Source: Clostridia bacterium (lineage in GTDB: Bacteria > Bacillota > Clostridia > Christensenellales > Aristaeellaceae). Taken from it: a stretch of 64,000 nucleotides of DNA. The notes beneath the pieces were generated by a model. The model searched no databases, was not told the origin of the DNA, and saw only the letters and a list, made by a program, of their open reading frames with translations. The stretch is taken from the NCBI GenBank assembly GCA_017410455.1, contig JAFQQT010000038.1:32231-96230 (forward strand). Reading direction: 5' to 3'. Positions within the stretch are counted from its first letter, which is position 1, and each line of letters starts with the position of its first letter. Positions 1 through 64,000 of this stretch are shown here, piece after piece. Both the position numbers and the translations under genes were made by a program.

Positions 1-56
1 AGGACTGCCTCCATCAGCAGATCCGCCTGTTCCGATCGGATGCGGGATTCATACAT
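1..56 (-). CDS. YerC/YecD-type TrpR-like regulator, N-terminal fragment
   Basis: Only the first 18 codons are in the window; the gene runs off the left edge. It begins MYESRIRSEQADLLMEAV, which resembles the start of the small YerC/YecD proteins of Bacillota, a TrpR-like DNA-binding family. A good ribosome site (GAGAGGAG) lies 8 bases before the ATG at 56. A TATAAT hexamer on the minus strand at 120-115 is a plausible -10 element. With so little sequence, the family call rests on resemblance of the N-terminus and is tentative. Confidence 0.5.
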   Translation of the reverse strand, partial: MYESRIRSEQADLLMEAV

Positions 57-195
57 GCGCGCTGCTCCTCTCCGGTGCGGAAGGGCATTCTTCCGCAGTT
101 TAGCTTACTGCATCATTATAGCACACAAACGTTGATTTGAACAGGGGCGAAATGTAAATCCTCCCTGCCTGCACTGCCCCTGACGGAAAAAGCAC

Positions 196-224
196 TTGAC
201 AAATACGGGCATTGCAGCTATGCT
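196..224 (+). promoter_or_regulatory. sigma-A promoter of glnN
   Basis: TTGACA (196-201), a 17-base spacer, and TATGCT (219-224). The bases TGCTGAA at 221-227 overlap the -10 element and resemble one arm of the inverted repeat seen at 15829 and 55891; this may be chance. Confidence 0.75.
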
Positions 225-280
225 GAAGGGTGTATTTGCGAATGATCCCGCAAGCTTGTCACCCGAAGGAGGACGGAAAT

Positions 281-2362
281 ATGTCCCGGATGGAAGAGCT
301 CTTTGGCATACATGTATTCAACGATGCGGCGATGCAGAAGCGTCTGCCCCGCGATACCTACAAGGCCCTGCACAAGACCATCGCCGAGGGCCGGCCGCTG
401 AAGCCCGAGATGGCCAATATCGTGGCCAACGCCATGAAGGACTGGGCCATCGAGAAGGGCGTGACCCACTACACCCACTGGTTCCAGCCCATGAACGGCG
501 TCACGGCCGAGAAGCACGACAGCTTCCTCACCCCCCGTGATGGCGGACAGATCATCCTCGAATTCTCCGGCAGGGAGCTGGTGCACGGCGAGAGCGACGC
601 ATCCTCCTTCCCCTCCGGCGGCCTCCGTGCCACCTTCGAGGCCCGAGGCTATACCGCCTGGGATCCCACCAGCTATGCCTTCATCAAGGATGGCGTGCTG
701 TGCATCCCCACGGCCTTCTGCTCCTATGGCGGCGAGGCGCTGGACGCGAAGACGCCCCTGCTGCGCTCCATGGAGGCGCTCAACCGGCAGGCCCTGCGCG
801 TGCTGAAGCTCTTTGGCCGCGACGCGATCCGCGTGATCTCCACCGTCGGCCCGGAGCAGGAGTACTTCCTGGTGGACAAGGCCCTCTACGACCAGCGTAA
901 GGACCTGATCTTCTGCGGACGCACTCTCTTTGGCAACAAGCCTCCCAAGGGACAGGAGCTGGATGACCATTACTCCGGCGCCATCAAGCCCCGGGTGAAG
1001 GCGTTCATGACCGAGCTGGACGAGGAGCTGTGGAAGCTGGGCGTGCTGGCCAAGACCGAGCACAACGAGGCAGCCCCTGCCCAGCATGAGCTGGCGCCCA
1101 TCTACGCCGTGACCACCGTGGCCACTGACCACAACCAGCTGACCATGGAGCTGATGAAGAAGGTCGCCCTGCGCCACGGCCTGGTGTGCCTGCTGCACGA
1201 GAAGCCCTTTGCGGGCGTGAACGGCTCTGGCAAGCACAACAACTGGTCCATGTCCACCAACACGGGCTATAATCTGCTGGAGCCCGGTGACGATCCCGCC
1301 TCTTCGGCGCAGTTCCTGCTGTTCCTGACTGCCATGATCCGCGCGGTGGATCTGCACGCGGATCTGCTGCGCGTCACCACCGCATCCGCCGGCAATGATC
1401 ACCGCCTGGGCGCGTGCGAGGCCCCCCCGGCCATCATTTCGATGTTCCTGGGCGACGAGCTGACCGCCATTGTGGACAGCCTGCTGGCCGACACGGAGTA
1501 TCACTCCGCTGAAAAGAAGGACCTGGAGATCGGCGTGCGCGTGCTGCCCAAGTTCCCCAAGGACAACACCGACCGCAACCGCACCTCCCCCTTCGCCTTC
1601 ACGGGCAACAAGTTCGAGTTCCGCTCCCTTGGTTCCTCTGCCTCCATCGCCGATACCAACGTGGTGCTCAACACCATCGTTGCAGACGTGCTGATGGAGT
1701 TCGCCGATGAGCTGGAGCAGGCAGCCGACTTCCAGAGCGCGCTGCACGATCTGATCGTCCGCACGCTCCGCCAGCATTACCGCATCATCTTCAACGGCAA
1801 CGGCTATGCGCCCGAATGGCTGGTGGAGGCTGCCCGCCGTGGTCTGCCGAATTTCGCCACCACCGTGGACGCCCTGCCCCATCTCATCGACGCGAAGAAC
1901 GTGGCCCTCTTCAGCCGCCACGGCGTGTTCACGGAAAAGGAACTGCGCTCCCGCTACGAGATCACCCTCGAATACTACACCAAGACCGTCAACATCGAGG
2001 CCGAAACCTGCCTGATGATGGCCGAGAGGCAGATCTTCCCTGCCTGCGCCCGCTTCGCCGGCGATATGGGCCGCATCGTGCGCGATATCAAAGCCTGCGG
2101 CGTGGAACCTGTTGCCGAGATGCGCCTGCTGCAGATGGTGACCGTGCGCAACGCCCGTCTGCTGGACGCCATCGACACGCTGCGCGATGCCATCAGCAGC
2201 TCCAAGCAGAGCGGCAACGCACTGGAGGACGCAGCCTACGAGCGCAACGTGATTATCCCCGCGATGCAGGCCGTGCGCCTGGTCGCTGACGACCTGGAAA
2301 CCATCGTCGGCAAGGATTACTGGCCCTTCCCGACCTACGACGACCTGCTGTTCAACGTGTAA
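281..2362 (+). CDS. glnN: glutamine synthetase type III
   Basis: Cytoplasmic enzyme that joins ammonia to glutamate using ATP. The product is 693 residues, the usual size of the GSIII class, which is much longer than GlnA (about 450). Family motifs are visible: [16 protein letters not shown] near residue 260 and [16 protein letters not shown] near residue 312, which carry metal, glutamate and nucleotide ligands. The ATG at 281 was chosen because AAGGAGGA precedes it by about 8 bases; an upstream in-frame ATG at 230 lies between promoter and ribosome site and would add 17 unconserved residues. It stands alone, with its own promoter and a strong terminator. No PII or TnrA gene is nearby. Confidence 0.96.
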
Positions 2363-2374
2363 CCGCATAGAAAG

Positions 2375-2411
2375 AGGCCGCGCCTCCCGTATCTGGGCTG
2401 CGCGGCCTTTT
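2375..2411 (+). terminator. terminator between glnN and the GH39 gene
   Basis: Stem AGGCCGCGC (2375-2383) pairs with GCGCGGCCT (2400-2408), with an inner CCC/GGG, followed by TTTT. On the minus strand it is followed by CTCTTTC, so it probably serves both converging genes. Confidence 0.88.
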
Positions 2412-2420
2412 CATGTGGCA

Positions 2421-3923
2421 TCAGCTGTGCTGGCGGTACCATTCGTAGTCGTAGCCGTAGTCGGAATCCTCGGGGCTGGCGGCGATGGTAAAGCGCACGA
2501 CGGCGTTCTCCCGCAGGTGCAGCATAACGCCCTGGGCGCCGGTCAGCAGCTCCGTTGCGCACTGGGGCTGGCCCGCCTGACGCAGGAACTTCAGCTGCGC
2601 GGCGGTCAGGGAGGCGGGCTCGCCCATCTCGTGCCAGCACTTGAGCGGGTTGCAGACCACCTCATCCACCGTCTCCGTTGTCAGGACGGCGCGCCCGGGC
2701 AGGGGCAGCGTCAGGTTGATGGTCAGCTGCTCACGCTCCTGGCGGCAGATGTTCCACGCAACGCCCTCGTAGGAGCCGTCGGGCTTCTTCAGAAGGACGA
2801 CGTTCTCGTCGCGGTGGACGCACTCGCCCTTCAGGTTGTTGAAGAACGCAAAGGTCCACAGCGTCGGCTTGGCGATCAGCCCGTTGGCGATCATACCGAA
2901 GCCGCCGTGGAAGGGCCTGGCCGGAATCCCCTGCTCCTCGAACACATCGCCGAAGGTCCAGTAGGAGTAGCTGGCGCACATGTCGCCCAGGCGCGCCAGC
3001 AGACCGGCGACGCAGGCGGCGTTCAGGTTCGTGTCGTGAATGGCGCAGAAGGGATGGTACGAGGTATTGAACTCAGTGATGTGCATCTCCATCCCCGCGT
3101 ACTCCGGGAAGCTGTCGATGATGTCGCGGGTGCCCTGCATTTCCTCGGCGATGGACTCCACCGTGCGCATGGTGTGGTAGAGGTAGCGGCCGTGACGCTC
3201 GGGCGTTTCGCCCATGTAGGCATGGCGGGTCAGGAAGTCCAGCGGGAGCCTGTTGTCCCGGCAGAAGGTCAGGAAGTTGCGGATCCAGTCCGGCGTGGTG
3301 GAGCCTCCGCAGACCGCAGGGCCGCCCACGCGCATCCTCGGCAGGGCTTCCTTCACAGCCTTTGCGGACACCGCGTAGAGCTCGTGGTACTTCTTTTCGT
3401 CCGCGTGCTCCCAGAAGCCGGGCAGGTTCGGCTCGTTCCACACCTCGCAGGGCCAGGTGGACACCTCGTCCTCGCCATAGCGGTCCGCCAGATGGCGCAG
3501 GGTCGCCTTGATCATGTCCGCCCATTTCTGATGGTCTGCAGGCGGGGTGGTGTTGCCCTTCCAGTAGAAGATGGTTTGACTGCCGCTGGCCATCTTTTCC
3601 GGCATGAAGCCCAGCTCCAGGAAGGGCTTGAGGCCATTGGCCATGTAGTAGTCCATCACTCGGTCGAGGTAGGTGAAGTTGTAGCTCTCATGCTCGTCGC
3701 TGCCATCGAAGGCACGCCAGTGCTGGTAGATGCCCATGTCGTCGGAGAACAGGCCGTGGCCGCGGATATGCCTGAAATGGCACTCCGCCTGCGCCATGGC
3801 CAGCTGCTCCTGATACTCCTGCTGCAGCGCAAGGCCCATGCGGCCAGTGCCCACGCAGAAGGCAGCGTTGTTGTTGAAGCTGGCCCGGCTGTCCGGGGTG
3901 ATGGCGATACTCAGATGCTTCAC
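2421..3923 (-). CDS. glycoside hydrolase family 39, probable beta-xylosidase
   Basis: 500 residues, no signal peptide, so probably acts on xylo-oligosaccharides inside the cell. The TIM barrel shows the GH39 acid/base motif VWNEPN (Glu164) and the nucleophile motif HITEFN (Glu284); their spacing matches characterised beta-xylosidases of the family. A C-terminal beta domain follows. The start is GTG at 3923, supported by GAGAGGGAG 6-7 bases upstream. It lies 21 bases downstream of the metallo-hydrolase gene and is probably co-transcribed with it. It is divergent from a GH67 alpha-glucuronidase, which fits glucuronoxylan use. Activity on other beta-glycosides cannot be excluded. Confidence 0.88.
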   Translation of the reverse strand: MKHLSIAITPDSRASFNNNAAFCVGTGRMGLALQQEYQEQLAMAQAECHFRHIRGHGLFSDDMGIYQHWRAFDGSDEHESYNFTYLDRVMDYYMANGLKPFLELGFMPEKMASGSQTIFYWKGNTTPPADHQKWADMIKATLRHLADRYGEDEVSTWPCEVWNEPNLPGFWEHADEKKYHELYAVSAKAVKEALPRMRVGGPAVCGGSTTPDWIRNFLTFCRDNRLPLDFLTRHAYMGETPERHGRYLYHTMRTVESIAEEMQGTRDIIDSFPEYAGMEMHITEFNTSYHPFCAIHDTNLNAACVAGLLARLGDMCASYSYWTFGDVFEEQGIPARPFHGGFGMIANGLIAKPTLWTFAFFNNLKGECVHRDENVVLLKKPDGSYEGVAWNICRQEREQLTINLTLPLPGRAVLTTETVDEVVCNPLKCWHEMGEPASLTAAQLKFLRQAGQPQCATELLTGAQGVMLHLRENAVVRFTIAASPEDSDYGYDYEWYRQHS

Positions 3924-3944
3924 GGGATGCTCCCTCTCTTTCGT

Positions 3945-4733
3945 TCAGTCCAGCTGGGCCCTTGCCCAGTCGAATACAAGGATCTGCCCGTCGGTCACAT
4001 TGGCCTGGCGGGTGTCGATGTGCTCATAGCCGCCGATCTTCACGTGGGCAGCCGCGCGCAGGACGTCGTCGGTCAGGTTGAATATGAAATCGTCGAACTT
4101 CGCGCGGGGATACAGGTCAAGCTGATGGCTGCAAAGGACATGGGTGAAAGGCAGTGCCTGCAGCGCACAGACGTTCGTGCGGTATTGCATCACAGGCAGC
4201 GCCGCCTCGAAGAACAGCCAGGTGCAGGGATTCCAGTCATCGCCGGTCAACAGCAGCTTGCGCTCCGGCACGTACACCACGCAGGAGCCGGGCGTGTGGC
4301 CGGGGCACGGGATGACCCGCGCCGTCATGCCGCCCAGGTCGAGATCGCCCCCGTGGATGGCATAGGGCTGGCGGCACTCGCCGTCAAGGAAGGCTGCTTC
4401 CGTCACTGCAAGGCCTTTCGCCTGTGCCTGACCCAGCACGACGCGCCGCCTGGCTGCCCCCGTGAAGACAGGCCATTCCGCCATGTCCTCCGGGAGCATC
4501 ACGGTCTTGTCGAACCACCGTGCGCCCAGAGCATGGTCGTGATGGTTATGCGTCAGTAGCACGGTGATCGGCTTGTCCGTCAGCGTGGCAACAAAGGACG
4601 CCACATCCTCCACCCCATAGCCGGTATCCACCAGCACGGCTGCCTTTTCGCCCTCGATCAGCGTCATGCAGACGCCCATGCAGTCGCGGATATGCGTCAC
4701 GCCATCGCAGACGCGATTCAGCTCGAAACTCAT
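3945..4733 (-). CDS. metallo-beta-lactamase-fold hydrolase
   Basis: 262 residues. The signature THNHHDH (His62, His64, Asp66, His67) and the later motifs PGHTPGS, TGDDW and CSHQ define a glyoxalase II-like MBL fold that binds one or two metal ions. The substrate is not evident. The ATG at 4733 has AAAGGAG upstream. It is the first gene of a two-gene unit with the GH39 gene, divergent from GH67. It may act on an ester or lactone produced during hemicellulose breakdown, but that is inference from position. Confidence 0.82.
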   Translation of the reverse strand: MSFELNRVCDGVTHIRDCMGVCMTLIEGEKAAVLVDTGYGVEDVASFVATLTDKPITVLLTHNHHDHALGARWFDKTVMLPEDMAEWPVFTGAARRRVVLGQAQAKGLAVTEAAFLDGECRQPYAIHGGDLDLGGMTARVIPCPGHTPGSCVVYVPERKLLLTGDDWNPCTWLFFEAALPVMQYRTNVCALQALPFTHVLCSHQLDLYPRAKFDDFIFNLTDDVLRAAAHVKIGGYEHIDTRQANVTDGQILVFDWARAQLD

Positions 4734-4857
4734 GCGCTCAACTCCTTTGCGCAAGTTTTGATCTATCATTTCGACGCATTCCATGATGATTCCTGTTGAT
4801 CCTCTGCGCGCATGTTGCCCGATTCTGAGCAAATCTTGCTGCACTTGCCGGGCAGGC

Positions 4858-4886
4858 TTGTCCGGGGAAATCCACCGTGCTATAAT
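4858..4886 (+). promoter_or_regulatory. promoter of the GH67 gene
   Basis: TTGTCC (4858-4863), 17-base spacer, TATAAT (4881-4886), 37 bases before the chosen start codon. Confidence 0.7.
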
Positions 4887-4922
4887 GGTCGCAGACGACA
4901 AATGACAGGAGGTTCCTTCGGT

Positions 4923-6773
4923 ATGCATCATCATTTCCGTTATTGGCTCCCCTTCCTGCCTGAAGGTGTCCCGGCTGAGCTGACAACCCCGGCGGAGGTC
5001 GCCCGCTTCGAGCTGGCGCAGGCACTGCCCCGCATCGCCCCGGAAGTGACGGTTGATATCATCCTGGACGAAGCCATGGATGAGGCATTCCGCATCCAGC
5101 GTGCTGATGACGCCGTCATCATCACCGGCGGACAGCGTGGCGTACTCTACGGTGCGTATCGCCTGATGATGAACCTCGCCGCCGGCGAGAAGCTCCCCCG
5201 CAGCCACTTCCAGCAGCCCCGGTACGCCCTGCGCATGGTCAACAACTGGGACAATGCCGACGGCGACATCGAACGTGGCTATTCCGGCCGGAGCCTCATG
5301 TTCGAGGGCGGCCGTTTCGATTACGATCCCGTGTGCCTGTGCGACCTGGCACGGCTGATGGCGTCGGTGGGCCTGAATGTGCTGTGCATCAACAACGTCA
5401 ACGTCCGCAACCCCGCCCACCGCCTGATCGAGGACTGGCTGCCGGAGCTGGCGGAAGTCGCGGCCATCTTCCGCCCCTTCGGCGTGAAGCTGATGGTGTC
5501 CATCGACTACGCGCAGCCCATGCGCCACGGCATCGACACCGCCGACCCTCTGGACGAGCGCGTGCAGACCTGGTGGAATGAGCAGTGCCGGGTGGTCTAT
5601 GCCGCCATTCCTGACCTGGCCGGCTTCCTCGTCAAGGCGGACAGCGAGCATCGTCCCGGGCCCTTCACCTACGGCCGCAACCACGCCGAGGGCGCCAACA
5701 TGCTGGCCCGGGCCCTTCAGCCCCACGGCGGCAAGCTGGTGTGGCGCTGCTTCGTCTACAACTGCCAGCAGGACTGGCGCGATCAGGTCACCGACCGCCC
5801 CATGGCCGCCTACCAGCATTACGTCTACTTGGACGGCCAGTTCGATGATAACGTCATCCTGCAGGTCAAGAACGGCCCCTTCGACTTCCAGGTGCGCGAG
5901 CCCGTTTCCCCGACCCTGCTGGCGATGCCGAAGACCAACCTCGCCATCGAATGGCAGCTTGCCCAGGAGTACACCGGCCATCAGATCGACATCTACGCCA
6001 TGATGGGCATGTGGCAGGAGGTCATGGCGGACCTGGGCAGCGACAGAATCATGGCCATGGCAGCGGTGAGTAACCTCGGCCGCGACGCCTGCATCTTCGG
6101 GCATCCCTTCGCAGCAGTCAACATGTTCGGCTACGGCCTGCTCAGCTGGCACCCGGAATTCGCCGACCCCGAGGGAATCGCCCGCCTGTGGGCGAAGCTG
6201 ACCTACGGGCTGGAGCAGGCAGATGAGGATGCGCTGGTGCAGATCCTCCTGGAGAGCCGCAGCGCATACGAAAAGTACACCGCGCCCCTGGGCGTGTGCT
6301 GGATGGTCACGCCCCACACCCATTATGGCCCCAGCCCCGACGGCTACGAGTACCAGACCTGGGGCACCTACCACCGCGCCAGCCGCGACGCCGTGGGCAT
6401 CGACCGCACCGCCAGCGGCACCGGCTACGCTGAGCAATACCCCTCCGAGCTTCGCAACCGCTATTCCAGCCTGGAAACCTGCCCGGATAATCTGCTGCTG
6501 TGGTTCCACCGCCTGCGCTACGACTATGTCATGCGCGATGGCCGGACGCTGATCCAGCGCATCTACGACGACCACTTCGAGGGCTGTGAATGGGTGGAGG
6601 CCGCTGAGCAGAAGCTGGCTGCGCTTCCCCTGCCGGAGGCCGACAAGGCGCTGGTCATGGAGCGCATCAGCCGGCAGAAGAAGAACGCCCGCGAGTGGCG
6701 CGACGTGATCAACAGCTTCTTCTACCGCTTCTCCGGCGTGGAGGATGCGAAGGGGCGAAAGCTTTACCTGTGA
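4923..6773 (+). CDS. aguA: glycoside hydrolase family 67 alpha-glucuronidase
   Basis: 616 residues without a signal peptide. Removes (4-O-methyl-)glucuronic acid from aldouronic acids derived from xylan. Predicted catalytic residues are Glu242 (motif KADSE), Asp321 (KNGPFDFQVREP) and Glu349 (AQEYTG); the spacings of 79 and 28 residues equal those of the characterised Geobacillus enzyme (285, 364, 392). The ATG at 4923 is preceded by CAGGAGG. Upstream in-frame codons back to 4812 overlap the promoter and are not coding. The downstream EEP-fold gene starts 12 bases after the stop. Together with GH39 it forms an intracellular glucuronoxylan-oligomer module. Confidence 0.93.
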   Translation: MHHHFRYWLPFLPEGVPAELTTPAEVARFELAQALPRIAPEVTVDIILDEAMDEAFRIQRADDAVIITGGQRGVLYGAYRLMMNLAAGEKLPRSHFQQPRYALRMVNNWDNADGDIERGYSGRSLMFEGGRFDYDPVCLCDLARLMASVGLNVLCINNVNVRNPAHRLIEDWLPELAEVAAIFRPFGVKLMVSIDYAQPMRHGIDTADPLDERVQTWWNEQCRVVYAAIPDLAGFLVKADSEHRPGPFTYGRNHAEGANMLARALQPHGGKLVWRCFVYNCQQDWRDQVTDRPMAAYQHYVYLDGQFDDNVILQVKNGPFDFQVREPVSPTLLAMPKTNLAIEWQLAQEYTGHQIDIYAMMGMWQEVMADLGSDRIMAMAAVSNLGRDACIFGHPFAAVNMFGYGLLSWHPEFADPEGIARLWAKLTYGLEQADEDALVQILLESRSAYEKYTAPLGVCWMVTPHTHYGPSPDGYEYQTWGTYHRASRDAVGIDRTASGTGYAEQYPSELRNRYSSLETCPDNLLLWFHRLRYDYVMRDGRTLIQRIYDDHFEGCEWVEAAEQKLAALPLPEADKALVMERISRQKKNAREWRDVINSFFYRFSGVEDAKGRKLYL

Positions 6774-6785
6774 GGAGGCATGCAT

Positions 6786-7625
6786 ATGCTGCGCATCATG
6801 AGCAACAATCTCTGGTGGTGTGACGATAACCGCCCCGCCTGGGCCGAGATGGGGCTGGACTGCTCCGCAGCCGCGCGGGCAGATGGGTTCTGCCGCGTCT
6901 ATGCAACGCTTCAGCCGGACGTGATCGGCCTGCAGGAATGCTCCGCCCTCATGGCGGATGAGCTGATGCAGCGATTCCCTGCCTACGGCCTCCCCTATGC
7001 GCTGCTCTGGGGCCACGATACGCCCATCCTTTTCCGCAAGGACCGCTTCGACCTGGTGGATTCCGCCTTTCTGCTGTACCCGGAGGAATTTCCCGGGCAT
7101 GAGGGCAGCTTCAACAACTGGCGCACCAAGTCCTACCTTACCGCCGTCCTGCGCTGCAAAGCGGATGGGAAGCACCTCATCGTCGCCACGACCCACCTGT
7201 GGTGGAAGAGCAGCCGGCCGGATTCTCCGGAGTACCAGCCTCACTCGGCCGAGGCCCGCGCATACCAGCTGGGCTTGCTGATGGATACGCTGGACGCGCT
7301 GCAGGAGCAATACGCGTGCCCCGCCATCATGCTGGGCGATTTCAACGCCGGTTACGGCTCGCTGACCCTGCAGTCCGCCATGGCCCGTGGCTGGCAGCAC
7401 GCCCATGACACCGCTGCTGAGTATGCCGATAACGGCTGCGGACACCACCCCTGTGACAGCAGCGGTTACGCACCCTATGTGCCCGGTGACTTCCGTCGCA
7501 GCCTCGATCAGATCATGCACCTTGGCGCGCCGGAGGGGTTTGTTCGCCGCTTCGACCGGTACGCGGAGGAAGACTACATGCCCCTGTCCGACCATCTGCC
7601 CGTGTGGGTGGATGTGACCCTGTGA
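6786..7625 (+). CDS. endonuclease/exonuclease/phosphatase (EEP) family protein
   Basis: 279 residues, cytoplasmic. EEP-fold landmarks are present: NNLWW at the start, LQPDVIGLQECS (metal-binding Glu), TTHLWW, LGDFNAG, and the C-terminal SDHLPVW with the catalytic His. Members include nucleases, lipid phosphatases and phosphodiesterases, so the substrate is open. The second ATG (6786) is preferred because GAGGAGG ends only one base before the ATG at 6780. It is co-transcribed with the GH67 gene, an unusual partner for a phosphoesterase. Confidence 0.82.
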   Translation: MLRIMSNNLWWCDDNRPAWAEMGLDCSAAARADGFCRVYATLQPDVIGLQECSALMADELMQRFPAYGLPYALLWGHDTPILFRKDRFDLVDSAFLLYPEEFPGHEGSFNNWRTKSYLTAVLRCKADGKHLIVATTHLWWKSSRPDSPEYQPHSAEARAYQLGLLMDTLDALQEQYACPAIMLGDFNAGYGSLTLQSAMARGWQHAHDTAAEYADNGCGHHPCDSSGYAPYVPGDFRRSLDQIMHLGAPEGFVRRFDRYAEEDYMPLSDHLPVWVDVTL

Positions 7626-7631
7626 ATACAG

Positions 7632-7667
7632 AAAGGCAGCTCCCGTGATGTGCGGGAACTGCCTTTT
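7632..7667. terminator. bidirectional terminator
   Basis: Long hairpin between the converging EEP and cysS genes: AAAGGCAG/CTGCCTTT plus inner TCCCG/CGGGA. A/T tracts flank both sides. Confidence 0.85.
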
Positions 7668-7680
7668 GTGTTGTATATCT

Positions 7681-9156
7681 TTATGCGCGGCTCCAGACAG
7701 CGCCGTCCTTGCTGTCCTTCACGACCACGCCCATGGCGGCCAGCTCGTCGCGGATGCGGTCGGACTCAGCCCAGTTCTTGGCCTTGCGGGCCTCATAGCG
7801 GGCAGTCAGCAGGGCGGTGACCTTCGCGTTCTCCTCCTCGGAGGCGTCTGCGGGTCCGGTGATGGCATACTCACCCGCACCGGCGGCCTTTGCGGTGGCC
7901 GTGGCGCTGGCAGCGCGCACCTTCGCAGCGGCCTCCAGCAGGTCAAGGCTCAGCACGCGGTCGAAGTCGCCCAGCAGATACAGCTTCGTCACGTCGTCAA
8001 TGTCGCGGCCCTTGAGCACGTCGTACAGGCAGGTGATGGCCAGGGAGGTGTTCAGGTCGCTGGTCAGGCCCTTGAGGAACTTCTCCTGATAGCGCCTGGC
8101 AGCCTCCAGATCGGGCTGCTTCGCATCGTCAGGCTTGAGGGCGGCGATGCGGCCGATCAGCTTGGCGTAGGTGCCCGCGGCGTTGTCGAGATTCTCCCAG
8201 GTGAACACGAGGTTCTGCCGGTAGTGGCTCTGCAGGCAGAACAGGCGGTACACCAGCGGATCGTAGCCCTTTTCCACCAGCAGGCTGACGGTCAGGAACT
8301 CGCCCTTGGACTTGGACATCTTGCCGCCGGCGGTGTTCAGGTGATGCACATGGAACCAGTGGCTGCACCACTCGTGGCCCAGATACGCCTCGGACTGGGC
8401 AATCTCGTTGGTGTGGTGCGGGAAGGCATTGTCGATGCCGCCGCAGTGCAGGTCAAGATACTCGCCCAGGTGCTTCTTGGAGATGCAGGAGCACTCGATG
8501 TGCCAGCCGGGATAGCCCACGCCCCAGGGGGAATCCCACTTCAGCGCCTGATCCTCGAACTTCGACTTGGTGAACCACAGCACGAAGTCCGCCTTGTTGC
8601 GCTTGTTGTCGTCGGCCTCCACATCCTCGCGCACGCCCACGGCCAGGTCCTCCTCGTCGTGGTCGTTGAAGACATAGTAGCGGGCCAGCTTGGAGGTATC
8701 GAAGTAGACGTTGCCGCCGGCGATGTAGGCAAAACCCTTCTCCAGCAGGCGCTCGATCATCTCGATGTACTCGGGGATGCAGCCCGTGGCGGGTTCCACC
8801 ACGTCGGGCGTCTTGATGCGCAGGCGCTGGCAGTCAGCGAAGAACGCATCCGTGTAGTACTGAGCGATCTCCATGACAGTCTTGTTCTCGCGCTTGGCGC
8901 CCTTGAGCATCTTGTCCTCGCCCGTATCGGCGTCGGAGGCCAGATGGCCCACGTCGGTGATGTTCATCACGCGGGTCACGTCGTAGCCCTCATAGCGCAG
9001 GGCCTTCTCCAGCACATCCTCCATGATGTAGGAGCGCAGGTTGCCGATGTGCGCGAAGTGGTAGACCGTCGGGCCGCAGGTGTACATCGAAACCGCATTG
9101 CCAAAGCGCGGGCGGAAAACCTCTTTCTTGTGGGTCAGAGAGTTGTAGAGCAGCAT
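7681..9156 (-). CDS. cysS: cysteine--tRNA ligase
   Basis: 491 residues. Class I synthetase that charges tRNA-Cys. The HIGH signature is HIGN (residues 36-39), the first zinc ligand is Cys27 in YTCGPT, the GWHIEC motif supplies further zinc ligands, and KMSKS is intact near residue 280. The ATG at 9156 is preferred over a TTG three codons upstream, since AAAGGATTGAGGA precedes it. The C-terminus (about 410-491) is the DALR anticodon-binding region, with an Ala-rich linker. Monocistronic, with a shared terminator downstream. I looked for a T-box leader but only 77 bases separate it from the GH2 stop. Confidence 0.96.
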   Translation of the reverse strand: MLLYNSLTHKKEVFRPRFGNAVSMYTCGPTVYHFAHIGNLRSYIMEDVLEKALRYEGYDVTRVMNITDVGHLASDADTGEDKMLKGAKRENKTVMEIAQYYTDAFFADCQRLRIKTPDVVEPATGCIPEYIEMIERLLEKGFAYIAGGNVYFDTSKLARYYVFNDHDEEDLAVGVREDVEADDNKRNKADFVLWFTKSKFEDQALKWDSPWGVGYPGWHIECSCISKKHLGEYLDLHCGGIDNAFPHHTNEIAQSEAYLGHEWCSHWFHVHHLNTAGGKMSKSKGEFLTVSLLVEKGYDPLVYRLFCLQSHYRQNLVFTWENLDNAAGTYAKLIGRIAALKPDDAKQPDLEAARRYQEKFLKGLTSDLNTSLAITCLYDVLKGRDIDDVTKLYLLGDFDRVLSLDLLEAAAKVRAASATATAKAAGAGEYAITGPADASEEENAKVTALLTARYEARKAKNWAESDRIRDELAAMGVVVKDSKDGAVWSRA

Positions 9157-9233
9157 ATTCCTCAATCCTTTCAGGGTTGTGACTTTATTTCATTCGACAT
9201 GGCCGGGTTGAATTCCTGCCTGCTATCATGATT

Positions 9234-12200
9234 TCATTGCGTGCTGAACCGGAAACGGTGGAAATCGAACTGACATCCCGGCAGGAAGACGAACGTCACG
9301 CTGCACATGCCCGGCAGCACGTCCATGGCGAACTCCTGCCAGCCACGCTCCGTCCCGCGGAACTGCGCCAGGGTCGTCAGCGTCTCGCCCGCCTCATTCT
9401 GGAAGCGGATGGTGATGGGGTTCTCCTGCAGCGGCGTGCAGCCATCGATGGCCAGCACGGCTCTCTGCGCTGCGCCGAAATCCATGCCATCGTAGACCAG
9501 CGAAACGTTGTTGCCGATGCCCATCACGCCCGCATCCGTCCGGGTGAAGCTGTCACCATAGACGGAATCCGCCGCCAGGGCGCTCTGTTCCAGCCATGCG
9601 CGGGACTGCCTGGTGAAGGAGAAGCCCTTGAGGTGAATCTTCTCCGTCGTGGAGAAGCACAGTGTATGCACGCCCGTCAGGCGGACGGGCAGCGTGTAGG
9701 TCTCCGGCTGATAGACATTCCAGCGGGAGGGCTTCTGGTACGGCAGGACAGCGATGACCGTTCCCCCCTCGCGGGGATCGCCATCCCACAGCGTCACCTC
9801 ATGCAGCTTGCTGTCCAGGGCGAAGATGGGCAGGGTGATCTCGTCCGAACCCACGGGGCCGAAGTCAACATTCGCGTATCCCGCCATGGAGTACCCCTCC
9901 CGGGCGAAGGAAACGCCCTGCTCGTTGCCGTTGCCGATGTCGCCCTCATGCAGGGTGAACAGTCCGCCGGTGACGAAGCCATAGGGATCCAGATTCGGCA
10001 TGCCCATGCCGGTGATGGTGATATCCTGCTGGCTGATCACGCGCGGATGATCGTAGCCATTGCAGCACATGGCGCGCAGGTACACGATGTCGTCGCCCAC
10101 GCCGGTGACAGTCACGGTATCTCCGTCCACGGACCAGGCAGCGCAGTTGCTCTCGATGCCCTTGGCGTTGGTGATGCGGAAAGATAGTTCCTGCCGGTCT
10201 GCGTCTGCCGGATGGCAGGCGACGCGGAAGGTCACGCTGGGGTTCACCGGGGTCAGCTGCTTGCTGCCCAGCGGGGTCAGGCTGATCTTGCGCACAGGGA
10301 TCTCATCCGGCATGGGAAGATCCACACAGTGCTGCTGGTCGCAGGTCGCGCCCTCGCGCATCCGTGTGAGCATGGCATCCGTGCGGATCTCCAGCACGGC
10401 AGGCTCCTTGCCGGGCGAAGTCACTTCGACGCGGATCACGCCCATGCGGTCGGTGGAGCCGATCATCGCCAGAAGCTTGCCACCAAACAGGCGGCGCGTG
10501 GTGGTCTTGTAGCCATCCCGGTCGGTGGAATCGCCGTTATCAAGACCCAGCAGGCGCCCCTCGCCCGTCACGGACATATGCACGCGGTCACAGGCGTTGT
10601 CGACCGGGTTGCCCTTCTCGTCCACCATGGCAACGGTCACGAAGGCGATGTCCTCGCCATTGGCGATCAGCGCGCCGGACGCCTCGCACGTCAGCACGAT
10701 GCGGCGGCTGTCCCCGGGGGTACGCCGCACATCCTCCGCGATGACCGTGCCCGATGCATCGCAGGCCACCGCCCGCAGTTCGCCCGACTCAAAGGGCACA
10801 TGCCACGTCGGGCGGGACTGCTCCCAGTCCGCGCGGCTGACCTCCTGCACGCCAAGGCTCTCGCCGTTGAGCAACAGCTCGCAGGTCGCGCCGTTTGTCA
10901 TCACGGGCACGTCGATCATCTGACCCGGGTTCCAGTCCCAGTGCACGCCGATGTGCGCCATGGGCTCCGGGTTCCACACGGACTTGCACAGGTAGAAGAA
11001 GTCCTTGGGGAACACGCAGGTGTCCATCATGCCGAAGTAGCTGTTTCTCGTATGATAGGGCGTGGGCTCGCCGATATAGTCAATGCCGGTCCAGAGGTAC
11101 TGGCCCAGCGAATAGGGCGTGTTGAGGTCCTCGACAAGGCACTTGCGCATGTCCTTGGTGCCCCAGGAGGTGGTGCTGTTGCCCAGGGACGAACACTGCA
11201 GATCGTCGTCGGAAAGGATGGGCGCGGACATCGGGAAGCGGTACACACCGCGGCTGGAGACCGCAGAGGCCGTTTCGCTCCCGTAGATGCACCAGTCCGG
11301 GTGCTGCGCGTGGTGCTCGGCGTAGAACTTCTCGCCGTAGTTGTAGCCGGCAGCCTGCACGTGTCCGGCACAGTTCTGCGCGCCCTGCCAGGGCATGAAG
11401 TTGCTGCCGATGGTGGTGAAGGCGTTCTCCAGCGGGTCATGGCGGCGGACGTATTCGCAGAGCATCTTCGTCACGTCCACGGCTGATTCATCCACATGGG
11501 TATCGAAGATTTCGTTTCCGATGGACCACATGAGCATCGAGGGGTGATTACGGTCGCGGCGCACCCAGGCGGCCACGTCGCCCTCAACGTCTGCCTCGAA
11601 AAAGCGGGCATAGTCGTAGGTCGTCTTCTGCCGCCGCCACATGTCGAAGGCCTCGCTGACCACCAGAATGCCCAGCTCATCGCACAGGTTCATCACGGGC
11701 TTGGCGGGCGGGTTGTGGCTGGTGCGCAGGCTGTTGACGCCCATGCGCTTCATGGCCTCCAGCTGCCGCTTTGCCGCCTTGATGTGGAACGCGCTGCCCA
11801 GGCAGCCCAGGTCGTGGTGGAGGCACACGCCGTGCAGCTTGACATGCTCTCCGTTGACCAGCAAACCACGGTCCGGCGTGAGGGTCAGCGTGCGGAAGCC
11901 CACGTGCTCGCGGATCACCTGCCCGCCGCAGATGGTCTCCAGCTCGTACCAGTAGGGATCGGCGGTGTTCCACAGGGCGGGCGCATGGATGGTCATCTCC
12001 GCGCGGGCAGCGTTACCTTCGATGCTGGCCGCCATCGTGCAGATGACCTCGTCCCCATCCAGCAGGCGGTGAACTACTGGCGTACCGTCATCAGCACCGG
12101 TCAGCTCGGTCTCCACCGTCAGCAGCCAGTCATTGTTATCAAGCGCCCTGGTCGTGATGTAGGTTCCATCCGGAACGACATGGCGCTGCGCTTCCACATG

Positions 12201-12611
12201 GAGCGTCACATCCCGGAAGATCCCCGCGCCGGAGTACCAGCGGCTGTTTGGGCTGGTATGACGGATGTGCACATGCAGCATGTTCAGCCCCGGCTTCAGC
12301 CCCTTGAGCGGCACGTCAAAACAGGTATAACCATAGTGGTGCGTGAAGACATGCTCCCCATTGTGGAGCACGTCACAGTCCATGTATACGCCATCGAAGC
12401 GCAGCCACACGGCCTTGCCAAGCCAAGATTCCGGCACGTCGATTTCGCGGCGGTACCAGCCATCTGTATTCTCGTACAGGGCATGATGGTCCTCAATGAG
12501 AAAATCGTGGGGAAGATCGACCTGGCGCCAATGAGCTTCCGCAGCATCAGACAGGCAGCTTCCATTGGGCAGCTTTGCGAATTCCCAGCAATCATTGAAC
12601 AGTCGCTTCAT
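9234..12611 (-). CDS. glycoside hydrolase family 2 protein (beta-galactosidase type)
   Basis: 1125 residues, no signal peptide. Order: N-terminal jelly-roll sugar-binding domain (1-140), immunoglobulin-like domain (about 145-245), TIM barrel (about 250-560) with acid/base Glu367 in WSIGNE and nucleophile Glu446 in GSETAS, then a DUF4982-like and further beta-sandwich domains (about 570-900), and a C-terminal carbohydrate-binding-like beta domain (about 950-1125). Long GH2 enzymes of this type act as exo-beta-galactosidases or beta-glucuronidases; the sequence does not settle which. The ATG at 12611 has TGGAGGGTG upstream. Likely controlled from the repeat-rich region at 12739-12802. Confidence 0.86.
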   Translation of the reverse strand: MKRLFNDCWEFAKLPNGSCLSDAAEAHWRQVDLPHDFLIEDHHALYENTDGWYRREIDVPESWLGKAVWLRFDGVYMDCDVLHNGEHVFTHHYGYTCFDVPLKGLKPGLNMLHVHIRHTSPNSRWYSGAGIFRDVTLHVEAQRHVVPDGTYITTRALDNNDWLLTVETELTGADDGTPVVHRLLDGDEVICTMAASIEGNAARAEMTIHAPALWNTADPYWYELETICGGQVIREHVGFRTLTLTPDRGLLVNGEHVKLHGVCLHHDLGCLGSAFHIKAAKRQLEAMKRMGVNSLRTSHNPPAKPVMNLCDELGILVVSEAFDMWRRQKTTYDYARFFEADVEGDVAAWVRRDRNHPSMLMWSIGNEIFDTHVDESAVDVTKMLCEYVRRHDPLENAFTTIGSNFMPWQGAQNCAGHVQAAGYNYGEKFYAEHHAQHPDWCIYGSETASAVSSRGVYRFPMSAPILSDDDLQCSSLGNSTTSWGTKDMRKCLVEDLNTPYSLGQYLWTGIDYIGEPTPYHTRNSYFGMMDTCVFPKDFFYLCKSVWNPEPMAHIGVHWDWNPGQMIDVPVMTNGATCELLLNGESLGVQEVSRADWEQSRPTWHVPFESGELRAVACDASGTVIAEDVRRTPGDSRRIVLTCEASGALIANGEDIAFVTVAMVDEKGNPVDNACDRVHMSVTGEGRLLGLDNGDSTDRDGYKTTTRRLFGGKLLAMIGSTDRMGVIRVEVTSPGKEPAVLEIRTDAMLTRMREGATCDQQHCVDLPMPDEIPVRKISLTPLGSKQLTPVNPSVTFRVACHPADADRQELSFRITNAKGIESNCAAWSVDGDTVTVTGVGDDIVYLRAMCCNGYDHPRVISQQDITITGMGMPNLDPYGFVTGGLFTLHEGDIGNGNEQGVSFAREGYSMAGYANVDFGPVGSDEITLPIFALDSKLHEVTLWDGDPREGGTVIAVLPYQKPSRWNVYQPETYTLPVRLTGVHTLCFSTTEKIHLKGFSFTRQSRAWLEQSALAADSVYGDSFTRTDAGVMGIGNNVSLVYDGMDFGAAQRAVLAIDGCTPLQENPITIRFQNEAGETLTTLAQFRGTERGWQEFAMDVLPGMCSVTFVFLPGCQFDFHRFRFSTQ

Positions 12612-12738
12612 GATCGATTCACCCTCCAGGCTCTGACCACTATAATATGGTAACCTTGTTATTATTCGTCGCAGGAGATCAAATTCCTTGTATTTCCTGC
12701 GTATCAGTTCATATACGCCACAACATCGTCCGACTACC

Positions 12739-12802
12739 GGTCTGTTTTGACACGCCAGACCAGACGTCTGGTCTGTTTGGCAATTACAGACCGAGAGTCT
12801 GT
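12739..12802. promoter_or_regulatory. GTCTG repeat cluster, candidate operator
   Basis: Lies between the divergent GH2 and beta-CASP genes. It contains a perfect 20-base palindrome, cagaccagacgtctggtctg (12756-12775), and a second inverted repeat ACAGAC-N5-GTCTGT (12786-12802). The unit GTCTGTTTKG occurs as direct repeats at 12740, 12771 and 12797. It lies just upstream of the beta-CASP promoter. A dimeric repressor or activator site is the simplest reading; the regulator is unknown. Confidence 0.6.
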
Positions 12803-12834
12803 TTTGTATTTGCAGCAAATTTCTGCATTGCCCT

Positions 12835-12863
12835 TTGACACATGACATCAGTTGGGATACAAT
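12835..12863 (+). promoter_or_regulatory. promoter of the beta-CASP gene
   Basis: TTGACA (12835-12840), 17-base spacer, TACAAT (12858-12863), 39 bases before the start codon. Confidence 0.75.
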
Positions 12864-12902
12864 AGAATATACAGAGATCTGAACGTGAAAGGGGTAGATC
12901 GT

Positions 12903-14519
12903 ATGAAGATCACATTCCTGGGCGCGAACCACGAAGTAACCGGCAGCCAGACGCTGATCGAGTGGATGCCGGGGCGTTATCTGCTGGTAGACTGCGGCAT
13001 GGAGCAGGGACAAAACGTATATGAAAACGCTGAAATGCCCGTAAGTGCCAAGCAGATCGAGCACGTGTTCATCACCCATGCGCACATCGATCATACAGGC
13101 ATGCTGCCCAAGCTCTGGCGCGACGGCTTCCGCGGCACCGTGTATACCACGCGTGAAACGAGCAATCTTTGCACCATCATGCTGGCCGACAGCGCGCACA
13201 TCCAGATGAGCGATGCGGAATATCAGACGAAGAAGAACAAGCGCAAGAACCTGCCACCCGTGGAGCCCGCCTATGACATGGATGATGTGAACGAGCTGCT
13301 GCGCAACTTCCGCCCCTGCGGTTATGGCGACATGATCCGCGTGGACGAGGGCCTGAGCGTCGCCTTCACCGATGTGGGCCACCTGATGGGCAGCGCGGCT
13401 GTTTCCCTGTGGCTCACCGAAGGCGATGAGACCCGCAAGATCGTTTTCTCCGGCGATGTGGGCAACATCAACCAGCCCCTGCTGAACGACCCCATGTTCG
13501 TGCGCGAAGCGGATTATGTGGTTGTTGAATCCACCTACGGCGATCGCCTGCATGCCGACCGCATCGATCCCACGCCCATGATGGCCGATGTGATCCAGCG
13601 CACGCTGGACCGGGGCGGAAACCTGCTCATCCCCTCCTTCGCCGTGGGGCGCACGCAGGAGATGCTCTACATCATCCGCGATATCAAGATGCGCGGCCTC
13701 GTTCACGGGCACGACGGCTTCCCCGTCTATGTGGACAGCCCTCTGGCCAACGAGGCAACCGCCGTCTTCCTCCAGTGCGACACCGAGTGCCTGGATCCGG
13801 ACGCCCGCGCCGTTATGCAGCAGGGCGTTAACCCCATTTCCTTCCCCGAGCTGGAAACCGTCGTTACCGCCGACGAATCCAAGCGGCTCAACGCCAGCAA
13901 GATCCCCGGCGTGATCATCTCCGCGTCCGGCATGTGCGATGCGGGCCGCATCCGGCATCACCTCAAGCACAACCTCTGGCGGCCCGAGTGCACGGTGCTC
14001 TTCGTGGGCTACCAGGCCAACGGCACCCTCGGCCGCCAGCTGCAGGATGGCAAGAAAGAGGTCAAGGTGCTGGGCGAAGAGATCATCGTCCGCGCTGAGA
14101 TCGCCACCCTTCAGGGCGTCAGCGGGCACGCGGACAAGAACGGCCTCCTGCGCTGGATGGACGGCTTCCATCCGACGCCCCCGCAGATCTTCGTCAACCA
14201 TGGCGACCACGATCAGGCGGAGGCCTTTGTGGAAACGCTCCGCCAGCGTTATGGCGTGCGCGTGGACTGCCCCTACTCCGGGAGCGAGTTCGATCTGATC
14301 AGCGGCGAATGGCTCCATGTTGCGCAGCCTGTGCCCTATGTGAAGAAGAAGGCTGCCCAGAGCCAGGGCGCCCAGACCCAGCAGAGCGCCTATGCTGCCC
14401 TGATGAGCGCCATCTCCAGCCTCCAGGCCGTCGCGAAGACTGCTCATGCCTTCTCCAATGCGGAGCTGAAGCGCCTGACAAAGGACGTGCAGAAGCTCAT
14501 CGACCAGATTCGCTCCTGA
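12903..14519 (+). CDS. beta-CASP metallo-beta-lactamase RNase-like protein
   Basis: 538 residues. Metal-binding signature THAHIDHTG (about 58-66), SGDVGN and ESTYGDR, followed by the beta-CASP insertion and its late His motif SGHADKNGLL. This is the fold of CPSF73-like endo/exoribonucleases, and the bacterial relatives are usually called RNA-processing exonucleases. The last 80 residues are a Gln/Ala-rich helical tail. The ATG at 12903 has AAAGGGG upstream. The C26 gene starts 11 bases after the stop and is probably co-transcribed. Confidence 0.85.
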   Translation: MKITFLGANHEVTGSQTLIEWMPGRYLLVDCGMEQGQNVYENAEMPVSAKQIEHVFITHAHIDHTGMLPKLWRDGFRGTVYTTRETSNLCTIMLADSAHIQMSDAEYQTKKNKRKNLPPVEPAYDMDDVNELLRNFRPCGYGDMIRVDEGLSVAFTDVGHLMGSAAVSLWLTEGDETRKIVFSGDVGNINQPLLNDPMFVREADYVVVESTYGDRLHADRIDPTPMMADVIQRTLDRGGNLLIPSFAVGRTQEMLYIIRDIKMRGLVHGHDGFPVYVDSPLANEATAVFLQCDTECLDPDARAVMQQGVNPISFPELETVVTADESKRLNASKIPGVIISASGMCDAGRIRHHLKHNLWRPECTVLFVGYQANGTLGRQLQDGKKEVKVLGEEIIVRAEIATLQGVSGHADKNGLLRWMDGFHPTPPQIFVNHGDHDQAEAFVETLRQRYGVRVDCPYSGSEFDLISGEWLHVAQPVPYVKKKAAQSQGAQTQQSAYAALMSAISSLQAVAKTAHAFSNAELKRLTKDVQKLIDQIRS

Positions 14520-14530
14520 GGTGACGCGGT

Positions 14531-15238
14531 ATGAAACCCATCATCGGCGTCACCAGCAGCATTACCGCAGATGCGCTCATCCTGCAGATGAACCGCAGCT
14601 ATCCCGAATCCATCGCGCAGGCAGGCGGCGCTGCGCTGCTCCTCCCTGCTACGGAGGATGCGGACACCATCGCCCGCTATGCTGATATGCTTGACGGGCT
14701 CCTCCTCACCGGCGGCGACGATGTGGATCCCGCCCTGTATGGTGAGTTCCAGCGCTGGGACTGCGGCGATATCAGCCCCCTGCGGGACGCCTTCGAAATG
14801 GCGGTCTGCAGCGCGTTTATCGCCCGGGAAAAACCCATTCTGGGCATATGCCGCGGCATTCAGCTGCTCAATGTGGCCCTTGGCGGAACGCTGCATCAGG
14901 ATCTGGCCCATGAAATCCCCAACAGCATCGCCCACCGGCAGAAGCAGCCGTCCTGCCATCCATCCCACCCGGTGATGCTCTCCGAGGACTCCCTGCTGCG
15001 GGATATGTTCGGTGAAAAGCTGCTGGTCAATTCCCACCACCATCAGGCTGTGCGGGATCCCGGGCAGGGTCTGAGGATTACCGCGACAGCCCCGGATGGC
15101 GTTGTTGAAGCCGTCGAACATGCAACGCTCCCCTTCTGCGTGGGCGTTCAGTGGCACCCCGAACGGATGTGGCGTCAGCGCGGCGGAGAAGACCAGTTGA
15201 AACTCTTCAGAGCCTTTGTTCAGGCCTGCGCCAAATAA
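14531..15238 (+). CDS. gamma-glutamyl-gamma-aminobutyrate hydrolase family (peptidase C26)
   Basis: 235 residues, class I glutamine amidotransferase fold. Nucleophile Cys107 in GICRGIQLLN, oxyanion region TGGDDVDP, and catalytic His in VQWHPE near 214. PuuD of E. coli, a relative, splits gamma-glutamyl-GABA in putrescine breakdown, but no other putrescine gene is near, so another gamma-glutamyl amide is possible. Ribosome site GAGGTGA. Terminates at a strong hairpin. Confidence 0.85.
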   Translation: MKPIIGVTSSITADALILQMNRSYPESIAQAGGAALLLPATEDADTIARYADMLDGLLLTGGDDVDPALYGEFQRWDCGDISPLRDAFEMAVCSAFIAREKPILGICRGIQLLNVALGGTLHQDLAHEIPNSIAHRQKQPSCHPSHPVMLSEDSLLRDMFGEKLLVNSHHHQAVRDPGQGLRITATAPDGVVEAVEHATLPFCVGVQWHPERMWRQRGGEDQLKLFRAFVQACAK

Positions 15239-15240
15239 AC

Positions 15241-15278
15241 AAGCTGCACCCGGCTCTTCGCTGGAGTGCAGCTTTTTC
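15241..15278 (+). terminator. terminator after the C26 gene
   Basis: AAGCTGCAC (15241-15249) pairs with GTGCAGCTT (15266-15274), inner CCGGC/GCTGG, then five T. Confidence 0.88.
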
Positions 15279-15280
15279 TG

Positions 15281-15793
15281 TCAGTTGATGATGTAGTATT
15301 CTCCCCGTGCGTCTCTGAGCTGGTCGATGAACGCCTCGGTCATTTCAAGCTCATCGGGTTCCAGTCTGCAAAGCTTGCTGAGCAGCGAAACAGGGATGCT
15401 TTGCCGGCGTGGCTGATTCAGCTCGGCAATCCTTGCACGTTCGGCATCGGATACAGCAGGGTATTCCACCTCTGTGACCGGTTCCGGCGCTTTTCTGCCG
15501 GATTTCTGCTTTTTCGCTTTTGCCCCCGCTTCGCGCCCGGTGCGCGCGTTTCCCTCTGACTGTTCTTCACTGGTGCGGATATCAGGCCTCATCTGATCTG
15601 AAAAGCCCAGCAGATAATCGACAGCGACGTTACAGTGATATGCAATGCACAGCAACTGCTCAATACTCGGTGCGAGGGAATTCGGCTCCTCCCATTGCTT
15701 CACGCAACTGACGCTAACGCGCATCGTCTGCGCCAGTTGCTCGTGAGAGATATTGCATGCTTCGCGAACCTGCTTCAGCCTTTTGTGGAACAC
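15281..15793 (-). CDS. XRE-family transcriptional regulator
   Basis: 170 residues. A Cro/C1-type helix-turn-helix covers about residues 3-58 (NISHEQLAQTMRVSVSCVKQWE, then LLGFSD). A charged linker follows (Lys/Glu/Ala-rich, about 65-105), then a helical C-terminal part with LEPDELEMTEAFIDQLR. I chose the GTG at 15793 because AAGGAG lies 9 bases upstream; an earlier in-frame GTG at 15826 has no ribosome site. An inverted repeat at 15829-15850 sits just upstream and could be its own operator. Confidence 0.78.
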   Translation of the reverse strand: MFHKRLKQVREACNISHEQLAQTMRVSVSCVKQWEEPNSLAPSIEQLLCIAYHCNVAVDYLLGFSDQMRPDIRTSEEQSEGNARTGREAGAKAKKQKSGRKAPEPVTEVEYPAVSDAERARIAELNQPRRQSIPVSLLSKLCRLEPDELEMTEAFIDQLRDARGEYYIIN

Positions 15794-15828
15794 GCTACAT
15801 TTCTCCTTCAGAATATTATTTGCCACTT

Positions 15829-15850
15829 TTCAGCAATTAATTATGCTGAA
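15829..15850. promoter_or_regulatory. inverted repeat TTCAGCA-N8-TGCTGAA
   Basis: Perfect 7-base arms around attaatta, 36 bases upstream of the XRE start codon. The minus strand has CATAAT inside it, a possible -10. The same arms flank the -10 of the CofE-like gene at 55891-55918, with a 14-base spacer. The rest of the 15794-15977 gap shows no gene. Confidence 0.5.
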
Positions 15851-15977
15851 TTTGCATCGACTGTTACAGGCTCAGAAAGATTTTTCGTTCAAATCCACCT
15901 GCATAGCCATGAAAGGGACTCACAGTGCGCGCATCGTCGTGTTCTCGCAGCTGTGAATCCCCCTTAGCAGATAAGAT

Positions 15978-17534
15978 TTATTTGCCGATGTAGCACAGTT
16001 CGTATGCGACAGCAGTCCCTTCTGCAACGATGCTCACGCTGCTGATCATCGCTGCATCGATCCCTGCTGCCTCGCAGGCAGACATCACCTTGCCCATGCT
16101 GAACCATGCGACGCGCTGTGTGCCCATGTTGTCCACGCGGTCAGGCTCAACGCTGACGGTCACATCCTGACCGTTCGTCTTCAGGTGGAGGCTGGGCGTG
16201 CCATCGCCGGTGAAGATCACGGCGATCGTACGGCTGGCCGCATACCACTCTGCCTTGCTGGCAAAGCTGACGCCCGCGCCGTTCAGGAACGCACCATTGA
16301 CATTACCCCACAGGATCGTGCCGTTGAGGGCGGACTTCTCCGGCATCAGGGAGCGGCGGCCGGAACCCCGCTCACAGGAGGCAGCACCGGCAAAGAGCTG
16401 CTCAAGCACCTCGGGATAAGGGTACGGCGTGCGCTGGCTGCGCAGCTTCTCGTTGATGGCGCGGCGCACCCACACATGGCACTCGCCACCGGAAACCTGG
16501 TTGTTGCCGTTGTCCCAGATGAGGATCGGTACGCCATAGGCCGTGGACTTCATGCCCATATAGTAGGCCCAGGCTGCACGGGCGTCATGGTTGTTGCCGG
16601 TGTTCGTCGCGCCGGTTTCACCCATGATGACCGGAATCCCCTTCTCCAGGAAGAGCTTCTCGATGTTGCTGAACACCGTGTCGATGGAGCTTGTGTGCGC
16701 CTTGTTGTTGGGGTCGAAGGTGGTCTGCTTGTCGCTCAGGCAGAAGTCGTAGGGGCTGTAGCAGTGAACAGAGATGATGATGTTCTCCGCCTGCTGGTCG
16801 CCGAAGGTGGGGATCTCGATGGCCGCCATGGCCGCAGAGCTGCTGGAAGCCGCATACCCGGGGATCATCAGCGCACGTTCGCCATTATACCCCTTGGCGT
16901 CGGTGCGGATGGTATTAACGAAGACCTGGTTGAGGTAGTTCACCGCATTAAAGCCCGAACGGCTTCCGTTCCATTCCACGCTCGTGCCAGCCATGCGCGG
17001 CTCGTTCATGGATTCGAAGATCAGGTGCTGATCGTAATCCGCAAAGGCCTCTGCGATCTGCCCCCACACAGCAGCCAGCTGCACACCGATGGCCTCGTAA
17101 TCCTTGTCCATGGTTTTGGTATTCAGCCAATCCTCATGGTGCATGTTGATGATGACATAAAGGTCGCAGGCGTAGGCATAGTCCACCACTTCGCGGATGC
17201 GGGCCATGAAGGCAGGATCGATGGTGAACGTGCCATCGTCCGAGATATGGCGGTACCAGGTGATGGGGATGCGGATGCAGTTGAAGCCCGCATCCTTCAC
17301 GCGCTGGATAAGCGCCAGATCAACCACCGGGTTGCCCCAGCTGGTTTCGTGGCTGTAGATGTCCGGGGCGGTATAGCCCGTGGCGTCAAAGGTGTTGCCC
17401 AGGTTCCAGCCGATGCGCATCTCATCCACGATCTGCTGGGCTGTCATACCGGTCAGGGGTGCGGTTTCCTCGGCATGGGCAGTCAACCCCGCCAGGGCAC
17501 AGAGCGTCAGAAGCATGCAGATGATCCTCTTCAT
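15978..17534 (-). CDS. secreted glycoside hydrolase family 5 (endoglucanase type)
   Basis: 518 residues. Signal peptide 1-21 (cleavage after AHA). The GH5 barrel starts with GWNLGNTFD, has the MHHEDW motif, acid/base Glu178 in MNEPR and nucleophile Glu306 in MGETG. The segment after about 400 is a beta-rich domain that may bind carbohydrate. Probably an extracellular cellulase or related beta-glucanase. Ribosome site AAAGGAGG. It is the last gene of a six-gene minus-strand run and follows Tex by 15 bases. Confidence 0.9.
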   Translation of the reverse strand: MKRIICMLLTLCALAGLTAHAEETAPLTGMTAQQIVDEMRIGWNLGNTFDATGYTAPDIYSHETSWGNPVVDLALIQRVKDAGFNCIRIPITWYRHISDDGTFTIDPAFMARIREVVDYAYACDLYVIINMHHEDWLNTKTMDKDYEAIGVQLAAVWGQIAEAFADYDQHLIFESMNEPRMAGTSVEWNGSRSGFNAVNYLNQVFVNTIRTDAKGYNGERALMIPGYAASSSSAAMAAIEIPTFGDQQAENIIISVHCYSPYDFCLSDKQTTFDPNNKAHTSSIDTVFSNIEKLFLEKGIPVIMGETGATNTGNNHDARAAWAYYMGMKSTAYGVPILIWDNGNNQVSGGECHVWVRRAINEKLRSQRTPYPYPEVLEQLFAGAASCERGSGRRSLMPEKSALNGTILWGNVNGAFLNGAGVSFASKAEWYAASRTIAVIFTGDGTPSLHLKTNGQDVTVSVEPDRVDNMGTQRVAWFSMGKVMSACEAAGIDAAMISSVSIVAEGTAVAYELCYIGK

Positions 17535-17549
17535 TGCAGATTTCCTCCT

Positions 17550-19709
17550 TTACTTGCCGGGCTTGCGCATCGTCAGGCTGATGCGCTTGCGCTTCACGTC
17601 CACTTCAAGGACCCACACCGTCACGATATCGCCCACGCGGACGACCTCGCTGGGGTGCCTGACGCCCCGGCCGCTGCGCAGCTGACTGATGTGTACCAGG
17701 CCATCCTGATGCACGCCAATGTCAACGAAAGCGCCGAAGTCCGTCACGTTGCGCACGGTGCCCTTGAGTTCCATGCCGGCCTTCAGGTCCTCCAGGTGCA
17801 TCACATCCGAGCGGAGTTCAGGCTGGGGCAGCTCGTCGCGGGGATCGCGGCCAGGCTTGTTCAGTTCGGCAGCGATGTCCCGCAGGGTGGGTTCGCCCAC
17901 GCCCAGTTCTGCCGCCAGTGCCGCAAAGCCATGCTGCTGCGCCAGGGCTTCGATCTTCCCCACCGCCTGCGCGGGAGTCAGGCTGAAGGTCTTCAGCAGC
18001 GCCTTTGCGGCGGCATAGCTCTCAGGATGAACGCCGGTGTTTTCAATCAGATCCTTCGCGCCGGGGATGCGCAGGAAGCCAGCGCACTGCTCGAAGGCCT
18101 TCGGGCCCAGGCGGGGCACCTTCTTCAGCTGTGCGCGGTTGGCAAAGGGACCATTCTCTTCGCGGTAGGCCACGATATTGGCCGCGATGGTCTTGTTCAC
18201 ACCCGCCACATAGGACAGCAGCGCCGCAGAAGCCGTGTTCACATCCACGCCGACCGCGTTCACGCAGTCCTCCACCACGCCCGCCAAAGCTGCATCCAGC
18301 TCCGCAGCCTTCAGGTCATGCTGATACTGACCCACGCCGATGGCCTTGGGGTCGATCTTGACCAGTTCAGCCAGGGGATCCTGCAGGCGGCGGGCAATGG
18401 AGATGGCCGAGCGGATGTTCACTTCATACTGCGGGAACTCGTCTGCCGCAGCCTTCGAGGCGGAATATACCGACGCGCCCGCCTCGCTGACCACCATGTA
18501 GCCAAGGCTGGCAGAAAGACCGGTTTCATGCAGGAGCTCGGCGAAGAACTGCTCGGTTTCACGGCCCGCTGTGCCATTGCCGATAGCAGCCAGGGTCACA
18601 TGATGGCGGCGGATCAGCTGCGCGACGGTCGCCTTTGCGGCTTCCAGTGCCCTCTGCCCGCGCTGCACGGGATAGATCACCGCCGTATCCAGCACACGGC
18701 CCGTTTCATCCACCACCGCCACCTTGCAGCCGTGCGCATAGCCGGGATCCAGCGCCATGGTGACGCGCCCCTTGACAGGCGGGGCCATCAGCAAAGGCCG
18801 CAGGTTCAGCGCAAATACGCGGATGGCCGCAGCCTGTGCCTTGTCAGTCATCTCCCCACGCATCTCCGTGTCCAGCGAGGGCGCAATCAGCCGGACATAG
18901 GCGTCATCGCAGGCCCGGGCAACATAATCCGTGGACGGCGCCGCCACCTTCGCCACGCGGCCGAAACGGCACATGCGCTGCGCCAGCTCCACATTCACAG
19001 CGATGGAAACCTTCAGCACACCGGCCTTCTCTCCGCGATCCATGGCGAGGATCCGATGGCCCGGCATCATCCGCATGGGCTCCCGGTGGTCGTGGTACAT
19101 GGTGTACACCGTATCTTCGATATCATCCTTGGCCAGGCGCGTTTCGACGACGGCTTCACGGTGGTAATAATCCTTCAGGCGGCCGCGGAGGGCTGCATCA
19201 TCCGAGACCATCTCAGCGATGACGTCCATGGCGCCCTGCAGTGCGTCCTCAGCCGTGGGCACGCCTTTTTCAGCATCAACATAAGCGGCTGCTTCCGTTT
19301 CCGGAATGAACTTCGCATCCTGCAGCAGGAGCGCTGCAGCCAGCGGTTCCAGCCCACGCTCCCTGGCGATGCTGGCGCGGGTGCGGCGCTTGGGCCGATA
19401 GGGGCGGTAGATGTCCTCCAGCTGGGACATGGTGGCCGCAGCATCCAGCTTCGCCTGAAGCGCCTCCGACCAGACCTCCAGCTTCCTGAGGCTCTCGCTG
19501 ATTTCATTCCTGCGCTGCTCGATGTTGCGCAGCGCACCCAGGCGGTCGGAAATGTCGCGCAGCTGCTGATCATCCAGCGATCCATGCTGCTCCTTGCGGT
19601 AGCGGGCGATGAAGGGCAGCGTTGCGCCCTCGTCCAGCAGGTTGATAACGGCTTCGATCTGCCAGGGCTGCACACCAAATTCATGGCAGAGCGTCTGTGT
19701 GATGTTCAA
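17550..19709 (-). CDS. tex: Tex-family RNA-binding protein
   Basis: 719 residues. Order: Tex N-terminal helical region, YqgF-like RNase H-fold domain (about 320-450, MALDPGYAHGCKVAVVD), helix-hairpin-helix domain (about 490-560, NTASAALLSYVAGVN), and C-terminal S1 domain (about 640-715, GTVRNVTDFGAFVDIGVHQDGLVH). Known relatives bind RNA and act in transcription and ribosome processes. The start is TTG at 19709, with AGGAGGGG 6 bases upstream. No ATG is better placed. Sits between yaiI-like and the GH5 gene with 15-base gaps. Confidence 0.94.
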   Translation of the reverse strand: MNITQTLCHEFGVQPWQIEAVINLLDEGATLPFIARYRKEQHGSLDDQQLRDISDRLGALRNIEQRRNEISESLRKLEVWSEALQAKLDAAATMSQLEDIYRPYRPKRRTRASIARERGLEPLAAALLLQDAKFIPETEAAAYVDAEKGVPTAEDALQGAMDVIAEMVSDDAALRGRLKDYYHREAVVETRLAKDDIEDTVYTMYHDHREPMRMMPGHRILAMDRGEKAGVLKVSIAVNVELAQRMCRFGRVAKVAAPSTDYVARACDDAYVRLIAPSLDTEMRGEMTDKAQAAAIRVFALNLRPLLMAPPVKGRVTMALDPGYAHGCKVAVVDETGRVLDTAVIYPVQRGQRALEAAKATVAQLIRRHHVTLAAIGNGTAGRETEQFFAELLHETGLSASLGYMVVSEAGASVYSASKAAADEFPQYEVNIRSAISIARRLQDPLAELVKIDPKAIGVGQYQHDLKAAELDAALAGVVEDCVNAVGVDVNTASAALLSYVAGVNKTIAANIVAYREENGPFANRAQLKKVPRLGPKAFEQCAGFLRIPGAKDLIENTGVHPESYAAAKALLKTFSLTPAQAVGKIEALAQQHGFAALAAELGVGEPTLRDIAAELNKPGRDPRDELPQPELRSDVMHLEDLKAGMELKGTVRNVTDFGAFVDIGVHQDGLVHISQLRSGRGVRHPSEVVRVGDIVTVWVLEVDVKRKRISLTMRKPGK

Positions 19710-19724
19710 GGGAATCCCCTCCTG

Positions 19725-20186
19725 TTACGTTTTGTGCTGTTCGGCCTCGTCCAGCAGGGCGGAGAAGGCCTCGCGGAAGCGTCGCCGGTCATCGTCGGTG
19801 AACCGGGCAGGGCCGCGCAGATGATGCTTGCCGGAGGCGCGACGGGCCTTTTTGGCCATATGGCGCTCCATGAGCATCAGGTCGATGTTGTCGTCGGTGT
19901 AGCGTTTGCCGGTGTGGTGCAGGGCATAAGCTCCCCTGCCCAGCGCCATGGCGGCCACGCCGTAATCCTGGGTGATGACGACGTCGCCCCGGCGGCAGAG
20001 GTTCATCAGGGCGATGTCCACCGCATCCGCGCCGGAGGAAATGTAGCACACCTCAGCCCAGTCGCTGGTCAGCAGATGGTGCTCGTCGCACAGCAGCGTC
20101 ACCGGCAGTGCGCGGCTGCGCGCGATGTCGACCGCCTCGCGCACCACGGGACATGCGTCCGCGTCGATGAGGATGCGCAGGGTCAT
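19725..20186 (-). CDS. YaiI/YqxD family (UPF0178, DUF188) protein
   Basis: 153 residues. Typical start ILIDADACPVV, central SSGADAVDIAL, and DVVITQDYGVAAMALGRGAYALHHTG, a PIN-like arrangement of acidic residues. Function not established. Its ATG overlaps the stop of the deformylase-like gene by four bases (ATGA), implying coupled translation. Confidence 0.9.
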   Translation of the reverse strand: MTLRILIDADACPVVREAVDIARSRALPVTLLCDEHHLLTSDWAEVCYISSGADAVDIALMNLCRRGDVVITQDYGVAAMALGRGAYALHHTGKRYTDDNIDLMLMERHMAKKARRASGKHHLRGPARFTDDDRRRFREAFSALLDEAEQHKT

Positions 20187-20593
20187 ATGATCACCCCGTT
20201 GCAGTGGTCGATCTCATGCTGGATGATCTGCGCGATCCAGCCGGTGTACTTCTGTCTTCGGGGCAGGAAGCTCGCATCCAGGTAACTGACTTCGATATCA
20301 CGGAAGCGGCGGCACTTCCTCACACCCGTCAGCGACAGGCAGCCCTCCTCGGCCTCATACTCGCCGCGCTTTGCGACGATGACCGGGTTGACCATCGTCA
20401 GCGCCATCGGACCCAGGCATACGGCAATGATACGCCTGCGCACGCCGATCATGTTGGCAGCCATGCCCACGCAGCCGTCCCGGTGGGCGTTCAGGGTATC
20501 AACAAGGTCGCGGATGACGGCTGCATCCTCCCTGGTGGCCTCCTCCGAGGACTGCGAGAGGAAGAGCACATCCTTCATGATGGGGCGGATCAT
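20183..20593 (-). CDS. def: peptide deformylase-like protein
   Basis: 136 residues. Removes formyl groups from new N-termini if active. Metal-binding Cys85 in EEGCLSL and HEIDH (126-130) are intact. The usual GxGLAAxQIG motif reads CVGMAANMIG here, so the Gln that normally lines the active site is Met48. The protein is also shorter than typical Def (about 150-180). This variant class may be a paralogue; no second def gene is in the window. ATGA overlaps join it to both neighbours. Confidence 0.82.
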   Translation of the reverse strand: MIRPIMKDVLFLSQSSEEATREDAAVIRDLVDTLNAHRDGCVGMAANMIGVRRRIIAVCLGPMALTMVNPVIVAKRGEYEAEEGCLSLTGVRKCRRFRDIEVSYLDASFLPRRQKYTGWIAQIIQHEIDHCNGVII

Positions 20594-21249
20594 CGCTTGG
20601 TCACCACCGTGCCGTTCTGCTTATGGATGCTGTTTGCCGGCACCACGCCGCGCACGGAACTGAGCGGGTACACATTGCTGTTGCGGCCGATGACCGTGCC
20701 GGGGTTCAGCACGCTGTTGCAGCCGACCTCCACATCATCGCCCAGCATCGCACCCATCTTCTTCAGGCCTGTTTCGATCGCCTCGCACGCGCCGCGCACG
20801 GTGACCAGCGTCTTATCGGACTTGACGTTGGAGGTGATGGATCCCGCGCCCATGTGGCTGCGGTAACCCAGGATGCTGTCGCCGACGTAGTTATAGTGGG
20901 GGGTCTGCACCTTGTCAAAGAGGATGACATTCTTCAGCTCCACGCTGTTGCCCACCACGCAGCCCGCGCCCACCAGCGCGCTGCCGCGTACGAAGGCGCA
21001 GTGGCGCACCTCGGTTTCCGGGCCGATGATGCAGGGCGCGCCAAGGTACGCCGTGGGGGCAACGGTGGCCGTGCGGTGCACCCACACCTGCGGGGCAACC
21101 TCTTCATACTCCGCAGCATCGAGGGCCGCGCCGATGCGCAGGATCTCCTCCTTAATGCCCTTCAGGGCTTCCCAGGGATAGGTGAAGCCGCGCAGGTAGT
21201 CTGCGGCCAGCGTATGTTCCAGGTCGTAGAGATCAAAGATCGTGTACAT
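20590..21249 (-). CDS. left-handed beta-helix (hexapeptide) acyltransferase, GlmU-like
   Basis: 219 residues. A short N-terminal helical part (1-50) precedes hexapeptide repeats from about 55 to 200 (for example APTAYLGAPCIIGPETEVRH and GNSVELKNVILFD). It is like the C-terminal half of GlmU and lacks the nucleotidyltransferase half. Acyl and acceptor substrates are unknown, a sugar nucleotide being likely. Start ATG at 21249; VanZ's stop lies 17 bases inside this gene. Confidence 0.8.
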   Translation of the reverse strand: MYTIFDLYDLEHTLAADYLRGFTYPWEALKGIKEEILRIGAALDAAEYEEVAPQVWVHRTATVAPTAYLGAPCIIGPETEVRHCAFVRGSALVGAGCVVGNSVELKNVILFDKVQTPHYNYVGDSILGYRSHMGAGSITSNVKSDKTLVTVRGACEAIETGLKKMGAMLGDDVEVGCNSVLNPGTVIGRNSNVYPLSSVRGVVPANSIHKQNGTVVTKR

Positions 21250-21706
21250 GTTTCTTCCTCCTGATTCTGATGATCCAGCCCGTGAAGAGCACGCCCGCCG
21301 CCGCGCCCAGCGCGTCGATCATTACATCCGTGGGCGTACCCAGCCTACCGGGCACAAGGGTCTGATGGAATTCATCCGTGGCGGCGTACAGGGTGGCAAT
21401 GAGGATCGCAACCCAACCCCGCTGCGCCCCGTAGGCCCGCAGCAGCAGATGGATCAGCGCACCCAGCAGCGCGTATTCCAGCAGGTGCGCTCCCTTCCTC
21501 AGGAGCGTACCGAGGATGTAGCACAGCGTCTGCACGGCTGCCTCCGTCCCCTGCTGAAAAGCCGCGAGAAGCTCCGCGACAGGCTCCACGGCGTTCTGCG
21601 TCAGCGCATCTGACGCCGGGCCTTCCTGGGCCGAGAAGATGAAGATCGCCCCCATCAGGCAGATCGTCGCCGCCCAGAGAATTGCTTTGTACAGCCAGCC
21701 CGGCAT
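21233..21706 (-). CDS. VanZ-family membrane protein
   Basis: 157 residues with about four membrane segments. Family landmarks: FSAQ near residue 25, RKGAHLLEYALLGALI, and ATDEFHQTLVPGRLGTPTDVMIDALGA. VanZ itself gives weak teicoplanin resistance; most homologues have no known role. First gene of the run that ends with GH5. No clear promoter is seen in the 138 bases upstream. Confidence 0.88.
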   Translation of the reverse strand: MPGWLYKAILWAATICLMGAIFIFSAQEGPASDALTQNAVEPVAELLAAFQQGTEAAVQTLCYILGTLLRKGAHLLEYALLGALIHLLLRAYGAQRGWVAILIATLYAATDEFHQTLVPGRLGTPTDVMIDALGAAAGVLFTGWIIRIRRKKHVHDL

Positions 21707-21803
21707 TCGCCTGTCGCCACCTTTCCGCCATTGACATAACCTTGTTTATCTTCGCCGTTCATGGTGTGAATTCCTGCTTTTGCATACGCTGAAGGCGTCT
21801 ATG

Positions 21804-21835
21804 AGAAAAGGCCGCCTGCAAGCACAGGCAGCCTT
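21804..21835 (-). terminator. terminator of the mannitol dehydrogenase-family gene
   Basis: AAGGC-c-GCCTG and CAGGC-a-GCCTT form an 11-bp stem with one mismatch. On the minus strand it is followed by TTTTCTC. Confidence 0.75.
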
Positions 21836-21843
21836 GAATGCGA

Positions 21844-23457
21844 TCACGCGAGGTACTTCTTCAGCGTCCGGCGGACAGCGCCCACGCCGCCCAGCATTTC
21901 ACGGACATAGCCGATGATCTTCTCGCCAAGCCCCGCATACATCAGGTCCACGCCGAAGATGTTGGCATTGCTCAGGATCGGCTCCAGCTTTCCCTCCAGG
22001 GATTCCGGATGGCTGAGGGTCACGCCCGCCAGCTGCTGCTGCAGCATCGGCAGCAGCGGATCGGAGGAAACAGCCATCTCCCCGCCCTTGTCATCCACTG
22101 CGATGAGATAGCGCAGCCAGCCCGCCAGCGCCAGGGGAATGGCCTTCAGGCTGTGAACATCCAGCGTGGGGCTGGCGATGTAAGCCTTGATGGTCTCGCC
22201 GTAGCGGATGGCCACCTTCTGGGAGGTGTCCGTGGCGATGCGCTGGGGTGCATCGGGGATGAAGGGATTGGGCAGACGTTGCCGGACGACCTCGTCGATG
22301 AAAGCGCGGGGCTTGATGATGCCCGGGTCCGTCACGACGGGCAGTCCCTCGGTGTAGCCGATGGCGCGCACCAGCCTGACCAGCTCCGGATCCCGCATCT
22401 CCTCAGCAATGGAGGTATAGCCCAGCAGGCAGCCATACACCGCCAGCGCGGTGTGCAGCGGGTTCAGGCAGGTGGTGACCTTCATGCGCTCGGTCATGTT
22501 GACGGTCTCGCGGTCGGTCATATAAACGCCAGCCTTCTCCAGCGCCGGGCGGCCGTTGGGGAAGCGGTCCTCCACCACCAGATACTGCGGCACCTCCGCG
22601 TTCACAAAGGGCGCGATGTAGGTGTTGCGGCTGGTGACGATGGGTTCCATCGCCTCCACACCCAAGCCGATGAGCTGATCGCGGATCACATCCGCAGGGC
22701 GGGGGGTGATCTTGTCGATCATCGTCCAGGGGAAGGACACGCGGGATTCATCCGCCACATAATCGGCGAATGCCTGCGTTGCAAGTCCCCTTTCCACCCA
22801 CCCGTTGACGATGGTCATCACGGACTGGCGGAGCCTTTCGCCATTGCGGCTGCAGTTGTCCATGGAAACCAGGGCAATGGGATGAGCACCTGCATTGAAA
22901 CGCTGCAGCAGCATCGCCGCCACGATGGACATCGCGTGGCGCGGCTGCACAGGGCCGTTTTCAATGTCAGCCATGACGACAGGCGCCAGCTCCCCTGCCG
23001 GCGTTTTCACGGCATAGCCCTTCTCGGTGATGGTGAAGGAGGCCATTTGCAGCGAAGGATTGCGGAAGGCTTCCGCCAGGCAGCACCAGTCCGCCACGCA
23101 ATCGCAGCTGGCCTTCAGCCCCTTTGCAATGGAGGCGACAACCTCCATGTTCGTGGAGCCGTCGGGCTTCAGGGCCACCATCAGCGTCATGGCGTCGTGG
23201 GGCGTATAGATGCGGTCAATGATGTCGTAATCAAAGGTTTCCGCAGCGATGATGCCGCTCTGTGCCTCGCCCGCGTTGAGCAGCTTCTGCTGCAGCCCCG
23301 CGATAAAGCCGCGGAAGATATTGCCCGCACCGAAGTGCACCCAGACCGGGTTCTCCATGGTCGAAGCGACCATGTGCTCCCAGTCAAACTTCGGCAGCTT
23401 CACGCCGATCATTTCGTACCCGCGGACGTCCTGAATGCCCGCATAAGAGAGCTTCAT
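21844..23457 (-). CDS. mannitol dehydrogenase-family oxidoreductase, probable fructuronate reductase
   Basis: 537 residues. N-terminal Rossmann part with VHFGAGNIFRGFIAG (NAD binding) and C-terminal helical part with MKVTTCLNPLHTALAVYG, the family pattern with the catalytic Lys. UxuB, MtlD and related polyol dehydrogenases share this fold. The GH67 and GH4 enzymes in the window make uronate use likely, so fructuronate reductase is favoured by context. The ATG at 23457 has AAGGAGG upstream. Own promoter and terminator. Confidence 0.82.
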   Translation of the reverse strand: MKLSYAGIQDVRGYEMIGVKLPKFDWEHMVASTMENPVWVHFGAGNIFRGFIAGLQQKLLNAGEAQSGIIAAETFDYDIIDRIYTPHDAMTLMVALKPDGSTNMEVVASIAKGLKASCDCVADWCCLAEAFRNPSLQMASFTITEKGYAVKTPAGELAPVVMADIENGPVQPRHAMSIVAAMLLQRFNAGAHPIALVSMDNCSRNGERLRQSVMTIVNGWVERGLATQAFADYVADESRVSFPWTMIDKITPRPADVIRDQLIGLGVEAMEPIVTSRNTYIAPFVNAEVPQYLVVEDRFPNGRPALEKAGVYMTDRETVNMTERMKVTTCLNPLHTALAVYGCLLGYTSIAEEMRDPELVRLVRAIGYTEGLPVVTDPGIIKPRAFIDEVVRQRLPNPFIPDAPQRIATDTSQKVAIRYGETIKAYIASPTLDVHSLKAIPLALAGWLRYLIAVDDKGGEMAVSSDPLLPMLQQQLAGVTLSHPESLEGKLEPILSNANIFGVDLMYAGLGEKIIGYVREMLGGVGAVRRTLKKYLA

Positions 23458-23593
23458 AGCTTCTGCCTCCTTACTTCCCGCCACGCTTGCGGCAAAGCCC
23501 TCCCAGATACCGTGAAGGTGGGGCCACGCACATGGCACGCTCGAACAGGACATGCTCCTGCAGACAGCAATTCATGGGAAAGCCATTGACGCT

Positions 23594-23622
23594 ATTATAC
23601 CGCCATCGCAGCACAAAGTCAA
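23594..23622 (-). promoter_or_regulatory. promoter of the fructuronate reductase-like gene
   Basis: Minus strand TTGACT (23622-23617), 17-base spacer, TATAAT (23599-23594). The -35 abuts the hairpin that follows the MazG-like gene. Confidence 0.78.
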
Positions 23623-23658
23623 CGGCGGAGTTTCACTTCCCCGTGATGACTCCGCCGT
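23622..23658 (-). terminator. hairpin after the MazG-like gene
   Basis: ACGGCGGAGT pairs with ACTCCGCCGT, inner TCAC/GTGA. The following T-run on the minus strand is poor (GACTTTG), so termination may be partial. Confidence 0.55.
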
Positions 23659-23669
23659 GCGTATTCACG

Positions 23670-24002
23670 TTATTCCGGCGCTTTCCAGCGGCTGAGGTTC
23701 CGCTGATGCTTCGCACGGTATGCGCGCTCAAACTCCTCCGCCGTGATCCCGTAGCACAGGAGAACATCGCTGAAGAACATGAGCACGTCGCACAGCTCCT
23801 CCACCATGTCCGCGCGCACCTGCGGGTCGTTCATCACAGCGTCCGCGCCCTTGCGCTTGAGGATCTGGCTGACCTCGCCCACCTCGCCGATCATCCACAT
23901 CAGCTTGTTCAGCCCCCGGGCAGGCTCGATTGGCTCCCACCAGCCCCTGTAGCGCTCCTGCAGGGCGCTCTGCATGGCCAGCATGGTCTCCACATCCAGC
24001 AT
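23670..24002 (-). CDS. MazG-like nucleotide pyrophosphohydrolase
   Basis: 110 residues, all-alpha. The metal-binding pattern EVGEVSQ ... EELCDVLMFFSDVL fits the MazG-like NTP pyrophosphohydrolases that remove unwanted (d)NTPs. Gene spacing: its ATG is 3 bases after the GNAT stop, so it is the third gene of the HTH-GpsA operon. Confidence 0.85.
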   Translation of the reverse strand: MLDVETMLAMQSALQERYRGWWEPIEPARGLNKLMWMIGEVGEVSQILKRKGADAVMNDPQVRADMVEELCDVLMFFSDVLLCYGITAEEFERAYRAKHQRNLSRWKAPE

Positions 24003-24005
24003 CGG

Positions 24006-24524
24006 TCAGTCCTCCTTCATATCGTCCCGGAGAATGCCGTAGATGCGCACGTCATCATAGCCGCCATCCTGACGGGCATAGTGCTGGCGCATCACGCCCT
24101 CGAGCTGCATGCCGTTCTTTTCGCACACGCGGTAGGAGGCAATGTTCTCAGCCCGCACGGAGCAGTAAACACGGTTCGCCTCCGCCTCGTCGAACAGGAA
24201 GCGCAGAACAGCCCCCACCGCCTCGGTCATCAGCCCCTTGCCGCGCAGAGCCGGCGCGATATCGTAACCCAGCTGCACATAGCCGTTGAAGGGGCTGACC
24301 TCCCAACCCTTGATGCGGCTGACCGCCACGCCGTCCAGCGCAACGACCCAATGGAAGCCAAGGGGATGCGCCGCCTCCGAGGCCATCTCGCTCAGGCGCA
24401 CACGGGCGTCATTTTCGGACATGAGCAGGCTCCCCGCCGCCACAAGGGACGGAGCGTCCGATACCTCCGGTGCGCGCAGGATCAGCCTTCGGGTGGTCAG
24501 CGTCTTGGTGCAGATGGGTTTCAT
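24006..24524 (-). CDS. GNAT-family N-acetyltransferase (RimJ/RimL type)
   Basis: 172 residues. Starts TTRRLILRAPEVSDAPSL; the acetyl-CoA loop is LRGKGLMTEAV, and NIASYRVCEKNGMQLEG is the usual end of the fold. The substrate is unknown. Ribosome site GGAGGAA. Second gene of the operon between HTH-GpsA and MazG-like. Confidence 0.84.
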   Translation of the reverse strand: MKPICTKTLTTRRLILRAPEVSDAPSLVAAGSLLMSENDARVRLSEMASEAAHPLGFHWVVALDGVAVSRIKGWEVSPFNGYVQLGYDIAPALRGKGLMTEAVGAVLRFLFDEAEANRVYCSVRAENIASYRVCEKNGMQLEGVMRQHYARQDGGYDDVRIYGILRDDMKED

Positions 24525-24539
24525 AATGTGGTTCCTCCG

Positions 24540-25757
24540 TCAGAATTCGTCCTTGAGGCTGCGGGCGAAGAGCCTGTCGAGGCTTCGCCGCGCATCCGTT
24601 CCCTCGTACAGGATGCGGTAAACCGTTTCGCAAATGGGCAGCTCCACGCCATGGCTCTTGCCCAGGCTCCTGAGCGCACGCACCGTCGCGTACCCTTCGG
24701 CCAGGCTGCCGAATCGTTCGCCCCGCACCCAGCATTCGCCAAAGGCGCGGTTGCGGCTGTGGGGTGAAAAGAGCGTGGCCTCATAGTCCCCCAGATGACA
24801 CAGGCCGCTGGCAGACGCCGCATCGCCGCCCATGGCAACGATCAGCCGCGCCACCTCCCTTGTGCCCCGGGACATCAGCGCGCCCTTCAGGCTCGTCAGC
24901 CCCAGGCCATCCAGCATACCAGCCGCAATGCCGATGACGTTTTTCGCCGCCGCGCCGATCTCACTCCCCACCAGATCGCGCCCATAGTAGAAGCGGATCA
25001 GATCGCTGGAAAAGGCGCGGATCACGGCCTGCTTGGCCATCTCGCCGGCCGAATCAATCACCATGCAGTTCGGCACGCCACGCAGGAATTCCTCTGCATG
25101 CCCCGGGCCGACCCAGACCACTGCCTCGTTGGAGTGATCCAGCGCATCTGTGATCACCTGCGTCAGCCGCCTGCCGGTGGAGGCTTCCACACCCTTCATA
25201 CAAAGCACGATCGTGCGCCCGCGCAGCTCCATCTCAGCCAGCTGTCCCGCCAGGGCCGCCAGCTGCTGTGCTGGTACCGAGATCAGCAGGAAGTCCGCCT
25301 CCGACGCACAGGTCATATCATCCGACAGCGTGATGCTCTCCGGCAGCGTGAGGCACCCGCTTGTCCTGCTGATGCGAAGCGCGCGGAAATTCTCGCTCTC
25401 CCTGCGACCCACCAGCGTCACCTGATGGCCGATGCGCGCGGCATACCATGCCAGGAAGCAGCCCCAGCGGCCTGCGCCGATGACCACCACCCGCCGCGGC
25501 TCGCGCGCATCATCCGCCAGAATGGTTCCATGCCTGGCCACAGCGGCGCCGTTGCCCCGCAGGATGTCGTCCACCGTCACGCCATAAATCTTACTCAGCC
25601 GCATCAGCTGCGCCACATCCGGCAGCCCGGCGCCGGTTTCCCAGCGGGACACCGCCTGCCGCGACACCCCCAGGCGCGCAGCCAGCTCGTCCTGCGTGAT
25701 GCGGTAGTAGCGGCGCATGTGCGCAAGGCTCGCGCCGATCGCCTGATTGTCCATCAT
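24540..25757 (-). CDS. XRE DNA-binding domain fused to glycerol-3-phosphate dehydrogenase
   Basis: 405 residues. Residues 7-66 are a complete Cro/C1-type helix-turn-helix (ITQDELAARLGVSRQAVSRWE, then DDILRGN). After a linker, residues 90-405 are a whole GpsA: IGAGRWG (93-99), KGVE (188-191), GPGHAEEF (217-224), the catalytic Lys272 in AAKNV, and SRNRAFG. GpsA reduces dihydroxyacetone phosphate to glycerol 3-phosphate for phospholipids. I use ATG 25757, six bases after AGAGGTG; ATG 25763 is also in frame but abuts it. There is no stop or frame change between the domains. Whether it binds DNA is inference. Confidence 0.88.
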   Translation of the reverse strand: MMDNQAIGASLAHMRRYYRITQDELAARLGVSRQAVSRWETGAGLPDVAQLMRLSKIYGVTVDDILRGNGAAVARHGTILADDAREPRRVVVIGAGRWGCFLAWYAARIGHQVTLVGRRESENFRALRISRTSGCLTLPESITLSDDMTCASEADFLLISVPAQQLAALAGQLAEMELRGRTIVLCMKGVEASTGRRLTQVITDALDHSNEAVVWVGPGHAEEFLRGVPNCMVIDSAGEMAKQAVIRAFSSDLIRFYYGRDLVGSEIGAAAKNVIGIAAGMLDGLGLTSLKGALMSRGTREVARLIVAMGGDAASASGLCHLGDYEATLFSPHSRNRAFGECWVRGERFGSLAEGYATVRALRSLGKSHGVELPICETVYRILYEGTDARRSLDRLFARSLKDEF

Positions 25758-25873
25758 GTTCATCACCTCTGGAACAGCGTAACATATCGCGCGTCCTGCG
25801 TCCAGCAAGGGGACGTTGCTTCCGCCAAGCCTCCGCAATGGCTGCGTGCCCGTTCGCAGATCAGTCAACCCCG

Positions 25874-25915
25874 ATTATAGCACACCTTGCCCCGTCGCGC
25901 AACTTGTGCTATCAT
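25874..25915. promoter_or_regulatory. overlapping divergent promoters, HTH-GpsA and TetM-like
   Basis: Minus strand: TTGCGC (25902-25897), 17 bases, TATAAT (25879-25874). Plus strand: TTGCCC (25887-25892), 17 bases, TATCAT (25910-25915). The two overlap, so polymerase could serve only one at a time. The HTH domain of the leftward gene could act here. Confidence 0.6.
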
Positions 25916-25947
25916 ATCATCATCGTGAATGCAAAGGAGCATCCCCC

Positions 25948-27882
25948 ATGCGCAAGACCATCGGCATCCTCGCCCACGTGGACGCGGGCAAAACGACATT
26001 CTCCGAGCGGGTGCTGTACCACACCCAGGCCATCCGCAGGGTCGGGCGCGTCGATCATCAGGACGCGTTCCTCGATTCCCACCAGCTGGAGAAGCAGCGC
26101 GGCATCACCATCTTTTCCGGCCTGGCCTCCTTCCAGCTGGAGGGCGACACATATTACTAGCTGGACACCCCCGGCCACGTCGATTTTTCCACGGAGATGG
26201 AGCGGGCCGTGTCGGTCATGGACTACGCGGTGCTCATCGTCTCCTGCGCCGAGGGCGTGCAGAGCCACACCGAGACCGTCTGGCAGCTGCTGCGGGAGTA
26301 TGGCGTGCCGGTGATGGTCTTCCTCAACAAGCTCGACCGCGCTGGCGCCAACCCGGACCGCGTCATCCGCCAGATGCGCAGCCGCCTCTCCCCGGACATG
26401 CTCGATCTGCGCCGTTATCAGACCGAGAGTCGGTTTTCCAATGAGGAAGCCGAGGCCATTGCCGAGCGGGACGAGGAGCTGCTGGAGCGGCTGTTTTCAA
26501 CGGGCTGCGAGGATTCCATCTGGCTTGATGCGCTGAAAGTACAGGTCGCCCAGCGGCTGGTCTTCCCGGTGATGGCCGGCGTGGCGCTGGAGGGCAAGGG
26601 CGTGCCGGAGTTCCTGCGGGTGCTGTCCGCCATCACGCAAACCGACCGAAAGTCGGATGCGCCGCTGACCGCCCGCTGCTATCAGGTGCGCCACGACGCA
26701 GGCGGCCAGCGCCTGACCTTCCTCAAGCTCCTCTCCGGGACGCTACGGGTGAAGGACGAGCTTCCCGGCGGGCAGAAGGTCAACGAGCTTCGCGCGTACC
26801 ACGGCGAGAAGTACCGCCCGGTGGACACAGCCTTTGCCGGAGACATCGTGGCCATCCCCGGGCTGGAGGGGATCCGGCCCGGCGACGCCGTCGGCATGGA
26901 CGAGCACACCCGCTTCCGCACCGAGCCGATGATGGCTGCGGACGTGCTGTGGGACGAGAAGGCCATCCCCGCCTTCCGGATGATGCAGGCCCTGCGCATC
27001 CTGGAGGACGAGGAGCCGACGCTGACCGTCACCGAAACCCAGGGGCACATCGCCGTGCATGTCATGGGGCGCATCCAGCTGGAGGTGCTGCGCCAGCTGC
27101 TGCAGGAGCGTTTCGGCTTCGCAGCGGACTTCGGCCCCACCCATGTGCTCTACCGGGAGACCATCGCCGCGCCGTCCATCGGCGTGGGCCACTACGAGCC
27201 CCTGCGGCACTACGCCGAGTGTCACGTACGGCTCGTGCCCACCACGCCGGGCAGCGGCGTGACCTTCCGGAGCCTGTGCCACGTGGACACCCTCTCCCTC
27301 AACTGGCAGCGGCTCATCGCCGGCCACGTGAGCGAGAAGCAGCACAAGGGCGTGCTGACCGGCGCGCCGCTGACGGACGTGGAGGTGCAGCTGCTAACCG
27401 GCCGCGCCCATCTCAAGCACACCGAGGGCGGCGACTTCCGCCAGGCCACCTACCGCGCCATCCGCAACGCGCTGATGCATGCCGAATCCGTGCTGCTGGA
27501 GCCCGTGGCGGGCTTCAGCCTCCGCGCACCGGCGGACATGTACGGCAGCCTCGCCGGTGCACTCAGCCGCCTGCAGGCCGACGTGGACGTGCCCGAATAT
27601 GAGGAAGACAGCGTTATCCTGCGGGGCGAATGCCCCTACGCCGTCTTCGCGCCGTGGCAGGAGGACTTCCTGTCCCTGACCCACGGCCGTGGCGCGCTGC
27701 GCGTGTGGATGAGCCGCTACGCACCCTGCCGAGAGCAGCAGGCCATCGTCGAGGCCAGCGGTTACAACCCCTGCGCGGACGACTCCCCGGACTCCGTCTT
27801 CTGCAGCCATGGCGCGGGCTTTGTCGTTCCGTGGAACGAGGTGCGCAGCTACATGCACATGTCCCACGAAGAATTTCAGTGA
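25948..27882 (+). CDS. TetM-like translation-factor GTPase, interrupted by in-frame UAG
   Basis: One continuous frame of 644 sense positions, normal for ribosomal-protection-type GTPases, except that codon 71 (26158-26160) is TAG. The G1 loop AHVDAGKTT (9-17) is before it; G3 DTPGH (73-77), G4 NKLD and the EF-G-like domains are after it. Homologues have a residue such as Leu or Trp here (YY-x-LDTPGH). No frameshift is seen and the rest looks conserved. It is recoded, newly inactivated, or a read error. The C-terminal loop usual in TetM/TetO is not recognisable, so tetracycline resistance is not assured. Ribosome site AAAGGAG. Confidence 0.8.
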
Positions 27883-27949
27883 TTTACGGGAACGTTTTCC
27901 TCCCATGGCGCGTCTCTATATATGAACGCCCCATGAAAGGAGATACATC

Positions 27950-29272
27950 ATGCGTAAAGAACTCATCATCCGGCTGATCGCGCTGCTGCTCTGCCTGCTG
28001 ATGGCCCTCCCGGCCGCTGCGGAGGAGCTGCTCGTGGCGGCCCCTGACCAGCCCGACACGGTACCGTACCCCGCCACCGACGCGTTCGGCTTCTTCCTGG
28101 ATGACGATGCCTACCAGGCCTGGCACGAGAGCGTCAACACCCAGCGGCGCGACATCCCCTCGGCGGAGACGCTCACGCCCTTCCTGACCGCCTCCACGCA
28201 GGCCGTCCTCACCGGCAGCGACGGCGAGAACCGCGTGTACTCCCCCATGAGCCTGTACATGGCCCTGGCGATGCTTGCCGAGACCACCGGCGGCGAAACC
28301 CGTGAGGAGATTCTCTCGCTGCTGGGGCAGGAGGACATCGCATCCCTCCGCCAGCAGGCCAGCGACCTGTGGAACGCCAACTACCGCAATGATGGCGTCA
28401 TGACGCGCACGCTGGCCACGTCCCTGTGGCTGAACGAGGACATCCCCTTCCGTCAGGAGACCGTCGATAACCTCGCGGGCGGCTACTACGCCTCCGTCTA
28501 CCGTGGGAAAATGGGCAGCCCGGAGCTGAACGCGGCCCTGCAGCGCTGGCTGAACGACAACACCCTGGGCCTGCTGACTGAGCAGGTGCAGAGCATCACT
28601 CTTCCGCCGGACACAGCCGTCGCCATCGCCAGCACCGTGGCCCTGAGCGCCCGCTGGTCTGATACATTCTACGAGGGCAATACGTCATCCGCCGTCTTCC
28701 ACACCCCTGATGGGGACGTGACCTGCGATTTCATGCTTTCCGTCTCCGAAGACAACGTCTACTGGGGCGAGCGCTTCATGGCTGCTCACCGCAGCTTTGA
28801 TCAGGGCGGCGCGATGTGGTTCATCCTGCCAGACGAGGGCGTGTCCGTCGACGACCTGTTGGCTGACGCGGAGGCCCTCGCCTTCATGCTCGACGCCAGC
28901 GCAATCCGCAACAACCGCTATGTGGAGCTGCACCTGAGCGTGCCGAAGTTCGACGTATCCAGCCAGCTGGAGCTGTCCCAGTCACTGCAGGCCCTGGGCG
29001 TAACAGAGGTGTTCGATGCAGATGCGGCGGACTTTACGCCCCTGTCGGATTCCGGTCTTCCCATCAGCCTGTCTCAGGTGCGCCACGACGCCCGCGTCGC
29101 CATCGACGAGGAGGGCTGCGAGGCCGCCGCCTACACCGTGATGATGCTGGCCGGGTCTGCCATGCCGCAGCACCGCGAGGTCGTAGAACTCGTGTTGGAC
29201 AGGCCCTTCCTGTTCGTCATCACCGGCGCGGGCGGTCTGCCGCTCTTCGTGGGCGTGGTGAATGAGCCGTAA
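27950..29272 (+). CDS. secreted serpin (serine/cysteine protease inhibitor)
   Basis: 440 residues. Signal peptide about 1-24 (PAAA), no lipobox. Serpin core from about 75. The reactive-loop hinge EEGCEAAAYT (about 388-397) has the short-side-chain pattern of inhibitory serpins, though P14 is Cys rather than Thr or Ser. By alignment with alpha-1-antitrypsin the scissile bond would be near Ser404-Ala405. Ends with the conserved DRPFLFVI and GLPLFVG strands. Gut bacterial serpins are known to inhibit host or competitor proteases. Ribosome site AAAGGAG; the next gene follows by 13 bases. Confidence 0.9.
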   Translation: MRKELIIRLIALLLCLLMALPAAAEELLVAAPDQPDTVPYPATDAFGFFLDDDAYQAWHESVNTQRRDIPSAETLTPFLTASTQAVLTGSDGENRVYSPMSLYMALAMLAETTGGETREEILSLLGQEDIASLRQQASDLWNANYRNDGVMTRTLATSLWLNEDIPFRQETVDNLAGGYYASVYRGKMGSPELNAALQRWLNDNTLGLLTEQVQSITLPPDTAVAIASTVALSARWSDTFYEGNTSSAVFHTPDGDVTCDFMLSVSEDNVYWGERFMAAHRSFDQGGAMWFILPDEGVSVDDLLADAEALAFMLDASAIRNNRYVELHLSVPKFDVSSQLELSQSLQALGVTEVFDADAADFTPLSDSGLPISLSQVRHDARVAIDEEGCEAAAYTVMMLAGSAMPQHREVVELVLDRPFLFVITGAGGLPLFVGVVNEP

Positions 29273-29285
29273 AGGAGGCGACGAC

Positions 29286-29741
29286 ATGGACAACCACCCC
29301 ACGCTGACCGTCCGCGTGCGGTATCTGCCGCACCTGATCAGCTGCCTGCCCGGCTGGGCTTTCCTGCTGCTCTTTGCCGGCCTTGTGACACAGCTTTACT
29401 ATCACGACGCGGCCATCACATGCCGTGCCATATTGAGCATCACCTGCGTCCTCGGCATCCACGCCATTCTCGGCTGGCTGCAGAAGCCGACGCTGCACTT
29501 TCTGGGCGCAAAGCTGTATGTCCGCCGCCGCTGGGGCGATGAACAGGAGCTGATCAACCTGCGCGCCACCGACTTCATCCTCACACAGACCGCCGCCGAT
29601 CAGTGGCGCAACACCGGCTCCCTTCAGTTGAAGGACCGCCGCCTGCCCGGCTTCGCCGCAAAGGGAGGCGTCGAAACCCTGCGTGGCGTCGAGGATTTCG
29701 ATCAGGTCTGCACCTATGTGCAAGCGCATTTCCTAACTTAA
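29286..29741 (+). CDS. small membrane protein, function unknown
   Basis: 151 residues. Two membrane segments (about 22-40 and 46-65) are followed by a soluble part with the alternating hydrophobic pattern of a small beta domain, reminiscent of bacterial PH-like domains, but I cannot assign a family. The ATG at 29286 has AAGGAGG upstream; the pairing with the serpin gene suggests co-expression. Ends at a bidirectional terminator. Confidence 0.65.
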   Translation: MDNHPTLTVRVRYLPHLISCLPGWAFLLLFAGLVTQLYYHDAAITCRAILSITCVLGIHAILGWLQKPTLHFLGAKLYVRRRWGDEQELINLRATDFILTQTAADQWRNTGSLQLKDRRLPGFAAKGGVETLRGVEDFDQVCTYVQAHFLT

Positions 29742-29744
29742 CAC

Positions 29745-29778
29745 AAAAAGACGGGTCGCCGACGCGATCCGCCTTTTT
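29745..29778. terminator. bidirectional terminator
   Basis: AAAAAGACGGGTCGC pairs with GCGATCCGCCTTTTT (two wobble pairs). It ends the rightward membrane-protein gene and the leftward tmRNA. Confidence 0.88.
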
Positions 29779-29781
29779 CAG

Positions 29782-30126
29782 TGGAGCTGAGGGGAGTCGA
29801 ACCCCTGTCCGAAAGTTCGCAAACAGAACCTTCTCCGAGCGCAGTCTGTGGTTCATATTTCCCGCGCGCCCACGCCCACAGACAAGAGTGGGCGCGCGGT
29901 AGCTTCATGTTACGGACGCATGGCAAAGCTTAGATGCGCTCGTTCCCCGTGCTTTATTACGTTGGTACCCTGCCACACGGGCGGGCCGGGCCAACGTCGC
30001 GGCACTTAGGCCGCGAAAGCGAAATCGCTATTGTCAGTTACTTTTTTTCCCCGTTTTAACGTGGTACAGGGTCCACGGCTCGCTTATCCTGTCCCCGACA
30101 ACTCCCGTCGAAACCGGATCAGCCCC
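29782..30126 (-). ncRNA. ssrA: transfer-messenger RNA
   Basis: About 345 nt. The 5' end GGGGCUGAUCCGGUUUCGACGG and the 3' end GGUUCGACUCCCCUCAGCUCCA fold into the tRNA-like domain: acceptor GGGGCUG/CAGCUCC with one G-U pair, and a standard T arm. CCA is not encoded. After GUAACU the resume codon is probably GAC, giving the tag DNSDFAFAA before UAA (charged Ala comes first). Several pseudoknot-like GC stems follow. With SmpB it frees stalled ribosomes. smpB lies 96 bases upstream on the same strand. Confidence 0.95.
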
Positions 30127-30222
30127 ATATGCCTGACATGCATTCCGCTTTGCACAGCGCGTGCGCCGTGCGGACTCTTCAACGCGGCACGGGAAGCGAT
30201 TTCCCACGCCTGCGGTGAAAAT

Positions 30223-30690
30223 TCATCGATTCTGCTGGCGGATGGCGCGGCGGATCTCCCTGTCCGCGTCCCGCTTGGCGGCGCTGTCGCGCTTGTCGTG
30301 CTCCGCCTTGCCCTTGCACAGGCCCAGCAGCACCTTCACCCGGCCATCCTTGAGGTAGACCTCCAGCGGGATCAGCGTGAAGCCCTGACGGGCCACCAGG
30401 CTGTCCAGCTTGCGGATCTCCTGCTTATGCATGAGCAGCTTCTTCGGGCGCATGGGATCGCGGTTGAAGATGTTGCCCTGCTCGTAGGGGCTGATGTGCA
30501 TGCCCTCCACCCAGATCTCGCCATCGCGGATGCGGGCCCAGGATTCCTTCAGGTTCACACGCCCCTGCCGGATGCTCTTGACCTCCGTGCCGAAAAGCGC
30601 CACGCCGCACTCGTACCTGTCCTCAACGAAGTAGTCGTGCCAGGCCTTGCGATTCTGAGCCACGGACTTGGTTCCCTTCTGATGCGGCAC
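30223..30690 (-). CDS. smpB: SsrA-binding protein
   Basis: 155 residues. Binds tmRNA and delivers it to stalled ribosomes. The OB-fold core is clear: NRKAWHDYFVEDRYECGVALFGTEVKSIRQG, INPYE-type region HISPYEQGN, and LIPLEVYLKDGRVKVLLGLCKGK; the basic C-terminal tail DKRDSAAKRD is present. I chose GTG at 30690 because GGGAGG lies about 8 bases upstream; the open frame extends 42 codons further but is not conserved and covers the promoter. Confidence 0.94.
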   Translation of the reverse strand: MPHQKGTKSVAQNRKAWHDYFVEDRYECGVALFGTEVKSIRQGRVNLKESWARIRDGEIWVEGMHISPYEQGNIFNRDPMRPKKLLMHKQEIRKLDSLVARQGFTLIPLEVYLKDGRVKVLLGLCKGKAEHDKRDSAAKRDADREIRRAIRQQNR

Positions 30691-30760
30691 GTCCTCGCCT
30701 CCCTTCACCCGCTTCAACGCAATGGTCTGGCGGGTTTCGCGTGCACTTTTACGGTTTTTG

Positions 30761-30812
30761 ATTATAGCATACTTCATTTCACATTGCAAGTCCCTCTTTT
30801 TCATGCTATAAT
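30761..30812. promoter_or_regulatory. back-to-back promoters of smpB and proA sharing one -35
   Basis: TTGCAA at 30784-30789 is self-complementary. Leftward it pairs with TATAAT (30766-30761), rightward with TATAAT (30807-30812), each at exactly 17 bases. Both -10 hexamers match consensus perfectly. Confidence 0.8.
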
Positions 30813-30847
30813 GCATGCTGTGATATTATGCACAGGAGGTTGTGATT

Positions 30848-32146
30848 ATGAAAGACCTTCATCAGATGGCGGCAGCCAGCCGTGAGGCGGCGCTGACCCT
30901 TGCCGCCGCGAGCCTGGAAGCCCGCAATGCCGCCCTGCTGGCCATGGCGGACACGCTGAAAGCGCGCCAGGCCGAAATCTTTGCCGCCAACGAGGCAGAC
31001 GTGGTCGAAGCCACCGCCGCGAACCTCGCCGCGCCTCTGCTGAACCGCCTGAAATTCCGCGAGGAGAAGCTTGCAGCCGTCATCGACGGCCTGATTGCCC
31101 TCGCTGCCCTTTCCGACCCCATCGGCAAGACCACCTACGCGTGTGAGCTGACCGAGGGTCTGCAGCTCTACCGCGTCGCCTGCCCCATCGGCGTGATCGG
31201 CGTGATCTTCGAAAGCCGCCCCGACGCGCTGGTACAGATCGCCTCCCTGGCCCTGAAGAGCGGCAACGCCGTGCTGCTCAAGGGCGGCCGCGAGGCGCTG
31301 CGCACCAACGCCGTGCTGTGCGATTGCCTGCGCGCGGCTGCGGAATCCGTCGGGCTGCCCGCCGATTTCGCTCAGCTCCTGACCACCCGCGAGGACGTGG
31401 CCGCCATGCTGCGCGAGGACGAGCTGATCGACCTGATCATCCCCCGCGGCTCCAACGAGTTCGTCCGCTATATTATGGACAACAGCCGCATCCCGGTGCT
31501 GGGGCATGCCGACGGCATCTGCCACGTCTACGTGGATAAGGCCGCTGACATTGACATGGCCGTGTCCATCGCTGTGGACAGCAAGGCGCAGAATGTCGCC
31601 GTCTGCAACGCCATGGAGACCCTGCTGGTGCACCGCGATATCGCCGGAGTGTTCCTCCCGGCGCTGCTGCCTGCCATGCAGGCGAAGAATGTCCGCCTGC
31701 TGGGCGATGAGGCCGTCCGCGCTATCATCCCCGTCGAAGCCGCCACGGAAGCCGACTGGGAGACCGAATACCTGGACTACACGCTCTCCATCTGCGTGGT
31801 GGACGATCTGGACGCCGCCATCGCCCACATCAACCGCTACGGCTCCGGCCACACCGACTGCATCGTCACCGCCGATACGGCCGCCGCGCAGGCCTTCATG
31901 ACCCGGGTGGACTCCGCCGGCGTGTACCACAACGTGTCCACCCGCTTTGCTGATGGCTTCGTCTACGGCTTCGGCGCGGAGGTGGGCATCGCCACAGGCA
32001 AGATCCACGCCCGCGGCCCCATGGGCCTGGAGGGCCTGACCACCTACAAGTACAAGCTGATGGGCCAGGGGCACCTGATGGCTGAGATGAAGTCCGGCCA
32101 GCGCCGTTACACCCATCGCCCGCTGAATGAGGAGTGTCCGCTGTGA
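30848..32146 (+). CDS. proA: gamma-glutamyl phosphate reductase
   Basis: 432 residues. NADPH-dependent step of proline synthesis. Motifs: VIFESRPDALVQIASLALKSGNA, LLKGG, catalytic Cys in AVCNAMETLLVH near residue 255, and RFADGFVYGFGAEVGIATGK. Start ATG 30848 has AGGAGG 8 bases upstream. No proB is beside it. Heads a seven-gene operon; the next gene overlaps by four bases. Confidence 0.96.
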   Translation: MKDLHQMAAASREAALTLAAASLEARNAALLAMADTLKARQAEIFAANEADVVEATAANLAAPLLNRLKFREEKLAAVIDGLIALAALSDPIGKTTYACELTEGLQLYRVACPIGVIGVIFESRPDALVQIASLALKSGNAVLLKGGREALRTNAVLCDCLRAAAESVGLPADFAQLLTTREDVAAMLREDELIDLIIPRGSNEFVRYIMDNSRIPVLGHADGICHVYVDKAADIDMAVSIAVDSKAQNVAVCNAMETLLVHRDIAGVFLPALLPAMQAKNVRLLGDEAVRAIIPVEAATEADWETEYLDYTLSICVVDDLDAAIAHINRYGSGHTDCIVTADTAAAQAFMTRVDSAGVYHNVSTRFADGFVYGFGAEVGIATGKIHARGPMGLEGLTTYKYKLMGQGHLMAEMKSGQRRYTHRPLNEECPL

Positions 32147-32802
32147 GTACCCCGACCGCCTTTGTCTTCACCGACTTCGACGATACCCTGGCAAGGGGCG
32201 ATTCCATCCTGCCCTACCTGCTGTACTGCGTACGCCGCGGCCTCGCGCCCCGCGTGCAGCTGCTGAAGGCCGCCTTTGCCTTCCTGCGCTGGAAGCTGCA
32301 GCCCGCCACAGGCCGCGCGGCCAAGGAGACCTCACTCTCCTTCATTGCCGGGCACACGGTGGATGAGATGGACGCCATCGCCCGCGACTTCTTCCGCGAT
32401 GTGCAGTCCTCCCGATTCTTCCGCGAAGGTGTGGCTGAAATGCAGCGCATGCGCGACGAAGGCTGCCGCATCGTTGTCGTCAGCGCGTCCAGCGACGTGT
32501 ACATGCGCGTCCTGCCGGAGTTCATGCCTGTTGACGATGTGATCTGCACCCGCTGCGAAGTCGCAGATGGCAAATACACGGGTAAGGTCGGCAAGAACTG
32601 CAAGGGCGAGGAGAAGGTCGCCCGCATCAGCGCCTGGCTGCAGCAGCAGAACCTGAGCATCGACAAGAACGCATCTGCCGGGTATGGCGACTCCCCTTCC
32701 GATGCACCGATGCTGCTGCTGACCGGCACGCCCGTGCTGGTCAACCCCAAGAAGAAACTCCGCGCACGGATCAGCGGCGGCCGCATCGCCCGCTGGGAGT
32801 AA
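32143..32802 (+). CDS. HAD superfamily IB phosphatase
   Basis: 219 residues. Motif I is DFDDTLA (nucleophile Asp near 11), motif II VVVSAS, and motif IV GYGDSPSD. The long helical cap resembles SerB-related HAD-IB phosphatases. Substrate unknown. GTG start at 32143 overlaps the proA stop (GTGA), with GAGGAG 8 bases upstream. Confidence 0.84.
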   Translation: MSTPTAFVFTDFDDTLARGDSILPYLLYCVRRGLAPRVQLLKAAFAFLRWKLQPATGRAAKETSLSFIAGHTVDEMDAIARDFFRDVQSSRFFREGVAEMQRMRDEGCRIVVVSASSDVYMRVLPEFMPVDDVICTRCEVADGKYTGKVGKNCKGEEKVARISAWLQQQNLSIDKNASAGYGDSPSDAPMLLLTGTPVLVNPKKKLRARISGGRIARWE

Positions 32803-32880
32803 ACAACCACACCAACACATACGATACACGCGGCCTTCGACGCCCCTGTGCGCCCTGGCCGCTGGAAAGGAGTATGCGCC

Positions 32881-33444
32881 ATGCTGACCATCCGCAAGCT
32901 CAGCGCGGAGGAGCTGAGCGACCTGCGGCCCTTTGCGGATCGCGCCCTGGTGGGCGAAGCCGTCCATCTCAAGATCAGCCGCCTTGGCTTTCAGCTGGAC
33001 TACCTGCCCATGCCCAAGGCCGAGTGGCGCACCTTCCTGCCCGTCCCCTTTGCGGATCCCGCCATCATCACGCAGGATGACGCCAGCGCATTCTTCGCTG
33101 CCTTTGCAGATGGTAAGTACATCGGCAGCGCGGCGGTGACCACCCATCCCAGCGGTTGGGCAGAGGTGCTTGATGTGCGCGTGGATCCCGCATGGCGGCG
33201 CAAGGGCGTGGCCACGGCGCTCCTGGGCCAGTGCGGCTTCTTCTGTGAGGAGCGCGGCCTGCACGGCCTCAGAATTTCTGCCACCGACGCCAACCCCGCC
33301 CTGTGCCGCCTGTGCGAGCGGCTGGGGTTCATCCTCTCGGGCCTGGACCGCATGGCCCTCACCCGCGACCCCGAAGAGCGCGTGAAGCCCCTGCTCATGC
33401 GCGCCAGCCTCCTGTTTTTCTATCTACCAATCGAGAAAGGTTGA
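32881..33444 (+). CDS. GNAT-family N-acetyltransferase
   Basis: 187 residues. The acetyl-CoA site is VDPAWRRKGVATALL and ISATDANPALCRLCERLGF is typical of the fold. The N-terminal 75 residues are less conserved. Ribosome site AAAGGAG. No substrate can be named. Confidence 0.82.
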   Translation: MLTIRKLSAEELSDLRPFADRALVGEAVHLKISRLGFQLDYLPMPKAEWRTFLPVPFADPAIITQDDASAFFAAFADGKYIGSAAVTTHPSGWAEVLDVRVDPAWRRKGVATALLGQCGFFCEERGLHGLRISATDANPALCRLCERLGFILSGLDRMALTRDPEERVKPLLMRASLLFFYLPIEKG

Positions 33445-33454
33445 GTAATCCGAT

Positions 33455-34171
33455 ATGATGCGTCTTCAGAAGTACCTGGCCCTCTCCGGCGTGGCATCCC
33501 GCCGCAATGCTGAAAAGCTGATCGCCGAAGGACATGTGGCCGTCAACGGCCGCGTGATCACCGAAATGGGCGTGCAGGTGGACGAGAGCTGCGACAAGGT
33601 GACCGTGGACGGCGTGCTCTGCCGCCTTGAGGAAGAGAAGCACTACCTCGCCTACAACAAACCCATGGGAGAGGTGACCACCGTCTCCGACCCTGAGGGC
33701 CGCGCGACCGTCATGGACAAGTTCCGCGACTACCCTGTGCGCCTCTATCCTGTGGGCCGTCTGGACTTCGACAGTGAGGGCCTGATCCTGCTGACCAACG
33801 ACGGCGACCTGATGAATGAGCTCCTCCATCCCTCCCGCGAGGTGGACAAGGAGTACCATGTGCGCTGCACGGGCCTTGTGACCGACGAGGAGCTCCGCCG
33901 CCTCCGCGCGGGCGTGAAGCTCGACGACGGCCGCATGACTTCCCCCGCCAAGGTGCGTCTGGTACGCCGAGAGACCTTCGCCACGGTGCTGCTGGTCACC
34001 ATCCACGAGGGCCGCAACCGCCAGGTGCGCCGCATGATCAACGCCATCGGCCATGATGTGCTGAACCTGCGCCGCACGGGCTTTGCCACCATCAAGCTCC
34101 ACGACATCCCGCTGGGCCAGTGGCGCCGCCTGACGGACGTGGAAGTCCGCAAGCTGAAGGGACTCAAGTGA
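33455..34171 (+). CDS. rluB: RsuA/RluB-family 23S rRNA pseudouridine synthase
   Basis: 238 residues. N-terminal S4 RNA-binding domain (1-60, MRLQKYLALSGVASRRNAEKLI) and catalytic domain with GRLDFDSEGLILLTNDG, where the first Asp is catalytic, then GRNRQVRRM. RluB modifies U2605 in E. coli; RsuA or RluE specificity cannot be excluded. Gaps of 10 and 1 bases to its neighbours. Confidence 0.88.
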   Translation: MMRLQKYLALSGVASRRNAEKLIAEGHVAVNGRVITEMGVQVDESCDKVTVDGVLCRLEEEKHYLAYNKPMGEVTTVSDPEGRATVMDKFRDYPVRLYPVGRLDFDSEGLILLTNDGDLMNELLHPSREVDKEYHVRCTGLVTDEELRRLRAGVKLDDGRMTSPAKVRLVRRETFATVLLVTIHEGRNRQVRRMINAIGHDVLNLRRTGFATIKLHDIPLGQWRRLTDVEVRKLKGLK

Positions 34172-34172
34172 T

Positions 34173-34739
34173 ATGGCCTACGAATTGAGAAGCGCCCGCT
34201 GGATCGCCCACGACGTGCTGCACCAGGTCGTCCGCGAGGGCGACACAGTCATCGACGCGACCCTTGGCAACGGGCATGACACCCTTATGCTTGCCGGGCT
34301 GGTGGGCGAATCGGGCCATGTCATCGGCTTTGACATCCAGCCCGACGCTGTGGAGCGCACCCGCGCCCGCCTCACCGAGGCCGGGGTCATTTCCCGGTGC
34401 GAATTGTACGCAGAGGGACATCAGCACATCGCTGAACGCGTCCACACCCCCGTGCACGCCGCCGTGTTCAACCTGGGCTGGCTGCCCGGGGGCGACAAGT
34501 CCGTCACCACCCTTTGGGAGACGACGCACACGGCCATCAGCGCAGCATTAGCTCTTTTGGAGACGGGCGGCGTGTGCACCGTGTGCGCCTATCCCGGCCA
34601 CGCCGAGGGCGACCGCGAGCGCTTTGCCCTGATGGACTGGCTGGCGACCCTCCGTCCGCAGGAGTTCAACGTCCTGCAGCATCGCTTCCTCAACGCCGGC
34701 CCCGGCGCGCCGGAGTGCTTCGTCATCCAGAAACAGTGA
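34173..34739 (+). CDS. mnmM: class I methyltransferase, YtqB/MnmM type
   Basis: 188 residues. SAM motif DATLGNGHDTLMLAGLVG (about 29-46), then GFDIQPDAVERT. The FNLGWLPGGDKSVTT segment is a hallmark of the YtqB family, which in Bacillus makes the final methylation of mnm5s2U in tRNA. The start follows the previous stop by one base, consistent with translational coupling. Confidence 0.85.
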   Translation: MAYELRSARWIAHDVLHQVVREGDTVIDATLGNGHDTLMLAGLVGESGHVIGFDIQPDAVERTRARLTEAGVISRCELYAEGHQHIAERVHTPVHAAVFNLGWLPGGDKSVTTLWETTHTAISAALALLETGGVCTVCAYPGHAEGDRERFALMDWLATLRPQEFNVLQHRFLNAGPGAPECFVIQKQ

Positions 34740-34749
34740 GGTGAATCCC

Positions 34750-35184
34750 ATGCTTATCAGGAAGGCCACTCCCACTGAGGCAGGAGTTCTCGGCAACCTC
34801 GCCGCCCGCATGTGGGAGCACGACCCGGCAGAGCTGGCCGCTGAGTTCGCCGTGCTGACCGCCAGCAACGAGGCCGCCTGCTTCCTCGCCATTGATGGTG
34901 AGACCCCCATCGGCTTTGCCCAGTGCCAGCTGCGGCACGACTATGTGGAAGGCTGCGAAACCTCACCCGTGGGTTTCCTGGAGGGCATCTATGTGGCCGA
35001 GGGGCACCGCCTGACAGGCACGGGCCGCGCGCTGCTCTCCGCCTGCGAAGGATGGGCGCGGAGCCTCGGCTGCACCGAATTCGCCAGCGACTGCGAGCTG
35101 GACAACATGATCAGCCTCGCCTGGCATATGAAGAACGGCTTCCGCGAAATGGGCCGGACGATCTGGTTCGCCAAGAAGCTGTGA
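34750..35184 (+). CDS. GNAT acetyltransferase resembling AAC(6')-I aminoglycoside acetyltransferases
   Basis: 144 residues, the AAC(6')-Iy size. Diagnostic segment QLRHDYVEGCETSPVGFLEGIYV, then GCTEFASDCELDN, matching Salmonella AAC(6')-Iy-like enzymes. Whether it confers resistance is unknown; chromosomal members are often silent or act on other amines. I use ATG 34750, since GAGGTGA lies about 6 bases before it. Confidence 0.82.
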   Translation: MLIRKATPTEAGVLGNLAARMWEHDPAELAAEFAVLTASNEAACFLAIDGETPIGFAQCQLRHDYVEGCETSPVGFLEGIYVAEGHRLTGTGRALLSACEGWARSLGCTEFASDCELDNMISLAWHMKNGFREMGRTIWFAKKL

Positions 35185-35196
35185 GGAGGGGCCTTC

Positions 35197-35652
35197 ATGG
35201 GACGCGCTTATCCAATTGAACTGACCAACATGTGCATGCTGCGCCGCGCCGACGGTAAAGTCCTGGTGCAGAACCGCGTTGATCCGAACTGGGGCGGGCT
35301 GACCTTCCCCGGCGGGCACGTGGAGCCGGGCGAATCGCTGGTGGACAGCGTCGTGCGCGAGATGCGCGAAGAAACCGGCCTGACGGTGCTGGATCCCCGC
35401 CTCATCGGCAGCAAGAGCTGGATGAAGGACGACGGCAGCCGCTATCTGGTGCTGCTCTACACCGCCACGGAATACGAGGGCGAGCTGCATTCCTCCGAGG
35501 AGGGCGAGATCAGCTGGATGACCATCGATGAGATGCGCGCCGGGCAGATGGTGGACGGGATGGACCTGTACTTCCGTGTATACCTGGACGGTGACGTGAA
35601 CGAGATCTGGTACGAGCGCGAGGGCGACGGGTGGATCGAAATGCTCAAATGA
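35197..35652 (+). CDS. NUDIX hydrolase (MutT-like)
   Basis: 151 residues. Complete Nudix box GGHVEPGESLVDSVVREMREETGL from about residue 38. The MutT-like start (TNMCMLRRADGKVLVQNR) suggests a nucleotide-pool or 8-oxo-purine hydrolase. Ribosome site GAGGAGG. Last gene of the proA operon. Confidence 0.88.
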   Translation: MGRAYPIELTNMCMLRRADGKVLVQNRVDPNWGGLTFPGGHVEPGESLVDSVVREMREETGLTVLDPRLIGSKSWMKDDGSRYLVLLYTATEYEGELHSSEEGEISWMTIDEMRAGQMVDGMDLYFRVYLDGDVNEIWYEREGDGWIEMLK

Positions 35653-35655
35653 AAT

Positions 35656-35688
35656 ACGACCGCTTGCTTGATGGCAGGCGGTCGTTTT
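35656..35688. terminator. terminator between converging operons
   Basis: ACGACCGCTTGC (35656-35667) pairs with GCAGGCGGTCGT (35674-35685), then TTTT. A weaker T-run faces the minus strand. Confidence 0.85.
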
Positions 35689-35691
35689 CTG

Positions 35692-36744
35692 TCACATCGG
35701 CTGTCCCATGAACCGCTGGATCACGCTGCCCTCGTTCTCCCGGAGGACAGCGGCGCAGATGGCATCCTTGTGCGCCCACATGTCCGGCGAATCGCAGACG
35801 ATATCGTGTATCTCATAGGGCCCGTATCGGAAGTGCCCCACGGACAGCGCACGGAATTTGCCCTCCACCATCACATAGTACTGCGGATCATGGTCGTAGG
35901 GCAGCGCATCGTACAGGGGCTTGAAGCGGTTTTTCAGCTCATGCTCATGGGCGCGGACGAGGAAGTCGTTGCGGTGGAAGGCCCGCACAGGCGGCAGAGG
36001 CGCGTCCTCCGGCAGGGCGGCAAGCTCTGCCAGGTCAGCCGTCAACAGGAAGCCGCCCCCGTGAGCGGTGAACACGCCCCGCTCTGCCAATCGGGCGCAG
36101 GCGACTTTGATCTCCTTCTCCGGCAGCCTGTAGAACGATTTGGCCATCTTCGTGTCGAACCAGACCATGCGGTACGCAAAGCGCTGCAGCACGGTGTCGA
36201 TGGCCTCCTCGCGGGAGAATCGATTCAGTTCGACCTCCGGGAACATCTCCTCAAAGCGGTACCACGCCCGGTCCCATTCGCCGTCGAACTGATCCTCATA
36301 GAGCAGGAACGCCTCCTGCAGCCGATGTAGCGCAGGCGTGATAACCTTGACGAGGTAGCCCGTCTCCTCCTTGATCTGCTGGATGTTGAGCGGCCCCATG
36401 CGCTCGATCAGCGTCATGATGGTCTGCTGCACGTCGGTCATGAAGCCCTTGATGGGCTTGCGGTACAGGGCGGCAAAGAGCGGCAGATCTTCCTCACCAA
36501 TCCAGCCCAGGTTGCCGCCGGCGAAGCGGCCCTTGATCAGCCGCCTGTCCGCCAGACGCTCCCGGTTGTAAGCAACGTCGTCGAAGTCCGCGCGGAAGGT
36601 GAGCTCCGGCGGCTGGCCGAAGCCGTGCCAGTACAGGTTCAGGCCGGGCTGCATGTCCCGGTACAGCGCATCGTAGCCGGCCTCGTCCACCGGGTCAGTC
36701 AGATGCTGCCGCTGCATCCGCAGTGCAAGGAGCTTCCTGTCCAT
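35692..36744 (-). CDS. AlkZ/YcaQ-related winged-helix protein
   Basis: 350 residues. Pattern of the HTH_42 family (YcaQ/AlkZ, DNA glycosylases for crosslinks): starts LLALRMQRQHL, has NRERLADRRLIKGRFAGGNLGW and winged-helix segments at about 115-210. I cannot confirm the catalytic QxQ/QxD motif of true AlkZ, so repair activity is uncertain. Last gene of the sdaAB operon, 19 bases after the previous gene. Confidence 0.65.
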   Translation of the reverse strand: MDRKLLALRMQRQHLTDPVDEAGYDALYRDMQPGLNLYWHGFGQPPELTFRADFDDVAYNRERLADRRLIKGRFAGGNLGWIGEEDLPLFAALYRKPIKGFMTDVQQTIMTLIERMGPLNIQQIKEETGYLVKVITPALHRLQEAFLLYEDQFDGEWDRAWYRFEEMFPEVELNRFSREEAIDTVLQRFAYRMVWFDTKMAKSFYRLPEKEIKVACARLAERGVFTAHGGGFLLTADLAELAALPEDAPLPPVRAFHRNDFLVRAHEHELKNRFKPLYDALPYDHDPQYYVMVEGKFRALSVGHFRYGPYEIHDIVCDSPDMWAHKDAICAAVLRENEGSVIQRFMGQPM

Positions 36745-36763
36745 CGTGTTCTCCCCTTTCGTG

Positions 36764-37399
36764 TCATACGGGATCGAGCTGCCATGTCCAGTCTGCCGGG
36801 TCGGTCAGCGGGAGGCCGTTCTGCAGGGCGTGCAGCTCGCTGCGGCACCTGGCCACCGCGCGTTCGATGTAGGCAGCGGCCATGTCCTCCGTGAAGAAGA
36901 AGGCCTCCGCTGCGCCTGGCAGGGCGAAGTCCTCCGCCAGCGCCGCGGGCAGCCCCGCCATGTCAAAGGCCGCGATGGCCGTCAGTGGCGCGGCGTCCGA
37001 CGGTACAGCGAAGTCCGGCGAAAGGCCATAGCGCGCCGCAAGCAGCCGGTTCAGGCGGCGATAATCGCTGTGCAGCCCCGCCAGATACCCGGGCTTGCGC
37101 GGGTTGAAGCCCAGCTCATGGTACGTGTAGTCCCGGAAGACCAGATCCTGCAGCAGGTGCAGGTAGTACCCCAGCACGAGGGCGTCCGACTGCAGCAGAT
37201 GACCGAACTGTGCGCGGAAACGCGCGACGTTGTAGGTCTTCCGACCGTCCAGCTGTGTCAGGAAATGGGACGCATGCCGCTCATGAGGGGCGCTGTCCAC
37301 CATGATCTCCCCGGACAGAAAGCGGGGAACGTCCATCCCCTGCGGCAGCTCCGGCAGCAACTGAACAGCTGCAGCAAGATGCATCATGCGTGAGGCCAT
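36764..37399 (-). CDS. hypothetical protein, His-rich helical
   Basis: 211 residues. Begins MASRMMHLAAAVQLL and contains HERHASHF and LGYYLHLLQDLVFRDYTYHE, a spacing of His and Asp reminiscent of helical zinc hydrolases such as phospholipase C-like folds. I do not recognise the family with confidence. Located between GH4 and AlkZ-like, gaps 15 and 19 bases. Confidence 0.6.
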   Translation of the reverse strand: MASRMMHLAAAVQLLPELPQGMDVPRFLSGEIMVDSAPHERHASHFLTQLDGRKTYNVARFRAQFGHLLQSDALVLGYYLHLLQDLVFRDYTYHELGFNPRKPGYLAGLHSDYRRLNRLLAARYGLSPDFAVPSDAAPLTAIAAFDMAGLPAALAEDFALPGAAEAFFFTEDMAAAYIERAVARCRSELHALQNGLPLTDPADWTWQLDPV

Positions 37400-37414
37400 G
37401 GGCGTCCCCCCTTT

Positions 37415-38959
37415 TCACCTTCCGGTGGTGTAAATCTTCTTCTCCGCCGGGCGATCCTTGGCCTTGTCGGCCTCGGCGGCGTTCCTGCGGGCGGCTTCCC
37501 GGTCGGCAGCCATTTCCTCAACGGTCTTGGTGTGCAGACGGGCTGCGCCCTCCGTCACGATCGGCGGAATAAGCGTGCCGTCGGCTTCAGCCTTGGCCCA
37601 GCGGGCCCTGGCGCGCTCGATCTCCTCTGCGTACTGGGGCAGCCACTCGGCCTGGGCGATCAGCATCTCATCCACCATCTGCCAGATCTCTTCGGTGTTG
37701 CACACCGCGCCAACCAGCGGATCCATCATCATCGCCTGACGCAGGAGGTTGATATCCGCGTGAGCCGCTGCCTCCACGGCCAGACGCTGAACCGTGATGT
37801 TGCTCTGGCAGCAGGCCGCGCAGCCCAGAGGCAGATCGCCCAGCACGGGGATATTGATACCGAAGGTATCCACAAAGCCCGGGACTTCCACGATGCAGTC
37901 ATCCGGCAGGTTCGTGATGTAGCCGTTGTTGACCACGTTGAAATGTCCGCGGTAGACGCGCCCAGTCTCGATGGACTCGATGATCCAGCTGCCGTGCTCC
38001 TGGGAGCGCTTGTCCGACGCGTAGGTCTTCGGGGGCTCGCGCAGCCAGTTCGGGAAGTCCGTCTCGAACCAGTTCCGGCCCTCGGTGCACACGCGCAGAT
38101 AGCCGCCGGTCTCGCCGTTGATCCAGCAGCCCAGGTCAATCCACTTCCTGATCTCGTCAGGGCGCTTGCGGTACCAGGCGACATACTCCGACAGGTGGCC
38201 GTTGGACTCAGTGGAGAAATAGCCGAAGCGCTTCATCATGTCGATGCGCACCTTTTCGGTTTTGGCGATCTCCGGGTCGGCCATGAGGGCGTCCAGGAGC
38301 TTGCCGTTCAGCTCCTCGCCGTTGTGCTTGACGGACAGGTACCACGTCATATGGTTGATGCCCGCGCAGACGATGTCGATTTCCTCCTGCTTGTACCCCA
38401 GCGCCCTTGCAATCAGCGCATGGCCGCCCTGCACGCCGTGGCAGAGGCCCACCGTGGGCACCTTACCATACTTGTTGCAGTACCAGGTGACCATGGCGTT
38501 GGGGTTGGTGTAGTTCAGCAGCATGCACCCCGGCGCCGCCACCTCGCGGATGTCCCGGCACATGCCCTCCAGCATGGCGATATCGCGCTGGGCGTACATG
38601 ATGCCGCCGGCGCAGAGCGTATCGCCCACGCACTGATCCACGCCGTATTTCAGCGGGATGTTCACGTCCAGCTCGAAGGCGTCCAGCAGGCCGATGCGTG
38701 CGCAGTCGATGACGTACTTGGCACCTGCAAGCGCCTCGCGGCGGTCGAGGGTCGCCTGAATCCTGATGTTCAGCCCGTTGGCCTCTATGTCCCGCTGACA
38801 CAGCTGGTACACCATGTCCAGGTTGCGCGGGTTGATGTCCATGAAGGCGACTTCGATCTCGCGGAACTCCGGCACGGACAGCAGATCCGCCAGCAGGCCC
38901 CGGGTGAAGCCGATGGAACCGGCGCCGATAAAGGCGACCTTGAATTTCTTCATTTGCAT
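37415..38959 (-). CDS. glycoside hydrolase family 4 (uronidase or galactosidase type)
   Basis: 514 residues. NAD- and metal-dependent family: VAFIGAGSIGFTRGLLADL (8-26) binds NAD, NYTNPNAMVTW, and metal ligands Cys173 with His203. The signature after Cys is CHGV; CHGx has been linked to alpha-glucuronidases, while CHSV marks alpha-glucosidase and -galactosidase members. A uronidase such as B. subtilis LplD-like alpha-galacturonidase is therefore plausible. ATG 38959 has GGAGGAG 7 bases upstream. The last 80 residues are charged helix. Confidence 0.85.
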   Translation of the reverse strand: MQMKKFKVAFIGAGSIGFTRGLLADLLSVPEFREIEVAFMDINPRNLDMVYQLCQRDIEANGLNIRIQATLDRREALAGAKYVIDCARIGLLDAFELDVNIPLKYGVDQCVGDTLCAGGIMYAQRDIAMLEGMCRDIREVAAPGCMLLNYTNPNAMVTWYCNKYGKVPTVGLCHGVQGGHALIARALGYKQEEIDIVCAGINHMTWYLSVKHNGEELNGKLLDALMADPEIAKTEKVRIDMMKRFGYFSTESNGHLSEYVAWYRKRPDEIRKWIDLGCWINGETGGYLRVCTEGRNWFETDFPNWLREPPKTYASDKRSQEHGSWIIESIETGRVYRGHFNVVNNGYITNLPDDCIVEVPGFVDTFGINIPVLGDLPLGCAACCQSNITVQRLAVEAAAHADINLLRQAMMMDPLVGAVCNTEEIWQMVDEMLIAQAEWLPQYAEEIERARARWAKAEADGTLIPPIVTEGAARLHTKTVEEMAADREAARRNAAEADKAKDRPAEKKIYTTGR

Positions 38960-38980
38960 AAGCACTCCTCCGAATCCATG

Positions 38981-40051
38981 TCAGCACAGCTGGATGCTTT
39001 TCAGATACCTTCCCTCGCTAGGGTGGCTCGCCGGTTCCGCGACCACGCCAAGGGACACAAGGGCCTCATTGATCTGCCCGAACAGGATGTGATACAGCTC
39101 GTTGGCAATCTCCGCCTTGTTCACACCATGGCGCACGGCAGTCAGATCCAGCTCGCAATGCTGCAGCAGCGTTGTCATCGGCTGAAGCAGCGTTTCCCGC
39201 ACCAGCGCGTGCACCGCCTTCACAACCGATTCATCCTCCTGGCGGAAGACCGGCACGATGATGCGCCCGTCCCCCGCATAGCCGAACTTTTGCAGAAGGC
39301 GCAGCATGGGCGGCGCGCAGCTGCCCGTCAGCGCAAGGCTCCTGGCTGCGTCCAGCAGCTCCTCTTTCGGTGGCAGCAGCGCGCATTGTGCGAATTGCCC
39401 CTCGGCACGCGTCAGCGCCTGCAGGCGATAGGCCCGGTAGAAATCGTGGCGGTCACCATCTGCATCGCCAAAGGACTGCAGCACGCAGTTTGCACCGATC
39501 AGCCTGTTCCACGAGCACAGAAGCCCACGGGACAGGCGGTCCAGCGCCTCGCATCGCTCGTAGAGGATGATCAGATAATCCATGCCCGAGGGATGCAGCC
39601 TGCTGACAGCGACCGTCCCGTTGGCACACAGGTCGTCGAACATCCTGCCATCCAGCACCATACCGCACAGGATGTGATAAAGGTTGACCGCCTCCGTAAA
39701 GCCGTTGCGGATGGTGCGTACCAGCGCATACAGCTCCTCGCGATGGTGTGCCAGCATGGATGCAAGCCGTTCCGCTTCCCCGCGGAACAGGCCAGTGAGC
39801 GTCTCAGCGTCATCCTCCATGATCACCGGCGTGTCAAAGACGATGTCATCGCCGCAGCGGCGGATTACACCAATGTCGATCATACGTTGCACCAGCGAAT
39901 CGCCATAGATCCGCGTGAGGACGTCTTCATCGCCTGTTTCGGCTACGAGGGCGAGAAATTCATCGCCTGCTTCCTGCAATACCCGGCGCGGATTGATCGG
40001 ATGCGCCGTACATACAACATCCCCGTAGTAGAAAACATCAAACCGTGCCAT
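38981..40051 (-). CDS. protein of unknown function
   Basis: 356 residues, largely helical by appearance, with acidic N-terminal half. I see no catalytic motif, signal or membrane segment. Starts MARFDVFYYGDVVCTAHP; the ATG at 40051 has GGAGG 8 bases upstream. Its place directly before the GH4 gene (21 bases) could suggest a regulatory or sugar-related role, without sequence support. Confidence 0.6.
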   Translation of the reverse strand: MARFDVFYYGDVVCTAHPINPRRVLQEAGDEFLALVAETGDEDVLTRIYGDSLVQRMIDIGVIRRCGDDIVFDTPVIMEDDAETLTGLFRGEAERLASMLAHHREELYALVRTIRNGFTEAVNLYHILCGMVLDGRMFDDLCANGTVAVSRLHPSGMDYLIILYERCEALDRLSRGLLCSWNRLIGANCVLQSFGDADGDRHDFYRAYRLQALTRAEGQFAQCALLPPKEELLDAARSLALTGSCAPPMLRLLQKFGYAGDGRIIVPVFRQEDESVVKAVHALVRETLLQPMTTLLQHCELDLTAVRHGVNKAEIANELYHILFGQINEALVSLGVVAEPASHPSEGRYLKSIQLC

Positions 40052-40065
40052 CAGCACCGCCTCCG

Positions 40066-40590
40066 TCAGATCAGTTGCTTCATGCAGGTACAGGAAACAT
40101 AGCGGATGCGCTGTCCCTGCTCATCACAGGCGAAGGATACGTCGTCCGTCTCGCCTGTAATGACGAACCCGAGCGCCTGCAGCAGAGCGACAGCCGGCAC
40201 GTTCAACTTCGCCGTGAAGGATATCAGGTGATCCAGGCCCGGCGTTTCCGCGGCGTACTGGATCAACGCCCTGCCCGCCTCCCGTGCATAGCCATGATGA
40301 TGATAAGCCGAGTGCAGGCAGAACCCGAAGTTCCGCTCGCCCTCCCGGCCCGTTTCGTTCAGGCTGAACATACCGATCAGGCGGCCATCATCGCGCAGCG
40401 TCACGGCAAAGAACTGCTCCGTGCCTGCCAGAAAGCACAGCAGCTCCCGCAATCCAGCCTCATCCGTCGGAAAGGGATCGCCATAGGCAGCATAGGGACC
40501 GGCCATGACGTTGGTAATCAGCGCGGTAAAGCCAGGCAGGTCCTCCGCTGTGAACGAGCGCAGCACGAGGCGTTCTGTTTCAGCGTGCAT
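40066..40590 (-). CDS. GNAT-family N-acetyltransferase (RimJ/RimL type)
   Basis: 174 residues. Starts ETERLVLRSFTAEDL; HHGYAREAGRALIQYA is the acetyl-CoA region, and NVPAVALLQALGFVITGE closes the fold. Third GNAT type in the window. ATG is 3 bases after the sdaAA stop, so co-translated. Confidence 0.84.
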   Translation of the reverse strand: MHAETERLVLRSFTAEDLPGFTALITNVMAGPYAAYGDPFPTDEAGLRELLCFLAGTEQFFAVTLRDDGRLIGMFSLNETGREGERNFGFCLHSAYHHHGYAREAGRALIQYAAETPGLDHLISFTAKLNVPAVALLQALGFVITGETDDVSFACDEQGQRIRYVSCTCMKQLI

Positions 40591-40593
40591 GCC

Positions 40594-41466
40594 TCATGCC
40601 CTCTCCTGAATCATCTTGAGCCGCTCGCGGATGCTCTCGCAGGCCGCGCAGCCGCCCTCGCCGGTTTCACGGAGACTGGGGGGCATTGCGTCGCCGACCT
40701 CCTTCATGGCGAGGATGACCTCATCCGGCTCAATGGGGCAGCAGATGCCCGAAAGCGCCATATCCGCCGCCGTGAAGGCCACGCCGGAGGATCCGACGTT
40801 GCGATACACGCAGGGCACCTCCACCAGGCCGCCCACGGGATCGCAGACAAGGCCCAGCAGGTTCATCAGCGCAAAGGCGGCCGCGTCTGCGCTCTGCTGT
40901 GGGCTGCCGCCTTCCAGGTACACCAGTGCCGCTGCCGCCATGGCCGCCGCAGCGCCGCACTCGGCCTGGCAGCCGCCCTCTGCGCCGGAGATGCTCGCCT
41001 GCGTGGCGATGGACTGTCCCACCGCCGCAGCGACGAACATGGCCTCCACCGCCTGATCCTCCGTAACGCCCCGCTCCTCCATCATTGCCAGGATCGCGCC
41101 GGGCAGGATCCCGCACGCACCCGCTGTGGGAGCCGCAACGATCTTGCCCATGCAGGCGTTGCATTCGGCCGTAGCCAGCGCGTAAGTCTCCGCCTTGCCC
41201 AGGAGCGTTCCGCACAGGCTCTGCCCACTGCGCAGCCGCTGCAGCAGATGCGCAGCCTGCCCGCCGGTCAGCCCGGTCACGGAGCGGAGCTTCTCATCCA
41301 GGCCATTCTGCACCGCGTCCTTCATGCACATCAGGTGATGGCGCATCATCGCCCTCACGCTCTGGGGCGTCACGCCGCTCTCCCGCGCCTGTATCGTCAC
41401 GGCTGCCTCTGAGATGCTGCCGTTCAGCCGGGCCAGGCCAACCCATTCCCGCAGCGTATAGTCCAT
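40594..41466 (-). CDS. sdaAA: L-serine dehydratase, iron-sulfur-dependent, alpha subunit
   Basis: 290 residues. Splits L-serine to pyruvate and ammonia together with SdaAB, using a 4Fe-4S cluster. Motifs APTAGACGILPGAI, SGAEGGCQAECG and DPVGGLVEVPCVYRN supply the conserved cysteines. I chose ATG 41466, about 9 bases after AAAGG; ATG 41472 is too close to it. The start lies inside the 3' part of comF. Confidence 0.93.
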   Translation of the reverse strand: MDYTLREWVGLARLNGSISEAAVTIQARESGVTPQSVRAMMRHHLMCMKDAVQNGLDEKLRSVTGLTGGQAAHLLQRLRSGQSLCGTLLGKAETYALATAECNACMGKIVAAPTAGACGILPGAILAMMEERGVTEDQAVEAMFVAAAVGQSIATQASISGAEGGCQAECGAAAAMAAAALVYLEGGSPQQSADAAAFALMNLLGLVCDPVGGLVEVPCVYRNVGSSGVAFTAADMALSGICCPIEPDEVILAMKEVGDAMPPSLRETGEGGCAACESIRERLKMIQERA

Positions 41467-42154
41467 ATTCATCCGCCTTTCGTGGTAATTCTGTTTCATC
41501 TTCGCTGCCGTCGCGGCTCAGGACCCTCGTCGCTGTCACGGCATATACTGCCGGAGCGCCTGCAGCCAGGAGCGCCTCTGTGCACATGCGCACCGTCGCT
41601 CCGGTGGTGTGCACGTCATCCACGATCAGCACCGGCACACGGATCTCCTCCGGGCATACAAACACACCCCTGAGGTTTGTCTGGCGCGCCTGTCCGCTCA
41701 GGCCGCGCTGCGTGCTGGCGCTGCGGACGCGCATGAGCGTCTGCCGCATGGGCATGTCCAGCCGCCGCGCCACAGCCGCGCAGAGTTCCTTTCCGTGGTC
41801 GCCGCCGCGGGTGAGGCGCCGCTTTCGCGTCGTCGTGACCCAGGTCAGCATCGTATCGGGCGGCAGCACCATCTCGCGCACAATCTCCGCCATCGCGCCC
41901 GCAAATACCTCCGCCGCAGGGCGCAGCGCGTCATATTTCAGCGCATGAATCAGCTCGCGTGCACCATGCTTGTAGATGTAGGCGCTGCGGACTTCCTCGT
42001 CCTGACGGCGGATGCGCAGGCGGTCCATCGCCTCAGCGCATTCCTGGCAAAGCCACTGGCCATGCGAATACTCATCGCACAGCAGGCATTGCACCTTCTG
42101 CGGCCAGACAGCATCCTGCAGAGACGTCAGTATCCGTTTCAGCAAGACCATCAT
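41294..42154 (-). CDS. comF: ComF-family protein, 3' end overlapping sdaAA
   Basis: 286 residues. Zinc finger CLLCDEYSHGQWLCQEC (23-39) and phosphoribosyltransferase-type loop VLIVDDVHTTGATV (175-188) are intact. ComF helps single-strand DNA uptake in transformable Bacillota. A normal ComF ends near residue 211; here the frame runs about 75 residues further and overlaps sdaAA by 173 bases, giving an unconserved Gly/Arg/Glu-rich tail. A lost stop codon or a read error could explain this. Start overlaps the sdaAB stop. Confidence 0.82.
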   Translation of the reverse strand: MMVLLKRILTSLQDAVWPQKVQCLLCDEYSHGQWLCQECAEAMDRLRIRRQDEEVRSAYIYKHGARELIHALKYDALRPAAEVFAGAMAEIVREMVLPPDTMLTWVTTTRKRRLTRGGDHGKELCAAVARRLDMPMRQTLMRVRSASTQRGLSGQARQTNLRGVFVCPEEIRVPVLIVDDVHTTGATVRMCTEALLAAGAPAVYAVTATRVLSRDGSEDETELPRKADEYGLYAAGMGWPGPAERQHLRGSRDDTGAGERRDAPEREGDDAPSPDVHEGRGAEWPG

Positions 42155-42819
42155 AGGTCGCTTCTGCGGCGCATGAAGGTCACACCCTGCACGCAGGGCA
42201 GCGCCCGGATGCCCTCCAGCGTATCCTCCCCGGGAACACCATCGAGCTCGATGACGATCATCGCGTCTCCGCCAGCCTCCCGCCGGTAACCCTGCATGTT
42301 GGCGATGTTCAGGCCCTTGCCGGCCAGCACGCCCGTCACATTGGCAATCGCACCGGGGATATCCACATGACGGATGATCATCGTGTTCTCCTTGCCGGTG
42401 AAGTTCACCTGCAGGCCGTTAAGCCTGTGGACCTCGATGTTGCCGCCGCCCACGGAAGCCGCCTCCATATTCAGCACCGCGCCGGATTCACCCGTGATGC
42501 TCAGCCGCACCGTGTTCGGATGCGCACCGCGAATGCTCACCACGTGGAAAAAGTACGCCATTCCCCATTCCCGGGCGATACGCAGCGAATCGCGCAGGCG
42601 CTCGTCATCCACGGGCATGCCCAGCAGGCCGCCGACGATGGCGCGATCCGTGCCGTGGCCATGATAAGTCTTTGCGAAAGAGCCATGCAGGCCGATCTCC
42701 GCCCGCACGATCTTCTCGCCCAACAGCATCCGTGCTGTGAGGCCAATACGCGCAGCACCTGCCGTGTGCGAGCTGCTGGGGCCGATCATCACCGGGCCGA
42801 TCAGGTCAAACAAATCCAT
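42151..42819 (-). CDS. sdaAB: L-serine dehydratase, beta subunit
   Basis: 222 residues. N-terminal domain with IGPSSSHTAGAARIG, and C-terminal ACT domain (about 145-222, IIRHVDIPGAIANVTGVLAGKGLNIA) as in Bacillota SdaAB. First gene of an eight-gene minus-strand operon. Ribosome site AAAGGGG. Its partner sdaAA is separated from it by comF, which is unusual. Confidence 0.93.
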   Translation of the reverse strand: MDLFDLIGPVMIGPSSSHTAGAARIGLTARMLLGEKIVRAEIGLHGSFAKTYHGHGTDRAIVGGLLGMPVDDERLRDSLRIAREWGMAYFFHVVSIRGAHPNTVRLSITGESGAVLNMEAASVGGGNIEVHRLNGLQVNFTGKENTMIIRHVDIPGAIANVTGVLAGKGLNIANMQGYRREAGGDAMIVIELDGVPGEDTLEGIRALPCVQGVTFMRRRSDL

Positions 42820-42851
42820 TGCGAAATCCCCTTTCGGGTTGATATATTCCT

Positions 42852-42880
42852 ATTCTACATGCTTTTCCCCGCGAGGTCAA
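42852..42880 (-). promoter_or_regulatory. promoter of the sdaAB operon
   Basis: Minus strand TTGACC (42880-42875), 17-base spacer, TAGAAT (42857-42852), 33 bases before the start codon. Confidence 0.75.
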
Positions 42881-43021
42881 CCGCCTGTGGCCGTCTGGCG
42901 GAAATATTGGCTTGCCATGCGCAGCGGAGCTGATTCACCGCGGCCGATGTCCCTCTTTGGGCATCTGCCTCTTTCCGATCAGATCGATCCACAAATTTTT
43001 CAACTTTTTTCATTTTCCCCC

Positions 43022-43050
43022 TTGACAGGCACTTGGATTTGCGATATACT
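43022..43050 (+). promoter_or_regulatory. promoter of tRNA-Ser
   Basis: TTGACA (43022-43027), 17-base spacer, TATACT (43045-43050). Confidence 0.85.
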
Positions 43051-43093
43051 AATCATCGTTGCGGATGACCCACCGCAGCACACAACTGAAGAT

Positions 43094-43184
43094 GCAGAGT
43101 TGGCTGAGTGGTCTAAGGCGCACGACTGGAAATCGTGTGTGGGCTGATACCCCACCCTGGGTTCAAATCCCAGACTCTGCGCCA
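43094..43184 (+). tRNA. tRNA-Ser (anticodon GGA)
   Basis: 91 nt with encoded CCA. Acceptor GCAGAGT/ACTCTGC, anticodon arm CACGA-CTGGAAA-TCGTG with anticodon GGA (reads UCC/UCU), and the long variable arm of serine tRNAs. Has its own promoter and terminator. Confidence 0.96.
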
Positions 43185-43186
43185 TA

Positions 43187-43227
43187 AACCGGCAGGTTCC
43201 GAAAGGATCTGCCGGTTTTCTTTTTTC
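43187..43227 (+). terminator. terminator of tRNA-Ser
   Basis: AACCGGCAG (43187-43195) pairs with CTGCCGGTT (43209-43217), then a T-rich tract. Confidence 0.9.
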
Positions 43228-43268
43228 GCAGGAATACGCGGTAACGAAAATTTTATACCAACAGTAGA

Positions 43269-43297
43269 ATGACAAAATGGAAATTCTGTGCTATACT
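43269..43297 (+). promoter_or_regulatory. promoter of a short transcript
   Basis: ATGACA (43269-43274), 17-base spacer, TATACT (43292-43297). Predicted transcript about 43304-43519. Confidence 0.65.
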
Positions 43298-43330
43298 GTC
43301 AGAGAAATCTCAAAGAAAGGAGAATCCGGG

Positions 43331-43462
43331 ATGATCAATATGGTACGTTGCGCTGCAATGCGAGTGAAGTGTGCCCTGATGCTGCTTGAACAGCTGCATC
43401 CTGTTTTGACGTACCTGTATCCGGATGGAACAGATACCCAACGCCCCCGGACTCTCCCCTGA
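43331..43462 (+). CDS. 43-residue small protein, unknown
   Basis: An ATG with AAAGGAG about 8 bases upstream opens a 43-codon frame (MINMVRCAAMRVKCALMLLE..., ending TDTQRPRTLP). The first half is hydrophobic and Cys/Met-rich; the second is polar. It has its own promoter and terminator. It may be a small protein, or the unit may be a regulatory RNA with a chance frame. I know no homologue. Confidence 0.45.
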   Translation: MINMVRCAAMRVKCALMLLEQLHPVLTYLYPDGTDTQRPRTLP

Positions 43463-43486
43463 GCACGGGATCGTTGTATCTGTATG

Positions 43487-43519
43487 CCGCTCGTCCGATG
43501 CAGGACGGGCGGTTTTTTT
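43487..43519 (+). terminator. terminator of the short transcript
   Basis: CCGCTCGTCC (43487-43496) pairs with GGACGGGCGG (43503-43512), one wobble, then seven T. Confidence 0.88.
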
Positions 43520-43663
43520 CATGGATGCACCGCGAGGATGACATCGTTATCGCCTCCGCAGCCGCCTGACACGCCCAACACTTATCTTCTCTGCACGGTT
43601 ATTCCCACCAATACGCGAGGCTGCCGGCGATACATCCGCCGGTACTGCCGGAAAGGATATGCT

Positions 43664-43894
43664 ATGCAACTCCCTGTTGTGAATATGCGTCTGACAGGCG
43701 AAAGGATCTCCGCGCTGCGTCAGGCGCGCGGGCTGACAGTCCGCCAGCTCCAGCGCATGCTGGGCTTTGCCACGCCCCAGGCCATCTACAAATGGCAGCA
43801 CGGCGAAACGCTGCCGACCATCGACAACCTCGTTGCCCTCTCTGCCATTCTGAACGTTCCCATTGAGGAGATCCTCGTGACGGATGAAATATGA
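43664..43894 (+). CDS. small XRE-family helix-turn-helix protein
   Basis: 76 residues, almost entirely the helix-turn-helix: RISALRQARGLTVRQLQRMLGFATPQAIYKWQHGETLPTIDNLVALS, ending PIEEILVTDEI. AAAGGA precedes the ATG at 43664. No recognisable promoter in the 145 bases after the preceding terminator. Followed by its own terminator. Targets unknown. Confidence 0.8.
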   Translation: MQLPVVNMRLTGERISALRQARGLTVRQLQRMLGFATPQAIYKWQHGETLPTIDNLVALSAILNVPIEEILVTDEI

Positions 43895-43909
43895 TCATCA
43901 TGATAACAG

Positions 43910-43944
43910 AACCGCGTCCGGCTTCATTCCGGTCGCGGTTTTCG
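43910..43944 (+). terminator. terminator of the small XRE gene
   Basis: AACCGCG-t-CCGG pairs with CCGG-t-CGCGGTT around CTTCATT, then TTTC. Confidence 0.82.
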
Positions 43945-44086
43945 TCTGGCAGAAAGAGCGTCACGGAGGATCGTATTCCCTACCCGGGCCGCTGCCGTCA
44001 ATTCCCACAGGAGATTTTCGCAAATGGTGCACAGCGACGCGCTTTCTGTGCTATAATGAACGCAGCAAACCACAGGAGGCTGCACC

Positions 44087-44848
44087 ATGCGTTTCACCGA
44101 CCTTGTATTCGACCTCTATGGCACCCTCGTTGATATCCACACAGAGGAAAGCGAATCCGTCTGGGAAAAGACGGCGCTGTACTTCGGTTTCCATGGCGTG
44201 CATCACACCGCCGCTTCCCTGCGCGAAGCCTTCGAGCGGGCGATGCAGGCCCGTGAGGCCAGGGCCGGGCAGAGCTATGAATGCTTCCCCGACATCCCCT
44301 TTGAGCAGGTGATGGCGGAGCTTTTCCGCGCAGGCGGCATCACCGATCAGGCCGACGCCCTGGGCGTGAACGCGGCGCAGCTCTTCCGGATTTCTTCCAT
44401 TGAATATATCCGCATCTATCCCGGCGTGCTGGAGGCACTCCGGCTGCTCCGCGAGCATGGCTTCCGTCTCTGGCTGCTGAGCAACGCGCAGGCCGTGTTC
44501 ACCGCATACGAGATGCGCCACCTCGGTCTGGGTCCGCAGTTCGATGGCGTGCTGCTGTCCTCTGACTACGGCTGCCGCAAGCCCGATGCGCGCTTCTTTG
44601 CCGCGCTCACCAGCACTTACAGTCTCGACCCATCAAAATGCCTGATGATCGGCAACGACCGCGAAACGGATATCGCCGGCGCACAGGCTGCTGGTATGGC
44701 CACCCTATTCATGCACACAGCCCTGACGCCCGCCCAACAGGCCGCAGCAGATCCCTCACTCTATCCGCATGCAGCGCCCCACGCCCGCCATTATGAGTTC
44801 GAGGGCGATGACTGGAGCGTGCTGTCTTCCTTGATTGCGAACCTGTGA
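44087..44848 (+). CDS. HAD superfamily hydrolase (IA)
   Basis: 253 residues. Motif I DLYGTLVD (nucleophile Asp near 9), cap domain about 18-100, motif II LLSNAQ, motif III Lys in CRKPDARFF, and motif IV GNDRETDIAGA. Probably a phosphatase or haloacid dehalogenase-like enzyme of unknown substrate. Ribosome site AGGAGG; TATAAT at 44052-44057 may be its -10 but no good -35 is seen. Confidence 0.85.
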   Translation: MRFTDLVFDLYGTLVDIHTEESESVWEKTALYFGFHGVHHTAASLREAFERAMQAREARAGQSYECFPDIPFEQVMAELFRAGGITDQADALGVNAAQLFRISSIEYIRIYPGVLEALRLLREHGFRLWLLSNAQAVFTAYEMRHLGLGPQFDGVLLSSDYGCRKPDARFFAALTSTYSLDPSKCLMIGNDRETDIAGAQAAGMATLFMHTALTPAQQAAADPSLYPHAAPHARHYEFEGDDWSVLSSLIANL

Positions 44849-44971
44849 ATGTATCCAATCATTTTTTCTGGAATCACGCGTTTTCCTGTAGATTTTGGGC
44901 GCTCAATCGTGTATAATAATATGTACGCTCCACAAGATATACGATATACATCTTCAGAGGAAGGTGATGCC

Positions 44972-45733
44972 ATGATTTCCGATCTGCAAAAGGCCAGCAT
45001 GTGGAAGCGGGCCTCGGCATTTCTGCTGGACGCAATTCTCCTGGTCGTGCTGGCCACGGGATTCTTCCTGGTCATCTCGCTGATCACCGGCTACGATCAG
45101 CACATGAATATCGTTTCGGAGGCCTATGAGCGCATCGGCACGCAATACGGCATCACGAGCGAGATGAAGCAGAAGGATCAGGCAGATATGACGCCCGAAG
45201 AGCTGGCTGCCATGAACGCGGCCAACGCGGCCATCGCCGCAGACGCAGAGGCGGTTCACTCCTATCAGATGGTCAGCACGCTGTCGGTGCTGATCGTGTC
45301 CCTGGGGTTGCTGGCGTCCTTCCTGCTGCTGGAGTTCGCCGTTCCGCTGCTGCTGGGCGACGGACAGACCATCGGCAAGAAGATCTTCGGCATCGGGCTG
45401 ATGCATACAGAAGGCGTGCGCCTGGGCCACGTGGCGCTGTTTATCCGCACGGTGCTGGGCAAGTACGCCGTGGAAACCATGCCCCTGGCGCTGTCCCTCG
45501 TGTTCATCATCGGCGGCATCGGCAGCCCGGTGTTCCTGCTGATCACCGCCGTGCTGCTGATCGCGCAGGTGATCCTGCTCATCGTCAGCCGGGAAAATGC
45601 GCTGCTGCACGACCGGATGGCCGTGACCGTGGCGGTGGATCTGGCCAGCCAGATGATCTTCGATACCCATGAGCAGCTGCTCGAGTACAAGAAAAAGGCG
45701 CATGCCGAAAAGGCCGCGTCTTCGGTATACTGA
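44972..45733 (+). CDS. RDD-family membrane protein
   Basis: 253 residues. Membrane segments about 14-38, 105-130, 158-180 and 185-205. RDD signature WKRASAFLLDAILL near the start and GQTIGKKIFGI in the middle. Function unknown; some relatives are sodium or proton antiporter-like. AGAGGAAGGTG precedes ATG 44972. TATAAT at 44912-44917 is a possible -10. It is 49 bases before the ABC transporter genes and may share their transcript. Confidence 0.8.
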   Translation: MISDLQKASMWKRASAFLLDAILLVVLATGFFLVISLITGYDQHMNIVSEAYERIGTQYGITSEMKQKDQADMTPEELAAMNAANAAIAADAEAVHSYQMVSTLSVLIVSLGLLASFLLLEFAVPLLLGDGQTIGKKIFGIGLMHTEGVRLGHVALFIRTVLGKYAVETMPLALSLVFIIGGIGSPVFLLITAVLLIAQVILLIVSRENALLHDRMAVTVAVDLASQMIFDTHEQLLEYKKKAHAEKAASSVY

Positions 45734-45782
45734 ACCTGTGCCCCTGCATTGATCCGCGCAAAACGAAAGGAATGACGCACGC

Positions 45783-46889
45783 ATGCAAATCGAACTGAGG
45801 AATCTGACAAAGGTTTTCCCCAGCCGGGACAAGAAGTCCGGCGAGGAAGTTGTCGCCGTCAACGATTTTACCTTCACCATCCCCGATGGGCAGCTCATCG
45901 GCCTGCTGGGCCCCTCCGGCTGCGGCAAGTCCACGACGCTCTACATGATCTCCGGCCTGCAGAAGCCCTCCGGCGGCCAGATCTTCTTCGGCGATGAGGA
46001 TGTGACCGAGGTGTCCCCGGAAGACCGCGGCATCGGCCTGGTGTTCCAGAATTACGCGCTCTACCCCCACATGACCGTCATGCAGAACATCCTCTTCCCC
46101 CTGCAGAACCTGCGCGGCAAGGACAAGATGACCAAGGAGGCCATGATTGAGCGCGCCCATCAGGTCGCCCGTCTGGTGCAGATCGACGAGCTGATGAACC
46201 GCAAGCCCTCCGAGCTTTCCGGCGGTCAGCAGCAGCGCGTGGCCATTGCCCGTGCGCTGGCGAAGATGCCCCGGGTGCTCCTGCTGGACGAACCCCTGTC
46301 CAACCTGGACGCACGCCTGCGCCTGCAGACCCGCGAGGAGATCCGCCGCATCCAGAAGGAAACCGGCATCACCACCGTCTTTGTCACCCACGACCAGGAG
46401 GAGGCCATGTCCATCTCCGACATGATCGTCGTGATGAAGCTGGGCGTGCTGCAGCAGATCGGCAAGCCCCAGGAGGTTTACGATGACCCGGCGAACCTGT
46501 TCGTCGCCAAGTTCCTGGGTACACCGCCCATCAACGTCTTCAGCGGCATTGTGCACAATGAGATGCTCTACATCGGCGAAGCTGCCGTCCTGCCCGCCCC
46601 CAGCGTTGCGGATCAGCAGGTGCATGTCGGCATCCGCCCCGAGGCCTTCGTGCTGGACAAGGATGGCCCGATGACCTGCCAGCTGAACAATGTTGAAGTC
46701 ATGGGCCGCGATGTGTCCATCGTCTGCACCAACGAGGCTTCGGAGAACCCCATCATCCGCGCCATCATCGACGCGGACGCCCGCAGCGCCATCTCCGGCG
46801 ATTCCGTCCGCTTCAGCCTCAAGCCCCACAAGGTCTTCCTCTTCGGTTACGAGGATGAGATGCGCATCCGCACCAGCGAGGTGAAGTGA
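45783..46889 (+). CDS. ABC transporter ATP-binding protein, MsmK/UgpC type
   Basis: 368 residues. Walker A GPSGCGKST (43-51), signature LSGGQQQR, Walker B LLLDEP, then the C-terminal OB-like regulatory domain typical of CUT1 carbohydrate importers. It energises import through the two permeases that follow. In many Bacillota one such ATPase is encoded apart from the permeases; here it is in the operon. The next gene starts one base after its stop. Confidence 0.93.
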   Translation: MQIELRNLTKVFPSRDKKSGEEVVAVNDFTFTIPDGQLIGLLGPSGCGKSTTLYMISGLQKPSGGQIFFGDEDVTEVSPEDRGIGLVFQNYALYPHMTVMQNILFPLQNLRGKDKMTKEAMIERAHQVARLVQIDELMNRKPSELSGGQQQRVAIARALAKMPRVLLLDEPLSNLDARLRLQTREEIRRIQKETGITTVFVTHDQEEAMSISDMIVVMKLGVLQQIGKPQEVYDDPANLFVAKFLGTPPINVFSGIVHNEMLYIGEAAVLPAPSVADQQVHVGIRPEAFVLDKDGPMTCQLNNVEVMGRDVSIVCTNEASENPIIRAIIDADARSAISGDSVRFSLKPHKVFLFGYEDEMRIRTSEVK

Positions 46890-46890
46890 C

Positions 46891-47838
46891 ATGGTAGAAA
46901 GCAAGCATCAATGGAAAGCATGGCTCTATCTCGCACCTGCCATCGTCCTGCTGCTGGTGTTCACGGTCTGGCCCATCGTCAACACCGTGCGGCTCTCCTT
47001 CCTTGAGAACTACAATGGCATGAAGGCTGCCGGCGGCGCCACTTTCTCCATCGGCCTGTGGAACTACGAGAAGGTTCTTTCCTACCCCAAGTTCACCGAC
47101 ACGCTCTTCAACACCATCATCCTCTGTGTGCTGACGGTGCCGATCTCCACCATTCTGGCGCTGCTCATCGCCGTGGCGCTCAACTCCATCAAGCCCCTGC
47201 AGAAGACGCTGCAGACTATCTTCTTCCTGCCCTATGTGACCAACTCCATCGCCATCGGCATGGTGTTCGCCGCCATGTTCAATGTCATCGGTTCGGCCCT
47301 GGGCACCCCGCAGGAGAACATCGAGTCCTACGGCATCATCAACAACATCATCATGTTGTTCGGCTTTGATCACCAGTCCTGGATCAACAGCACCTCGACC
47401 TACGAGGCGAACCTGTTCGTCATGACGGTCTACATCGTCTGGAACGCGCTGCCCTTCAAGATCCTGGTGCTTCTGGGTGGCCTGCAGTCCATCAACAAGC
47501 AGTATTACGACGCTGCCAAGATCGACAGCACCCCCCGCCGCCGCGTGTTCACCCGCATCACCGTGCCGCTGCTCAGCCCGATGATTGCCTATGTCGTCAT
47601 CACAGGCTTCATCGGCGGCTTCAAGGAGTATTCCAGTATCATCGGCGTGTTCGGCGATAAGAAGATGGGCCCCCCGGATGATCCCGACCGCCTCAACACC
47701 ATGGTCGGCTTCATCTACGATTCCCTCGAAAAGAACCGCGAAGGACTTGCCAGTGCCGCTGCCATCATTCTGTTTGGCATCATTCTTGTTGTGACCTTCA
47801 TCAACCTGTGGGTCAGCAAGAAGCGTGTGCATTATTGA
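46891..47838 (+). CDS. ABC transporter permease, MalF/UgpA type
   Basis: 315 residues with six membrane segments (first about 10-32, last about 285-308). The cytoplasmic EAA loop is visible at about 204-230 (NKQYYDAAKIDSTPRRRVF). Partners the next permease in a CUT1-like importer; substrate not evident. Confidence 0.9.
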   Translation: MVESKHQWKAWLYLAPAIVLLLVFTVWPIVNTVRLSFLENYNGMKAAGGATFSIGLWNYEKVLSYPKFTDTLFNTIILCVLTVPISTILALLIAVALNSIKPLQKTLQTIFFLPYVTNSIAIGMVFAAMFNVIGSALGTPQENIESYGIINNIIMLFGFDHQSWINSTSTYEANLFVMTVYIVWNALPFKILVLLGGLQSINKQYYDAAKIDSTPRRRVFTRITVPLLSPMIAYVVITGFIGGFKEYSSIIGVFGDKKMGPPDDPDRLNTMVGFIYDSLEKNREGLASAAAIILFGIILVVTFINLWVSKKRVHY

Positions 47839-47848
47839 GAGGTGCAGT

Positions 47849-48769
47849 ATGACAGAAATTGTGAATTCTGCCGCCACCACGATGGCGGGTTCTCCGGCTC
47901 CCCAGCGCGGAGCGAACGCTCAGGTCCGCAGCAGCCGGATCCTGCGCATGCTGGTGACCGCCGGCACCTATGCATTTCTCCTGTTCATGGCGCTGCTGGT
48001 GCTCTTCCCCTTCTACTGGATGATCATCTCCTCCCTCAAAACGACGGAGGAATACCGCCTGAACGTTCCGACCTTCTGGCCGCAGAGCATTCAGCTGGTC
48101 AACTACGTCAACGCCTTCACCGAGGCAAACCTTGGCCGCCTGTTCCTCAACACGGCCTATGTGGGCATCGTGTCCACCATCCTTTCCCTGGTGATCACCA
48201 TCCTGACGGCCTTCGCCTTTGCACGCCTTGAGTTCAAGGGCAAGAACATCCTCTTCGCAGGCATGCTGGCCACGATGATGATCCCCGGCGAACTGTTCAC
48301 CATCACCAACTACCAGACGGTGAACACCTTCGGCTGGATGGACACCTACACGGTGCTGATCGTGCCTTTCCTGGTCAGCGTGTTCTACATTTACCTCCTG
48401 CGCCAGAACTTCATGCAGATCCCCAATGAGCTGTACCTGGCGGCAAAGGTGGATGGCACGAGCGACTTCAAGTACCTCTGGAAGGTCATGGTGCCCCTGG
48501 CGCTGCCCACGCTGATCTCCATCACGATCCTGAAGATGATGGGCGCGTGGAACTCCTACGTCTGGCCGCGACTGGTCACCAAGTCGGAGGAGATGCGCCT
48601 GATCACCAACGGCCTGCGCGGCGCCAGCCTCAAGGACGCCAATGGCGAGACCCATTACCCCATGCAGATGGCGGCAGTCGCCATGGTGTCTGCCCCGCTG
48701 TTCCTGGTCTTCATCTTCCTGCGGAAGTACATCATGCACGGTGTGAGCCGCAGCGGTATCAAGGGTTAA
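47849..48769 (+). CDS. ABC transporter permease, MalG/UgpE type
   Basis: 306 residues. N-terminal 30 residues polar, then six membrane segments; EAA loop PNELYLAAKVDGTSDFKYLWKVMVPLALP near 195-225. The ATG at 47849 follows GAGAGGTG. A stem-loop with a T-run lies just after the stop. Confidence 0.9.
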   Translation: MTEIVNSAATTMAGSPAPQRGANAQVRSSRILRMLVTAGTYAFLLFMALLVLFPFYWMIISSLKTTEEYRLNVPTFWPQSIQLVNYVNAFTEANLGRLFLNTAYVGIVSTILSLVITILTAFAFARLEFKGKNILFAGMLATMMIPGELFTITNYQTVNTFGWMDTYTVLIVPFLVSVFYIYLLRQNFMQIPNELYLAAKVDGTSDFKYLWKVMVPLALPTLISITILKMMGAWNSYVWPRLVTKSEEMRLITNGLRGASLKDANGETHYPMQMAAVAMVSAPLFLVFIFLRKYIMHGVSRSGIKG

Positions 48770-48789
48770 AGGACGGTTCACCGTCTTTT
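48768..48789 (+). terminator. intra-operon hairpin before the binding-protein gene
   Basis: AAAGGACGG pairs with CCGTCTTTT around TTCA. It could be a partial terminator or an RNA-stabilising hairpin between permease and binding protein. Confidence 0.55.
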
Positions 48790-48834
48790 ACATAATACAC
48801 CCCACTACACACTACGGAAGGAAGGAATCACAAC

Positions 48835-50217
48835 ATGAAGAAGCTCCTCTCCACCCTGCTGGCCCTGTGCCTGCTGCTGACCTCCCTGGGCATGGTCACC
48901 GCGTCCGCTGAGGACGTTGTGGCTTATGACGGGAGCGAAGTCACCATCACCTTCTACCACACCATGGGCTCCAACCTGACGGCCGTCCTGGACGCCTACA
49001 TCGCTGAGTTCAACGCGATCTACCCCAACATCCACATCCAGTACACCTCCGTTGGCGGTTATGACGACGTGCGCAACCAGATTGCCACCGAGATCACCGT
49101 TGGCGGCCAGCCCAACATCGCCTACTGCTACCCGGATCATGTGGCCATGTACAACCTGGCCCGTGCGGTGCAGACCCTGGACGGCTACATCGACAGCACT
49201 ACTGTCATCGCCCGTGCCGACGGCACCACCGAGATCATGGGCCTGACCGAGGAGCAGAAGGCTGACTTCATCGCGGGCTACTACAACGAAGGCCGCCAGT
49301 TCGGCGATGGCCTGATGTACACCCTGCCCCTGTCCAAGTCCACCGAGGTGCTGTACTACAACAAGACCTTCTTCGAGGCCAATGGCATCGCCGTGCCCAC
49401 CACCTGGGACGAGCTGGAAGCCGTCTGCGCCCAGATCAAGGCCATCGACGGCGACTCCATCCCCCTGGGCTACGACTCCGAGGCGAACTGGTTCATCACC
49501 ATGTGTGAGCAGCTCCAGTCCCCCTACACCATCGCTGAGGATCCCTACTTCCTCTTCGACAACGAGACCAACCGCGACTTCGTCCGTCGCTTCCACAGCT
49601 GGTATCATGCCGGTTACCTGACCACCCAGTCCCTGTACGGCGCGTACACCTCCGGCCTGTTCACCTCCACCGGCGTGACCAAGTCCTACATGTCCATCGG
49701 CTCTTCCGCCGGCGCGACCTACCAGCGTCCCGCCAAGAGTGCTGACGGCACCTATCCCTTCGAGGTCGGCATCACCGTGATCCCCCAGGCTGACCCCAAC
49801 AACCGCAAGGTCATCTCCCAGGGTCCCTCCCTGTGCATCTTCAAGAAGAGCAATCCCCAGGAGGTCGCCGCTTCCTGGCTGTTCGTGAAGTTCCTGACCA
49901 CCAGCGTGGAGTTCCAGGCTGAGTTCTCCATGGCCTCCGGCTATGTGCCCGTTCTGAAGAGCGTTGCGGATCATCCCGTGTACGCCGAGTTCCTGGCCAG
50001 CGCTGACGGCGGCGACTATGTGGCTGCCCTGTCCGCCAAGGTCTGCCTGGAGCAGCAGGACGCCTACTACACCTCCCCCGCCTTCAACGGCTCTTCCGAG
50101 GCCCGCGAGCAGGCTGGCAACATCATCACCATCTGCCTGCCCGCCCAGGACATCGAGTCCGCGCTGGACGACGCCTTCTCCGAGGCGATGGACGAGTGCG
50201 AGTTCGCCGTCTGGTAA
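48835..50217 (+). CDS. extracellular solute-binding protein, family 1
   Basis: 460 residues. Signal peptide 1-25 (cleavage near ASA|ED). No lipobox: no Cys follows a [LVI]xx[GAS] pattern, so it may be released rather than lipid-anchored. Binding-protein fold with LPLSKSTEVLYYNKTFFEANGIAVPTTWDELEAV, typical of sugar-binding ABC components. Ribosome site GGAAGGAAGG. The ligand cannot be read from sequence. The nuclease-like gene follows by 14 bases. Confidence 0.9.
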   Translation: MKKLLSTLLALCLLLTSLGMVTASAEDVVAYDGSEVTITFYHTMGSNLTAVLDAYIAEFNAIYPNIHIQYTSVGGYDDVRNQIATEITVGGQPNIAYCYPDHVAMYNLARAVQTLDGYIDSTTVIARADGTTEIMGLTEEQKADFIAGYYNEGRQFGDGLMYTLPLSKSTEVLYYNKTFFEANGIAVPTTWDELEAVCAQIKAIDGDSIPLGYDSEANWFITMCEQLQSPYTIAEDPYFLFDNETNRDFVRRFHSWYHAGYLTTQSLYGAYTSGLFTSTGVTKSYMSIGSSAGATYQRPAKSADGTYPFEVGITVIPQADPNNRKVISQGPSLCIFKKSNPQEVAASWLFVKFLTTSVEFQAEFSMASGYVPVLKSVADHPVYAEFLASADGGDYVAALSAKVCLEQQDAYYTSPAFNGSSEAREQAGNIITICLPAQDIESALDDAFSEAMDECEFAVW

Positions 50218-50231
50218 GCTGCTGAACACAC

Positions 50232-51545
50232 ATGAACACCATGAAGAGAAGCCTCTGTCTCCTCCTCAGCCTGCTGCTGATGCTGCTGTGCGCACCTGCC
50301 ATGGCAGAAACCCCTGCGGAGCCCATCGACTACGCAGGGCAGCTGCGGCTGAACATGGCCTCTGAAACGGTGAAGACCGAGGCGACCGTCAAGACCTTCA
50401 TCGACGGCGACACGACCCACTTCATCGTTCCGGAGAACGTCTGCGCAAACGGCGTGCTCAAGGCGCGGTTCCTTGCCGTCAACACCCCTGAGATCACCGG
50501 CAAGATCGAGGAATACGGCAAGAAGGCCGCGGACTACACCCGTGAGAAGCTGACCAATGCCGTATCCATCATCATCGAGTCGGACGATGGCCGCTGGAAC
50601 CTTGATTCCACCGGCGAGCGTCACCTGGTCTGGGTCTGGTACCAGCCCGAGGAGGGCGCGGAATACCGGTGCCTGAACCTGGAGCTGCTGCAGAATGGTC
50701 TGTGCATCGCCAATTCCACGGCGAACAACCGCTACGGCAGCACCTGCATGGCCGCACTGAATCAGGCGCGCAGCCTCAAGCTGTACGTCTATTCCGGCCA
50801 GAAGGATCCCGACTTCTACTACGGCGATGCCATCGAACTGACCCTGCGCGAGCTGCGCACCAACCTCGCCGACTACAACGGCAAGAAGGTTGCCTTCAAC
50901 GGCGTTGTGACCATGAACAGCAACAACGCCGTCTACGTGGAGAGCTCCGATCCCGAGTCCGGGCTGTACTTCGGCATGTCCGTGTACTACGGTTACGGCC
51001 TGTCCGGCAAGGGCCTGAGCATCCTGGGCGTGGGCAATGAGGTCCGCATCGTCGGTACCCTGCAGTACTACGAGGCGGGCGGCACCTGGCAGGTGTCCGG
51101 CCTGACCTACAGGATGATGAAGCCCAAGGATCCGGGCAACATCCAGCTGCTCTCCGAGGGGCATACGCCCGCTTACGTCCTGACCGATCCGGCCACCTTT
51201 GCCAGCGGCACGGTGGTCCTCAGCGGCGAGGACAGCGAGCGCACCTTCCCCTATGCGGAGCTTGCCGTGGCAACCTCCATCGAGATGCATGATCTGACCG
51301 TCGTCGACGTCTACACCACGGACAATGAGGATTCCGCCTCCAATGGCGCCATGACCCTCACCTGCGAGCATGACGGCACGACCGTCATGGTGCGCACTGG
51401 CATTCTTACCGACGAAAGCGGCAAGCTCATTACCAGCGACGCATTCCTTGGCAGGACCATCGACGTCCGCGGCGTTGTGGACTTCTACGATGGCGGACAT
51501 CAGATCAAGGTTCTCACACTCAACAACATCACCATTCACGACTGA
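50232..51545 (+). CDS. secreted staphylococcal-nuclease-like protein with OB-fold C-terminus
   Basis: 437 residues. Signal peptide about 1-25 (PAMA). SNase domain about 50-195: DGDT (Asp60), ARFLAVNTPE (Arg79, Asn84, Glu87) and GERHLVW (Arg130). By alignment with staphylococcal nuclease these are Asp21, Arg35, Asp40, Glu43 and Arg87; position 40 is Asn here. Residues about 205-437 look like two OB-fold domains. Probably cuts or binds extracellular nucleic acid, if active. No good ribosome site precedes the ATG, so translation may be coupled to the gene before it. Confidence 0.8.
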   Translation: MNTMKRSLCLLLSLLLMLLCAPAMAETPAEPIDYAGQLRLNMASETVKTEATVKTFIDGDTTHFIVPENVCANGVLKARFLAVNTPEITGKIEEYGKKAADYTREKLTNAVSIIIESDDGRWNLDSTGERHLVWVWYQPEEGAEYRCLNLELLQNGLCIANSTANNRYGSTCMAALNQARSLKLYVYSGQKDPDFYYGDAIELTLRELRTNLADYNGKKVAFNGVVTMNSNNAVYVESSDPESGLYFGMSVYYGYGLSGKGLSILGVGNEVRIVGTLQYYEAGGTWQVSGLTYRMMKPKDPGNIQLLSEGHTPAYVLTDPATFASGTVVLSGEDSERTFPYAELAVATSIEMHDLTVVDVYTTDNEDSASNGAMTLTCEHDGTTVMVRTGILTDESGKLITSDAFLGRTIDVRGVVDFYDGGHQIKVLTLNNITIHD

Positions 51546-51566
51546 CGCACATAAGGAGTCATCACC

Positions 51567-52883
51567 ATGAAGAAACTGATTGCTCTGCTGACCCTGCTGG
51601 CGCTGTGCTGCACGGCCGCCATCGGCCTTGCCGAGACCGCCGACGCGGATCTGGCTGCCGCCCGTTCCTACCTGCGCATGATGTACAAGAGCAGCCCCGA
51701 GACCACGATGGTGGACTACGAGGTTGTGGGCGTGCTGAACATCGGCGGCGTCGAGTACCCCGTGACCTGGACGGCCGACTCTGACACCATCAAGTTCATC
51801 GTCAACGACAACAAGACCGTCACCGTTGACGTGGATGAGAAGAACCCCCAGGAACTGTTCTACGTCCTGACCGGTACCATCACCAACGCCGCTGGCGAGT
51901 CCGTGTCCGTGTCCTTCAACCACCGTGTGCCCGCCGCGATGATCCTCGAGGGCCTGTCCTATGAGGAGATCGTCGCCCTGGCCTACACCCTGGAAGACGG
52001 CCTGGCCATGGAGGATCCCCAGCGCCTGTGCGGCACCATTATCCGCATCCCCACCGCCTACTCCGAGCAGTATGGCAACATCACCGTTGACATCCAGATC
52101 GGCGACCTGGCCGACATGCCCATCCAGTGCTACCGCCTGTGCGGCGAAGGCGTTGCGGATCTGAAGGTCGGCGACGTGATCACCGTCGAGGGCACCATCA
52201 AGAACTACAAGGGCACCATCGAGTTCGACAAGAACTGCCAGCTGATCGGCATGGGCAACATCCCCTCCCAGGCTGCCCTGCTGGACGCTGCCTATGCCCT
52301 GGAAGCCGGCGCTGCCATGCCCAACCGCACCGCGCTGCAGGGCGAGATCATCGCCATTGACACTGCCTGGTCTGAGCAGTACGGCAACATCACCGTCACC
52401 ATCGTGTGCGACGGCAAGACCGAGCAGCCCATCATGTGCTACCGCCTGAAGGGCGAAGGTGCTGCCACCCTGGCTGTGGGCGACAAGATCGCCGTCTACG
52501 GCACCATCAAGAACTACAAGGGCACCATCGAGTTCGACTCCGGCTGCATCCTGATCCCCTTCGGCACCGCCGCTGACGTGCGCACCCTGCTGGCTGCCTA
52601 CACCCTGGACGAGGGCCTGGCCATGGATGGCGAGTCCACCCTGACCGGCGTGATCATCGGCATCCCCACCGCCTACAGCCCCGACTACAAGAACATCACC
52701 GTTGACATGGTGATCGCTGGCATCGCTGACATGCCCGTGCAGTGCTACCGCCTCTCCGGCGAGGGCGCGGCTGAGCTGGCCATCGGCGACACCATCACCG
52801 TCACCGGCAACATCAAGAACTACAAGGGCACCATCGAGTTCGACAAGGGCTGCACCCTGGATCTCGTGGTGAAGGGCGAGTAA
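51567..52883 (+). CDS. secreted protein with three tandem OB-fold-like repeats
   Basis: 438 residues. Signal peptide about 1-22. Ig-like domain about 25-120. Then three repeats of 102-103 residues, each ending GxIKNYKGTIEFD (Ile at 211, 314 and 416), preceded by QYGNITVDIQIGD-like and QCYRLCGEG-like segments. The repeats resemble the OB-fold half of the adjacent nuclease-like protein. Coding DNA is highly repeated: 33 bases are identical in all three copies. Function unknown; nucleic-acid or glycan binding is possible. Ribosome site AAGGAG. Confidence 0.75.
   Translation: MKKLIALLTLLALCCTAAIGLAETADADLAAARSYLRMMYKSSPETTMVDYEVVGVLNIGGVEYPVTWTADSDTIKFIVNDNKTVTVDVDEKNPQELFYVLTGTITNAAGESVSVSFNHRVPAAMILEGLSYEEIVALAYTLEDGLAMEDPQRLCGTIIRIPTAYSEQYGNITVDIQIGDLADMPIQCYRLCGEGVADLKVGDVITVEGTIKNYKGTIEFDKNCQLIGMGNIPSQAALLDAAYALEAGAAMPNRTALQGEIIAIDTAWSEQYGNITVTIVCDGKTEQPIMCYRLKGEGAATLAVGDKIAVYGTIKNYKGTIEFDSGCILIPFGTAADVRTLLAAYTLDEGLAMDGESTLTGVIIGIPTAYSPDYKNITVDMVIAGIADMPVQCYRLSGEGAAELAIGDTITVTGNIKNYKGTIEFDKGCTLDLVVKGE
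52197..52844 (+). repeat. three direct DNA repeats in the OB-fold gene
   Basis: Starts at 52197, 52506 and 52812, spacing 309 and 306 bases. A 33-base run is identical in all three, suggesting recent duplication or gene conversion. Confidence 0.8.
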
Positions 52884-52899
52884 TCTCCCGAACGCATTG

Positions 52900-52929
52900 G
52901 GCCGTGCTCCGCAAGGGGCACGGCCTTTT
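52900..52929 (+). terminator. terminator of the ABC/nuclease/OB operon
   Basis: GGCCGTGC (52900-52907) pairs with GCACGGCC (52918-52925), then TTTT. Confidence 0.88.
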
Positions 52930-52935
52930 CGATGC

Positions 52936-52962
52936 AAAAAGCCGCCCCGTGCAGAGGCGGCT
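52936..52962 (-). terminator. terminator of the surE operon
   Basis: AGCCGCC pairs with GGCGGCT, with a five-T tract on the minus strand. It lies right beside the terminator of the opposing operon. Confidence 0.85.
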
Positions 52963-52978
52963 GAAGGATTCACTCTCG

Positions 52979-53698
52979 TCAGATCAGGCTTTCGAACACC
53001 GAGCGTGCGGTGCGGTCGATGGTCAGCGGCGTGACGGAGATGTGCCGGTAATGGAGCACCGCGTCGGTGTCCAGGTGCTCATCGTTGCGGGTTGCCCACA
53101 CGGGCTTCCCCAGCGGCTCATAGAGATCGCCGGGCAGGGGGCCGAAGTCATCCGAATAGTAGGGGCCTCCCTGGCGCGTGATGCGGAACTCGCCAGTTGT
53201 TCCGATGGGGATGTTCACATTCCATAGGGCGTTGGCGCCGAACAGATCCTTCTCCGTCAGGAAGGCCCAGACGCTGTCCAGGTGCGCTGCCGCGTCGTCG
53301 AAGCTCTCCGGATCCGTGGAGAGCGCCAACCCCTTCGCGCCCAGCGCGCCGGCCTCAAACACGGCGCTCACCGTGCCGGAATACATGATATCCTGCCCGA
53401 TGTTCAGCCCGCGGTTGACGCCGGAGATGACCAGGTCGAAGCGCTCATGCAGGCCGAGGATCGCGAAGCGCACGCAATCCGCCGGGGTGGAGTCCACCGC
53501 CCAGGCACGGGCCGCGCCGGGATATACGGTTTCCTTCGCCTCAAAAGGCTTATGGATCTCGATGGCGTGGGCTTTGGCGCTCTGCTCCACCTTCGGGGCA
53601 ACCACCCACACCTCGCCCAGCTTCGAGGCCCAGTCGACAAGCCGCCGCAGACCCTCGCCTGCGATCCCGTCGTCGTTGGTGATCAGAATCTTCATCAT
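52979..53698 (-). CDS. surE: 5'/3'-nucleotidase SurE
   Basis: 239 residues. Dephosphorylates nucleoside monophosphates. Metal-binding TNDDG (Asp9, Asp10), VAP, SGVNRGLNIG and YSGTVSAVFEAG are conserved. The start at 53698 overlaps the preceding DHH stop (ATGA); ATG 53704 is also in frame. Last gene of a three-gene minus-strand operon with two DHH phosphoesterases. Confidence 0.93.
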   Translation of the reverse strand: MMKILITNDDGIAGEGLRRLVDWASKLGEVWVVAPKVEQSAKAHAIEIHKPFEAKETVYPGAARAWAVDSTPADCVRFAILGLHERFDLVISGVNRGLNIGQDIMYSGTVSAVFEAGALGAKGLALSTDPESFDDAAAHLDSVWAFLTEKDLFGANALWNVNIPIGTTGEFRITRQGGPYYSDDFGPLPGDLYEPLGKPVWATRNDEHLDTDAVLHYRHISVTPLTIDRTARSVFESLI

Positions 53699-54702
53699 AG
53701 CCATTCGTCGTTGTTCTCCTTGTACTCCTTCACGCGGCGATCCGCATCCGCAATGAGGGCGTTCATCTCTTCGCGGCTGTAGACCGTCGCGCCGCTGGCG
53801 CAGGCGTGGCCGCCGCCGTTGTATTCCTCGGCCAGCTCATTGATGGTCATGAAGCGGGAGCGCAGGCGCACGCGGATGTTCTCCTTCGTTTCGATAAACG
53901 CCATCCAGCACAGCACGCCCCTGATGCCGCTCAGATACCCCACAGCGTTGCTGGCTTCCTCGTGGCTGAGGTTGAAGCGCAGGCGGGTCGCCTCGTCCAC
54001 GAAGATATAGGCCGCGCCGTTCTTCGTCACCACCATGTGCTCATAGACCCAGGAGGTGAACTTCAGCACGTCCGCGTCCTTGAGGTAGAGGTGCGCGTAG
54101 AGCTTCTCCGTGTCGATGCCCTTGTCCAGGAGCATCCCCGCAAGGCGCATGGTGTCCCCCTTGACGCCCTCGTACATGAAGCGGCCGGAGTCCGTCACCA
54201 TGCCGGTATACAGGCAGGTCGCGCCGTGGCGGGTGATCTTCAGCCTGTCCTGCAGGGCCTCGTAGAATGCGGCGACCATCTCGCACGCGGAGGAACGCTC
54301 CTCCTCCACCCAGCAGATGCTGCCGAAGGGCTCGCGGTCGATGTGATGATCGATCTTGATGACCTCGCTGCAGAGCACGAATTTCTGGTTGCTGACCCGG
54401 TCGGGCGATGCAACGTCGATGACGATGCCCAGCGCCTCCTCGTACAGCGCGTTCTCATAGCGGGTGTAGCCTGCGGGCATGTCGTCGTCCGTTTCGTCGT
54501 CAGGGCCCAGGAAGGCCAGGTAGGCCGAGCGCTCGTCGTCTATGATGAGCACTTCCTTCTGGGGCCAGGTGGCCTGGATGATGTCCTTCATACCTTTGGT
54601 CGCGCCCACGCAGTCGCCATCAACGCGGATATGGCGGAACAGCAGGATCCTGTCGTAGGCGCGGATCTTCTCGTAAATCGCATTGATCAGTTCCATGTTC
54701 AT
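53695..54702 (-). CDS. DHH/DHHA1 phosphoesterase, NrnA-like (copy 1)
   Basis: 335 residues. DHH domain with HIRVDGDCVGA, DHH motif KIDHHID and TGMVTDSGRF; C-terminal DHHA1 domain GGGHACASGA. NrnA proteins degrade short RNA (nanoRNA) and pAp. The first motif has VDGD where the usual form is PDGD. Start overlaps the stop of the upstream paralogue (ATGA). About one-third identical by eye to that paralogue. Confidence 0.87.
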   Translation of the reverse strand: MNMELINAIYEKIRAYDRILLFRHIRVDGDCVGATKGMKDIIQATWPQKEVLIIDDERSAYLAFLGPDDETDDDMPAGYTRYENALYEEALGIVIDVASPDRVSNQKFVLCSEVIKIDHHIDREPFGSICWVEEERSSACEMVAAFYEALQDRLKITRHGATCLYTGMVTDSGRFMYEGVKGDTMRLAGMLLDKGIDTEKLYAHLYLKDADVLKFTSWVYEHMVVTKNGAAYIFVDEATRLRFNLSHEEASNAVGYLSGIRGVLCWMAFIETKENIRVRLRSRFMTINELAEEYNGGGHACASGATVYSREEMNALIADADRRVKEYKENNDEWL

Positions 54703-55643
54703 GCTTCTTCCCCTCCCATCAGCGCATCCAGATCGCGGAGCATCGCCATGGCTTCGTCCCTGTCGCGCAGGGTCGCGCCGCTGGCCTTGGCATGGCCGCC
54801 GCCACCGTACTTGACGGCGATGGGATTGATGTTATAGCGGCTGGATCGCAGCTCACACAGCACGCCCCGGTCGGTCTCGGTGAAGTTCGCCCAGATGTCC
54901 ACGCCGCGGATGTCGCTCATCGTGCTCACCATACCGCGGGACACGCCGAAGAGATCCGCCTCCAGCTCGGCCAGCTCATCCTTCGTGGTATAGATGTACG
55001 CCACGTTCATCTCCGTGAAGCGGATCTTGAGCACAAAGTGCGCGCGCAGCTTCATCTGCGCATAGTCCGTGGCATAGAGGCAACGGTAGATCTCGTTCGT
55101 GTCGATGGGCTGCTCCAGCAGGAAGGCCGCCAGCCGGTGCGTCCGGGAGGAGGTGGCGTCGTAGCGGAAACGTCCCGAATCGGTGATCATGCCGGTGTAC
55201 AGGGCCGTGGCGGCTGTCACATTCAGCTTCAGGCCACTTTCCTGGGCAAAGGCCGTGATCATCCCGCAGCAGCTCTCGAAGGAGGTGTCCTGCACCTCCG
55301 TATCGCAGATCTTCTCGCAGAAGATGTGGTGGTCGATGCGGGCAGTCTCCTTCGCGCGGGTATAGCGGTCGTCGCTGATCAGCTTCCTGGCGGAGCAGTC
55401 CAGCACGATGGCCAGCGCCTCCTCATAGGCTTCATCCGGCACCTCGTCCATGACAGAATCGCTCATGAAGGCGTAGCGGCCTGCTTCGTCACCCACCATC
55501 AGCACGCGCTTGCCCGGGAAGTTCTCCAGAATGATGTGCTTCAGGCCGATCTGGCTGCCCAGGGCGTCGCCATCGGGACTGCTGTGCCGGTGGATGATGA
55601 TGGTGTCGTTTGCCTTGATCCTTTCGAGTACCTTCTCAAACAT
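54699..55643 (-). CDS. DHH/DHHA1 phosphoesterase, NrnA-like (copy 2)
   Basis: 314 residues. HRHSSPDGDALGS (first motif, canonical), RIDHHIF, TGMITDSGRFRYD and GGGGHAKASGA. More canonical than its downstream paralogue. ATG 55643 follows TGAGGAAT. Own promoter upstream. Tandem NrnA-like genes with surE suggest recycling of short RNA to nucleosides. Confidence 0.88.
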   Translation of the reverse strand: MFEKVLERIKANDTIIIHRHSSPDGDALGSQIGLKHIILENFPGKRVLMVGDEAGRYAFMSDSVMDEVPDEAYEEALAIVLDCSARKLISDDRYTRAKETARIDHHIFCEKICDTEVQDTSFESCCGMITAFAQESGLKLNVTAATALYTGMITDSGRFRYDATSSRTHRLAAFLLEQPIDTNEIYRCLYATDYAQMKLRAHFVLKIRFTEMNVAYIYTTKDELAELEADLFGVSRGMVSTMSDIRGVDIWANFTETDRGVLCELRSSRYNINPIAVKYGGGGHAKASGATLRDRDEAMAMLRDLDALMGGEEA

Positions 55644-55674
55644 GGCGTATTCCTCACAATCCTGTAATGCATGT

Positions 55675-55703
55675 ATTATAGCAGATTTCGTCAATGAAGA
55701 CAA
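55675..55703 (-). promoter_or_regulatory. promoter of the DHH-DHH-surE operon
   Basis: Minus strand TTGTCT (55703-55698), 17-base spacer, TATAAT (55680-55675). It lies in the 350-base gap 55644-55993, which holds no gene that I can support. Confidence 0.72.
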
Positions 55704-55890
55704 CGTTTCAGGACAGGGTTTTTCCTGTTTTTCAGGATACAATGCTCCGACTGTACGGGCGCGGGCAGCTTTCCATCCGGCCTGCATGCATGATTTTCAT
55801 CCCGCTGCATATACTGTAACCGCTGCAGATGGCCCCTTGGCGTGAAAATACGAAAAAAAAACGTGGAAAATCTGAATTTACTCTTTCCCT

Positions 55891-55918
55891 TTCAGCAATT
55901 ATGTATTATAATGCTGAA
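55891..55918. promoter_or_regulatory. CofE-like gene -10 inside a TTCAGCA inverted repeat
   Basis: TATAAT (55907-55912) lies between TTCAGCA (55891-55897) and TGCTGAA (55912-55918); the right arm begins at the last base of the -10. The -35 is weak (TTTCCC). Likely operator over the promoter; same arms as at 15829. Confidence 0.55.
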
Positions 55919-55993
55919 GTAAAAGGGTTTCTCCGGCTCTTGCCGTAAACCGCCCCATTGTATTGTATACGGGGCAAACAAGGAGTGTTGACT

Positions 55994-57190
55994 ATGAGTC
56001 GCATGCTGGGTACTGTTTCTATGGGTCTGCGTGCCCCCATCATCCGCGAGGGCGACGATCTGGCCGAGATCGTTGTCGCTTCCGTCGCCGCTGCCATCAA
56101 GAACGGCGAGATCACCCCCCGTGACCGTGACGTGGTCTGCATGACCGAAGCCATCGTTGCCCGTGCGCAGGGCAACTACGCATCCGTGGACAATATCGCC
56201 TCTGACGTGCGCGCCAAGCTGGGCGGCGAGACCGTGGGCGTCATCTTCCCCATCCTCTCCCGCAACCGCTTCGCCATCTGCCTGCGCGGCATCGCCAAGG
56301 GCTGCAAGAAGGTCGTGCTGATGCTCTCCTACCCCTCGGACGAGGTCGGCAACCACCTCATCGACTGGGACCTGATGGATAAGAACGGCGTCGATCCCTA
56401 CCGCGATGTGCTGAGCCTGGAGCGCTACCGCGAGCTGTTTGGCTACATCAAGCACCCCTTCACCGGCGTGGACTATGTGGAGTACTACTCCAACCTGATC
56501 CGCGAGATGGGCGCGGAGGTCGAGGTCGTCTTTGCCAACGATCCCCGCGCGATCCTCGCCTACACCAGGAATGTGCTGACCTGCGACATCCACACCCGCG
56601 CGCGCACCAAGCGCCTGCTGCGTGACGCCGGCGCAGAGCGCGTCTACGGCCTGGATGACATCATGAACGCCCCCGTGGACGGCAGCGGCTACAACGAGCG
56701 CTACGGCCTGCTGGGTTCCAACAAGGCCACGGAGAACACCGTGAAGCTCTTCCCCCGCGATTGCCAGGGCCTGGTGGAGGACATCCAGGCGCGCCTGCTG
56801 GCCCTGACCGGCAAGCACATGGAGGTCATGGTGTACGGCGACGGCGCCTTCAAGGATCCCGTGGGCAAGATCTGGGAGCTGGCGGACCCGGTCGTGTCCC
56901 CCGCTTACACCCCCGGCCTGGAGGGCACGCCCAACGAGCTGAAGCTCAAGTACCTGGCGGACAACGAGTTCGCCGGCCTTTCCGGCGCTGCGCTGCAGGC
57001 TGCCATCAAGGCCAAGATCAGCCAGAAGGATGGCAGCAGCCTCGTGGGCCAGATGGCCGCGCAGGGCACCACGCCCCGCCGCCTGACGGACCTGATCGGC
57101 TCCCTGTGTGACCTGACCAGCGGTTCCGGCGACAAGGGTACGCCCATCGTCTACATCCAGGGCTACTTCGATAACTACACCAACGACTGA
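55994..57190 (+). CDS. coenzyme F420-0:L-glutamate ligase (CofE)-like protein
   Basis: 398 residues, longer than archaeal CofE (about 250). The N-terminal half follows the CofE pattern (DRDVVCMTEAIVARAQGNYASVDNIASDVR), and the C-terminal part has GLLGSNKATENTVKLFPRD and VYGDGAFKDPVGKIWELADP. CofE adds glutamates to F420. No F420 synthesis gene is in the window, so it may gamma-glutamylate a different acceptor. ATG 55994 follows AAGGAG. Monocistronic, with a UUCG-loop terminator. Confidence 0.82.
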   Translation: MSRMLGTVSMGLRAPIIREGDDLAEIVVASVAAAIKNGEITPRDRDVVCMTEAIVARAQGNYASVDNIASDVRAKLGGETVGVIFPILSRNRFAICLRGIAKGCKKVVLMLSYPSDEVGNHLIDWDLMDKNGVDPYRDVLSLERYRELFGYIKHPFTGVDYVEYYSNLIREMGAEVEVVFANDPRAILAYTRNVLTCDIHTRARTKRLLRDAGAERVYGLDDIMNAPVDGSGYNERYGLLGSNKATENTVKLFPRDCQGLVEDIQARLLALTGKHMEVMVYGDGAFKDPVGKIWELADPVVSPAYTPGLEGTPNELKLKYLADNEFAGLSGAALQAAIKAKISQKDGSSLVGQMAAQGTTPRRLTDLIGSLCDLTSGSGDKGTPIVYIQGYFDNYTND

Positions 57191-57202
57191 TTATTCGAAA
57201 AT

Positions 57203-57232
57203 AACGGTTCGGCTTCGGCCGGGCCGTTTCTT
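57203..57232 (+). terminator. terminator of the CofE-like gene
   Basis: AACGGTTCGGC-TTCG-GCCGGGCCGTT, a UUCG tetraloop hairpin followed by TCTTT. Confidence 0.87.
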
Positions 57233-57248
57233 TATACCAGCGGAACAC

Positions 57249-57277
57249 TTGCCGCCCGCAGACCCCAGTGATATACT
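57249..57277 (+). promoter_or_regulatory. promoter of the methyltransferase gene
   Basis: TTGCCG (57249-57254), 17-base spacer, TATACT (57272-57277). Confidence 0.68.
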
Positions 57278-57304
57278 TATGCCAAACACACAAGGAGGTG
57301 CCCC

Positions 57305-58099
57305 ATGGCGCTTGGCTGGATCGACGTGAACGAATATGACTTCAACTGCCTGCTGCTGATGGAGCGGTTTCAGCTGCAATACCTGTGCCGCTGCGGAGAT
57401 GCAGTCGCCGCCGAGCTGGGAACAGCGCTGCGGGCGCATCCGGCGGTGCTGTGGTACATGGCGCATCTGCTGCCCGAGGATGTGGACAGGCTGCATCATC
57501 TGGCAGCCGGGGCACCTGCTGCATCTGCGGAGGAGCTGCGCCGGTGCGAAACTGACGTGCTTTCCTGGATGGAGGATTTCGTGACTTACACCACGCCGGA
57601 GGTGATGCAGGAGAAGTGTCCCTTCGTGTACGGCTGGGACAAGGCGCGGCTGTACGAGCTGGTTGACCTGAGCGGCAAGCGCGTGCTGGACGTGGGCAGC
57701 GGCAATGGCCGTCTTGCTTTTGCAGCAGCAGAGAAGGCAAAGGAGGTCTATGCCGTAGAGCCGGTGGAGACCCTGCGCCACTATCTGCGGACGGAAGCAG
57801 GACGTCGGGGCATAAGCAATCTGCGTGTGACCGACGGCTTCTGCGAGAATCTCCCCTACCCGGATAGCACCTTCGACGTGGTGATCTCCGGCCATGTAGT
57901 GGGCGACCACCTGGACGCTGAGCTCATGGAGCTTGAACGCGTCTGCAGGCCGGGCGGCGTCATCCTTGACGTTCCCGGCGACCAGCCATGGCCTTCGGTA
58001 ATCAACAGGGAGCTCCTCCTGCGGGGCTATGAAGCGCTGCCCTATGACGGCTCCTTCGGGGCGCCGGTCATCCGCTACCGGAAGTTCGTACAGAAATGA
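57305..58099 (+). CDS. class I SAM-dependent methyltransferase
   Basis: 264 residues. N-terminal helical part (1-110), then the SAM fold: GKRVLDVGSGNGRLAFAAAEKA (about 124-145), AVEP, GFCENLPYPDSTFDVVISGHVVGDH and the PGGVILDVPG strand. Substrate unknown. Ribosome site AAGGAGG. Own promoter and a strong hairpin after the stop. Confidence 0.85.
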   Translation: MALGWIDVNEYDFNCLLLMERFQLQYLCRCGDAVAAELGTALRAHPAVLWYMAHLLPEDVDRLHHLAAGAPAASAEELRRCETDVLSWMEDFVTYTTPEVMQEKCPFVYGWDKARLYELVDLSGKRVLDVGSGNGRLAFAAAEKAKEVYAVEPVETLRHYLRTEAGRRGISNLRVTDGFCENLPYPDSTFDVVISGHVVGDHLDAELMELERVCRPGGVILDVPGDQPWPSVINRELLLRGYEALPYDGSFGAPVIRYRKFVQK

Positions 58100-58103
58100 T
58101 ATC

Positions 58104-58138
58104 AGGCCGCTGCACCGTCAATGATGCAGCGGCCTTTG
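58104..58138. terminator. terminator between methyltransferase and dac genes
   Basis: Perfect 11-bp stem AGGCCGCTGCA/TGCAGCGGCCT around a ten-base loop. The T-run is short (TTGACT), so efficiency is uncertain. Confidence 0.7.
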
Positions 58139-58142
58139 ACTG

Positions 58143-59306
58143 TCAGCGCCAGTTTTGCAGGATCCGGTACAGCCCCTCAATGAACCCAGGTCTGGGTACA
58201 TCCGACGCTGCGACGCAGTTCAACTTTGCAATGATCTGCCCGTTCATCAGCACATTCACTGTGCCGATAATGTCGCCCTGCTCCAGGGGTGCGCTGACGC
58301 TCTCCGGCAGAGACAGTTCCAGCCGGAGCCCGCTCTGCTGACCATTTTTCAGCAGCATCGACAGGCCGCCGCCCAGGGCCAGTTCGACCGAGTCCGCTGC
58401 GCCGCCCTTCACCGGGATGCTCTCGCCCAGCAGGTCGCCCTTGTTGGCAATCACAACGCGCTGGTAGTTGGCAAAGCCGTAATCCAGCATCGCGCGGGCT
58501 TCGTCAAAGCGTGTCTGGCTGACGGGCGTGCCCAGCACGATGGCCACCAGGCGCATGCCATTTTTGCTGGCGGTGGCTGCAAGGCAATACCTCGCCGCAT
58601 CGGTGGAGCCGGTCTTGAAGCCATCGCAGCCCTCGTAGAAGCGCACGAGGCGGTTGGTGTTGGTCAGATCGGTCACGCGGCCACCGGGGTGGGTCAGCGT
58701 GTCGATCCAGACGGAGGAGTAGGTCGTGTAGGCCGGGTGCTTCGCGACTTCGCAGCAGAGCGCGGCAACATCACGGGCGGTGGTGTACTGCCCATCCTGC
58801 GGGTATCCGGTGCAGTTCACGTAATGGGTGTTGGCCATGCCCATCTCAGCAGCGCGGGCGTTCATGCGGGCGACGAAGGCCTCTTCGCTCCCGCAGAGGT
58901 ACTCGGAGAGCGCCACGGCCGAGTCGTTCGCACTGGCCATGATGGTCGTGCGGAGCAGATCCTCCAGCGTGTACGTCGCGTTTGCATCCAGCAGCGCCTG
59001 GGAGCCCTTCATCGCCGCCGCGTTCTGCGATACCTGAACGCTGTCTGTCAGCCTCACGTCGCCCCTGTCGATGGCTTCCAGCACCAGCAGGGCCGTCATG
59101 AGCTTGGTGATGGACGCAACCTCCCGCCGCTCATCTGCGTTTTTCTCGAAGATGATGGTGCCCGTGTCGGTCTCCACGAGGATGGCCGCCGGGCTGGTCA
59201 GCGTCATGGGCGTTCCCGCCTCCAGAGGGCGTTCAGCCTGCGCAACCGCAGGCAGCACCAGACACACCGCCAGCGCCACCGTCAGAATCCTGCGAAAAAA
59301 GGACAT
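58143..59306 (-). CDS. dacF: D-alanyl-D-alanine carboxypeptidase (S11, DacF-like)
   Basis: 387 residues. Signal peptide about 1-24 (AQA). Penicillin-binding motifs: Ser65-x-x-Lys68 in ASITKLM, SAN (125-127) and KTG (231-233). C-terminal beta domain after about 280, with an amphipathic end that could hold the membrane. Trims the terminal D-Ala of peptidoglycan stems. AAGGAGGA precedes ATG 59306. Confidence 0.93.
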   Translation of the reverse strand: MSFFRRILTVALAVCLVLPAVAQAERPLEAGTPMTLTSPAAILVETDTGTIIFEKNADERREVASITKLMTALLVLEAIDRGDVRLTDSVQVSQNAAAMKGSQALLDANATYTLEDLLRTTIMASANDSAVALSEYLCGSEEAFVARMNARAAEMGMANTHYVNCTGYPQDGQYTTARDVAALCCEVAKHPAYTTYSSVWIDTLTHPGGRVTDLTNTNRLVRFYEGCDGFKTGSTDAARYCLAATASKNGMRLVAIVLGTPVSQTRFDEARAMLDYGFANYQRVVIANKGDLLGESIPVKGGAADSVELALGGGLSMLLKNGQQSGLRLELSLPESVSAPLEQGDIIGTVNVLMNGQIIAKLNCVAASDVPRPGFIEGLYRILQNWR

Positions 59307-59348
59307 GCTGTTTCCTCCTTGCTCGTTTGGAAACAGCATGCCCGGACA

Positions 59349-59380
59349 AATTCGGAATTATGAATTCGGAATGCGGAATT
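59349..59380. repeat. short AATTCGGAAT direct repeats
   Basis: AATTCGGAAT occurs at 59349-59358 and 59363-59372, and GCGGAATT at 59373-59380, in the gap between the SDR and dac genes. Possible piece of a dispersed repeat; no dispersal can be tested here. Confidence 0.4.
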
Positions 59381-59417
59381 ACAAGCAGTGTCCTATGCAC
59401 GCTGATGGCATTTCGAG

Positions 59418-60152
59418 TCAAATCACCAGTCCGCCGCTCACGCCCAGCACCTGCCCGGTGATGAAGCTCGCGCCCTCCGAGCAGAGGTACAGGATGGTTT
59501 GGGCGACTTCCTCCGCCGCTCCGATGCGGCCAAGGGGCGTTTCGTCCGCCAGCGCGGCGCGGTCTTCCTGCGTCAGCTGGGCGTTCATGTCCGTGTCGAT
59601 CACGCCAGGAGTGACGCAATTGATGCGAACGCCGCTGGGGCCGACCTCCTTGGCCAATGCCTTCGTCATGCCGATGATGGCCGCCTTCGTGGCGGAATAG
59701 GCAACCTCGCAGCTCGCACCGACCTCACCCCACATGCTGCTGACGTTCACGATCGCGCCCGTCTGCCGGGAGATCATCCCGGGCAGTACTGCCTTTGTCA
59801 CGCTGAAAACGCTGCGGACGTTGACGGCGAAGAGGCGATCCCACTCGGCCTCGGTCATGTCGGTGAACAGACCGATATGGGCGATACCCGCGCAGTTCAC
59901 CAGCGCATCGATGCGGCGCCAGGTGCGCAGGATGTCATCGATAACGGAAGCAACCTGCGTGCTATCGGAGACGTCGCACAGGCGGAAGGCCACGTCACAG
60001 CCTTCTGCGCGCAATGCATCCGTGAGGGACTGCGCCCTGTCGGCGCTCCTGTTGGCGAGGAACACCACCGCATACCCGCTTCGGGCAAACAGGCGCACAC
60101 AGGCCGCGCCGATGCCCCTGGAGCCACCGGTGATCAGTGCAATCTTCCGCAT
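59418..60152 (-). CDS. SDR-family oxidoreductase, FabG-like
   Basis: 244 residues. NAD(P) motif TGGSRGIG (about 8-15), NCAGIAHIG, and catalytic Ser/Tyr/Lys in VNVSSMWGEV...YSATKAA, then PGVIDTDM. Closest in form to 3-oxoacyl-ACP reductases, but here it starts one base after punA rather than in a fatty-acid cluster, so it may be a sugar or polyol dehydrogenase. Confidence 0.86.
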   Translation of the reverse strand: MRKIALITGGSRGIGAACVRLFARSGYAVVFLANRSADRAQSLTDALRAEGCDVAFRLCDVSDSTQVASVIDDILRTWRRIDALVNCAGIAHIGLFTDMTEAEWDRLFAVNVRSVFSVTKAVLPGMISRQTGAIVNVSSMWGEVGASCEVAYSATKAAIIGMTKALAKEVGPSGVRINCVTPGVIDTDMNAQLTQEDRAALADETPLGRIGAAEEVAQTILYLCSEGASFITGQVLGVSGGLVI

Positions 60153-60153
60153 A

Positions 60154-60972
60154 TCACATCGCCTCGATGGTCGCGTCCAGCAGGGCGCGGAAGGTGCCCT
60201 TCACGCGCGCCGCCGTGTCGATGACCTCCTGCTCATCCAGCAGCTGGTCGAGGATGCCGGCGGCCATGTTGGTGATGCAGCTCACGCCCAGCACCCGCAT
60301 GCCGCAGTGACGGGCCACAATGGTCTCGGGAACCGTGGACATGCCCACCGCGTCCGCGCCCAGGATGCGGGCCATGCGGATCTCCGCCGGGGTCTCGTAG
60401 GTGGGGCCTTTCATCCACATGTACACGCCCTTTTCCACGGATACGCCCAGCTTCGCGGCCTGCTGCTCGCACAGGGCGATGAGGTCGAGGTCATAGGCAT
60501 GGGACATGTCGGGGAAGCGCACGCCGAATTCGGCGAGGTTGGGGCCAGTCAGCGGGTTCTTGCCGGACATGTTGATGAAGTCCGAGATGATCATCAGGCA
60601 GCCCTGGGAGAAGCTGAGGTTCACGCCGCCGGCAGCATTGGTGACGAACAGCGTCTTCACGCCCAGCAGCGCCATCACGCGCACGGGCATGGTGACCTCC
60701 TCCATCGTCCAGCCCTCATAGGCATGGAAGCGGCCCTGCATCATGCAGACGCGCTTGCCGTGGAGCGTGCCCGTCCACCAGCGTCCGGCGTGGCCGGGAG
60801 CAGTGGAGTGCGGGAAGCCGGGAATATCCTTGTAATCGACGTACTTCGCGTCCTCCAGGGCCTCCACATAGTCGCCCAGGCCACTGCCCAGGATCACGCC
60901 GATCTCGGCCTCGCCAACCGCCTCGCGGATGTAGTCCGCTGCGGCGTGGAGCTTGTTCATGTAGTCCTGCAT
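60154..60972 (-). CDS. punA: purine nucleoside phosphorylase
   Basis: 272 residues, trimeric PNP class. Motifs GVILGSGLGD, PGHAGRWWTG, MQGRFHAYEG, TNAAGGVN, GPTYETPAE and the EVI-like DAVGMSTVPE segment. Splits purine nucleosides to base and (deoxy)ribose 1-phosphate. GGAGGAT precedes ATG 60972. Downstream of deoB in a nucleoside-use operon. Confidence 0.94.
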   Translation of the reverse strand: MQDYMNKLHAAADYIREAVGEAEIGVILGSGLGDYVEALEDAKYVDYKDIPGFPHSTAPGHAGRWWTGTLHGKRVCMMQGRFHAYEGWTMEEVTMPVRVMALLGVKTLFVTNAAGGVNLSFSQGCLMIISDFINMSGKNPLTGPNLAEFGVRFPDMSHAYDLDLIALCEQQAAKLGVSVEKGVYMWMKGPTYETPAEIRMARILGADAVGMSTVPETIVARHCGMRVLGVSCITNMAAGILDQLLDEQEVIDTAARVKGTFRALLDATIEAM

Positions 60973-60997
60973 ATCAGTATCCTCCTGCAATTCAAGG

Positions 60998-61519
60998 TTA
61001 TGCGGTTTCAACATCCGCCCAGTCGCGTACCCTATGCCCGCATTGGACGCAGGTCAGGTGCGCGCCGAACCAGCCATAAGCATTCACCCAGTCGTCCTCC
61101 GTCAGGCCCTCCGGGATGTCTTCGACGAACTCCTCACGCTCGCAGGCCTCGATCCAGACGGTCGCACGGAATTCCTCATGCCCGCACTTGGCGCACTGCT
61201 CGCTGGTCTCATCGTTCGCTTCGTCATCTGGCACTATGCCGCAGACCAGCGCGTCCCAGCCATGCTGCTTCGCGTCAAACAGGAGAATGTCCTCCCCGCA
61301 GCTTGAGCATGTCAGACTGAACCGGAGGCCAACATCCTCGCTGCGGCGCGCCTTGAAGGCCATTGCGCCACAGGTGCAGCGGATGTCGCCGGTAATCTCG
61401 GCCATGCTGCACTTGCCCAGCTCGGGCACGAAATAACGTTTCAGACACTTCGGAACAGGCAGTTCCCCGCACGTGACGGGGGCATTCGACTTCTTGCTGC
61501 CAAAGGGCCAGAGCTTCAT
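60998..61519 (-). CDS. double zinc-ribbon protein, unknown
   Basis: 173 residues. Four CxxC-type pairs: CTCG, CSSCG, CAKCG and CVQCG, enough for two zinc ribbons separated by an acidic region. No catalytic motif. The position between deoB and punA (gaps 12 and 25 bases) ties it to nucleoside metabolism, though no role can be named. Confidence 0.7.
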   Translation of the reverse strand: MKLWPFGSKKSNAPVTCGELPVPKCLKRYFVPELGKCSMAEITGDIRCTCGAMAFKARRSEDVGLRFSLTCSSCGEDILLFDAKQHGWDALVCGIVPDDEANDETSEQCAKCGHEEFRATVWIEACEREEFVEDIPEGLTEDDWVNAYGWFGAHLTCVQCGHRVRDWADVETA

Positions 61520-61531
61520 GGTGCCCCCTCC

Positions 61532-62695
61532 TTACAGCTGATCCGCAAAGGAAGTCGCCCCGAACCGATCCGCCAGCCCCAGCCATTCTGCGCAGGTCGC
61601 TGCCACATCAGCGTAGGTCTTGCGCACGCCGAGGTTCACCAGCTTCGTCATGCCCTTGTGCCACACCATCAGCGGGATATGCTCGCGGGTGTGATCCGTG
61701 CCGGGGAAGCAAGGATCGCAGCCGTGGTCGGCGGTAATGATGAGCAGATCCTCGTCGGTCATCAGCGCCTGAATCTCCGGCAGCTTCTGATCGAAGTATT
61801 CCAGCGCCTTCGCGAAGCCTTCCGGATCATTGCGGTGGCCGTAGAGGGAGTCCGTGTCCACCAGGTTTGTGAAGCACAGGCCGTGGAAAGGCTTGCGCAT
61901 GTAATCCATCCACGCGTCGATGCAAGCCGGGTTTCCGCTGGCATGTTTGGAGCCGGTCAGGCCGCGATTATCAAAGATGTCCTCGATCTTGCCCACGCCG
62001 AGGCTCTCCATGCCCGCCTCCTCGCAGGCGTCCAGGAGCGTGCGGCTGAAGGGCGGCACGGCAAAGTCGCGGCGGCCGGATGTGCGGGTGAAGGCGCCCT
62101 TGCCCGTGCCGATGAAGGGGCGGGCGATCACGCGGCCCACGCACAGGTCGCCGGTGAGCATCTCGCGGGCAATGCGGCACAGCTCGTACAGCTCCTCCCG
62201 GGAGAAGATTTCCTCATGGCAGGCAATCTGGAACACGCTGTCCGCCGAGGTGTACACGATGGGCGTACGGTTGCGCATGTGCTCCTCGCCCAGCTCATCC
62301 AGAATGGCCGTGCCGGAGGAAGCGTAGTTGCCGATCACCTTGCAGCCGATGGCGGCCTCGTACCGGGCGATGAACTCCGCCGGGAAACCCGAATCGGTGA
62401 AAGTCGGGAACGGCTTATCCAGCCTGCAGCCCGCCAGTTCCCAGTGACCGGTGGTGGTATCCTTTCCCGCGCTGGCTTCCATGGAGACGCCATACGCGCC
62501 CACGGCAGCGGGATCCGCAGGATAATGCGTCCCCGCGATATGCCCCATGCCGAGCCTGGCCATATTGGGCAGCTGAGGCTTACACTTGTCCACGACATGC
62601 CCCCAGGTGCAGGAGCCCACATCGCCATACTGCGCTGCGTCAGGGAGATACCCCACGCCCGCGCCATCCAGAACCGTCAGAAAAACGCGCTTCAT
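61532..62695 (-). CDS. deoB: phosphopentomutase
   Basis: 387 residues. Alkaline phosphatase-like metal enzyme that converts (deoxy)ribose 1-phosphate to the 5-phosphate. Motifs LTVLDGAGVGYLPDA, GKDTTTGHWE (phosphorylated Thr), DTDSLYGHRND and ITADHGCDPCFPGTDHTREHIP. I chose ATG 62695 because AAGGAGG lies 7 bases before it; ATG 62701 is too close. Confidence 0.95.
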   Translation of the reverse strand: MKRVFLTVLDGAGVGYLPDAAQYGDVGSCTWGHVVDKCKPQLPNMARLGMGHIAGTHYPADPAAVGAYGVSMEASAGKDTTTGHWELAGCRLDKPFPTFTDSGFPAEFIARYEAAIGCKVIGNYASSGTAILDELGEEHMRNRTPIVYTSADSVFQIACHEEIFSREELYELCRIAREMLTGDLCVGRVIARPFIGTGKGAFTRTSGRRDFAVPPFSRTLLDACEEAGMESLGVGKIEDIFDNRGLTGSKHASGNPACIDAWMDYMRKPFHGLCFTNLVDTDSLYGHRNDPEGFAKALEYFDQKLPEIQALMTDEDLLIITADHGCDPCFPGTDHTREHIPLMVWHKGMTKLVNLGVRKTYADVAATCAEWLGLADRFGATSFADQL

Positions 62696-62716
62696 ATACA
62701 TTCCTCCTTGCTATGT

Positions 62717-62767
62717 ATTATACACCATTTCCTGCGGATTGAAAAGCCCGTTCTTTTGTGATATGAT
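62717..62767. promoter_or_regulatory. overlapping divergent promoters of deoB and a HAD gene
   Basis: Minus strand: TTTTCA (62745-62740), 17 bases, TATAAT (62722-62717). Plus strand: TTGAAA (62739-62744), 17 bases, TATGAT (62762-62767). The two -35 elements are offset by one base. Confidence 0.65.
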
Positions 62768-62785
62768 AGGAGCGAGGTGATTTTC

Positions 62786-63430
62786 ATGATCCGACTGATG
62801 ATTGATGATATGTACGAAACAGTGCCCTGGGAGCAGATCGACGCAGTCGTCTTCGACGTGGGCAACGTGCTGCTCTCCTATCAGGCGCAGGAGCTGCTGG
62901 ACATGCTGGTGCCCGAGCGGCCTGACCTGCACGCGGAGCTGACCATCCGCATCTTCAAGTCCCCCTACTGGTGCATGCGCGACCGCAACAGCGCAACGCT
63001 GGAGGAGGTCATCGCGGCCATGTCGAAGACCGCGCCGGACCTGGAACCCTACGTCCGCCGGGTGATGGAGGGCTGGATCGACCTGCCGGTTATGCCCGAG
63101 GGCGTTGCTGCCCTGAAGGCCTGCAAGGCGCACGGCGTGAAGCTCTACGCGCTGACGAATTACGCAGACGCGGAGTTCGCCCACGCCTGCGCCACGAATG
63201 ATTTCTTCTCCCTCTTCGATGGCTTTGTGGTCTCTGCGCGGGTTCACCTGGTCAAGCCTGGTCACGAGATCTACGAGCACCTGACGGCGGAATTCGGCCT
63301 GGATCCGGAGCGCACCCTCTTCATTGACGATACACCCGGCAACATCGAAGGCGCGCTCCATTGCGGCTGGCAGGGGCTGTGCTACAACCGACCGGGTAAA
63401 CTGAGCACTTTCTTCGGCAGCCGGGAATGA
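62786..63430 (+). CDS. HAD superfamily hydrolase
   Basis: 214 residues. Motif I FDVGNVLL (nucleophile Asp near 25), motif II ALTNYADAEF, motif III Lys in LVKPGHEIYEHL, motif IV FIDDTPGNIEGA. The VGN form of motif I is typical of the YihX/epoxide-hydrolase-like HAD group. ATG 62786 follows GAGGTG. Substrate unknown. Confidence 0.85.
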   Translation: MIRLMIDDMYETVPWEQIDAVVFDVGNVLLSYQAQELLDMLVPERPDLHAELTIRIFKSPYWCMRDRNSATLEEVIAAMSKTAPDLEPYVRRVMEGWIDLPVMPEGVAALKACKAHGVKLYALTNYADAEFAHACATNDFFSLFDGFVVSARVHLVKPGHEIYEHLTAEFGLDPERTLFIDDTPGNIEGALHCGWQGLCYNRPGKLSTFFGSRE

Positions 63431-63574
63431 ACCACGGTGCTTCAGACAAGGACCGCCAATCAGCCAGCTATCGCCTGCACTCGCAAACCACCACACACGC
63501 GCAGCTGCAAACACTCCCGTGAGGATGAACGCAGCAAAATCACGGGAAATCAGCCATTTTCTTCGCTTTTCCCC

Positions 63575-63603
63575 TTGACATTGCGTTCGCAGTGTGTTAT
63601 TAT
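63575..63603 (+). promoter_or_regulatory. promoter of rplU
   Basis: TTGACA (63575-63580), 17-base spacer, TATTAT (63598-63603). Confidence 0.75.
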
Positions 63604-63615
63604 AAATGCTGGCCG

Positions 63616-63666
63616 CTCAGGAGAGGTCACACAATGTGCGCATGCACTACCTCAAATCCTGGCGAG
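63616..63666 (+). promoter_or_regulatory. candidate L21 leader RNA
   Basis: Bulged hairpin upstream of rplU: CTC/GAG, CAGGA/TCCTG and GAGGT/ACCTC stacked around a loop near 63630-63648. Position and shape fit the ribosomal L21 leader of Bacillota, thought to allow feedback by the protein. Confidence 0.5.
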
Positions 63667-63688
63667 TAATAATAGGAGGTGCTTTTGC

Positions 63689-63997
63689 ATGTACGCTATC
63701 ATCAGCGCCGGCAACAAGCAGTACCGCGTGTCCGTGGGCGACACCATCTACATCGACAAGGTGAATCAGGAAGACGGTTCCGCCATTTCCTTCGACGCTC
63801 TGATGGTCGAGAACAATGGCGAGATCAAGGTCGGCACCCCCACCGTGGCTGGCGCCAAGGTTGAGGGCAAGGTCGTCGCTCAGGTCAAGGGCGAGAAGAT
63901 CATGATCTACAAGTACAAGTCCAAGAAGAACTACCACCGCCGTCAGGGCCATCGTCAGCCCTACACCAAGGTGGAGATCACCGCGATCAACGCCTGA
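63689..63997 (+). CDS. rplU: 50S ribosomal protein L21
   Basis: 102 residues, full length. MYAIISAGNKQYRVSVGD at the start and KYKSKKNYHRRQGHRQPYT near the end are L21 hallmarks. Ribosome site AGGAGG. Usually followed by the ysxB-type protease and rpmA (L27), which would lie just beyond the right edge. Confidence 0.97.
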   Translation: MYAIISAGNKQYRVSVGDTIYIDKVNQEDGSAISFDALMVENNGEIKVGTPTVAGAKVEGKVVAQVKGEKIMIYKYKSKKNYHRRQGHRQPYTKVEITAINA

Positions 63998-64000
63998 TGA

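Follow-up and report, generated by a model that had tools for sequence, protein, structure and literature searches.

The 64-kb window (the whole stretch of DNA that was analysed) encodes a protein in which an XRE-type helix-turn-helix (HTH) domain precedes a divergent clostridial GpsA, and this fusion protein almost certainly exists. The fusion is conserved, its catalytic residues are kept except for the phosphate-binding arginine, which is replaced in relatives, and a candidate operator, which is scarce at unfused homologues, stands at a fixed distance from the predicted -10 element. These comparisons, which are based on sequences, lead us to favor with some confidence a bifunctional protein, i.e. 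a GpsA which binds its own promoter and at the same time keeps its enzymatic activity. Fusions of an HTH with an enzyme are known from NadR and BzdR; an HTH on GpsA would be new, and no such fusion was found in the literature searched (open-licence full texts).

Architecture and distribution of the fusion

The earlier note had described an HTH (residues 7-66) ahead of a GpsA within one open reading frame; translation, Pfam and the predicted structure bear this out, and the coding strand is the minus strand (Table 1). All Pfam matches exceed their gathering cut-offs. These are HTH_3 at residues 20-64 (E 1.6e-12; 47.7 bits, cut-off 23), HTH_31 at 7-64, NAD_Gly3P_dh_N (PF01210) at 90-237 (E 3.9e-24; 85.9 bits, cut-off 23.1), and NAD_Gly3P_dh_C (PF07479) at 261-391 (E 1.4e-36; 126.2 bits, cut-off 25); the NCBIfam subfamily NF000942 scores 262.1 bits (cut-off 257). 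The predicted model shows five HTH helices (residues 4-17, 22-29, 33-41, 48-58, and 62-66) as well as the GPDH fold, and pLDDT values fall below 50 only at residues 77-83 and 401-405. The matches listed in the fold comparison cover residues 85-400 only, with the HTH outside; at the sequence level the HTH matches the P22 C2 repressor domain, and its recognition region reads VSRQAVSRWE. The coding sequence opens with ATG ATG, and the second ATG is the alignment start for 11 of 13 homologues.

Table 1. Features of the fusion locus, in window coordinates
Feature	Position	Strand	Basis and remarks
HTH-GpsA fusion CDS	24540..25757	-	405 aa plus stop; frame without internal stop (translation)
XRE/HTH_3 DNA-binding domain, residues 1-68	25554..25757	-	Pfam, model helices, conservation
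Flexible linker, residues 69-87	25497..25553	-	Low pLDDT, low family identity
GpsA domain, divergent clostridial type, residues 88-405	24543..25496	-	Pfam, alignment, fold
Ribosome-binding site AGAGGTGA	25763..25770	-	Sequence, 5' of the fusion ATG
Predicted extended -10 (TGT-TACGCT)	25776..25781	-	18 nt from the start codon; alignment of 12 fused promoters
Predicted operator AGCAA-N7-TTGCT	25804..25820	-	Conserved at fused promoters, unbiased pattern count
GNAT acetyltransferase	24006..24524	-	Pfam; 15 nt downstream of the fusion gene
110-aa protein	23670..24002	-	MazG-like by eye only; 3 nt downstream of the GNAT gene

A search for the same architecture, as proposed in the earlier note, brought up 13 other species, which encode it in uninterrupted frames in separate MAG assemblies with 54-68% identity to the window protein. 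Relatives were collected by a contig scan of 84,980 species with one genome each; of 590 confirmed relatives the best 80 were kept, and of these 13 align from residue 1 or 2 to 405, the other 67 only from residue 67-92 onward. For eight of the 13 other fused genomes, the record titles give deer or goat rectum or cecum. The mean pairwise identity of the 14 fused proteins (91 pairs) is 62% in the HTH, 66% in the GpsA part, and 31% in the linker; this conservation of the HTH across the family argues that it is translated and selected.

The fusion looks rare and patchy. Within the genus of genome G157 it occurs in six of 138 genomes, within that of G150 in two of 17, and within the window's family in one of 150. 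Apart from the 14, no fused gene with an open frame turned up in 150 genomes of the same family and 391 of the class, or around G151 (397 genomes), G150 (17), G157 (138), and G156 (4); up to 12 candidates were scored per genome in the search of 150 genomes, up to four in those of 391 and 397, and up to 13 in that of 138, and the fused members number at least 14. The match in G536, which came from the class search, begins at residue 17 and crosses three stops. Viral contigs contain one relative, which is unfused; 456 plasmid records match, all below 60% identity, and the five matches listed begin at residue 77 or 89.

In a tree that kept 107 of 108 rows (one unfused row shorter than 250 aa was left out), 14 fused and 77 unfused proteins are split from 16 canonical GpsA by a 100/100 branch. 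The sequence alignment leaves out locus L004, which has an internal stop, and the duplicate loci L002, L003, and L111-L124. Support for the clade to which all fused rows belong is only 88/91, and the bootstrap of the tree had not settled. Unfused L044 is nested inside the fused group with starred support, and the tree needs five changes between the labels fused and unfused, four of them forced by starred branches; one gain of the HTH with losses and several gains are thus both compatible with it.

The GNAT gene is probably co-transcribed with the fusion gene. The 110-aa protein behind it has no Pfam or NCBIfam match. Among the loci compared by BLAST, these two genes and several further ones recur behind the fused gene in L023 only. 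A PlsY-like gene lies directly upstream of gpsA at four compared loci (the copy in L088 is a PF02660 member, E 2.5e-46). At L032, PlsY-like and MGDG-synthase-like genes (8664-10393, plus strand) follow about 2.4-4.2 kb behind the fused gpsA; the pair stands behind the fused gene also in L033 (BLAST), and none was seen at the other compared fused loci. On the divergent side, the window contains at about 25948-27882 (plus strand) a gene for a GTPase resembling EF-G and tetracycline ribosomal-protection proteins, with an in-frame stop near its 5' end; the part from 26197 on has a match to tet_protect (NF012153) of E 6.4e-82, but at 276 bits it stays below the cut-off of 775. A serpin gene (PF00079, E 1e-56) lies at 27950-29272 (plus strand).

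Catalytic residues and co-residence with canonical gpsA

The divergent clostridial GpsA clade is marked by the motif GLCHLGDYEAT-x-FS-x-x-S. The chains of the GpsA enzymes from Thermotoga maritima (1z82, 335 aa) and Coxiella burnetii (3k96, 356 aa) were aligned and have no HTH; both contain an SRN motif, whereas the window's clade has GLCHLGDYEAT and mostly S[H/Q]N. Alignment to human GPDH (1x0v) equates K188, K272, N273, D324, T328, and N336 of the window protein with human K120, K204, N205, D260, T264, and N270, which the excerpt of PMC12874384 lists as catalytic residues. All six are kept throughout the 14 fused proteins. The structure alignment comprised 37 sequences, i.e. the 14 fused and 23 of the 78 unfused ones.

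The phosphate-binding arginine, human R269, corresponds to R335 of the window protein. At this position, canonical GpsA have Arg in 16 of 16 cases; the fused proteins (n = 14) have His (10), Gln (3), and a single Arg, that of the window protein, and the unfused ones (n = 78) have His (64), Gln (10), Asn (3), or a gap (1), but never Arg. Since the R269A exchange lowers kcat/Km of human GPDH 4.5 million-fold (PMC12874384, excerpt) and only the window protein among the 14 fused ones has the arginine, the activity of the relatives may be low or altered. The description of a complete GpsA with all main motifs, as given in the earlier note, is therefore correct for the window protein (K272, SRNRAFG), but hides the replacement of the phosphate arginine in its clade. 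The fusion protein quite probably keeps GpsA activity; by inference, the clostridial clade supplies glycerol 3-phosphate in nature.

A second gpsA, whose existence in the genome the earlier note had left to be checked, is present: it is canonical and lies on contig C41. Altogether, canonical gpsA (E <1e-40) accompanies the fused gene in nine of 14 genomes, namely the window's own and eight of 13 others; in the remaining five, which are MAGs and incomplete, no other strong GpsA was found. For comparison, the genomes of 25 of 67 unfused loci, hand-picked with named isolates first, were searched with PF01210. Twenty of these have no other match at 1e-10 and G163 has one further weak match, whereas a strong canonical copy lies beside the unfused member in four (G164, G165, G176, and G178); in 21 of the 25, the unfused member is the sole strong GpsA. 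Canonical gpsA is likewise absent from all 12 unfused carriers of the window's family. The resulting contrast of 9/14 fused versus 4/37 unfused genomes (4/25 plus 0/12; Fisher p 0.0003) is confounded by taxonomy and involves incomplete MAGs. Fused genes tend to be second gpsA copies.

Some observations on other gpsA genes may be added. The canonical GpsA of the window's genome (L001, G000:C41, 607-2061, minus strand) has about 130 extra C-terminal residues, which look cytidylyltransferase-like by eye and have no Pfam match. Of 150 genomes drawn from the window's family, 90 have no NAD_Gly3P_dh_N match at E 1e-12, among them all six other members of the genus in the sample. At L027, a 379-aa GpsA-like gene (3697-4836, plus strand; weak PF01210 match) lies directly upstream of the fused gpsA and beside a gene that is DeoR-like by eye.

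A predicted operator at fused promoters

An inverted repeat, TGCAA-N7-TTGCT, is found upstream of fused genes; it was first spotted by eye in an alignment of upstream regions. In the window it is the perfect repeat AGCAACGTCCCCTTGCT, the only exact match to WGCAA-N7-TTGCW in 64 kb. At least eight of its ten bases occur within 150 nt upstream of 12 of 14 fused, but only 3 of 64 unfused genes (Fisher p 9e-10; three of 67 unfused loci with less than 150 nt upstream are left out). Taken promoter by promoter, the match is better than in shuffled versions of the same sequence (p <=0.015) in eight of the 14. L034 and L094 have seven bases each and fall below the threshold of the blind scan, and the best match at L033 lies elsewhere than at the shared position. 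All ten bases are matched at one unfused locus, L064, at a distance of 3 nt from the beginning of its aligned region.

Because the pattern was drawn from the same sequences, all patterns of the form 4mer-N(0-12)-4mer were counted without bias within 110 nt, leaving out the near copy L033 and two of 67 unfused loci with less than 110 nt upstream. GCAA-N7-TTGC ranks first with 7/13 fused versus 1/65 unfused promoters, and the best of 100 shuffled sets reached four. After close groups had been thinned (n = 11; near copies L033, L030, and L031 left out), the same site came out on top with counts of six and five; one of 300 shuffled sets reached five and none of 300 reached six. The fused-gene promoters are related and hence not independent.

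In 11 of 14 promoters, the spacing between the blind best match and a -10-like hexamer is the same, and L094 was added on the basis of this spacing. The alignment of these 12 promoters, which leaves out L033 and L034, reads TGCAA-N7-TTGCT[TG], 18 variable positions, TG, one base, TA...T; in the TG of the extended -10, T is present in 8/12 and G in 10/12. A scan for consensus sigma-70 promoters reports none on the minus strand at the fusion gene. With the -10 element set at -12 to -7, the predicted start of transcription lies about 12 nt ahead of the ATG, and the center of the repeat falls at about -43, where it covers the upstream end of a poor -35 element. A site in this place allows XRE proteins either to activate, as lambda CI does at PRM, or to repress. 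The earlier note had suggested that the protein could sense NADH or DHAP and act, for example, on overlapping divergent promoters at 25874-25915. Comparison supports regulation at a neighboring promoter, but not the position: the conserved operator and -10 element span 25776-25820, and no conserved element was found in 25874-25915, where a plus-strand sigma-70-like promoter (25887-25915) faces the divergent gene.

Two cases bear on the question of which protein reads the repeat. Among the fused proteins, only that of L034 has a recognition helix clearly unlike the others (SAAAVRRWE), and the operator is absent upstream of its gene. In G162, AGCAA-N7-TTGCT stands ahead of another XRE gene, whose helix reads VSRQAVSRWE; the distance to the possible starts of this gene, chosen by eye, is 27-48 nt. 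Taken together, both cases suggest that the HTH of the fusion may read the operator, and we regard binding of the fusion protein to the repeat in its own promoter as likely. Eleven unfused members inside the clade that holds the fused proteins have six to eight of the ten operator bases (300 nt scanned). A different and longer palindrome, with GGTTGCTTGCAA in it and TTGC near -35 (by eye), is present in the promoters of the closest stand-alone XRE proteins, so that a neighboring XRE regulator could share such sites. A further observation by eye concerns loci L206-L220, where the promoters of many XRE genes, coding for proteins of about 520-570 aa, contain a palindrome, ATTCTACC..GGTTGCTTGCAA..GTAGAAT, just before the -10.

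With respect to a wider regulon, the 14 genomes contain 232 exact WGCAA-N7-TTGCW sites (1-31 each; reversed-pattern control 0-7 each), a count from which no genome-wide excess over chance can be read, as the control differs in dinucleotides. In the window, four matches with up to one mismatch face 6.39 expected from shuffles. Apart from the fused genes' own sites, 77 of the 232 were read (G000 8, G150 8, G162 6, G157 21, G153 13, G158 15, G156 2, G155 3, G160 1). Sixty fall inside ORFs of at least 140 aa, which may be chance ORFs in GC-rich genomes; behind the 17 others, inspection of the first 80 residues, unaided by family searches, showed no recognisable lipid gene. For the exact pattern in these 14 genomes, no lipid gene was thus recognised behind the 77 sites read, and we propose as target the fusion gene together with the genes co-transcribed with it.

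Proposed function and significance

Three other explanations deserve consideration. The protein might be a regulator only, in which the GpsA domain senses a ligand without meaningful catalysis while a canonical GpsA makes glycerol 3-phosphate. The frequent co-residence with canonical gpsA and the replaced arginine in 13 of 14 fused proteins point this way, and BzdR, proposed to descend from a shikimate kinase that lost its activity (PMC3602430, excerpt), provides a precedent. However, the same replacement is common to unfused members, which are the sole strong GpsA in most genomes examined, the other catalytic residues are invariant, and the window protein retains its arginine; moreover, five fused genomes show no other strong GpsA, albeit as MAGs, and the co-residence contrast suffers from taxonomy and from the hand-picked sample of 25. 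Altogether, we consider a pure regulator unlikely.

The HTH might also be incidental, serving weak DNA binding or oligomerisation, with the promoter element belonging to another XRE regulator. That stand-alone XRE relatives have TTGC-containing promoter elements of their own is in line with this, as is the nesting of unfused L044 in the fused group, which requires either at least one loss of the HTH or more than one gain of it. The element is nevertheless scarce at homologues without the HTH, also at the 11 that fall inside the fused clade; it is absent from L034, whose recognition helix has diverged, and the constraint on the HTH nearly equals that on the enzyme part; an incidental HTH thus appears more improbable still than a mere regulator. 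The earlier note had itself pointed to a start after residue 66 or an assembly error, either of which would leave an ordinary GpsA. The assembly is indeed fragmented (93 contigs), but the same contiguous frame recurs in 13 other assemblies, and a frame shared by 14 separate genomes excludes a one-off chimera. Likewise, the HTH is conserved in the 13 other species and AGAGGTGA precedes the first ATG, which speaks against an internal start. Such an artefact is extremely improbable.

For the bifunctional protein, we propose the following mode of action. Reduction of DHAP to sn-glycerol 3-phosphate, with NAD(P)H as the reductant, most likely remains the task of the C-terminal GpsA domain. In a presumed dimer, the N-terminal HTHs would bind TGCAA-N7-TTGCT (AGCAA-N7-TTGCT in the window) near -43 and set the transcription of the enzyme and of the genes behind it, so that the enzyme, to judge from its promoter, probably controls its own production. 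As to the sign of this autoregulation, a site at -43, a weak -35, and an extended -10 fit activation as well as repression. NAD(H), DHAP, or glycerol 3-phosphate might modulate binding through closure of the GpsA domain; such ligand-gated DNA binding is possible, but doubtful.

Among the known systems, NadR consists of an HTH, an NMN adenylyltransferase, and a ribosylnicotinamide kinase, and thus resembles the fusion in having an N-terminal HTH on a metabolic enzyme. In Enterobacterales the HTH sits on working NAD-salvage enzymes, and most orthologues elsewhere lack it (PMC12421817, excerpt). The enzyme families differ, and NadR represses several NAD genes, whereas for the fusion a predicted site was recognised at its own promoter only. 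BzdR, as described in the excerpt of PMC3602430, shares with the fusion an XRE HTH joined by a linker to an enzyme-derived domain, here a shikimate-kinase-like domain without activity, and a path from enzyme to regulator has been proposed for it. In contrast to BzdR, which lost catalysis and senses benzoyl-CoA, the fusion keeps its catalytic residues, and fused and unfused versions coexist today. The fusion looks like the intermediate postulated for BzdR, in an enzyme family different from those of NadR and BzdR. The XRE-cupin regulators likewise combine an XRE domain with a second, signal-handling domain, but there, by the title of PMC7901475, the cupin is a signal sensor, and no dehydrogenase is involved; the excerpt of PMC7641849 describes an operon, not a fusion.

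Paths from enzyme to transcription factor have mostly been argued from end states such as NadR and BzdR. Here, a single GpsA clade shows several stages side by side: unfused proteins as sole strong GpsA, fused ones apparently alone, fused ones beside a canonical GpsA, and an unfused one nested among fused ones; these stages come with a predicted operator. The clade also appears to dispense with the arginine that human GPDH needs for the substrate phosphate. As a tentative proposal, which we hold to be rather improbable as a whole, the enzyme might meter itself: NAD(H) and DHAP in the active site would alter the spacing or freedom of the HTHs, such that redox and glycolytic state set transcription, and the series of fused and unfused proteins would represent successive steps from an enzyme towards a regulator, within a clade that functions without the phosphate arginine. 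A GpsA that regulates its own gene would also be a direct link between the supply of the phospholipid backbone and transcription.
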